Part shown: positions 1-25,343 of the stretch, piece by piece | Numbering within the stretch: position 1 is the stretch's first letter | How the letters are laid out: each line of letters begins with the position of its first letter | Source of the DNA: a virus | Length of the DNA: 25,343 bases | IMG/VR virus record: IMGVR_UViG_3300046804_003130 | Span: 1 to 25,343 of that record | Strand: one strand, 5' to 3' | Notes under the pieces: model-generated | Seen by the model: the letters and a program-made list of their open reading frames with translations, nothing else | What the model was told of the DNA's origin: nothing | Databases searched by the model: none | Program-made: the position numbers and the translations under genes

Positions 1-87
1 GTACTAGTAATGGTAGTATTGTACTGATAATTCATCATAATTAATTTCCTTGAAAATTTAAAATTTAATTACTTATTATTTTATATC

Positions 88-135
88 AAAAAGGGTAGTT
101 TTACACTACCCCCTTAAGTAGGGATTTCCCTACTT
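88..135 (-). terminator. Terminator of the regA operon, two stacked hairpins
   Basis: Read on the minus strand, a first hairpin (AAGTAGGG / CCCTACTT, 116-135) overlaps the regA stop codon. It is followed by GGGTAGT-GTAAA-ACTACCC (93-111) running into TTTTTG, a standard intrinsic terminator. The 87 bases before it hold no gene that I can see. Confidence 0.8.
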
Positions 136-540
136 CTTATAATTTCCAATTGTATATTTACTAACTAATTGATACTGTTCCTTATCCTTGAAGGAAATTA
201 CTTTCACGTGACTCATAGGACACATGTCTTCTATTTCGGTAGGATTTACAACTTCAACTAATCCCCAGTCTGATAGTAACTTGATGATTCTGTTTCTACG
301 TTGAAAATCTGACTTCGAAATAGTTTTACGTTTTCCGTCTAGTGCAAATAGTTCAAGGAAATGAACTATGAAGTAGGTTCCCTGTTTATGGAGAATGTGA
401 CAAGATTGAAACAATTTATTTTCATTTCTTGAACAAACACCAATTCTAGTTAAAGTTTCTCTTACCTTTAGAAAATTATCTGGATTTGAGAGTTTAACTT
501 CTACCATTAATTCAGGAGACCATTCAATATTGTTTTCCAT
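130..540 (-). CDS. regA: RegA translational repressor
   Basis: RegA of T4-like phages binds the start region of early phage mRNAs and blocks their translation, including messages for replication proteins. The 136-aa protein carries the family core: VKLSNPDNFLKVRETLTRIGV near residues 15-35, then QSCHILHKQGTYFIVHFLEL (about 45-64), a DWGLVEVV segment, VISFKDKEQYQLV and the terminal KYTIGN, all nearly collinear with T4 RegA (122 aa). The extra N-terminal residues before VEVKLSNP are not in T4, so a slightly later start is possible, but no internal Met fits better. It is the last gene of the minus-strand operon after gp62, with a 44-nt gap that holds a late-promoter core, so it could also be made on its own. 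Confidence 0.95.
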   Translation of the reverse strand: MENNIEWSPELMVEVKLSNPDNFLKVRETLTRIGVCSRNENKLFQSCHILHKQGTYFIVHFLELFALDGKRKTISKSDFQRRNRIIKLLSDWGLVEVVNPTEIEDMCPMSHVKVISFKDKEQYQLVSKYTIGNYKK

Positions 541-571
541 TATTAATTAACCATAATAATTGTGAATTGTG

Positions 572-578
572 TATTTAT
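572..578 (-). promoter_or_regulatory. Putative T4-type late promoter before regA
   Basis: On the minus strand this reads ATAAATA, one of the two late cores known in cyanomyophages, 31 nt upstream of the regA ATG. The short flanking repeat CCATAA...TTATGG could form a weak stem around the leader. The site is AT-rich, so a chance match is possible. Confidence 0.45.
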
Positions 579-584
579 TTATGG

Positions 585-956
585 TTATTTTTGTATACCA
601 CCGGTATCAAAACTATTTTCGATGAATGTCAACTGTTCTTTTGTAAGAATTCGTTTTACTTGTTTCGCCTTTTCTTTTGAATATCCATAGAATTTAGCAA
701 TATTCTCGATGTCTTGATTCTTTTCAGCTTTCAGCCATTTATCAAATCGATTCCGTTGACGAACACCGTAATAATAAAAATCAAACTGCATCTGTTTATC
801 GAGATGTGGTCTACAATTCATCTCGTTTGCAAGTAGAACAGTATCCTGAAATGCACTTAGAGTATGATTGGTAATGTAGGGTTCATAACCATCAATTGTT
901 TCAGGAACATCCCTTTTATTATTAATGGACTTGATATAGTCGAAAGGAGAAGTCAT
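585..956 (-). CDS. 62: Sliding-clamp loader small subunit gp62
   Basis: gp62 is the single small subunit that joins four gp44 subunits to form the clamp loader, which opens and places the gp45 clamp on primed DNA. The 123-aa protein is shorter than T4 gp62 (187 aa), as is usual in cyanophages. It shows the family pattern MTSPFDYIKSINNKRD at the N-terminus, PYITNHTLSAFQDTVLLANEMN (split here as PYITNHTLSAF and DTVLLANEMN) and the aromatic stretch MQFDFYYYGVRQRNRF near residues 56-71. Its ATG overlaps the stop codon of the 386-aa gene upstream by four bases (ATGA), which implies translational coupling. Assignment rests on the motif pattern plus position between gp44 and regA. Confidence 0.9.
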   Translation of the reverse strand: MTSPFDYIKSINNKRDVPETIDGYEPYITNHTLSAFQDTVLLANEMNCRPHLDKQMQFDFYYYGVRQRNRFDKWLKAEKNQDIENIAKFYGYSKEKAKQVKRILTKEQLTFIENSFDTGGIQK

Positions 957-2113
957 CTAATTACGTCCTTGATTGATGAAGGGTTGTCCCAAAGTTCTAG
1001 TTCAGTCCGTAGTTCACCAGATTGAACTAATGAAATATATCTCTTCGAAGATTTATTCTTCCACCATTTTACTATATTTTCCAGATAAAACTTATCATAG
1101 TTGATTTCATTTTTTACTGGTGTTGCATTATTCAGAACAACATCTCCAACATTTGAGTAACCTAAGTTGGAAGCATAATATCTTTTCTTTTCGGTTAGAG
1201 ATGCACCATGTTTAATAGAATCATCAAACTTCTTTAGTTGGTCTACCAATCCATGAGACTTAAGTGAATTACGAATGATAGACTTCATCTTGTTTTGACA
1301 ACGCATCTTACGAGAGGTTGTCGGTGATTTTGGATTATTTGGTCTAGGTGTAATCATGGGAACTAAAAGTTCTCCATTATTTCTATCAGCAAACCATTGG
1401 TCTAAAATTCTAAATTGAGTATCATGAAGATTGGGACAGAAATCACTGACAGTATCTCCACCGTACCTTAGATATGGTTTTAGTCCGTCATACATTGACA
1501 TTCCTTTAGTGGAACCATAAAGAGAAGTTGTTTCGAATGCAACAATATTTGTGTCGGGGTATTTTCTTTTAATGATTTCACGAACCTCAATCGAGGTACA
1601 TATCAGAGCAATAAGTTTTCCACCCAGATAGTTATATCCAAATGGTTGTGTAGGAACAATTACGTTTCCCATAATAAAGTGTTTATTCACGGAATGCATG
1701 TTTGGAATTCCACCAATCCAATCGTGTCTTGGTTTAATGGAAATAATAGGTGATGCAAGATGAATAAATCCAAGAATTGAGTTGGTATTCTTTTCTACAA
1801 TTACTAGTTGTACTCTCTTGCCAGGAATACTTTTCTCATTCGCGTGTGAACTTACTAGGTCTAGATAAGAACTGAATTGTTCTGGAGAATAATGAATTCC
1901 AACCTCACGGACCTCAACATCAAAATCATTTGGATTCATGTCCCAATGTTGAAAAAAGTCATCTGACGGATGAAATAGTGAACCAAAACCATATGACTTT
2001 GAATCACGATTTTGTTTCAGAAATGTCTGATAATCAACAATGGAGTTAAATTGATTGAAGTAATCGATGAATATTTGGGAGGAATAAAGACTATCTTCTA
2101 CACTGAGTAACAT
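953..2113 (-). CDS. Unknown 386-aa protein inside the clamp-loader operon; DUF4338/Mom-like acyltransferase fold suspected
   Basis: No function is established. The centre (about 100-220) reads like an acyltransferase-fold domain: VQLVIVEKNTNSILGFIHLAS (beta strand, turn, strand), IKPRHDWIGG, GGKLIALICTSIEVREII, then FETTSLYGSTKGMSMYDGLK, a serine/glycine-rich active-site-like loop. The order recalls DUF4338 (the DruA family) and Mom-type proteins, but I do not see enough identity to name it. The C-terminal third is basic (SRKMRCQNKMKSIIRNSLK), consistent with nucleic acid contact. It starts 1 nt after the gp44 stop and its stop overlaps the gp62 start (ATGA), so it is co-translated with the clamp loader. 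T4 has no gene at this position. An alternative is a purely structural accessory factor of the replisome. Confidence 0.6.
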   Translation of the reverse strand: MLLSVEDSLYSSQIFIDYFNQFNSIVDYQTFLKQNRDSKSYGFGSLFHPSDDFFQHWDMNPNDFDVEVREVGIHYSPEQFSSYLDLVSSHANEKSIPGKRVQLVIVEKNTNSILGFIHLASPIISIKPRHDWIGGIPNMHSVNKHFIMGNVIVPTQPFGYNYLGGKLIALICTSIEVREIIKRKYPDTNIVAFETTSLYGSTKGMSMYDGLKPYLRYGGDTVSDFCPNLHDTQFRILDQWFADRNNGELLVPMITPRPNNPKSPTTSRKMRCQNKMKSIIRNSLKSHGLVDQLKKFDDSIKHGASLTEKKRYYASNLGYSNVGDVVLNNATPVKNEINYDKFYLENIVKWWKNKSSKRYISLVQSGELRTELELWDNPSSIKDVIR

Positions 2114-2114
2114 A

Positions 2115-3065
2115 CTATTTCCACTCCATACTCATCATAATTTCTACAGTAAATGCCAATAGATTTACTTCGGGGTCTACTGCCATAGTAGACTTTTGCA
2201 TATAATCAGCAACAATCAGAACTCCCTGTGGAATCGAATGAGGTTTTACATTTTCATAGAGAGCATCATACACTTTCCGTAGAATCTTTTGTGGGTCATT
2301 ATCAAGATTTTTGACTACCCACTTGCGTACAACTGTGAATTCTTTGTTTTTCATTGCCTGTACAAGGTCATTTACTTGTACTTCACTTACTTCTGCCAGA
2401 ATTCCAGTGTCAATTTTACCTGACTGACTATATCGTTGTAGTTCATTTAGACAACGACGCCAATCTGGAAAGTGTTTTTGGACGAGTTTTGCTACTACTT
2501 TTTCTTCATACTGAATATTATTTTCATCTAGGATATTAAGTACACGCTTAAAGAAATCTGCAGCGAGGACCGGTTTTTCCTTGGAAGGAATAGAAAAATC
2601 AATAACTGCACATCGTGATTGTAGAGGGTCAATCAGGCGATTCTTGTAGTTACAGGTGAATACAAACGATACGTTATTCTGGAATTTTTCAATCAATGCA
2701 CGAAGAGACATTTGTACATCGGAAGATGTATTGTCTGCCTCATCGATTAGAACTAGTTTTCTCTTATCCGAAAACATACTAGCGGTACTACAGAAATTTG
2801 TAATACCATTTCGAACAGTATCGAGAAAACGGCCTTCGTTTGACCCATTTACTTCATAAAGGTCTAGGTCTAGTTGATTAACAATTGCACGAATGGTTGA
2901 AGTCTTGCCAATGCCTGGAGGGCCGGACAGTAGAAGATTAGGAACTTTACCAGAGTTTACAATTTCAACGAATGTTTCTTTAATTGACTTAGGAAGAATA
3001 CACTGGTCAATAGACCGAGGTGCATACTTTTCTACGAAAAGAAAAAGTTCACGATTTGCAGTCAT
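2115..3065 (-). CDS. 44: Sliding-clamp loader ATPase subunit gp44
   Basis: gp44 is the AAA+ ATPase that drives loading of the gp45 clamp. The 316-aa protein starts with FVEKYAPRSIDQCILP, the typical clamp-loader N-terminus, followed by Walker A GPPGIGKT (48-55), a Walker B LIDEAD near 107-112, a sensor-1 region FVFTCNYKNRLIDPL and the arginine-finger SRC motif (PLQSRCAVIDF, about 147-157). Length matches T4 gp44 (319 aa). It is the first gene after a sigma70-like promoter at 3089-3118 and is followed almost directly by the 386-aa gene and gp62, so all three are likely made from one mRNA. The family is very well known and the call is secure. Confidence 0.98.
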   Translation of the reverse strand: MTANRELFLFVEKYAPRSIDQCILPKSIKETFVEIVNSGKVPNLLLSGPPGIGKTSTIRAIVNQLDLDLYEVNGSNEGRFLDTVRNGITNFCSTASMFSDKRKLVLIDEADNTSSDVQMSLRALIEKFQNNVSFVFTCNYKNRLIDPLQSRCAVIDFSIPSKEKPVLAADFFKRVLNILDENNIQYEEKVVAKLVQKHFPDWRRCLNELQRYSQSGKIDTGILAEVSEVQVNDLVQAMKNKEFTVVRKWVVKNLDNDPQKILRKVYDALYENVKPHSIPQGVLIVADYMQKSTMAVDPEVNLLAFTVEIMMSMEWK

Positions 3066-3088
3066 TACGAAATCCTAGAGAGAACTAA

Positions 3089-3118
3089 ATGATAACATAT
3101 GGACAGGGGAGGTGTCAA
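3089..3118 (-). promoter_or_regulatory. Sigma70-like promoter for gp44 with its -35 box in a hairpin loop
   Basis: The minus strand reads TTGACA (3113-3118), 18 nt, TATCAT (3089-3094), about 24 nt before the gp44 ATG. The -35 box lies in the loop of a GC-rich hairpin (GGGGAGG / CCTCCCC, 3106-3126) placed just after nrdA. The hairpin may end nrdBA transcription, although no T-run follows, so terminator and promoter share sequence. Confidence 0.65.
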
Positions 3119-3138
3119 CCCTCCCCCTATAAATTTAT

Positions 3139-5049
3139 TTACGCTTCACATGCCAAACAATCATTTACTTTTGTTTCTTGTGAATGGTATCTTGACATAT
3201 AGTCACTATATCCACCAACCCATACACTGTCAAGTTTTAATTGTGGTACAGTTTTCCATTCAGAATCCCAGATACCAGTGGCCACTGCTTCATCTTTTGA
3301 AATTTCTTTATAATTAATACCATCAAGTTTTAATTGTTCTTTAAGTTTAAAACACCAAGGACAATCTGACTTTGTAATCAAGATATTTTCTACACTCTTA
3401 TCACGGGTGAGTAGAGACGAAGACTTCAGATAATAAAGAGACTTTACACCCATCTTCCAAGCTGATAGATGTAGTCTCATCAGATAGGCTGGGTCGGCCA
3501 GAGGGTCAACAAATAGATTTAATGATTGTGCTTGACATACGTAAGGTTGTCTATCTGATGCTTGTTTGACTAATTCAAATTGGTCAATTTCACGAGCAGT
3601 TTTAAATACTTCTTTCTCTTCATCAGTCAGACAACTTAGATGTTGTACAGAACCTTTTGCTTTGAGAATATCATCCCATACAGTATCAGGAACTCCTCTT
3701 TGACAGAATAGTTTCTCAAGAACTGGATTCTTTCGAACGAAAGAACCTTTTGCTTGTTTAGCAACAAAATAATTTCTATCAATTGGTTCAATTCCCTGAG
3801 AGAAAGCACCAGAAATTACACTGTTTGTACGGGTAGGAGCGATTGCTGTTCGATGAGTATGTCTAATACCTTCACCTTCACACCACTCTGGCTCTCCATA
3901 TACTTCTGCTAAGTCACGGCTCGCTTTTAATGTTAAATCATCGATAAGCTTATGGACTTCGATATTTAATTGACGTGCTTTTTCTGAAGCAAAGGGATAT
4001 CCTCTTTTCTGATAAAGTAGGTGTAATCCCATTGAACCTAGACCCAGTGCACGAGACTTCTTAGCAAATCTGACTGCACGTCCCATACCGACTTTATTTT
4101 CAGCCTTCTGAATAAATTCAGAAACAACTGCTTCGAGCATATAAATTCCAATTTCAGGAACAGTTCTTCCGGAGATTGGTGCTCGATAATTTTTCCATTC
4201 GTCATACTTAGCTAGATTCAGAGAGGAAAGAACACAGACAAATGTATGTTCTTCATCTGTGTGAAGCATAATTTCAGCACAAAGATTACTTGTTTTAACC
4301 GTCAGATTTCTGTCGTGATAACACTTTGGATTCTGTCGATTTACATTATCAATAAAAATCAGATAAGGTGAACCGGAAATCAGACGAGTTCTGAGAACTT
4401 CTCCAAAAAGTTCTTGTTTCAGGGTATCACCAGCAATCATTTCCTCAATCCATTTGTCACTGATAGTAAGAGCAACATTACTATCAATAAACTTTCTAGG
4501 GTCGCCTTTACTGTGGTCTTTCGCTCTAAGTAGTTCAGGAACGTCTGGATGGTCAATGGGAAGATACATCGCAAAACTTCCACGTCTCACGCCGCCCTGT
4601 GATACAACTCTAGCAGCTAAGTCATATTGTTGTGCCCAGGGAACTACTCCAGTTGAAACACCACCAGCAGAAATAGGAGCACCAGAAGGTCTTACATCTC
4701 CAAAATAGACACCTACGCCGCCACCATTTTTAGATAGGTGTGCCACTTCCTTTAAGTGACTGTAAATTGAAGAAACACTATCATCTAGATGTACCGAATA
4801 ACAACTGATAGGTAGTCCACGATTTGTTCCAAAATTAGCAGCAACAGGACTTGCTAGACCAATATAACCATTCCACAGACAATCGAATACTTCCTCTTCA
4901 ATTTCAGGAAATTCGGGAAGATACTTTGCAGTTGTTTTTGCTACACGGATGAACATGTCTCGGGGAGTTTCTCCAACCAATAGATATCCATCTGATAATG
5001 TCTGAATACCTTCCTCAGATAACCATTCGGGATAAATTTCTGTGCTCAT
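3139..5049 (-). CDS. nrdA: Ribonucleotide reductase class I large subunit with a glutaredoxin domain fused near its C-terminus
   Basis: NrdA reduces ribonucleotides to deoxyribonucleotides with NrdB as radical donor. Catalytic residues are present: redox Cys83 (GLPISCYS), Asn255/Cys257/Glu259 (TSNLCAE), Cys272, the radical-path pair Tyr539-Tyr540 (SLYYLK) and a C-terminal cysteine tail, Cys631 and Cys634 (CLACEA). The N-terminal ATP-cone (about 90 aa in E. coli and T4 enzymes) is missing: the protein begins directly in the catalytic region, which fits loss of dATP feedback. Residues about 553-622 form a glutaredoxin domain (ILITKSDCPWCFKLKEQL, then TVPQ with the cis-proline, then WVGGYSDY) placed between the barrel and the cysteine tail, so the enzyme may carry its own reductant. 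The ATG overlaps the nrdB stop (ATGA). Length is 636 aa. Confidence 0.96.
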   Translation of the reverse strand: MSTEIYPEWLSEEGIQTLSDGYLLVGETPRDMFIRVAKTTAKYLPEFPEIEEEVFDCLWNGYIGLASPVAANFGTNRGLPISCYSVHLDDSVSSIYSHLKEVAHLSKNGGGVGVYFGDVRPSGAPISAGGVSTGVVPWAQQYDLAARVVSQGGVRRGSFAMYLPIDHPDVPELLRAKDHSKGDPRKFIDSNVALTISDKWIEEMIAGDTLKQELFGEVLRTRLISGSPYLIFIDNVNRQNPKCYHDRNLTVKTSNLCAEIMLHTDEEHTFVCVLSSLNLAKYDEWKNYRAPISGRTVPEIGIYMLEAVVSEFIQKAENKVGMGRAVRFAKKSRALGLGSMGLHLLYQKRGYPFASEKARQLNIEVHKLIDDLTLKASRDLAEVYGEPEWCEGEGIRHTHRTAIAPTRTNSVISGAFSQGIEPIDRNYFVAKQAKGSFVRKNPVLEKLFCQRGVPDTVWDDILKAKGSVQHLSCLTDEEKEVFKTAREIDQFELVKQASDRQPYVCQAQSLNLFVDPLADPAYLMRLHLSAWKMGVKSLYYLKSSSLLTRDKSVENILITKSDCPWCFKLKEQLKLDGINYKEISKDEAVATGIWDSEWKTVPQLKLDSVWVGGYSDYMSRYHSQETKVNDCLACEA

Positions 5050-6023
5050 ACAAGTTCCAAATCAAGTGTTTTCAGATTGATAGACATGAAGTCTTGTGTT
5101 GGTTTAGAGACGTAAAGAGACCCGTCTTTAGTGTGTGCAAAGAAGTCACTTGAAGTAGCTCCTGCCATGATGGGAGCAAACCACTGATGAATACGATTTG
5201 ACTTTTCTCTGTCACAACTATATTGATAGTCAATATTCATCTTTTTTAGTCTATCATTTGCTCTAAAGAGAATATATTGTTTCAAATCGTTGGGATTAAT
5301 TGTGGTGACTGACCGACCGTCAAAAATTTTATCAATGAAAGCATATTCATTCTGAATGACAGAATCAAATCCTTGAATGATTTCTTCCTGTTCTGTTTTG
5401 GTTAAACCTTCTTCTTTGACCAACTGATTAAATAGTTTGATTCCACCCTCGCTGTGTTCCTGTTCATCAAGTGCAGACCAAGAAATAATCTGTGCAATTC
5501 CTTTATAACGTCCAGTCAGATTAAGAGATAATAGTACTGCAAATGAACTGAACAATGATACTCCCTCGGCGCCGCCGGAAAAAATAGCCAGAGAAACCTT
5601 TTCTGATTTTTCTCCAAGAAAATATTCAAGTTTCTTCCTTGCTACTGGGTCACCTAGAAAAGCTTCAAATTCATCTAGACCGAGGGTATCAGATAAAAGA
5701 TTATATGCTTCTGCATGAATTTGTTCGAATAAAGAAAATGCCCTAGCCATTGCAGCTACTTCGTGTTTTGGAAACCACTCTGGCACTTTAGACCAATAGT
5801 CACCAACGTGACATTCTAGTTGAGTAAATCCTCGCAGAATTCCACCAATAACTTCTCTCTCATCATTGGTGCCATTTTGCCAATCACGAATATCAGACTC
5901 AAAACTTACTTCTTGTGCTCTCCAAACAGAAGCAACTGCCTTCTGATATATTTCAAAATATTCTGGGAATTCAAAACTTCCTTTTTCTTTGTACGCTTCT
6001 CGATATTGTCGAATAGATGTCAT
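5046..6023 (-). CDS. nrdB: Ribonucleotide reductase class I small subunit
   Basis: NrdB houses the di-iron centre and tyrosyl radical that starts catalysis in NrdA. Of the 325 residues, the metal ligands map to Glu70 (TQLECHVGDYW), Glu100 and His103 (FEQIHAEAY), Glu154 (GGAEGVSLFSSF), Glu187 and His190 (LDEQEHSEGG). Tyr107 stands four residues after His103, exactly where the E. coli radical Tyr122 lies, so this is a Tyr-radical class Ia-type subunit and not a radical-free variant. It is upstream of and translationally coupled to nrdA. A late-core ATAAATA and the gp45 terminator separate it from gp45. The interaction tail for NrdA is the last ~15 residues (NLKTLDLELV). Confidence 0.97.
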   Translation of the reverse strand: MTSIRQYREAYKEKGSFEFPEYFEIYQKAVASVWRAQEVSFESDIRDWQNGTNDEREVIGGILRGFTQLECHVGDYWSKVPEWFPKHEVAAMARAFSLFEQIHAEAYNLLSDTLGLDEFEAFLGDPVARKKLEYFLGEKSEKVSLAIFSGGAEGVSLFSSFAVLLSLNLTGRYKGIAQIISWSALDEQEHSEGGIKLFNQLVKEEGLTKTEQEEIIQGFDSVIQNEYAFIDKIFDGRSVTTINPNDLKQYILFRANDRLKKMNIDYQYSCDREKSNRIHQWFAPIMAGATSSDFFAHTKDGSLYVSKPTQDFMSINLKTLDLELV

Positions 6024-6049
6024 AGTTCATAAAAATAGTACGGTGAGTT

Positions 6050-6056
6050 TATTTAT
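6050..6056 (-). promoter_or_regulatory. Putative late-type promoter core before nrdB
   Basis: The minus strand reads ATAAATA about 27 nt before the nrdB ATG and just after the gp45 terminator. The spacing matches other candidate late promoters in this window (25-31 nt). Confidence 0.5.
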
Positions 6057-6059
6057 TGA

Positions 6060-6087
6060 AATAAAGACGGGGGATTAAATCCCCCGT
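6060..6087 (-). terminator. Terminator downstream of gp45
   Basis: On the minus strand ACGGGGGA and TCCCCCGT form an 8-bp GC-rich stem with a short AT loop, followed by CTTTATTT. It ends the gp45 message before the nrdBA unit. Confidence 0.85.
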
Positions 6088-6091
6088 TGAA

Positions 6092-6742
6092 TTATGGTTC
6101 AAGCGCAATCCAGTAAGAAACTGGAATAGAATGATGAGACCAACGAGAAATTAGTTTGTTCGAAACAATAACATCGTAATCTCCGGGCAGTACTTTGAGG
6201 TTTTCAATTCGAAACTGTAGATTAACATCATCTTCTACAGAACCAACTTCGACCCGAAAACGATTAGAACTGGATGATTGTTTCTTATCATGAAGTTCCA
6301 GTGAAAGGACACCTCCGCTTCCAACTAAAGCAAGGTCAGGAAGTTGTAGAACAGAGGATGCCTTAATGATTCGTTGAAGAACATCACCGTACAGAGTGAA
6401 ATAAACATCTTCACTGGGAAGAGTAATGGTCTTATTGGGAGGAGATGTAATGACAGAAGGGTCAGAGTATCGATATTCAATCGAAGTGGAACCATTACTA
6501 ATCATTACGGAAGATTCACCGAATTCCAAATTTGCTCCATCGACGAGACTCAGTGAGTTCAGAAATTGAGATAGATCATAGATAGGTACCTGTACTGGAA
6601 ATTCTTCAACAATTTGTGCTTCAGCCAGGATATTTTTCATGACAGAAACGGTACGTAGACGGTTTCCTTCCTCAATTAGAACAGACTGATTAATAGTAGA
6701 AAAGTTTTTTAGAACTTGAATAGTCTCAGGAGACAGTTGCAT
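6092..6742 (-). CDS. 45: Sliding clamp gp45
   Basis: gp45 is the trimeric DNA polymerase processivity clamp of T4-like phages and also a mobile activator of late transcription, acting with gp33 and gp55. The protein starts MQLSPETIQVLKNFSTIN, the common cyanophage gp45 N-terminus. The upstream in-frame TTG at 6760 (giving MVLDLI first) is less likely because the ATG at 6742 gives this conserved start. From that ATG the protein has 216 aa, against 228 in T4. Further family features are the FPVQVPIYDLSQFLNSLSL and VLPGDYDVIVSNKLISRW segments. It has its own strong promoter (6770-6798) and its own terminator, so it is transcribed apart from the clamp loader. Confidence 0.95.
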   Translation of the reverse strand: MQLSPETIQVLKNFSTINQSVLIEEGNRLRTVSVMKNILAEAQIVEEFPVQVPIYDLSQFLNSLSLVDGANLEFGESSVMISNGSTSIEYRYSDPSVITSPPNKTITLPSEDVYFTLYGDVLQRIIKASSVLQLPDLALVGSGGVLSLELHDKKQSSSSNRFRVEVGSVEDDVNLQFRIENLKVLPGDYDVIVSNKLISRWSHHSIPVSYWIALEP

Positions 6743-6769
6743 AATTAAATCCAAAACCAATATTCTAGA

Positions 6770-6798
6770 AATATAACAGACACGTAAACGCTTGTCAA
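6770..6798 (-). promoter_or_regulatory. Sigma70-like promoter for gp45
   Basis: The minus strand reads TTGACA (6793-6798), 17 nt, TATATT (6770-6775), 28 nt before the chosen gp45 ATG. This is close to consensus, as expected for an early gene read by host RNA polymerase. Confidence 0.8.
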
Positions 6799-6894
6799 CC
6801 CCCTAGGTGAATCAATATTTTGTAAACATTTATAACACTTACTTGACACTACCTCCTTAAATGACCATGATCGGAATGTCCGAATGAAACTTAA

Positions 6895-7134
6895 TTAATT
6901 TAGATCTTTAAAGGTAACTTTTGGTTTATCTACTTTAGGATTCCTTAATCCACCCGTCCAAGTAATTTTATTGAGTTTGATTTGTCTATCATAATAATAA
7001 TCAAAAGCATCACTCATTTTTGATACTTTAACGATATCAACTGTTCCATCGTTTCTATAAACAAAAACACAGTCTTTAGTTAAATCAGATAAATTAATAT
7101 CTTCTGGATTTATATTTTCAATGATAACTGTCAT
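6895..7134 (-). CDS. Small conserved-looking protein, function unknown
   Basis: A 79-aa protein with no domain that I recognise. It has an acidic first half (IIENINPEDINLSDLTKDCVFVYRNDGTVDIVKVSKMSDAFDYYYD region), an aromatic DYYYD cluster near residues 45-50 and a basic end (NPKVDKPKVTFKDLN). There is no signal peptide or membrane segment. Its ATG overlaps the stop of the DUF3310 gene (TAATG), so the two are coupled and probably expressed together. No terminator of standard form is visible between this gene and the gp45 promoter. Confidence 0.7.
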   Translation of the reverse strand: MTVIIENINPEDINLSDLTKDCVFVYRNDGTVDIVKVSKMSDAFDYYYDRQIKLNKITWTGGLRNPKVDKPKVTFKDLN

Positions 7135-7403
7135 TAGTACTCTCTTTGTTGAATTGAATTATCTTCATCTTCTTCAGTAAGAAGTTGTGGAGTGAAAGTG
7201 GGTAAATTTGATTCGTGTTCAACAGAATCAATTAAAAATTCAAGATATGTCATTGCTTTTTTTAAATCTTCAATTCCATTTTTGTACTTCCATCGTGATA
7301 CATATTTAATAACATTACCTTCACAGAATCCTAAATTGTTTGATATAATGAAATCAATAGGTTCAATAGAACCATTTTGATAATGGGAAGGACGAATACT
7401 CAT
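7134..7403 (-). CDS. DUF3310 family small protein
   Basis: An 89-aa protein with the DUF3310 pattern seen in many phages: an N-terminal HYQNGSIEPIDFI, then FCEGNVIKYVSRWKYKNGIEDLKKAMTYLEFLID (about 27-60), where the NVIKYVSRWKYKNG core is the signature. The family is often labelled as nucleotide-kinase-like, but no activity is established, and I see no P-loop here. The last 25 residues are acidic (LLTEEDEDNS) and probably disordered. It diverges from the gene at 7496 across a 92-bp intergenic region. Confidence 0.8.
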   Translation of the reverse strand: MSIRPSHYQNGSIEPIDFIISNNLGFCEGNVIKYVSRWKYKNGIEDLKKAMTYLEFLIDSVEHESNLPTFTPQLLTEEDEDNSIQQREY

Positions 7404-7416
7404 AAATAAATTTCCA

Positions 7417-7445
7417 TTGACTACACTGTTATTATAACATATAAT
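7417..7445 (+). promoter_or_regulatory. Sigma70-like promoter for the 122-aa acidic protein
   Basis: TTGACT (7417-7422), 17 nt, TATAAT (7440-7445). A hairpin (TATGTCTT / AAGACATA, 7445-7463) follows at the expected start of the transcript. Confidence 0.75.
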
Positions 7446-7463
7446 ATGTCTTCTAAAGACATA

Positions 7464-7470
7464 CTAAATA
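7464..7470 (+). promoter_or_regulatory. Putative late promoter CTAAATA
   Basis: CTAAATA is the main late core reported for cyanomyophages. It lies 25 nt upstream of the ATG at 7496, so this gene seems to have an early and a late promoter in tandem. Confidence 0.55.
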
Positions 7471-7495
7471 TATTTAAATGTATTGAGTAACTCAC

Positions 7496-7864
7496 ATGGC
7501 CCGTCGTCGAATTTCACAAACTCCTCAACCCGAATCAGTAGAATCTGTACTTCCTATTGAAATTGAATCTTTCTCTCAGGGAGAAGATTCAATTGAATCT
7601 GTACAGGAAGAATCACAATCAGAACCAATCGTTGAAGCTTCTCCTATTGAAGAAGTTATTGAACAAGAACCAGAAGTTGTAACTGTTTCTGAACCAGTTC
7701 AATCAATTCAGCCAGTTAATGATGGAATCGAAGGAATTCGATTTGAAGGTGGTTTATATAGAGTTGAATTAAATGTTAATGACACATTAACTTATTTCGG
7801 TTCATATGAGTATCTTAATGATGCCCTGATTGTCAGAGACAAGGTATTGTCTAGATTCTCTTAA
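7496..7864 (+). CDS. Acidic low-complexity protein, function unknown
   Basis: A 122-aa protein. After a basic start (MARRRISQTPQ), residues 12-80 are a Glu/Ser/Pro/Val-rich disordered region with about 20 Glu and almost no hydrophobic core. Residues 83-122 form a compact end (IEGIRFEGGLYRVELNVNDTLTYFGSYEYLNDALIVRDKVL) that looks like a small beta-beta-alpha unit of the kind used for DNA or protein binding (AP2-like spacing, weakly). No family is recognised with certainty. Tandem early and late promoters precede it and the tRNA operon promoter follows it. Confidence 0.75.
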   Translation: MARRRISQTPQPESVESVLPIEIESFSQGEDSIESVQEESQSEPIVEASPIEEVIEQEPEVVTVSEPVQSIQPVNDGIEGIRFEGGLYRVELNVNDTLTYFGSYEYLNDALIVRDKVLSRFS

Positions 7865-7888
7865 ATTATTAAGTAATGTAAATATCGC

Positions 7889-7917
7889 TTGACGTTGGTG
7901 AATTAATCCTCTATATT
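7889..7917 (+). promoter_or_regulatory. Promoter at the head of the tRNA cluster
   Basis: TTGACG (7889-7894), 17 nt, TATATT (7912-7917). A start near 7924 would give a leader of about 12 nt before tRNA-Ser. It is the clearest promoter for the cluster as a whole. Confidence 0.75.
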
Positions 7918-7935
7918 AATAGAGTACTCGGTTAC

Positions 7936-8020
7936 GGAGAGGTGGTCGAGCGGTTGATGGCTCTAGTCTTGAAAACTAGCGAGGTGAAAGCCTCCGTGGG
8001 TTCGAATCCCACCCTCTCCG
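7936..8020 (+). tRNA. tRNA-Ser(TGA)
   Basis: Acceptor GGAGAGG / CCTCTCC, anticodon stem CTAGT / ACTAG with loop CTTGAAA giving TGA (reads UCA), a long variable arm (GAGGTGAAAGCCTC) and the T-arm with TTCGAAT. The CCA end is not encoded. Confidence 0.95.
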
Positions 8021-8026
8021 TTTTAC

Positions 8027-8097
8027 GCGGATATAATGTAACGGTAACATGGCAGCCTTCCAAGCTTCTCTTACGGGTTCGAATCCCGTTATCCGCT
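8027..8097 (+). tRNA. tRNA-Gly(TCC)
   Basis: Acceptor GCGGATA / TATCCGC, D-stem ATGT / ACAT, loop CTTCCAA giving TCC (reads GGA), T-stem ACGGG / CCCGT. One C-T mismatch sits in the anticodon stem. Its last base is also the last base of the stop codon of the convergent HNH gene. Confidence 0.9.
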
Positions 8098-8381
8098 TAC
8101 CTATGATAATTAGGTAATCCAGCGTGAAGTTCACGATGACAATTAGCACAAAGAATCATACATTTGTCTGCTTCTTGTATAAGTCTTTCAAGTGACCAAG
8201 ATTTTCCGGATAAACTAAAATCCTTTTGATTTGGGTCTTTATGGTGAAATTCAAGTGCTTCAATACACTTATTGTAACCACATATTTCACAACAACCTCC
8301 TTTGTGTTCAACTAATTTTTGTTTGGTTCTCTTTCTCCAAGCAATAACATTTTTGACTACTTTTTCTTTATTTCTTGCCAT
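8097..8381 (-). CDS. HNH homing-type endonuclease lodged between tRNA genes
   Basis: A free-standing HNH nuclease, 94 aa from the ATG at 8381 (an ATG four codons earlier, at 8393, is the alternative). Zinc-binding and catalytic pattern: CEICGYNKCIEALEFHHKDP, then CMILCANCHRELH, the H-N-H motif with two CxxC pairs. Residues before it are basic and likely contact DNA. It is a close paralogue of the HNH domain encoded at 8634. Its gene runs against the tRNAs, begins next to tRNA-Asn and its stop codon shares one base with tRNA-Gly. A TATAAATA late core (8407-8414) lies 26 nt upstream of the chosen start, which is why I prefer 8381. Such genes spread by cutting sites in related phages that lack them. 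Confidence 0.9.
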   Translation of the reverse strand: MARNKEKVVKNVIAWRKRTKQKLVEHKGGCCEICGYNKCIEALEFHHKDPNQKDFSLSGKSWSLERLIQEADKCMILCANCHRELHAGLPNYHR

Positions 8382-8406
8382 ATTGATTAACATAAATAGT
8401 TAATCA

Positions 8407-8414
8407 TATTTATA
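8407..8414 (-). promoter_or_regulatory. Late promoter TATAAATA for the HNH gene
   Basis: The minus strand reads the exact T4 late consensus TATAAATA, squeezed into the one-base-short gap before the tRNA-Asn gene on the other strand. Confidence 0.55.
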
Positions 8415-8415
8415 T

Positions 8416-8488
8416 TCCCCTGTAGCTCAATAGGCAGAGCACGGTGCTGTTAACACTGGGGTTACAAGTTCGATTCTTGTCGGGGGAG
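8416..8488 (+). tRNA. tRNA-Asn(GTT)
   Basis: Acceptor TCCCCTG / CGGGGGA, D-stem GCTC / GAGC, anticodon loop CTGTTAA giving GTT, T-arm ACAAG-TTCGATT-CTTGT. A small hairpin (GACGT / ACGTC, 8490-8503) follows. Confidence 0.93.
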
Positions 8489-8514
8489 TGACGTGTGAAC
8501 GTCTTTATAATTAG

Positions 8515-8584
8515 GCCTCATAGTTAAAAGGATATAACACTCGCCTTCTAAGCGAAGATTCTAGGTTCGATTCCTAGTGAGGCT
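8515..8584 (+). tRNA. tRNA-Arg(TCT)
   Basis: Acceptor GCCTCAT / GTGAGGC, D-stem GTTA / TAAC, anticodon stem TCGC / GCGA with loop CTTCTAA giving TCT (reads AGA), T-arm CTAGG-TTCGATT-CCTAG. It is short (70 nt), with only one base between acceptor and D-stem. Confidence 0.9.
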
Positions 8585-8633
8585 GTTTTCTACTATAACG
8601 TAGATAATTATAATTTTTTGTTACCTTAAATTT

Positions 8634-9185
8634 ATGGAAAAACAAAAATTAATTGAATATATTGAATTAGGATTTTCGATATCTGAAATATCTAAACTTG
8701 AAAATAGGTCAAATACAACAGTTAGATATTGGTTAAATAAGTTTAAATTAAAAACAAAAAATAAATCATTTAAAAATGGATATTTAAACAAAAATATTTC
8801 TAAAATTCAAAAAATAGATGGAATTCCAATACAACATTGTTCTGAATGTAAAATTTTATTAAATAATGAAAATGGATATTGGAGAAAAAATAAATCTATA
8901 TGGAGTTCTAAATGTAAACAATGTACATCTAAACAAGATAACAGATGGAGAAATAATAAACAAAAAGCAGTTGAGTATAAAGGTGGTAAGTGTCAACATT
9001 GTGGATATAATAAATGTATTGATGCTTTAGAATTTCATCATACAGACCCATCAACAAAAAATGAAAATTTTTCAAATATAAAATTAAAAAAATGGGAAAC
9101 TCAAAAGCAAGAGCTTGACAAATGTATTTTATTGTGTTCTAATTGTCATAGAGAAGTTCATTATAAACTCAGAAATAACGCCTGA
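8634..9185 (+). CDS. HNH homing endonuclease with N-terminal helix-turn-helix
   Basis: A 183-aa nuclease. Residues 1-40 form a helix-turn-helix (IEYIELGFSISEISKLENRS, then TTVRYWLNKFKL), a likely DNA-reading module. A zinc knuckle pair (HCSECKILL, CKQC, about 64-95) follows, and then the HNH domain (CQHCGYNKCIDALEFHHTDP, then CILLCSNCHREVHY). That domain is clearly paralogous to the protein at 8097-8381, which lacks the N-terminal part. Codons are more AT-rich than the neighbouring phage genes. The final Ala codon and stop lie within the first six bases of tRNA-Leu(CAA), so the gene ends exactly where the tRNA begins. No good Shine-Dalgarno sequence precedes the ATG. Confidence 0.9.
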   Translation: MEKQKLIEYIELGFSISEISKLENRSNTTVRYWLNKFKLKTKNKSFKNGYLNKNISKIQKIDGIPIQHCSECKILLNNENGYWRKNKSIWSSKCKQCTSKQDNRWRNNKQKAVEYKGGKCQHCGYNKCIDALEFHHTDPSTKNENFSNIKLKKWETQKQELDKCILLCSNCHREVHYKLRNNA

Positions 9186-9260
9186 ATGGTGGAATAGGTA
9201 GACACGACAGTCTCAAAAACTGTTGCTTTTAGCGTCTGGGTTCAAGTCCCAGTTCAGGTA
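9180..9260 (+). tRNA. tRNA-Leu(CAA)
   Basis: Acceptor GCCTGAA / TTCAGGT (G1-T72 wobble), anticodon stem ACAGT / ACTGT with loop CTCAAAA giving CAA (reads UUG), a variable arm and the T-arm CTGGG-TTCAAGT-CCCAG. Its first six bases overlap the end of the HNH gene. Confidence 0.92.
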
Positions 9261-9261
9261 T

Positions 9262-9299
9262 AAGCGGTTGGTCGCAGGTTCGAATCCTGCTCGGGACGT
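9262..9299 (+). pseudogene. tRNA 3'-half remnant
   Basis: A T-arm GCAGG-TTCGAAT-CCTGC followed by TCGGGAC-G, that is, a T-arm, acceptor 3' strand and discriminator base. No matching 5' acceptor (GTCCCGA expected), D-arm or anticodon arm is present upstream, because tRNA-Leu(CAA) ends two bases before it. A deletion that removed the 5' half of a former tRNA is the simplest reading. Confidence 0.75.
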
Positions 9300-9328
9300 T
9301 GACCTAAACAAGTCATTAAACTGTTTAT

Positions 9329-9413
9329 GGGAGTATGGCGGAATTGGTAGACGCCCCAGACTTAAAATCTGTTGGAGATTTTCTCCGTGTGGGTTCGACT
9401 CCCACTACTCCCA
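9329..9413 (+). tRNA. tRNA-Leu(TAA)
   Basis: Acceptor GGGAGTA / TACTCCC, anticodon stem CAGA / TCTG with loop CTTAAAA giving TAA (reads UUA), a long variable arm and the T-arm GTGGG-TTCGACT-CCCAC. Confidence 0.95.
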
Positions 9414-9415
9414 CT

Positions 9416-9446
9416 GGAAGTAACTGCGTAACAAGAACTTCCTTTA
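9416..9446 (+). terminator. Weak hairpin after tRNA-Leu(TAA)
   Basis: GGAAGT and ACTTCC (6 bp, 15-nt loop) followed by TTTATA. It may act as a terminator or as a processing hairpin before the small gene at 9481. Confidence 0.4.
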
Positions 9447-9480
9447 TACACCCACATCCGCTCTCAATAATTGGTGTCAT

Positions 9481-9711
9481 ATGAAAGTCAAAGAACTTAT
9501 AGAAATATTATTGACATTTGACCCAAACCTTGATATTGTAATTCAAGGATATGAAGGTGGTGTTACTGAAAAAATTTCTGTTGAATCTGCACAAATTGTA
9601 TGTGATATTAATGATGAATGGTATTATGGTGAACATGAAGTAGATTCTGATTATCATCAAGAGATTAATCCAAATAATTCTAGAAAAAAAGTATTATATA
9701 TTTCTAGGTAA
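9481..9711 (+). CDS. Small conserved phage protein within the tRNA cluster
   Basis: A 76-aa protein. MKVKELIEILLTFDPNLDIVIQGYEGGVTEK is a pattern I associate with a widespread small phage protein: an N-terminal helix ending in F-D-P, then a strand and a GYEGG turn. The family has no known function that I can name. Residues 46-68 are acidic and aromatic (DEWYYGEHEVDSDYHQ). There is no signal peptide. It is an ordinary protein-coding gene between tRNA-Leu(TAA) and tRNA-Ile(TAT), and its stop codon lies 5 nt before the next tRNA. Confidence 0.75.
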   Translation: MKVKELIEILLTFDPNLDIVIQGYEGGVTEKISVESAQIVCDINDEWYYGEHEVDSDYHQEINPNNSRKKVLYISR

Positions 9712-9715
9712 ATAT

Positions 9716-9808
9716 GGGAGTGTAGCTCAATTGGCAGAGCGAGAAGCTTATACCTTCTGTATGCGGCAGATTACCGCGCGGTTGGGGGTTCGACTCCCTC
9801 CACTCCTA
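9716..9808 (+). tRNA. tRNA-Ile(TAT) with unusually long variable arm
   Basis: Acceptor GGGAGTG / CACTCCT (G1-T72), D-arm GCTC-AATTGGCA-GAGC, anticodon stem AGAAG / CTTCT with loop CTTATAC giving TAT (reads AUA), T-stem GGGGG / CCCTC. Between the anticodon stem and T-arm lie about 25 nt with a perfect GCGG / CCGC hairpin. Isoleucine tRNAs normally have a 4-5 nt variable loop. The specificity is therefore less certain than the gene itself. Confidence 0.8.
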
Positions 9809-9812
9809 TTTT

Positions 9813-9885
9813 GCTTCAGTAGCTCAGTTGGCAGAGCAATTCACTAGTAATGAATAGGTCGCAAGTTCAAATCTTGTCTGAAGCT
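9813..9885 (+). tRNA. tRNA-Thr(AGT)
   Basis: Acceptor GCTTCAG / CTGAAGC, D-arm GCTC / GAGC, anticodon stem ATTCA / TGAAT with loop CTAGTAA giving AGT (reads ACU), T-arm GCAAG-TTCAAAT-CTTGT. A at position 34 is rare in bacterial tRNAs other than Arg(ACG). Confidence 0.88.
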
Positions 9886-9913
9886 TGTCAAATTAAGTTT
9901 GACACATTATAAT
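9885..9913 (+). promoter_or_regulatory. Internal promoter in the tRNA cluster
   Basis: TTGTCA (9885-9890), 17 nt, TATAAT (9908-9913), with a start near the first base of tRNA-Ser(GCT). A perfect inverted repeat, TGTCAAA-ttaag-TTTGACA, covers the -35 box and spacer. The 14-mer ATTATAATTTTTTG at 9906-9919 recurs at 8607-8620. Confidence 0.55.
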
Positions 9914-9918
9914 TTTTT

Positions 9919-10009
9919 GGAAGATTGGCAGAGTGGTCGAATGCGGGGGATTGCTAATCCCTTGAAGAACACGAATGTTCTTCCGAAGGTTCAAATCCTT
10001 CATCTTCCG
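9919..10009 (+). tRNA. tRNA-Ser(GCT)
   Basis: Acceptor GGAAGAT / ATCTTCC, anticodon stem GGGGA / TCCCT with loop TTGCTAA giving GCT (reads AGC, AGU), a long variable arm (GAAGAAC / GTTCTTC) and the T-arm GAAGG-TTCAAAT-CCTTC. Confidence 0.93.
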
Positions 10010-10011
10010 TT

Positions 10012-10096
10012 TAGGGTGCAATTAGGGAGGTTGCATTAAACATATCACACCCCTGTGCCACATCGTAGATTATCGTAGGTGGAGAGTGATGCCCTA
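10012..10096 (+). ncRNA. Candidate structured RNA between two tRNA-Ser genes, identity unknown
   Basis: This 90-nt gap is not a tRNA but has nested complementarity: outer stem TAGGG (10012-10016) with CCCTA (10092-10096), hairpin TGCAA / TTGCA (10017-10035), stem ATCAC / GTGAT (10044-10048, 10086-10090), and inside it CCAC / GTGG (10058-10061, 10079-10082) closing a loop with two copies of ATCGTAG. Together they form a multibranch fold. It could be a structured RNA, a decayed tRNA or a processing element. Confidence 0.35.
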
Positions 10097-10099
10097 TTT

Positions 10100-10187
10100 G
10101 GAAAGATGGCCGAGTGGTCGAAGGCGCAACACTGGAAATGTTGTTAGGGTCTAAAACCCTACTAGGGTTCGAATCCCTATCTTTCCG
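10100..10187 (+). tRNA. tRNA-Ser(GGA)
   Basis: Acceptor GGAAAGA / TCTTTCC, anticodon stem CAACA / TGTTG with loop CTGGAAA giving GGA (reads UCC, UCU), variable arm TAGGGT / ACCCTA and T-arm TAGGG-TTCGAAT-CCCTA. Confidence 0.94.
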
Positions 10188-10190
10188 CCA

Positions 10191-10263
10191 GGAACCATAG
10201 CTTAGCTGGTAGAGCATTCGACTGATAATCGAAAGGTCACTGGTTCGAGTCCAGTTGGTTCCA
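10191..10263 (+). tRNA. tRNA-Ile(GAT)
   Basis: Acceptor GGAACCA / TGGTTCC, anticodon stem TTCGA / TCGAA with loop CTGATAA giving GAT (reads AUC, AUU), T-arm ACTGG-TTCGAGT-CCAGT. It is a regular class I tRNA. Confidence 0.95.
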
Positions 10264-10268
10264 TATTT

Positions 10269-10341
10269 GCTCTCTTAGCAATCTGGTGAATGCATCCGAC
10301 TCATAATCGGACGGAGGTGAGTTCAATTCTCACAGGGAGCA
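10269..10341 (+). tRNA. tRNA with CAT anticodon (Met elongator, or Ile2)
   Basis: Acceptor GCTCTCT / AGGGAGC, anticodon stem CCGA / TCGG with loop CTCATAA giving CAT, T-arm GTGAG-TTCAATT-CTCAC. It could be elongator Met or a lysidine-modified Ile(CAT); sequence alone does not decide. Three G-C pairs before the loop, typical of initiator tRNA, are absent. Confidence 0.88.
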
Positions 10342-10344
10342 TAG

Positions 10345-10515
10345 ACCTAATTTATGTCTTTAAACTAAATTCTTTTTAGTCGGACTTGGGTGCAATTCCC
10401 AAATGGTCCACTACAAGGGCCATAATTAGTCTCGACGGCTAAAATGTAAATAAACAAATCTCAACAACATTGTTTCATTTACTCGCCAGACCGTTCTGGT
10501 ATAGAGTATAAATAT
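10345..10515 (+). ncRNA. ssrA: Circularly permuted (two-piece type) tmRNA
   Basis: tmRNA acts as tRNA-Ala and mRNA to rescue stalled ribosomes and add a tag peptide. The acceptor half comes first: CGGAC (10381-10385), as precedes the T-arm in bacterial tmRNA, T-arm TTGGG-TGCAATT-CCCAA (10386-10402), acceptor strand ATGGTCC (10403-10409) and discriminator A. A 6-nt link (CTACAA) follows. The coding half then has acceptor strand GGGCCAT (10417-10423), which pairs fully with ATGGTCC and includes the G3-U70 pair that marks alanine identity, then TCGACGG (10432-10438), the D-loop hallmark. CTAAAA (10439-10444) pairs with TTTTAG (10374-10379) as helix P2. The tag frame at 10463-10501 reads NNIVSFTRQTVLV and stops at TAG (10502-10504). 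Cyanobacterial tags read ANNIV...RQ.APVAA. The outer ends are estimates and CCA is not encoded. Confidence 0.93.
10507..10514 (+). promoter_or_regulatory. Possible late promoter TATAAATA after the tmRNA tag
   Basis: An exact TATAAATA sits three bases after the tag stop codon and upstream of the big palindrome and tRNA-Thr(TGT). It could drive late expression of that tRNA, or be coincidental AT-rich sequence at the tmRNA 3' end. Confidence 0.3.
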
Positions 10516-10547
10516 TTTTGAGAAGTACATTAATGTACTTCTCAAAA
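10516..10547. terminator. Perfect 32-bp palindrome, likely terminator or processing stem of tmRNA
   Basis: Arms of 16 bp (TTTTGAGAAGTACATT and its complement) meet without a spacer. The arms start with four T and end with four A, then ATTTAAAAT, so the hairpin could end transcription in both directions, although no pure U-run follows. Confidence 0.55.
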
Positions 10548-10558
10548 TTTAAAATAAT

Positions 10559-10641
10559 GCTGGTGTCGCATAGTGGTTGATTGCACGGCACTTGTAATGC
10601 CGCTCCGGAAGGACACGCAGGTTCAAATCCTGTCACCAGCT
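10559..10641 (+). tRNA. tRNA-Thr(TGT)
   Basis: Acceptor GCTGGTG / CACCAGC, anticodon stem CGGCA / TGCCG with loop CTTGTAA giving TGT (reads ACA), T-stem GCAGG / CCTGT. The variable region is about 14 nt with a short TCC / GGA stem, longer than usual for Thr. Confidence 0.9.
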
Positions 10642-10658
10642 TGATAAATAAAAATGAC

Positions 10659-10687
10659 TTGAATGTCGGCAAACTTTCAAGTATAAT
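10659..10687 (+). promoter_or_regulatory. Sigma70-like promoter inside the inverted repeat
   Basis: TTGAAT (10659-10664), 17 nt, TATAAT (10682-10687). The start would fall inside the following hairpin, so this promoter would make a transcript starting in a terminator stem, which may keep the stem from forming. Confidence 0.45.
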
Positions 10688-10690
10688 ATA

Positions 10691-10714
10691 GGAGGGATTT
10701 AAATCCCTCCTTTT
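10691..10714 (+). terminator. Terminator at the end of the tRNA cluster
   Basis: A perfect palindrome, GGAGGGATTT / AAATCCCTCC, is followed by TTTT. It is the strongest stop signal after the tRNA operon. Confidence 0.8.
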
Positions 10715-10715
10715 A

Positions 10716-10723
10716 TATAAATA
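10716..10723 (+). promoter_or_regulatory. Late promoter TATAAATA for the HNH gene at 10753
   Basis: Exact T4 late consensus, 29 nt upstream of the ATG. Confidence 0.55.
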
Positions 10724-10752
10724 ATTTTTTGCCGACATTCAACAAAATAATT

Positions 10753-11364
10753 ATGCCTAACTGGTCAGAAGAAGGTTTTTCTCGTATTGTAGAAAATGGA
10801 AAAAGAAGTGGTAAAATATCAAAGGAAAAATCTAAAAAATTACAAGATGAGTATTATAATAATCCCAAATTATGTTTAGAATGTGGAAAAATAATTCCAT
10901 ATAATAAAAAAACTGAAAGTAAATTTTGTAATCATTCATGTTCAGCAACTTTTAATAATAAAATAAAAAAGAAAAATAAATTTTGTTTGTTGTGTGGTAG
11001 TAAAATCAATAAAGGTTCATCAAAATATTGTTCATCCAATTGCCAACAAATTTATCTTTACAACCAGAGATTAAATGACTGGATAAATGGAAATAGTAAA
11101 CCAAAGTCTAGAGATTTTTTCAGAAAATATTTAACAGAAACTCACGGTTATAAATGTTCTTGTTGTGGTATTAATGAATGGAATAACAAACCCATAGTAT
11201 TGGAAATAGACCATATTGATGGAAACTCTGAAAATAATACACCAGAAAATTTAAGGTACATCTGTCCCAATTGTCATTCTCAAACCGAAACATATAAAGG
11301 TAAAAATATTGGCAGAGGAAGACATTATAGAAAAATTAGATATAAGGCTGGACAAAGTTATTAA
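10753..11364 (+). CDS. HNH endonuclease with zinc ribbons
   Basis: A 203-aa HNH nuclease, started at the ATG at 10753 (an in-frame TTG at 10729 inside the inverted repeat is less likely). Order of parts: a basic N-terminal helix (SRIVENGKRSGKISKEKSKKLQ, in segments), a first zinc ribbon (CLECGKIIPYNKK, then FCNHSCSATF), a second ribbon (FCLLCGSKINKGSSKYCSSNC), and the HNH domain near residues 140-180 (CSCCGINEWNN, then LEIDHIDGNSENNTPENLRY and ICPNCHSQTETYKG). This LEIDHIDG..NN..NLR..CPNCHSQT pattern is typical of phage free-standing HNH homing endonucleases. It differs from the pair at 8097 and 8634. It lies right after the tRNA cluster, with a late promoter of its own. Confidence 0.9.
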   Translation: MPNWSEEGFSRIVENGKRSGKISKEKSKKLQDEYYNNPKLCLECGKIIPYNKKTESKFCNHSCSATFNNKIKKKNKFCLLCGSKINKGSSKYCSSNCQQIYLYNQRLNDWINGNSKPKSRDFFRKYLTETHGYKCSCCGINEWNNKPIVLEIDHIDGNSENNTPENLRYICPNCHSQTETYKGKNIGRGRHYRKIRYKAGQSY

Positions 11365-11377
11365 GGTGTGATATGAT
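11349..11377 (+). promoter_or_regulatory. Promoter for the 48-aa basic protein
   Basis: TGGACA (11349-11354), 17 nt, TATGAT (11372-11377), overlapping the HNH stop codon. The roughly 70-nt leader that follows contains a hairpin ATCCC / GGGAT (11389-11403) and a 7-bp hairpin GTCAATC / GATTGAC (11409-11428). A TGATAT / ATATCA hairpin (11369-11384) overlaps the -10 box. Confidence 0.55.
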
Positions 11378-11452
11378 AATATCAATGAATCCCAATACGG
11401 GATAAAATGTCAATCTTTCGTGATTGACTCTCTGATTGATAGGAGAAATAAA

Positions 11453-11599
11453 ATGGCTAGAACAAAAATTGGTATTTCTGGAAAAGCACTGATTGAATCC
11501 AAACCCAAGAAAACATATCAGGGTTGTAGTAATCATACTAAGTATGCCAAGAAATCCAATTCACATCGCCGTAAAAAGTATCGTGGTCAAGGTCGTTAA
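11453..11599 (+). CDS. 48-aa very basic conserved cyanophage protein
   Basis: Starts MARTKIGISGKALIESKPKK and ends HRRKKYRGQGR; about one third of its residues are Lys or Arg. A good Shine-Dalgarno sequence (AGGAG, 11441-11445) lies 7 nt before the ATG, and the stop is TAA at 11597. I recognise the pattern GISGKALIESKPKKT...TKYAKKS...KKYRGQGR as one recurrent in cyanomyophages, but I know of no function. The composition suggests binding to RNA, DNA or the ribosome. It has its own promoter and structured leader. Confidence 0.85.
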   Translation: MARTKIGISGKALIESKPKKTYQGCSNHTKYAKKSNSHRRKKYRGQGR

Positions 11600-11622
11600 T
11601 TAATTTTAATATAAGGTTTAAT

Positions 11623-12516
11623 ATGAAGCTTCAATCTATTGTATTTTCTAGTTTGATTTTTGCCTCTTCTCCCGTATTTGCTTCGATTCCTGATTCACAA
11701 TTTAAGGATGTTCAACCTACCAATTGGGCATATCAAGCAATTCTACAACTGAAGGAAACTTACGGTGTTGCTAAGGGTTATCCTGATGGCACTTTCCGTG
11801 CTGGTCAACCCGCAACTCGTGCTGAACTCGCGGCTCTAGTGAATGCTACTCTTGATGAAATCACCACTTATGTTGATTCCAAGGATGCTTCTCTGGCACA
11901 AGCACTCCGTGCTGAATTTAATTCTGAACTTGCTGCTCTGCGTCAGCAACAAGACAAGACTGCTTCTCAAGTTGCTGCTATTCAAACCGTTGCTGCTGTA
12001 AAGGCGCAGGGTGTTGGAAACTACCTTGGTGCTGCTGTTCTACTGAATAGTCAAGGTCAAAATGGTGGTGGCAAGGATGCCAATGGCACTGTTTCTGGTG
12101 TTACTATTCAGGGTCGTTATCAAGTATTTGAACTTGGTCGTGATGCAATCTCGGTTCGTCCTTATGTGAACTTCGCCGCTGGAGCAAATTCCCAGTTTGG
12201 TGCTGCTGGTGGTGTTCTTGCCACTTATGATTGGAGCATTGCTCGTGCTCAAGTTGCTCCCAACAAGACTGTAAGTGCTGCTAACATCTACCTTGGTGGT
12301 GGTGGTCAGATTCCTTTTGTGAATGGTACTCCTGCCAATAACCAAAGTTCTATTGGTCAAGGTGGACAAGTTGTTTTTGTTAGTGGTATTGAAGGTCGCC
12401 TGACTGATAGCATTACTGGGTTCGCTGACCTGAAGTGGCCGACTACCAATGCTGGTGCTTCTACTGGTTCTGGTTATAGTCCGGTGGCAAGTGCAGGTCT
12501 TGCACTGAAGTTCTAA
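11623..12516 (+). CDS. Exported SLH-domain, porin-like outer-membrane protein
   Basis: A 297-aa protein with a signal peptide (MKLQSIVFSSLIFASSPVFA, cleavage after A20). An S-layer homology domain follows (FKDVQPTNWAYQAILQL, then GVAKGYPDGTFRAGQPATRAE, about 27-75), then a coiled coil (about 80-125, ALRAEFNSELAALRQQQDK) and a Gly/Ala/Asn-rich region of alternating strands ending in ALKF. That order (SLH, coiled coil, beta-barrel with terminal Phe) is the plan of cyanobacterial outer-membrane porins of the SomA type. The barrel here is about 170 aa, much shorter than the usual 350-400, so it would be a small or incomplete barrel. Codons are GC-richer than the neighbours, which hints at acquisition from a host. 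A strong terminator follows. Confidence 0.85.
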   Translation: MKLQSIVFSSLIFASSPVFASIPDSQFKDVQPTNWAYQAILQLKETYGVAKGYPDGTFRAGQPATRAELAALVNATLDEITTYVDSKDASLAQALRAEFNSELAALRQQQDKTASQVAAIQTVAAVKAQGVGNYLGAAVLLNSQGQNGGGKDANGTVSGVTIQGRYQVFELGRDAISVRPYVNFAAGANSQFGAAGGVLATYDWSIARAQVAPNKTVSAANIYLGGGGQIPFVNGTPANNQSSIGQGGQVVFVSGIEGRLTDSITGFADLKWPTTNAGASTGSGYSPVASAGLALKF

Positions 12517-12524
12517 ATATTCTC

Positions 12525-12549
12525 AAAGGGGGGTCTTCCCCCCTTTTTT
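12525..12549 (+). terminator. Terminator of the porin-like gene
   Basis: AAAGGGGGG-TCTT-CCCCCCTTT followed by TTTT: a perfect 9-bp stem and a U-run. Confidence 0.95.
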
Positions 12550-12608
12550 AATGACCGAAGGTGAGATTCCTTCAATATGGTCATATTTGTCGAATTCAAT
12601 AAAAATTA

Positions 12609-12962
12609 ATGCGTCGTTTATTTTTAATTCCTTTTATTGCTTTTGGTCTAGTCGGAGTAGCGCCCGTAACAGCAAAAGCATATTCCTGTTCATACGCTTC
12701 TCATTATGGATATGGGGATGGATATCACGGACAACGTACAGCTAGCGGTGAACGTATGAACGCATATGATTATACTGCAGCACATAGATGGTTACCTTTC
12801 GGCACAAGATTACGTGTAACAAATTCAAGAAATGGTAGAACGGTAACAGTTCGTATCAATGACCGAGGCCCGTATGTTGCTGGTAGAGATTTAGATTTAT
12901 CTTATGCAGCTTTTGCACAAATAGCCAACCCCAATAAGGGGGAAATAGAAGTTTGTTATTAA
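12609..12962 (+). CDS. Exported RlpA-like double-psi beta-barrel protein
   Basis: A 117-aa protein with a signal peptide (MRRLFLIPFIAFGLVGVAPV, then TAKA, cleavage near residue 24). The mature part is a single RlpA-like domain: YASHYGYGDGYHGQRTASGE, MNAYDYTAAHRWLPFGTRLR, VRINDRGPYVAGRDLDLS. Bacterial RlpA is a lytic transglycosylase that cuts peptidoglycan lacking stem peptides; the Glu, His and Asp known to matter there have matches here (Glu48, His59, Asp85). The SPOR domain that localises bacterial RlpA is absent. Export by the host Sec system would place it in the periplasm, where it could soften the wall. An expansin-like non-catalytic role is the alternative. It shares an operon-like neighbourhood with the porin-like gene, although a terminator separates the two. 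Confidence 0.9.
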   Translation: MRRLFLIPFIAFGLVGVAPVTAKAYSCSYASHYGYGDGYHGQRTASGERMNAYDYTAAHRWLPFGTRLRVTNSRNGRTVTVRINDRGPYVAGRDLDLSYAAFAQIANPNKGEIEVCY

Positions 12963-12965
12963 CAC

Positions 12966-12972
12966 ATAAATA
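12966..12972 (+). promoter_or_regulatory. Late-core ATAAATA after the RlpA-like gene
   Basis: ATAAATA lies 69 nt upstream of the next ATG and before a terminator hairpin, so its use is doubtful. Confidence 0.25.
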
Positions 12973-12983
12973 AATCTGATATG

Positions 12984-13010
12984 AGACACCTTGACAAGAG
13001 GTGTCTTTTC
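12984..13010 (+). terminator. Terminator sharing its loop with the next promoter
   Basis: AGACACCT-TGACAAG-AGGTGTCT followed by TTTCTT. The loop carries most of the -35 box (TTGACA, 12991-12996) of the promoter for the gene at 13042. Confidence 0.8.
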
Positions 13011-13019
13011 TTGTATGAT
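12991..13019 (+). promoter_or_regulatory. Sigma70-like promoter for the 77-aa gene
   Basis: TTGACA (12991-12996), 17 nt, TATGAT (13014-13019), about 22 nt before the ATG at 13042. It overlaps the preceding terminator. Confidence 0.8.
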
Positions 13020-13041
13020 CGTATTGTGAATAAGAAATATC

Positions 13042-13275
13042 ATGAATAAAGTTATTGACCTTTGTCCTAATTGTAAAGATGCAGTTGAACTTAAACTCAA
13101 TTTAGATGATGAGTTAGTTCAAATTATTGAAGAACTTGCATCTCAAAATAATACATCATTTGAACGAGAGTTTGTGATTCTTTTTCAGAAAGCAATGGAA
13201 GACATGGCAAAAAATTCTAATAACCAAGAACTATTAAAGTTACTTCAGAACAACCCATTTCACATTCCAGACTAA
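13042..13275 (+). CDS. Small protein, function unknown
   Basis: A 77-aa protein. It starts MNKVIDLCPNCKDAVELKLN, with one CPNC pair, followed by an acidic helix (LDDELVQIIEELASQNNTSFEREFVILFQKAMEDM, in segments) that resembles a ribbon-helix-helix-like or coiled dimerisation helix. It ends in LLKLLQNNPFHIPD. No family is recognised. A dedicated strong promoter suggests early expression. A CTAAATA core overlaps its stop codon. Confidence 0.75.
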   Translation: MNKVIDLCPNCKDAVELKLNLDDELVQIIEELASQNNTSFEREFVILFQKAMEDMAKNSNNQELLKLLQNNPFHIPD

Positions 13276-13335
13276 ATAATCTTAACGTTTTCAAGTTCGT
13301 TAAAACTTGATAATGGAGTTACCCTTGTGTGGCTT

Positions 13336-13365
13336 AAGAAGGAGTTCTCGCTCCTTCTTCTTTTA
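13336..13365 (+). terminator. Terminator before the first deaminase gene
   Basis: AAGAAGGAG-TTCTCG-CTCCTTCTT followed by CTTTTATT. It ends 2 nt before the ATG at 13368, so it may also act as leader structure controlling that start: AAGGAG in its left arm looks like a Shine-Dalgarno sequence, though far from the ATG. Confidence 0.75.
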
Positions 13366-13367
13366 TT

Positions 13368-13790
13368 ATGAGTAAGATGAAAAGAGATCGTAAATTTATC
13401 GAACAATGTTTTGTTTTGGCACAATCTGTAGAAAGATTTCCCAATGCAAAATTGGCATCAATGATTGTCCTGGGAAATCGTATTATTTCCTATGGATGGA
13501 ATCAATCAAAAACTCACACCTTTGTGAGAAAATATTCTCGATTTGGTGAAGACCATTGTTATCTTCATGCTGAAGTTCATGCTATTAAAAATGCACTTCG
13601 TATCATTGACCCCGAGGATTTAGAAAAAGCAACTCTCTATGTTGCTCGTGCAAAAAGACCAGATAATAAATCAAAGAGATGGATTTATGGTCTGGCAAAA
13701 CCATGTGAAGGTTGTCAAAAAGCAATTGATGATTTTTCTATCAGACGAGTAGTTTATACACTTGACGGTAAAGGATTTAGTTATTTGTGA
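13368..13790 (+). CDS. Zinc-dependent nucleotide deaminase-family protein, first of a tandem pair
   Basis: A 140-aa protein with the cytidine deaminase fold signature: HAEVHAIKNAL (about 67-77, with zinc His and catalytic Glu) and PCEGCQKAI (about 112-120, with two zinc Cys). The strand patterns MIVLGNRIISYGWNQSKTHT and RRVVYTLDGKGFSYL flank it. The substrate is not clear: dCMP-deaminase-like, but shorter than the gene that follows and with no close match to it beyond the motif. Related tandem deaminases occur in other cyanophages. The start at 13368 lies directly behind a terminator hairpin without a clear ribosome site; ATG 13377 is the alternative. Its TGA stop overlaps the GTG start of the next gene. 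Confidence 0.8.
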   Translation: MSKMKRDRKFIEQCFVLAQSVERFPNAKLASMIVLGNRIISYGWNQSKTHTFVRKYSRFGEDHCYLHAEVHAIKNALRIIDPEDLEKATLYVARAKRPDNKSKRWIYGLAKPCEGCQKAIDDFSIRRVVYTLDGKGFSYL

Positions 13791-14293
13791 ATCAAAATAA
13801 ACAAGACAAACTAGACAAAATTTATCTAGAGATTGCAAAACTATTTGCTTCAATGAGTGAGGCAGAAAAACTTAAAGTAGGTGCAATTGCAGTCAAAGAC
13901 AAAAGAATCATCAGTACAGGCTGGAATGGTACACCATCTGGGTGGCACACAAATGAGTGTGAGGAAAAAATAGTAATTTACCCAGAAGGATTTCTTTCTC
14001 CGGAAGAATACTTAGAAATGGGTTATCATATCAATAATGGTGAAATTTATCGATATGAAACCTATCCCGAAGTATTACATGCTGAACAAAATCTACTCTG
14101 TAAAGTGGCTAAATCAACTGATAGTTTAGAAAATTCAGATGTATATTGTACTCATTCTCCTTGTCCAAATTGTGCCAAACTATTAGCTCAATCTGGTATC
14201 AACTCATTTACCTACATTGACGATTATAAAGATTTGTTTGGAAGGACTCTCTTAGAACAATTAGGTGTTAAAGTGAGGAAGATAAGTGGATGA
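13787..14293 (+). CDS. cd: dCMP deaminase
   Basis: Converts dCMP to dUMP, the substrate of thymidylate synthase, and so feeds the ThyX encoded downstream. The 168-aa protein shows IYLEIAKLFASMSEAEKLKVGAIAVKDKRIISTGWNGTPSG (in segments), the standard deaminase N-terminus, then LHAEQNLLCKVAK (zinc His and catalytic Glu) and HSPCPNCAKLLAQSGI (zinc Cys pair). An insertion between residues 60 and 100, with Cys and His positions in GWHTNECEEKI, matches the T4 and eukaryotic type dCMP deaminase, which is allosterically controlled by dCTP and dTTP. The start is GTG, overlapping the previous stop (GTGA), so translation is coupled. Length is slightly below T4 Cd (193 aa). Confidence 0.92.
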   Translation: MNQNKQDKLDKIYLEIAKLFASMSEAEKLKVGAIAVKDKRIISTGWNGTPSGWHTNECEEKIVIYPEGFLSPEEYLEMGYHINNGEIYRYETYPEVLHAEQNLLCKVAKSTDSLENSDVYCTHSPCPNCAKLLAQSGINSFTYIDDYKDLFGRTLLEQLGVKVRKISG

Positions 14294-14519
14294 TTTTTTT
14301 CATCACCTTCGAATATTGGGAAACATAAGTTTGCCTCTATCGTACATTTACATGTTAAATGTAAATTTTAATGTTGGAATTAAATGGAAAATTATAAGTA
14401 CGTTATTAACTATTCCATCAATGGCTATATTAAAAATATGGGATGGAATATTTCTTACTTGTTTTTTTCTTCTCATTGAACTGTTTACACTATATCGTCG
14501 TTCAACTGGAAACCAATGA
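14286..14519 (+). CDS. Small membrane protein, function unknown
   Basis: A 77-aa protein with a GTG start that overlaps the cd stop by 8 nt. A ribosome site (AGGA, 14275-14278) lies at a good distance. Residues 15-27 (ISLPLSYIYMLNV) and 33-65 (KWKIISTLLTIPSMAILKIW, then GIFLTCFFLLIELFTLY) give two to three hydrophobic segments, ending in a basic tail (RRSTGNQ). No family is recognised. Its stop codon overlaps the ATG of the truncated gene fragment at 14516 (ATGA), so the original operon was translationally coupled. Confidence 0.65.
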   Translation: MDDFFHHLRILGNISLPLSYIYMLNVNFNVGIKWKIISTLLTIPSMAILKIWDGIFLTCFFLLIELFTLYRRSTGNQ

Positions 14520-14602
14520 ATATCTTTGTTGTTGACCCTTCCCCCAATGTAAGTGCGTGTCAACTTCCTGACAAACATGTAGTTTCACTGCAAAAAGATT
14601 AA
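14516..14602 (+). pseudogene. Orphaned 5' fragment of the gene at 15218
   Basis: Reads MNIFVVDPSPNVSACQLPDK, then HVVSLQKD and stop (28 codons). This matches the first 27 residues of the intact protein at 15218 (MNIFVVNFDPALAAQQLPDK, then YSVKM), and the DNA of the first 20 bases differs at only three positions. The fragment keeps the ATGA overlap with the upstream membrane gene, so it is the original start, cut off by the HNH gene inserted behind it. Confidence 0.8.
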
Positions 14603-14623
14603 GACTTATGAATCAACTCAATT

Positions 14624-14631
14624 TATAAATA
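14624..14631 (+). promoter_or_regulatory. Late promoter TATAAATA for the HNH gene at 14656
   Basis: Exact T4 late consensus, 24 nt upstream of the ATG, matching the spacing seen for two other HNH genes in this window. Confidence 0.6.
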
Positions 14632-14655
14632 GTTATGTAAAATGAGGACAATCAA

Positions 14656-15237
14656 ATGCAGTGTTCAAATTGTGATAAAGAATTAACAAAAAGACAGAAA
14701 AAGTTTTGTAGTCGTAAATGTATGAATGTTTATAATGCAAAACTTTTTAACATGAAAAGAAGAGAAGACAATCCAAACAGGTATAAAGTATGTAATTTGT
14801 GTGAAAAAAATTTAAATTTAAGTAAATTTAGTTTAATATGTAAATGGGATTCGACTTTAGGGACAAAAAATACATGTAAAAAATGTTCTGCAAGAGAAAG
14901 AGAAACAAACAGAAGAAATTTAACTTGGAAACACGACGCCAGAAAAATTCTTTATAGTAATGCAAAACAAAGAGCAAAGAAATCATCTATTGAATTTACC
15001 ATCTTGATAGATGATATAATTATTCCAGATAATTGCCCTGTTTTTGGGTTTCCGTTAAAGAGAGAAAGTAAAGACACTTGGTATTCTGCTCCTAGTTTAG
15101 ATAGAATTGATAATACAAAAGGATACACAAAAGAAAATGTAGTAGTAGTTAGTAGAAGAGCGAACATTCTCAAAAAAGATGCTACAATAGAAGAATTGAA
15201 AAAATTGGCAGATTATTATGAACATCTTTGTAGTTAA
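14656..15237 (+). CDS. HNH homing endonuclease inserted in a phage gene
   Basis: A 193-aa protein. Two zinc knuckles lie at the start (CSNCDKELTKRQKKFCSRKC, then CNLCEKNLNLSKF and CKKCSARERE). The C-terminal part holds a short HNH-type core typical of phage endonucleases of the endonuclease VII-like set: CPVFGFPL, then PSLDRIDNTKGYTKENVVVV and SRRANILKKDATIEELKKLA. It is strongly AT-rich and lysine-rich. The gene separates the 28-codon fragment at 14516 from the intact copy at 15218, and its own last seven codons (YEHLCS and stop) lie on the DNA that encodes the start of that copy in another frame. This is a homing gene whose 3' end was built from target sequence. Confidence 0.88.
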   Translation: MQCSNCDKELTKRQKKFCSRKCMNVYNAKLFNMKRREDNPNRYKVCNLCEKNLNLSKFSLICKWDSTLGTKNTCKKCSARERETNRRNLTWKHDARKILYSNAKQRAKKSSIEFTILIDDIIIPDNCPVFGFPLKRESKDTWYSAPSLDRIDNTKGYTKENVVVVSRRANILKKDATIEELKKLADYYEHLCS

Positions 15238-15745
15238 TTTTGACCCTGCTTTAGCAGCACAACAACTTCCAGACAAATATTCAGTGAAGATGCCTCTTGA
15301 AACTTGTCAAATGGTTTCAATCATTTTTAGTGAGTGGTATCATAATTGGGGAGTGATTCATAAATCAGACGGTCAACCGTATTCGACTAAAAAAGGTGCA
15401 TTCCGAAATCACCCCTGTACTCAATGGGCAGCGTCAAAATATGAAAATCTTGCGTGGTTAATTTCACATGGCTGGCATCTGTGTAATGAATACAAATATA
15501 GGTATGGAAAAACTCATGCTTGTGAAAAAACTTTAAAGGAATCAGTTCTCATTTTTAATCATAAAAGTGGAATGTCAATGTACGATTGGAACAAAGCCAC
15601 AGACTTTGTTCGAGCAATGCCAGATGAACTTAAGTTAGATGATACAATCGATACGTTCACTGCTTATCGTAAGTATGTTGCATCTAAACCCTGGGTTAAA
15701 GATAATTATCTACGAGACCCTTCTCGTAAACCATCGTGGGTTTGA
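15218..15745 (+). CDS. Conserved phage protein, MNIFVV...LPDK family, possibly a DNA repair glycosylase relative
   Basis: A 175-aa protein with the pattern MNIFVVNFDPALAAQQLPDK, YSVKMPLETCQMVS, NHPCTQWAASKYENLAWLI, HLCNEYKYRYGKTHACE. Proteins of this kind are common in phages and some are labelled pyrimidine-dimer DNA glycosylase, but I see no sequence match to T4 DenV itself, so the role stays open. Conserved His, Cys, Trp and Arg positions suggest an enzyme. Its first 20 bases overlap the end of the HNH gene in another frame, so its start now depends on the HNH gene. The final codon and stop overlap the next promoter (TTGACA at 15742). Confidence 0.75.
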   Translation: MNIFVVNFDPALAAQQLPDKYSVKMPLETCQMVSIIFSEWYHNWGVIHKSDGQPYSTKKGAFRNHPCTQWAASKYENLAWLISHGWHLCNEYKYRYGKTHACEKTLKESVLIFNHKSGMSMYDWNKATDFVRAMPDELKLDDTIDTFTAYRKYVASKPWVKDNYLRDPSRKPSWV

Positions 15746-15770
15746 CACTTTTGTAAATATATAGTATTAT
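15742..15770 (+). promoter_or_regulatory. Promoter for the small gene and nusG
   Basis: TTGACA (15742-15747), 17 nt, TATTAT (15765-15770), overlapping the stop codon of the gene upstream. The ATG of the first gene is 25 nt downstream. Confidence 0.75.
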
Positions 15771-15795
15771 TGGTATATATACAACACATTTCAAC

Positions 15796-15999
15796 ATGGC
15801 AAACTTTAAGAATCAATTTTCTCAGTATCTTAACATCATTCGTGAAGCTCTAAATGGAGAATGTCAACTAGACGAAGAATATCCAGTTATCTTCAATAAA
15901 ATTGTTCGATTCTGTCAAAAGTCTGGTTATGACCTTTATGGCACAGAAGAAGATATCTATGAAGAAGTACTTACTTTCCTAGAGGAAGAACTCGGTTAA
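15796..15999 (+). CDS. Small acidic protein before nusG, function unknown
   Basis: A 67-aa protein, mostly helical and acidic (LNIIREALNGECQLDEEYPV, then GTEEDIYEEVLTFLEEELG). No family is recognised and there is no signal peptide. Its stop overlaps the start of the NusG-like gene (TAATG), so the two are co-translated and may work together. It has a strong promoter directly upstream. Confidence 0.7.
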   Translation: MANFKNQFSQYLNIIREALNGECQLDEEYPVIFNKIVRFCQKSGYDLYGTEEDIYEEVLTFLEEELG

Positions 16000-16556
16000 T
16001 GGAACGGTCATATCAGAATTGGATTGCGGTTCAAACAACAACACAACACGAACATGCTGTTGAAGCACATTTACGTGCTCGAATTATTAAATTTGAAAAT
16101 AAAAAGATTAAAGATATTTTTGTACCCGAAGAAACGACTCTCAAGGTAACACTACAGGGTAAAAAATCCACAAAGACAAAAGTATTACCCGGATATATTC
16201 TTGTTCAAGTTGAACCAACTGAAGGCAAAGTAGGAGATGCAGAATCTTATATCATTAGAGGGACACCACATGTAATTGGTTTTGTTTCTACCGATGTTAA
16301 AAAACCAGTATACATGCACAGAAGCGAAGTTAAAAAATTATTTGAACGATGTGATGAAGCTAAAATTAAAATTAAAAATCAGTTAAGAAAAAAATTCAAT
16401 GAAGGTGAAGTCGTGAAAGTTATTATTGGTCCATTTGTTGATTTTATTGGGTCTGTGATTTCATCCGATTCCAGAACAACTCGGGTTGAACTAGATGTTT
16501 TCAATAAAAAAACTATTACTGATATTCCATCTGAGTATCTAGTCATTCATGAATAA
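15999..16556 (+). CDS. nusG: NusG-like transcription elongation factor
   Basis: NusG binds RNA polymerase and modulates pausing and termination. The 185-aa protein has an N-terminal NGN domain (WIAVQTTTQHEHAVEAHLRA, then DIFVPEETTLKVTLQGKKST, then KTKVLPGYILVQVEPTEGKV, and RGTPHVIGFVS) and a C-terminal KOW domain (FNEGEVVKVIIGPFVDFIGS, then VISSDSRTTRVELDVFNKKT). PGYILV and the KOW glycine pattern GPF.DF.G.V are clear. The bacterial length is about 180-200 aa, so this is a full-length homologue. A nusG relative has been reported in the freshwater cyanophage S-CRM01 and is rare in phages. It is coupled to the gene upstream and its stop overlaps the next start by eight bases. Confidence 0.94.
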   Translation: MERSYQNWIAVQTTTQHEHAVEAHLRARIIKFENKKIKDIFVPEETTLKVTLQGKKSTKTKVLPGYILVQVEPTEGKVGDAESYIIRGTPHVIGFVSTDVKKPVYMHRSEVKKLFERCDEAKIKIKNQLRKKFNEGEVVKVIIGPFVDFIGSVISSDSRTTRVELDVFNKKTITDIPSEYLVIHE

Positions 16557-17040
16557 TATTGATATCCTACATTTTTCATATCGTATTCGAGGAATTTATA
16601 GTAAATCTTCGGACACTTCAATGGAAGCTCGTGTAAATATTGTATTTAAAGTACTCGATGATAATGATTCTTTTCTGAAAAAAAGATGTCAATACGAGTC
16701 ATTAGAAATTCAGGAAATTAAAACTTTATCATCCATTGAAGATTATCAAAATTACTTAAATGACCTTGAGAAGGTAGATAATATATGTGAGTGGATAAAT
16801 GAAAACAATACCTTTGATAAGGTATTTAAGACTTCATATAAAATTAATGATATCCCTCTTCTTACATATATTCCAAAATTTGATATTTATCGATTTCATG
16901 AGTGGATAGATTGGACTCCTTCTACACGGGGAATCATTAAAGAAATTGAATCGTTGCGAAGTGGTGACAATTGGTCGTCGGTAACTGATGGCTTTCAATT
17001 TTTAAGGTGTTTAAGAGCCTTAGATATATTTTGGAGTTGA
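16549..17040 (+). CDS. Unknown 163-aa protein coupled to nusG
   Basis: The ATG lies 8 nt inside the end of nusG. No domain is recognised. The protein is rich in Ile, Asn and Asp with an N-terminal basic segment (SYRIRGIYSKSSDTSMEARV), a helical middle (EDYQNYLNDLEKVDNICEWI) and a Trp-rich end (FHEWIDWTPSTRG, GDNWSSV, LRALDIFWS). There is no signal peptide or membrane segment. A 5-bp hairpin (TGGAG / CTCCA) surrounds its stop codon. Because it is expressed with NusG, a role in transcription is possible but unproven. Confidence 0.65.
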   Translation: MNNIDILHFSYRIRGIYSKSSDTSMEARVNIVFKVLDDNDSFLKKRCQYESLEIQEIKTLSSIEDYQNYLNDLEKVDNICEWINENNTFDKVFKTSYKINDIPLLTYIPKFDIYRFHEWIDWTPSTRGIIKEIESLRSGDNWSSVTDGFQFLRCLRALDIFWS

Positions 17041-17056
17041 ACTCCAGGGAAATAAA

Positions 17057-17296
17057 ATGTCCGAAACAAATTATACAAAGTCTTGTCCTAAGTGTGGTGC
17101 CAGATGGTTCTATGAAAATGAATCATGGCAACATTACTGGAGCACTGGTAAAAAAGGAAATGAAATTGACCTTAATAGTTTAGTATGTGTTCCATATGGT
17201 GATGATACTTGTATCAATCCGTGTAAAAATTCTGAAATTGAAGGAGATACATGGGACAAACGTTTGAATGATTTGTCGAAGAAGTTACTGGAATAA
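17057..17296 (+). CDS. Small zinc-ribbon-like protein
   Basis: A 79-aa protein. CPKCGARWFYENESWQHYW has a CxxC pair at residues 10-13, and VCVPYGDDTCINPCKN carries three further Cys (about 49-61), so a four-Cys zinc site is plausible. The N-terminal part (about 14-25) is aromatic. It looks like a conserved cyanophage protein of unknown role. The ribosome site AGGGA stands in front of the ATG. Confidence 0.7.
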   Translation: MSETNYTKSCPKCGARWFYENESWQHYWSTGKKGNEIDLNSLVCVPYGDDTCINPCKNSEIEGDTWDKRLNDLSKKLLE

Positions 17297-17328
17297 ACTA
17301 TATAATAATTAGTTGTTCAAACTATTGT

Positions 17329-17472
17329 ATGACAGACCCTCACAGTCAATCGCCGGCTATTACCGTTATTGGTTTAGTAGTCGGCACTATATCTTTATTA
17401 TTTCCTTTGTTTTTGATTGTTAATACGACAATGCCTCGTCCATCATCAATATTGACAACTATCACTAGATAG
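17329..17472 (+). CDS. 47-aa single-span membrane protein
   Basis: Starts MTDPHSQSPAITVIGLVVGT, continues ISLLFPLFLIVNTTMPR and ends LTTITR. One hydrophobic segment of about 20 residues (11-31) is flanked by a short polar head and a basic tail. No known family. Upstream is a possible -10 box (TATAAT, 17301-17306). A strong terminator follows 4 nt after the stop, which supports this as a real unit. Confidence 0.6.
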   Translation: MTDPHSQSPAITVIGLVVGTISLLFPLFLIVNTTMPRPSSILTTITR

Positions 17473-17476
17473 TTGT

Positions 17477-17505
17477 AAAATAAGGAGTAACACTCCTTAT
17501 TTTTG
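17477..17505 (+). terminator. Terminator after the 47-aa membrane protein
   Basis: A 12-bp stem (AAAATAAGGAGT / ACTCCTTATTTT) with a 3-nt loop, then TG. Its left arm holds AAGGAG, so it could also be a leader stem for the next gene, whose ATG is 9 nt later. Confidence 0.8.
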
Positions 17506-17512
17506 TATTGAT

Positions 17513-17743
17513 ATGATTACTGTATATTCAATGAAACCAGGGTATTGTCAGTTATGTGATACATTATCTGACGTATTAAATTTCTATAGTGTCAAATATA
17601 ATAAACTAATTCTGGGCGAAGATTTTTCGTCAGAACAATTTATAACTAAATTTGGTCGCGGAAGTGGATTTCCATACGTTGTTGACGAAAATGGAGAAGA
17701 AATTAAAGATATTCGTAAAATTATTGAATTTATTAAATCTTAA
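17513..17743 (+). CDS. grx: Glutaredoxin-like protein
   Basis: A 76-aa thioredoxin-fold protein: ITVYSMKPGYCQLCDTLSDVL with the redox motif CQLC (12-15), FPYVVDENGEEI with the cis-Pro (54) and the end IRKIIEFIKS. Length is right for a small phage glutaredoxin. It is a second glutaredoxin domain in this window, next to the one built into NrdA, and may reduce that enzyme or others. The active-site Cys pair is intact. The terminator stem stands just before its start. Confidence 0.85.
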   Translation: MITVYSMKPGYCQLCDTLSDVLNFYSVKYNKLILGEDFSSEQFITKFGRGSGFPYVVDENGEEIKDIRKIIEFIKS

Positions 17744-17745
17744 AT

Positions 17746-17913
17746 ATGATTCCTAAAATTAACAGAGGATTGATGGCAATGACACCCTCTATAAATAAAA
17801 ATGAAATTCAAAGGGAGAAAAGACATCAAATAAAAGATAAAGTATTATTTTCACTTTCTTTATCTTTATATCGATTCAAATTTAATTTTGATATTAAATT
17901 CTCACCGGAGTAG
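17746..17913 (+). CDS. 55-aa basic protein, function unknown
   Basis: Starts MIPKINRGLMAMTPSINKNE and continues IQREKRHQIKDKVLF. It is basic, with a hydrophobic and aromatic tail (SLSLSLYRFKFNFDIKFSPE). It starts 3 nt after the glutaredoxin stop and ends 4 nt before the next gene, so the frame is well placed in the operon. No homologue is recognised. It is one of the weaker gene calls. Confidence 0.5.
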   Translation: MIPKINRGLMAMTPSINKNEIQREKRHQIKDKVLFSLSLSLYRFKFNFDIKFSPE

Positions 17914-17917
17914 TCAC

Positions 17918-18187
17918 ATGAACTCATCAGTCATAACTGGTTTAACAATTTTAGTGGGACTAGTTCTTTTTCTAGTTGGTGTGGTAGTTAGTTGGTTGGC
18001 AAAAGATGTATATTATCAGTGGTTGGAATTAACTACTCATCCTTTTATTGGTCTTATCGAGGAAAGCCCACATCCAGAATGTTTTGACGATGAAGGAAAT
18101 CCAATTTTAGGAGAATATATAGTTCTTGATTTTTCTGGATATGATGAAGATGGAAATTGGGAAGAAATATTCGAGGACGAAGATTAA
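17918..18187 (+). CDS. Conserved single-span membrane protein
   Basis: An 89-aa protein started at ATG 17918, which has a good ribosome site (GGAG, 17907-17910). An in-frame TTG at 17888 would overlap the gene upstream and is rejected. MNSSVITGLTILVGLVLFLV and GVVVSWLAKDVYYQWLE give one transmembrane helix (about 5-28). The rest is an acidic cytoplasmic or periplasmic tail (PHPECFDDEGNPILGEYIVL, DEDGNWEEIFEDED). I recognise the pattern as a conserved cyanophage protein of unknown function. Confidence 0.8.
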   Translation: MNSSVITGLTILVGLVLFLVGVVVSWLAKDVYYQWLELTTHPFIGLIEESPHPECFDDEGNPILGEYIVLDFSGYDEDGNWEEIFEDED

Positions 18188-18193
18188 TTAATC

Positions 18194-18214
18194 TGGGGGA
18201 ACTTGATTCCCCCA
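18194..18214 (+). terminator. Hairpin after the membrane protein gene
   Basis: TGGGGGAA-CTTGA-TTCCCCCA, a perfect 8-bp stem, but followed by TAAAAAT rather than T, so it may be a weak terminator or an mRNA end stabiliser. Confidence 0.6.
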
Positions 18215-18262
18215 TAAAAATGTGTTAAAATAACTATTGAATTTGAAATTAGGGAGAATCCC

Positions 18263-19093
18263 GTGATACTCGTTGATACAAATCAACTTACGATTAGTCA
18301 TCTCATGATTAGGCGTAAGTTTGATAATGAATTTAATATTAATAATATTCGACGTTCTGTCATTAGGACAATTGCAAATATAAACAAGTTATATAAATCC
18401 GAATATGGTGAGATTGTTCTTTGTTATGATTCTAAAAATTATTGGAGAAAATCGGTTTTTCCATTTTACAAACAAAATCGTAAAAAAGAACGAGAACAAT
18501 CTGGATTAGATTGGGAATTAATTTTTAGCACTCTAAATAAAATTAGAGACGAACTAAAAATGAATCTTCCCTATAAAGTTTTATGTGTAGATGGAGCAGA
18601 AAGTGATGATATAATTGCTATTCTGACTATTCACAGACAAAATAATGAACCCATATTGATCTTGAGTCAAGATAAAGATTTTGTACAATTACAAAAATTT
18701 AATTATGTTAAACAGTATGACTTGACTCATAAGAAGTGGATTATCTGTGAAAATCCAGAAAAAACACTAAGGGAACATATTATCAGAGGCGATAGGTCAG
18801 ATGGAATCCCAAATATTCTGACCAGCGATGATGTTTTTGTATCTGGTAAAGTTCAAAAAACAATGTCGAAGGAAAAGATTGACAGACTAACAAGTCTAGA
18901 CCCAACGACATTTAACAATTTTGTTAGGTTACGGAATTGGAAAAGAAACTCTCAACTTATTGACTTTAATCAAATTCCTGATAAGATCATTAATGATGTG
19001 ATAGTTGCTTACCACAAAGAAAAACCAAATTCATCGGTGAATTTGGAATACTTTTCTAGACATAACATGATTGACCTGTTGAGTTTATTTTAG
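18263..19093 (+). CDS. rnh: RNase H (T4 Rnh-type 5' to 3' flap nuclease)
   Basis: Removes RNA primers and adjacent DNA from lagging-strand fragments. The 276-aa protein has MILVDTNQLTISHLM (Asp5), IVLCYDSKNYWRKSVFPFYK, RKKEREQSGLDWELI, VDGAESDDIIAIL (the acidic metal cluster) and LILSQDKDFVQL, followed by RGDRSDGIPNIL, the helix-hairpin loop that holds DNA. This is the order of T4 RNase H and FEN-1 enzymes, at slightly below T4 length (305 aa). The start codon is GTG with the ribosome site AGGGAG (18251-18256). It is the first gene of the second replication block, before the DUF6433-like gene, ThyX and PhoH. Confidence 0.95.
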   Translation: MILVDTNQLTISHLMIRRKFDNEFNINNIRRSVIRTIANINKLYKSEYGEIVLCYDSKNYWRKSVFPFYKQNRKKEREQSGLDWELIFSTLNKIRDELKMNLPYKVLCVDGAESDDIIAILTIHRQNNEPILILSQDKDFVQLQKFNYVKQYDLTHKKWIICENPEKTLREHIIRGDRSDGIPNILTSDDVFVSGKVQKTMSKEKIDRLTSLDPTTFNNFVRLRNWKRNSQLIDFNQIPDKIINDVIVAYHKEKPNSSVNLEYFSRHNMIDLLSLF

Positions 19094-19103
19094 AGAAATA
19101 GTT

Positions 19104-19697
19104 ATGACTACATCCACAGTTAACAAGAAAAAACAAATTAATACCAATCTACCAGTATCTCAGACTCTTCTTTCCGAAGTTCTTAAGAAAGTACTTTCTG
19201 CCCGAGGAGCTGATAAGAAGGTAGAAGTTTTGAAGAAATATGATAGTCCTGCTCTTAGAACTATTCTTCTTCTCAGTTATGCTAGGTCAATTCAATTTGA
19301 CCTGCCACCTGGCAATACTCCATATAAACCCAACGAGAATCCAGAAGGAATCAATCATCAATATTTGTTCGCTGTCTATAAAGACCTTGAACGTTTTATT
19401 ACCAAAACTCTCCCAAATGGTGTTACACTATATGGATGTTCCGGAAGACCTCACGCTCTTCTGGGTAAAGCTAAAAAAGAAATGCTTTGGATTCAACTAT
19501 TGGAGGCACTTCATAATGATGAGGCACAACTGTTGGATGTGGTAAAAGATAAACAAATTCATAAACGTTATCAACTCACCAGAGCAAATGTAATTCAGGC
19601 ATTTCCTGAACTCAAACTACAAGACGAACCTGCTCCAGTATCTGCAGCCGGTCGTAAGAAAAATACTGATAATGAAGAAAACGGAGAAGATTGGTAA
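19104..19697 (+). CDS. Conserved T4-like cyanophage protein, DUF6433-like
   Basis: A 197-aa protein. It has a basic start (STVNKKKQINTN) and a helical N-terminal part (QTLLSEVLKKVLSARGADKK, VEVLKKYDSPALRTILLLSY), then FDLPPGNTPYKPNENPEGIN (a loop rich in Pro and Asn) and FITKTLPNGVTLYGCSGRPH. The tail is acidic and disordered (APVSAAGRKKNTDNEENGED). I recognise it as a common protein of marine and freshwater cyanomyophages near rnh and thyX; the family label DUF6433 is from memory. No activity is known to me. It ends 4 nt before the ThyX start. Confidence 0.65.
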   Translation: MTTSTVNKKKQINTNLPVSQTLLSEVLKKVLSARGADKKVEVLKKYDSPALRTILLLSYARSIQFDLPPGNTPYKPNENPEGINHQYLFAVYKDLERFITKTLPNGVTLYGCSGRPHALLGKAKKEMLWIQLLEALHNDEAQLLDVVKDKQIHKRYQLTRANVIQAFPELKLQDEPAPVSAAGRKKNTDNEENGEDW

Positions 19698-19701
19698 TAT
19701 T

Positions 19702-20367
19702 ATGACCTCTAATGTGAAACTAATTGCAATTACTCAAGGTGCCGGTGAACTGATTGATACTAATGCTCAAGAAGTAATTTCTTACATTGCACGTGTTAGT
19801 AATCCAAACAATCAACTAAACTTTGATACTGCTGCTGGTCTTCTTCGTTATTGTATTAAACATGAACACTGGAGCATTTTTGAACAAGCGTATATGACGT
19901 TAGAAATTAATACCACTCGTGGTATTGCCGCTCAGATTCTTCGTCATCGTAGTTTTACTTTCCAAGAATTTTCTCAACGATATGCTGATACGAATCTTCT
20001 AGATGATAAGATTGAAATTCCTGACCTACGGCGCCAGGATACAAAAAATCGTCAAAACTCCATTGATGATATTCCTCTCAACTTGAAAAATCAATATCAA
20101 AATTTGATTGAATCTCACTTTGAAAGAGCACAAGAACTTTATAATCAAATGATAAATGATGGTATTGCTAAAGAATGTGCTCGATTTGTTCTTCCTCTAT
20201 CAACACCAACCCGCATTTACATGACTGGTTCCTGTCGTTCTTGGATTCACTATATTAAACTTCGTTCTGCCAATGGTACTCAATTAGAACATATGAATAT
20301 TGCTGAAGAATGTAAGAATGTGTTCAAGGAACAGTTCCCGACTGTTGCCGAAGCAATGGGTTGGTAA
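19702..20367 (+). CDS. thyX: Flavin-dependent thymidylate synthase ThyX
   Basis: Makes dTMP from dUMP with FAD and methylene-tetrahydrofolate. The 221-aa protein carries the ThyX signature RHRSFTFQEFSQRY (RHRx7S) near residues 80-93, plus KHEHWSIFEQAYMTLEI and the FAD/dUMP site SCRSWIHYIKLRSANGTQLE near 175-195. ATG 19702 is chosen, behind GGAGAAGA, over an in-frame ATG at 19672 inside the upstream gene. The phage uses ThyX and not the T4 Td enzyme. It takes its dUMP from the dCMP deaminase encoded at 13787. Confidence 0.97.
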   Translation: MTSNVKLIAITQGAGELIDTNAQEVISYIARVSNPNNQLNFDTAAGLLRYCIKHEHWSIFEQAYMTLEINTTRGIAAQILRHRSFTFQEFSQRYADTNLLDDKIEIPDLRRQDTKNRQNSIDDIPLNLKNQYQNLIESHFERAQELYNQMINDGIAKECARFVLPLSTPTRIYMTGSCRSWIHYIKLRSANGTQLEHMNIAEECKNVFKEQFPTVAEAMGW

Positions 20368-20381
20368 TCAAGGAGTAATTA

Positions 20382-20639
20382 ATGCCTACATATAGATTTA
20401 AGAATGAAGAAACAGGCGAAATTTTTGAAAAGTGGATGTTAATAGCAGAAAGAGAAACATTTCTTGCCGAAAATCCAAACATCAAACAACTCATCACTCC
20501 ACCCAATGTTATAGACGGTGATAATTTTGGAGAAGGTTGGCGAGGTAAACTGAAGAAACAACATCCTGATTGGAAGGATGTAATTGGTAGAGTAAAGAAT
20601 GTAGCTGGTTCAACAACTGATATTTCGAAATATACTTAA
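20382..20639 (+). CDS. Small conserved cyanophage protein
   Basis: An 85-aa protein starting MPTYRFKNEETGEIFEKWML, the strand-and-turn start seen in the FmdB zinc-ribbon family, but without any of the cysteines, so no zinc site remains. The remainder is polar and basic (GEGWRGKLKKQHPDWKDVIG). I recognise similar cyanophage proteins but know of no function. The ribosome site AAGGAG lies 8 nt before the ATG. A long palindrome follows. Confidence 0.75.
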   Translation: MPTYRFKNEETGEIFEKWMLIAERETFLAENPNIKQLITPPNVIDGDNFGEGWRGKLKKQHPDWKDVIGRVKNVAGSTTDISKYT

Positions 20640-20644
20640 ATATA

Positions 20645-20668
20645 AGGAGGGGAATATATTCCCCTCCT
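20645..20668. terminator. Perfect 24-bp palindrome before phoH
   Basis: AGGAGGGGAATA and its complement meet without a loop. The stem could end transcription but has no T-run. It contains AAGGAGG, so in single-stranded form it is also a ribosome-binding sequence, although 35 nt before the phoH ATG. Confidence 0.6.
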
Positions 20669-20687
20669 GTAGTAATTGGTGTAATAT

Positions 20688-21461
20688 ATGACTTCTTCCA
20701 AGAAGACACGTGGGACTCGTTCCGATAGAATGAATCTTTCTCCCGGTAAGATGAGAAGACGTAGACCAATCAATGCGGATTGGATGGTTAAAATTGAACC
20801 TCTTACCGAAAATCAAAAAAGAATTTATGACGCATATGAACAGGGTAAAAATCTGTTCATTCATGGTTCAGCTGGAACGGGTAAAACGTTTGTTGCTTTG
20901 TATCTCGCCCTAAGAGAGACCCTTCAGGAATATTCTCAAATCGAACACATTTACGTTGTTCGTTCTCTAGTAGCTACTAGAGATATTGGATTTCTTCCCG
21001 GTGACCTAGAAGAAAAATCAGAGCAATATATGCAATTTTATTCTGGTCAAATTAAGAGAATGTTCAGTTTAGATTCTGATTCTGCCTATGATATGTTGAT
21101 TGGGGGTCTTCAGGAACAAGGAACTTTAAAGTTTCTAACAACGTCATTCTTGCGTGGTGCCACATTTGATAATTCAATCATTATTGTGGATGAGTTTTCT
21201 AACTGTAATTTCCATGAACTTGATTCAATTATCACACGCGTTGGTGAGGGTTCCAAAATTATCTTCTGTGGAGATACTGAACAGAGTGACCTATATAAGA
21301 AATCAGAATATGACAGTATTGCACCATTTATGTCTATCCTGAAACAAATGCCATCATTTGCCTGTATTGAAATGGGACTAGATGATATTGTCCGTTCTGG
21401 TTTAGTTAAAGAGTACTTGACAACTAAATATCATCTTGGACTTTCGACTAAACGAAGTTAA
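20688..21461 (+). CDS. phoH: PhoH-like P-loop ATPase
   Basis: A 257-aa PhoH family ATPase, one of the signature genes of cyanomyophages. Its exact role is unknown; it is often linked to phosphate stress but has also been suggested to act in RNA metabolism. It has Walker A GSAGTGKT (about 60-67), Walker B IIIVDEFSN and the sensor SKIIFCGDTEQSD, with LTENQKRIYDAYEQGKNLFI before the P-loop. The N-terminal 35 residues are basic (SSKKTRGTRSDRMN, PGKMRRRRPINADW) and may bind nucleic acid. The length is typical of phage PhoH. A strong terminator follows. Confidence 0.96.
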   Translation: MTSSKKTRGTRSDRMNLSPGKMRRRRPINADWMVKIEPLTENQKRIYDAYEQGKNLFIHGSAGTGKTFVALYLALRETLQEYSQIEHIYVVRSLVATRDIGFLPGDLEEKSEQYMQFYSGQIKRMFSLDSDSAYDMLIGGLQEQGTLKFLTTSFLRGATFDNSIIIVDEFSNCNFHELDSIITRVGEGSKIIFCGDTEQSDLYKKSEYDSIAPFMSILKQMPSFACIEMGLDDIVRSGLVKEYLTTKYHLGLSTKRS

Positions 21462-21464
21462 GTA

Positions 21465-21490
21465 AAAAAGGAACCAATTGGTTCCTTTTT
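21465..21490 (+). terminator. Terminator after phoH
   Basis: AAAAAGGAACCAA / TTGGTTCCTTTTT, a 13-bp perfect stem with a T-run. The A-run in front makes it bidirectional. Confidence 0.93.
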
Positions 21491-21499
21491 GTGTTATAA
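21491..21499 (+). promoter_or_regulatory. Possible extended -10 promoter before the exonuclease gene
   Basis: TGTTATAAT (TGnTATAAT), directly after the phoH terminator, with no good -35 box at 16-18 nt. The ATG at 21527 lies 27 nt downstream. Confidence 0.45.
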
Positions 21500-21526
21500 T
21501 GGTTTATATCAACTAAAATATTTTTT

Positions 21527-22243
21527 ATGTTTTTTCATTTATCGAACCAGTATCAATTTTGTGAATTGGAAACAGTTCAATCGGATAGTGGTCATCGGTA
21601 TTACATTTCTCCAAGTGGTCTGTATCTTCCATCCGTTACATCAGTTATCAGTTATGTCAACAAAAATAAACTTGATTCCTGGGTTAAACGGATTGGTGTT
21701 GATGAGTCTGAGAAAGTTAAACGAGTTGCTGCACTACGAGGCAGTTTGCTTCACGAGGCAATTGAACGATATCTATTAAACGAACAAGATGTTTTGATTA
21801 GGAATCATCCTAATGCTAATTTGATGTTTGGTGTTATAAAAAAATTTCTTAAAGATAATCTAAATAATATACACGCTTTAGAAAATCCATTATATAGTGA
21901 AGTACTTCGTGTTGCCGGCCGAGTAGATTGTATTGCTGAGTGGAATGGTAAATTGTCAGTAATCGACTTTAAAACTTCATCGAAAGAAAAGAAAAAGTCA
22001 TGGATTGAACATTATTTCATTCAGGCATCTACTTATGCTATTATGTTTTATGAAATGTTTGGTGTGAGGATTGATAATTTGGTGATTCTAATGGTTTCAA
22101 ATGACGGTACTGTTCAAGTATTTGAAGAATCACTTAGGACAAATTATCTTAAAAAAATGTACAATTATGTGAAAAAATATTATGAAGACCATGAATGTTT
22201 TATTCCCTCAGTTAAAATCAATGAACAAAAAAGAAATCAATGA
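21527..22243 (+). CDS. PD-(D/E)XK exonuclease, MGME1/RecB-like
   Basis: A 238-aa nuclease of the type often annotated in cyanophages as a mitochondrial genome maintenance exonuclease homologue. Motifs: LPSVTSVISYV, then RGSLLHEAIERYL (motif I His-Glu), LYSEVLRVAGRVDCIAEWNG (Asp of the active site), KLSVIDFKTSSKEKK (D-x-K core) and IQASTYAIMFYEM (the Gln of the RecB motif). All active-site positions are present. It likely trims DNA ends in replication or recombination. It has no signal sequence. The next gene starts inside its 3' end. Confidence 0.88.
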   Translation: MFFHLSNQYQFCELETVQSDSGHRYYISPSGLYLPSVTSVISYVNKNKLDSWVKRIGVDESEKVKRVAALRGSLLHEAIERYLLNEQDVLIRNHPNANLMFGVIKKFLKDNLNNIHALENPLYSEVLRVAGRVDCIAEWNGKLSVIDFKTSSKEKKKSWIEHYFIQASTYAIMFYEMFGVRIDNLVILMVSNDGTVQVFEESLRTNYLKKMYNYVKKYYEDHECFIPSVKINEQKRNQ

Positions 22244-22478
22244 GATTCTAAAAGAAAAATTTTTAACCAAAGAAAAGTTCATCGAACATATTGAAAATTT
22301 GGTTAAAGATAGTGGATTAAATTATATCGATGCAATAGTATTTTATTGTGAAACAAATAATGTAGAGATTGAAACTGTTCCCAAATTAATCAATCGTCAA
22401 ATTAAAGAAAAACTACAATTGGATGCAACGGATTTAAATTTCTTAGTGTCTCCATCACGAGCTAGATTGCCAATTTAA
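22221..22478 (+). CDS. 33: Late-transcription accessory protein gp33
   Basis: gp33 binds the beta-flap of RNA polymerase and the gp45 clamp and is needed for late promoters in T4-like phages. From ATG 22221 the protein is 85 aa: MNKKEINEILKEKFLTKEKF, IEHIENLVKDSGLNYIDAIV, FYCETNNVEIETVPKLIN, NFLVSPSRARLPI. The order of helices, YIDAIVFYCE and the hydrophobic end match cyanophage gp33. An earlier in-frame ATG at 22182 would overlap the exonuclease gene by 62 nt and is less likely. The clamp it would bind is encoded at 6092. Assignment rests on pattern and context. Confidence 0.8.
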   Translation: MNKKEINEILKEKFLTKEKFIEHIENLVKDSGLNYIDAIVFYCETNNVEIETVPKLINRQIKEKLQLDATDLNFLVSPSRARLPI

Positions 22479-22479
22479 T

Positions 22480-23115
22480 ATGACTGGATTTGAGGCATAT
22501 GTTAAATTCTTAGCTCTTCGGAGGCATTTTACTGACCATAATTATGATTTTCATAAGTATAATGGGAAAGTAAAAGCTTCCGAAGAGAAATACAGAAAAG
22601 ACAGAAAAATTTATTATTTCTTTGAACGATTAGTATTGACACGTAAAGAAGAGATAATTGTAGAGTTTTTATTGTCTTCTTTTATTATGTCTAAAAATCC
22701 TTCAAAAGTTTGGATACAAGATTTAATTTCAAGTTCTGAATTAAAATATTCGGAATATAGATTATTGAAAGATAATTTATCAAAAATAATTGAAGATGAT
22801 TTTAATTTAATAATTAGTTTTTGTGTAACACATGAAATAGACTTCAATGATTTGTTTTATACGGATGGGAAGAAACATCCTCCGATTATTAAATTATTTT
22901 TATCCGATAAAATTTCTATAGAAACAGTAATTGTAATTGATAAAATTATTCATTTTACTGAAAATCTAGATAAAAAATTAACAGATTCTGTCTGGAAAAG
23001 TGTTTTATTTGGAATTCAAAAATATAAACCTTTTTTGAAAATTGATTTAAATTTTTATAAAAATTTACTAAGAGATAAAGTTTATGTCATATATGGAATC
23101 TCCAATAGTTCATGA
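22480..23115 (+). CDS. 59: DNA helicase loader gp59
   Basis: gp59 brings the gp41 helicase to gp32-coated fork DNA. The 211-aa protein is close in length to T4 gp59 (217) and starts MTGFEAYVKFLALRRHFTDH, the usual cyanophage gp59 start, followed by NYDFHKYNGKVKASEEKYRK and YYFFERLVLTRKEEIIVEFL. It is highly helical and basic. It sits 1 nt after the gp33 stop; the T4 order around 33 and 59 is similar. The next gene starts 32 nt inside its 3' end. Confidence 0.88.
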   Translation: MTGFEAYVKFLALRRHFTDHNYDFHKYNGKVKASEEKYRKDRKIYYFFERLVLTRKEEIIVEFLLSSFIMSKNPSKVWIQDLISSSELKYSEYRLLKDNLSKIIEDDFNLIISFCVTHEIDFNDLFYTDGKKHPPIIKLFLSDKISIETVIVIDKIIHFTENLDKKLTDSVWKSVLFGIQKYKPFLKIDLNFYKNLLRDKVYVIYGISNSS

Positions 23116-23443
23116 TGAACTGGAGAAAATTCAGATAATGATGACTGGAGTCGAAGCACTATCTGATATTGTTGAAAGTGGAAATGCAAATGTGTATGAT
23201 TTAATACAATATATGGATTTGATGTATAAATGTCTGGACATGCAGTCTATTTTCTGGACACGTATCAGTTTGTCTGATGATGTGGAGTTGGAAAAGACAA
23301 AACAAGAAATGATTAAAATGAGTCTACAATGTGGTCGATATGAACATGAATCGGTGAGTCAGTTTTATTTCAGAATAAAAGATGAACTTTCTAAATACAT
23401 TGAAGAGTTATTTGAAGAATTGGAAAAGGAATGTCTAGAATAA
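23084..23443 (+). CDS. DUF1825-like helical protein
   Basis: A 119-aa helical protein. ESPIVHDELEKIQIM, then a segment rich in Met and Leu (LIQYMDLMYKCLDMQSIFWT), RISLSDDVELEKTKQEMIKM and an acidic end (SKYIEELFEELEKECLE). The pattern 'SLSDD.E....K' after a helical pair is one I associate with DUF1825-type proteins of cyanobacteria and their phages, but this is a weak match. The start codon overlaps gp59, and the ORF end overlaps the next gene by 13 nt, as in a tight operon. Confidence 0.6.
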   Translation: MSYMESPIVHDELEKIQIMMTGVEALSDIVESGNANVYDLIQYMDLMYKCLDMQSIFWTRISLSDDVELEKTKQEMIKMSLQCGRYEHESVSQFYFRIKDELSKYIEELFEELEKECLE

Positions 23444-24153
23444 AACAACTCGTAGAAGAACTCAAACATACAATTAAATTTCATGATAAATTAAATCCAG
23501 ATATTTGGAATGGTAAGAAACTTAAGTCTGACGTTGCTTTATCATTGATTCGAATTGCTAATGATTTTATTACTTACTTAGACATTCCTAAAAAATCAGT
23601 AATTGATATTTTATTTTTGGGTGGTAATGCAAATTACAATTACACCAGTTTATCTGATATTGATGTGCATCTGGTATTGGACCCCGAATCTTTTCCCGAC
23701 TGTAAAAAGTATATTGATAATTATCTTTTAACTGCAAAAGAACTTTACAATAAAAATCATAATATTTTTGTAAAAGGCAAAGAAGTTGAATTATATGCAG
23801 AACTTCCCGCTCAATCACGAAAAAAAGGACAGGGAGTATATAGTTTAAAACAAAATAAATGGTTACAGGAACCAGAATCTGTTAGACCGGCGATTGATGA
23901 TAAAGACATTGTTGAGAAAGCAGAAAGACTTGGAAAAGAAATTGATAGACTCACTGACGGCCGTAATGATTCAATTGAGTCGCTTAAAAATATGAAAAAT
24001 AAACTCAAGAGAATGAGAACTGCCGCTTTGGAAAAAGGTGGAGAATTTTCTCCTGATAACTTAGTCTACAAAACTCTCAGGGACAATGGTAAAATTCAAA
24101 AGATATTTGACCGTATTGCTGAGCTACAAGATGATGCACTTTCACTGGAATGA
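23431..24153 (+). CDS. Nucleotidyltransferase-fold protein
   Basis: A 240-aa protein whose middle (about 60-85) reads LFLGGNANYNYTSLSDIDVH, the G[GS]-x-(S)DxD motif of minimal nucleotidyltransferases, with Asp pair DID and a following VHLVLD; a third acidic residue is plausible in VELYAEL. After residue 130 it becomes basic and helical, with a long coiled region (KDIVEKAERLGKEIDRLTDG, KNMKNKLKRMRTAALEKGGE). The substrate is unknown; it could add a nucleotide to RNA, protein or a small molecule. Similar proteins are common in cyanophages. It is coupled to the gene before it. Confidence 0.75.
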   Translation: MSRIKQLVEELKHTIKFHDKLNPDIWNGKKLKSDVALSLIRIANDFITYLDIPKKSVIDILFLGGNANYNYTSLSDIDVHLVLDPESFPDCKKYIDNYLLTAKELYNKNHNIFVKGKEVELYAELPAQSRKKGQGVYSLKQNKWLQEPESVRPAIDDKDIVEKAERLGKEIDRLTDGRNDSIESLKNMKNKLKRMRTAALEKGGEFSPDNLVYKTLRDNGKIQKIFDRIAELQDDALSLE

Positions 24154-24160
24154 TACAACT

Positions 24161-24349
24161 ATGAAGATACTTCGAAAAATTCGTTCTGTATTTTTGAATC
24201 TATATACAGAAATGTTATTATATGATGTGCCTTTCTCTGGATACTCAAAAAATAGGTTTAGAGAACGGGTAAAAAAATATAAAAACAAAACTGATATCTA
24301 TCTAGAATACGTTCATTTTTTTGGAGATTACAATCGTGAAAAGTGGTGA
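24161..24349 (+). CDS. Small basic protein
   Basis: A 62-aa protein started at ATG 24161, 7 nt after the preceding stop; earlier ATGs at 24131 and 24134 would overlap the gene upstream. MKILRKIRSVFLNLYTEMLL, then FSGYSKNRFRERVKKYKNKT. The first 20 residues are amphipathic and basic, and could touch a membrane. The end is aromatic (FFGDYNREKW). The function is unknown. Confidence 0.55.
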   Translation: MKILRKIRSVFLNLYTEMLLYDVPFSGYSKNRFRERVKKYKNKTDIYLEYVHFFGDYNREKW

Positions 24350-24527
24350 TATTTATATTGAATTTCCTGTAGTTGGAATAGATACTCCTCCAACAATTTC
24401 AGTTTCGTCTAATGATGTTAATAGGGTAATTGAACTCGTTCGGTATACTCTCTCACGGTCACAATTAGATAATTCATCATTTGACTGGGAGTTTTTTGAG
24501 AGAGAATTAAAACTTATTATCGACTAA
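24336..24527 (+). CDS. Small protein, GTG start
   Basis: A 63-aa protein with a GTG start at 24336, behind GGAG (24323-24326). It overlaps the end of the gene before it by 14 nt. VKSGDIYIEFPVVGIDTPPT, then an acidic end (SFDWEFFERELKLIID). No family is recognised. The TTG at 24321 is a weaker alternative start. Confidence 0.55.
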   Translation: MKSGDIYIEFPVVGIDTPPTISVSSNDVNRVIELVRYTLSRSQLDNSSFDWEFFERELKLIID

Positions 24528-24556
24528 TTGACAACTCACACATTTTCCTGTATAAT
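24528..24556 (+). promoter_or_regulatory. Strong sigma70-like promoter for the Mom-like gene
   Basis: TTGACA (24528-24533), 17 nt, TATAAT (24551-24556), with a ribosome site GGAGG at 24571-24575. It is the closest match to consensus in the window. Confidence 0.9.
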
Positions 24557-24581
24557 GGATTTTATCTATTGGAGGCAATGT

Positions 24582-25343
24582 GTGAGTTTTTCTTTTGTAA
24601 TTAAATCAATTGATAAGTACAGTGCTTATGATTTAATCTCGGAATTTCACTATTCTAAGGTTATGCCTCGCCTTACTAAACATTATCTTGGGTGTTTTCT
24701 AGACGATGAAATTGTTGGTGTTTTGACTCTTGGGTGGGGAACTCAACCACGACAAACAATCAATAAACTCTTTCCCGGTCTAGGTACAGAGTCATACTAT
24801 GAAATTGGAAAGATGTGTATGACTCCAGAAATGCCCAAGAATAGTGAATCTCAGATGTTGTCTGCTGTAGTTAAGTGGATGCGAAAAAATACACCTGATA
24901 AACTTTTTCTATACACTTGGGCCGATGGAATTATGAGTAAGCCAGGATATGTATATCAAGCTGCTAATTTTCTCTATGGTGGACATATTTGGACTGATAT
25001 TTATCTAGGACCAGACGGTGAAAAAATCCATCCTCGGTCAGCAAAACAACTTCTTATCGAAAATGCACAGTATGTAGGAAAAGAAAAACTGTGTTGGATG
25101 ACTTATGACTTCATGAAAATGAAGGGGATTAATCGGTACAAGGGAAAACAATTTAGGTACATTTATCCTCTATCCAAGAATGCTAAAAAACTTCTTTCAT
25201 CCTCTACAGTAGAATGGGGACTGAATTATCCGAAAGATAAAGACATTGAATTTAAGATTCAAACGGACAAAGGATATGTCATGAGTGACCCTCCAGTATT
25301 CAATAGAGATGCCATTAATATTAATGAGAAAAATATCAATTCA
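24582..25343 (+). CDS. Mom-like DNA modification protein, 3' end outside the window
   Basis: At least 254 codons with no stop before the window ends. Starts at GTG 24582, 6 nt after GGAGG; the ATG three bases earlier gives only eight codons and a stop. It has MSFSFVIKSIDKYSAYDLIS, FHYSKVMPRLTKHYLGCFLD, DEIVGVLTLGWGTQPRQTIN, then YYEIGKMCMTPEMPKNSESQ and LFLYTWADGIMSKPGYVYQA. This is the acyltransferase-fold pattern of Mom, which in phage Mu modifies adenine and protects DNA from host nucleases. Mom-type proteins are common in cyanophages. The actual modification here is unknown. It has a strong early promoter. Its C-terminal extension after residue 200 is longer than Mu Mom. Confidence 0.85.
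   Translation, partial: MSFSFVIKSIDKYSAYDLISEFHYSKVMPRLTKHYLGCFLDDEIVGVLTLGWGTQPRQTINKLFPGLGTESYYEIGKMCMTPEMPKNSESQMLSAVVKWMRKNTPDKLFLYTWADGIMSKPGYVYQAANFLYGGHIWTDIYLGPDGEKIHPRSAKQLLIENAQYVGKEKLCWMTYDFMKMKGINRYKGKQFRYIYPLSKNAKKLLSSSTVEWGLNYPKDKDIEFKIQTDKGYVMSDPPVFNRDAININEKNINS

Follow-up and report, generated by a model that had tools for sequence, protein, structure and literature searches.

Evidence for a compact, circularly permuted tmRNA gene among the tRNA genes of a T4-like cyanomyophage

Between two tRNA genes of a virus record (IMG/VR IMGVR_UViG_3300046804_003130) lies a short element that an earlier note had read as a circularly permuted tmRNA gene. Is this element such a gene, and could so small an RNA still act in the rescue of stalled ribosomes? 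The locus is known from this one uncultured 25-kb record, analysed here over its whole length of 25,343 bases ("the window"), and the evidence is that of its sequence. The record carries T4-like replication genes (NrdA, gp44, gp45, the gp62 clamp-loader subunit, and a T4-type RNase H) as well as NrdB, ThyX, and PhoH, the last three recognised by reading of the open reading frames. By gp44, the closest matches belong to the Synechococcus phages S-CREM1, S-CAM7, and S-CRM01, with 56-58% identity, and the window therefore represents a divergent cyanomyophage lineage. ARAGORN called 13 tRNA genes in the record; the element shares their strand and lies between tRNA-Met (10268-10342) and tRNA-Thr (10559-10641).

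Several other features of the window are worth recording. HNH-type genes lie among the tRNA genes at 8097-8393 (minus strand), 8634-9185 (plus), and 10732-11364 (plus), the last identified through PHROGs and the other two by CxxC...HH motifs; they may mark mobile elements within the cluster. Positions 9262-9300 (plus) resemble the 3' half of a tRNA (GGTCGCAGGTTCGAATCCTGC) where no tRNA was called, and are perhaps a tRNA remnant. A 386-aa protein encoded between two clamp-loader genes (953-2113, minus) matches Pfam DruA, a Druantia defence protein, over residues 92-191 (44.8 bits; cut-off, 27) and also PHROG 19197, of unknown function; the S-CREM1 gene at this position is annotated "iron-binding protein". 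S-CREM1 also has an "iron uptake porin" close to its clamp genes, and the window encodes a protein (11623-12516, plus) whose N-terminal part is an S-layer homology domain, as in cyanobacterial porins. Two neighbouring deoxycytidylate-deaminase-family genes occupy 13368-14293 (plus).

Architecture and identity of the element

The elements named in the earlier note were all found where it had placed them, on the plus strand and in the permuted order that it had claimed, with the T-arm and the 3' strand of the acceptor stem encoded ahead of the acceptor 5' strand. The acceptor RNA piece, which is the 3' part of a standard tmRNA and is encoded first, spans 10343-10410 (sequence, ARAGORN, and covariance match); its putative 5' end abuts tRNA-Met, and its 3' end is the discriminator base A73 at 10410. 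It contains the 3' strand of helix P2 (10374-10382), the motif CGGAC (10381-10385), a T-arm supported by alignment and covariation (10386-10402; TTGGG-TGCAATT-CCCAA, a 5-bp stem and a loop with G at position 55), and the acceptor 3' strand ATGGTCC (10403-10409), in which U70 is paired with G3. An intervening sequence of 6 nt, CTACAA, is assigned by its position to 10411-10416; tRNA-processing enzymes would be expected to remove it, and intervening sequences of 5-6 nt also occur in most phage relatives and in some Prochlorococcus. The coding RNA piece, which is the 5' part of a standard tmRNA and is encoded second, starts with the RNase P-type 5' end GGGCCAT and extends over 10417-10515, as judged from sequence and alignment, with a putative 3' end. 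In it, the acceptor 5' strand GGGCCAT (10417-10423) is followed by the D-loop region AATTAGTC-TCGAC (10424-10436, by alignment), with TCGACGG at 10432-10438, and by the 5' strand of P2 (10436-10444). CCA is not encoded. Sequence and covariation both support the 7-bp acceptor stem ATGGTCC/GGGCCAT, and P2, earlier described as 6 bp long, is present with 9 bp, all nine of them standard pairs, and as a helix covaries over 23 sequences. Between the coding piece and tRNA-Thr, a perfect 14-bp inverted repeat (10516-10547) is a possible processing hairpin, as judged from its predicted fold; it is terminator-like on the minus strand only.

We assessed this assignment with covariance models. The Rfam model RF04321 (tmRNA_permuted) matches 10376-10448 at 42.9 bits, with E values of 2e-7 in a 401-base search and 3e-9 in the record, under the family's gathering cut-off of 47 bits. 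Such a cut-off is a threshold for annotation and no structural criterion of the family. The cyanobacterial model to which the earlier note had pointed, RF01851 (cyano_tmRNA), was absent from the matches listed for the element. The best clan match at the same place was alpha_tmRNA at 27.8 bits, and beta_tmRNA was also weak. An independent model, built from 22 aligned tRNA-like domains (TLDs) of relatives gathered by DNA patterns in virus contigs and from cultured phages, with the window left out, matches 10373-10445 at 63.1 bits (E 4.4e-17); no other site in the window scores above 19.4 bits. ARAGORN likewise called a permuted tmRNA, at 10320-10883, but chose the wrong tag. Among 60 shuffled windows, the bare core architecture arose twice and never together with G3-U70 or GGAC. 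A blastn search of the 221-bp element against phages gave nothing relevant because the element is too divergent for DNA similarity. We conclude that this T4-like cyanomyophage almost certainly carries, within its tRNA cluster, a circularly permuted (two-piece) tmRNA gene.

Base pairing and a tertiary contact

All 21 expected pairs form in the window tmRNA, G3-U70 included. Across an alignment of 23 sequences (22 relatives and the window), 94.6% of cells hold standard pairs, 15 of the 21 pairs show two-sided changes, and G3-U70 is present in every row. No shuffle among 500 did as well, and sliding the partners reduced pairing to 42-53%. Five pairs of the window carry two-sided changes seen in none of the 22 other rows, three in the acceptor stem (columns 31/51, 32/50, and 34/48) and two in P2 (columns 6/68 and 7/67). 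The loops covary as well. In 12 distinct sequences the second base of the T-loop (position 55) is a G, and each of them has AG four bases ahead of TCGAC; a further 79 have T or C there, each combined with GG or GC. This rule holds in 91 of 91, and the window, with G55 and AG, conforms to it. We read this covariation as the tertiary contact between T-loop and D-loop.

The fold of 10343-10514 has a z score of -4.8, which no shuffle equalled, and in its free-energy minimum P2 gives way to two local hairpins, by a margin of 1.7 kcal/mol. A 12-bp AU-rich hairpin (10446-10482; 10446-10457 with 10470-10482) is predicted in the minimum-free-energy (MFE) fold around the resume codon, and its energy was equalled in 7 of 1,000 trials when the upstream 15 nt were shuffled. 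An H5-like hairpin is predicted directly ahead of the stop codon (10485-10500; GCCAGA-CCGT-TCTGGT); hosts and S-CAM1 have hairpins of different sequence at this place, as seen by eye. Another MFE helix, of 12 bp between the two ends of the element, was rejected: leader shuffles equalled it in 27 of 300 trials, and it was not found conserved in relatives.

Relatives, tag, and reduced form

The earlier note knew of no permuted tmRNA in a cyanomyophage. For the class this is wrong, since 53 two-piece tmRNAs predicted by ARAGORN were already reported among isolate phages, 50 of them aquatic, with a tree in which cyanobacteria and their phages have a cyanobacterial tmRNA lineage in common (PMC9004378, 2022). 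The tmRNA database paper holds 79 phage sequences, and Northern blotting had confirmed the two-piece, permuted tmRNA of Prochlorococcus (PMC1242208). We found permuted copies in at least seven cyanophage genomes, S-CAM1, S-CAM3, S-SSM7, S-CRM01, S-CBWM1, Sf-FS3, and AG-345-P14, none of whose records names a tmRNA in its feature table. The covariance model matches these at E values from 1e-15 to 4e-25, although six of the seven, or close copies of them, are among the sequences from which it was built. In a further 12 cyanophage genomes, chosen because of other similarities, no match was convincing (S-SRM01 has one of 19.5 bits), and presence in cyanophages is therefore sporadic. Two-piece tmRNA genes thus recur in cyanophages, yet are almost unannotated. 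In relatives, too, they adjoin tRNAs. The window gene is accordingly of a known class; its compact form, changed resume codon, and changed tag end are unusual, as is the presence of an alphaproteobacterial-type T-loop and D-loop together with a cyanobacterial-type tag.

Permuted tmRNA genes are also widespread in IMG/VR virus contigs, with 82 exact pattern matches (L004-L085) and 29 in a further search (L258-L285); many of these loci have SAR11-type tags, and some may be host or provirus sequence. Among the cyanophage-like sequences, S-CAM1 (L218) has an Rfam wcaG RNA match at 5566-5662 (83.5 bits, twice the cut-off), and L226, a contig with tRNAs and a tmRNA, has a Group I intron match at 1328-1514 (61.8 bits).

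The tag frame runs over 10460-10504 (CTC AAC AAC ATT GTT TCA TTT ACT CGC CAG ACC GTT CTG GTA TAG) and encodes LNNIVSFTRQTVLV followed by a stop, as supported by its sequence, its relatives, and an excess of synonymous differences. The NNIVSFTRQ frame proposed earlier is thus present and of picocyanobacterial type, with the correction that the resume codon would be CTC, which makes the tag (A)LNNIVSFTRQTVLV. It fits the (A)N[NK]IV.F.R type of cyanobacterial permuted tmRNAs, and its best matches are the phage tags ANNIVAFTRQTALV (L226 and others) and ANKIVAFTRQTALV (L061). Compared with L061, the tag has 11 nucleotide differences, 7 of them in third positions, with 3 residue changes and no shift of frame or stop; random changes did as well in 0.17% of trials (P 0.0017). 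L061 was found without a tag pattern and is the fairer comparison, L226-L236 having been found by tag pattern, which biases a synonymous test on them. The resume codon is CTC in the window versus GCN in 154 of 154 other loci (114 host and 40 phage), a comparison whose fair part is the phage count and the tag-free pattern, since the host loci were found by a pattern requiring GCN. CAAA at -5 to -2 of the resume codon is identical in L226, and frame setting is therefore consistent. The window tag ends in VLV rather than VAA, the ending in 113 of the 114 host loci, and phage tag ends vary (VAA, ATA, VTA, LV, VAV, VVA, CA, and AAL).

Compared with its relatives, the window tmRNA is the most compact form that we observed. 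Only 23 nt separate TCGAC from the resume codon, a stretch that measures 51-53 nt in hosts and 41-71 nt in other phages, and these 23 nt leave no room for pseudoknot 1; the predicted plain 12-bp hairpin stands in its place. After the stop codon, the 3' pseudoknot element GGG...CACCC (GGGGTG...CACCC in hosts) is absent from the sequence, and the S-CRM01 tmRNA also lacks the 3' pseudoknot domain. Pattern searches found no close relatives with the same short form, and a gp45 search for closer relatives gave two distant loci only. The picocyanobacterial RF01851 RNAs of Prochlorococcus and Synechococcus resemble the window in their permuted order, short intervening sequence, lack of an encoded CCA, G3-U70, and NNIV.F.RQ tag, and differ from it in the T-loop (TTCGATT versus TGCAATT) as well as in spacing, resume codon, and tag end. 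The cyanophage tmRNAs, both of the named isolates and of IMG/VR contigs L061 and L226-L236, are like the window in lying beside or within tRNA genes and in their NNIV/NKIV tags; those tested score 72-128 bits with RF01851, and the window is the most reduced of them. L226-L236 further share with it the bases before the resume codon and the AG of the D-loop, and have a comparable tag end, TALV. The tmRNAs of SAR11-type and other marine phages (Melnitz, PMC9004378) are likewise phage encoded and permuted, and many combine the T-loop TGCRATT with a D-loop AG, but their tags are alphaproteobacterial (ANDNFAS..ALAA type), unlike the cyanobacterial tag of the window.

Capture of the gene from a host, as the earlier note proposed, is uncertain: the tag is cyanobacterial, but the T- and D-loops are of alphaproteobacterial type, and in its tag the window stands nearest to other phages. 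Among the 114 host loci, no TLD is closer than the TLDs of other phages, which disfavours direct capture. The T-loop TGCAATT and the D-loop AATTAG resemble those of alphaproteobacterial-type tmRNAs of virus contigs L016 and L052; AATTAG is common to the window, L052, and the phage loci L227 and L228, and the T-loop of the L226 group is GGCAGTA. A hybrid origin from a SAR11-phage tmRNA was considered as well: these loops would fit it, but overall TLD identity, at 64% to the best alphaproteobacterial-type and 61% to the best cyanobacterial-type sequence, does not decide. A mosaic of alphaproteobacterial-type loops and a cyanobacterial-type tag is possible on these sequences; drift with a compensating tertiary pair would be the simpler alternative.

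A role in trans-translation and its rivals

How might such an RNA work? The tmRNA would be transcribed together with the tRNA cluster, and tRNA-processing enzymes would cut the transcript into an acceptor piece of ~55-68 nt and a coding piece of ~95-130 nt, which would stay joined through the acceptor stem and the 9-bp P2. The host CCA-adding enzyme, alanyl-tRNA synthetase (via G3-U70), SmpB, and EF-Tu would deliver the RNA to ribosomes that had stalled on broken mRNA; with CTC 10460 as the point where translation resumes, A-LNNIVSFTRQTVLV would be added, so that the predicted tagged product ends in ALNNIVSFTRQTVLV. The rescue of ribosomes on decaying mRNA, the role suggested in the earlier note, is thus plausible. 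We infer that the gene at 10343-10515 is likely functional in tagging. Loss of pseudoknot 1 is compatible with function because a hairpin can replace it with tagging kept; two-piece tmRNAs with fewer pseudoknots are also described (reviews, PMC3968760). The tagging step may nevertheless be impaired, given that pseudoknot 1 and a downstream pseudoknot are missing and that the resume codon is seen in 0 of 154 others.

The same losses could be explained if the RNA were charged and bound SmpB without tagging, thereby inhibiting host trans-translation, as proposed for mycobacteriophage DS6A. The DS6A tmRNA is, like that of the window, a phage tmRNA of reduced size; it consists of the TLD only, and a TLD-only phage molecule inhibits tmRNA (PMC4131195, PMC11915505). 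The tRNA-like domain is also the most conserved part of the window gene, with pseudoknot 1 gone and a resume codon other than GCN. DS6A has no tag frame, however, and the window keeps one, with its stop and with differences biased towards synonymous ones, none of which a decoy would need; we consider this explanation improbable. The element might also be a relic in decay, left from a tmRNA that an ancestral phage had captured, with a TLD that folds in a gene that no longer works. This would account for the small size, lost domains, changed resume codon, and score under the Rfam cut-off. Decay would break pairs, and this reading is therefore disfavoured by the 21 of 21 pairs left intact despite ~36-40% sequence change from the nearest TLDs; the tertiary pair and the tag frame are kept as well, and we rate it slightly below the decoy.

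Two further explanations have very little probability. tmRNA genes are common integration sites (PMC11915505), and the element could be an attachment-site remnant of a host tmRNA gene left by an integrating element, but the whole gene is present and diverges from every host sequence, in a T4-like replication region, and no integrase was seen in the window. Its location in a tRNA cluster and the similarity among T-arms might point to a tRNA pseudogene or to chance folding; RF00005 has no match at 10376-10448, the independent model gives E 4e-17, and shuffles never combine the tmRNA marks, so that for practical purposes this is refuted. The best explanation as a whole, which we hold with good confidence, is that of a compact permuted tmRNA gene whose product would be processed, charged, and used for tagging during infection. 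The fuller proposal that it is a working tmRNA free of pseudoknots, with a leucine resume codon and a tag without -AA, combining an alphaproteobacterial-type tRNA-like domain with a cyanobacterial-type tag, is tentative and, as a package, rather doubtful.

If it were true, the phage tmRNA would free stalled ribosomes while altering the fate of the tagged protein. Given the varied phage tag ends versus the host VAA, what becomes of proteins with a phage tag is a specific question that experiments can address. Host, S-CAM1, S-CRM01/L226, and window tmRNAs form a natural deletion series that bears on which tmRNA parts are dispensable, and a stripped-down cyanophage tmRNA with an unusual tag would be a useful test of the minimal RNA for ribosome rescue.
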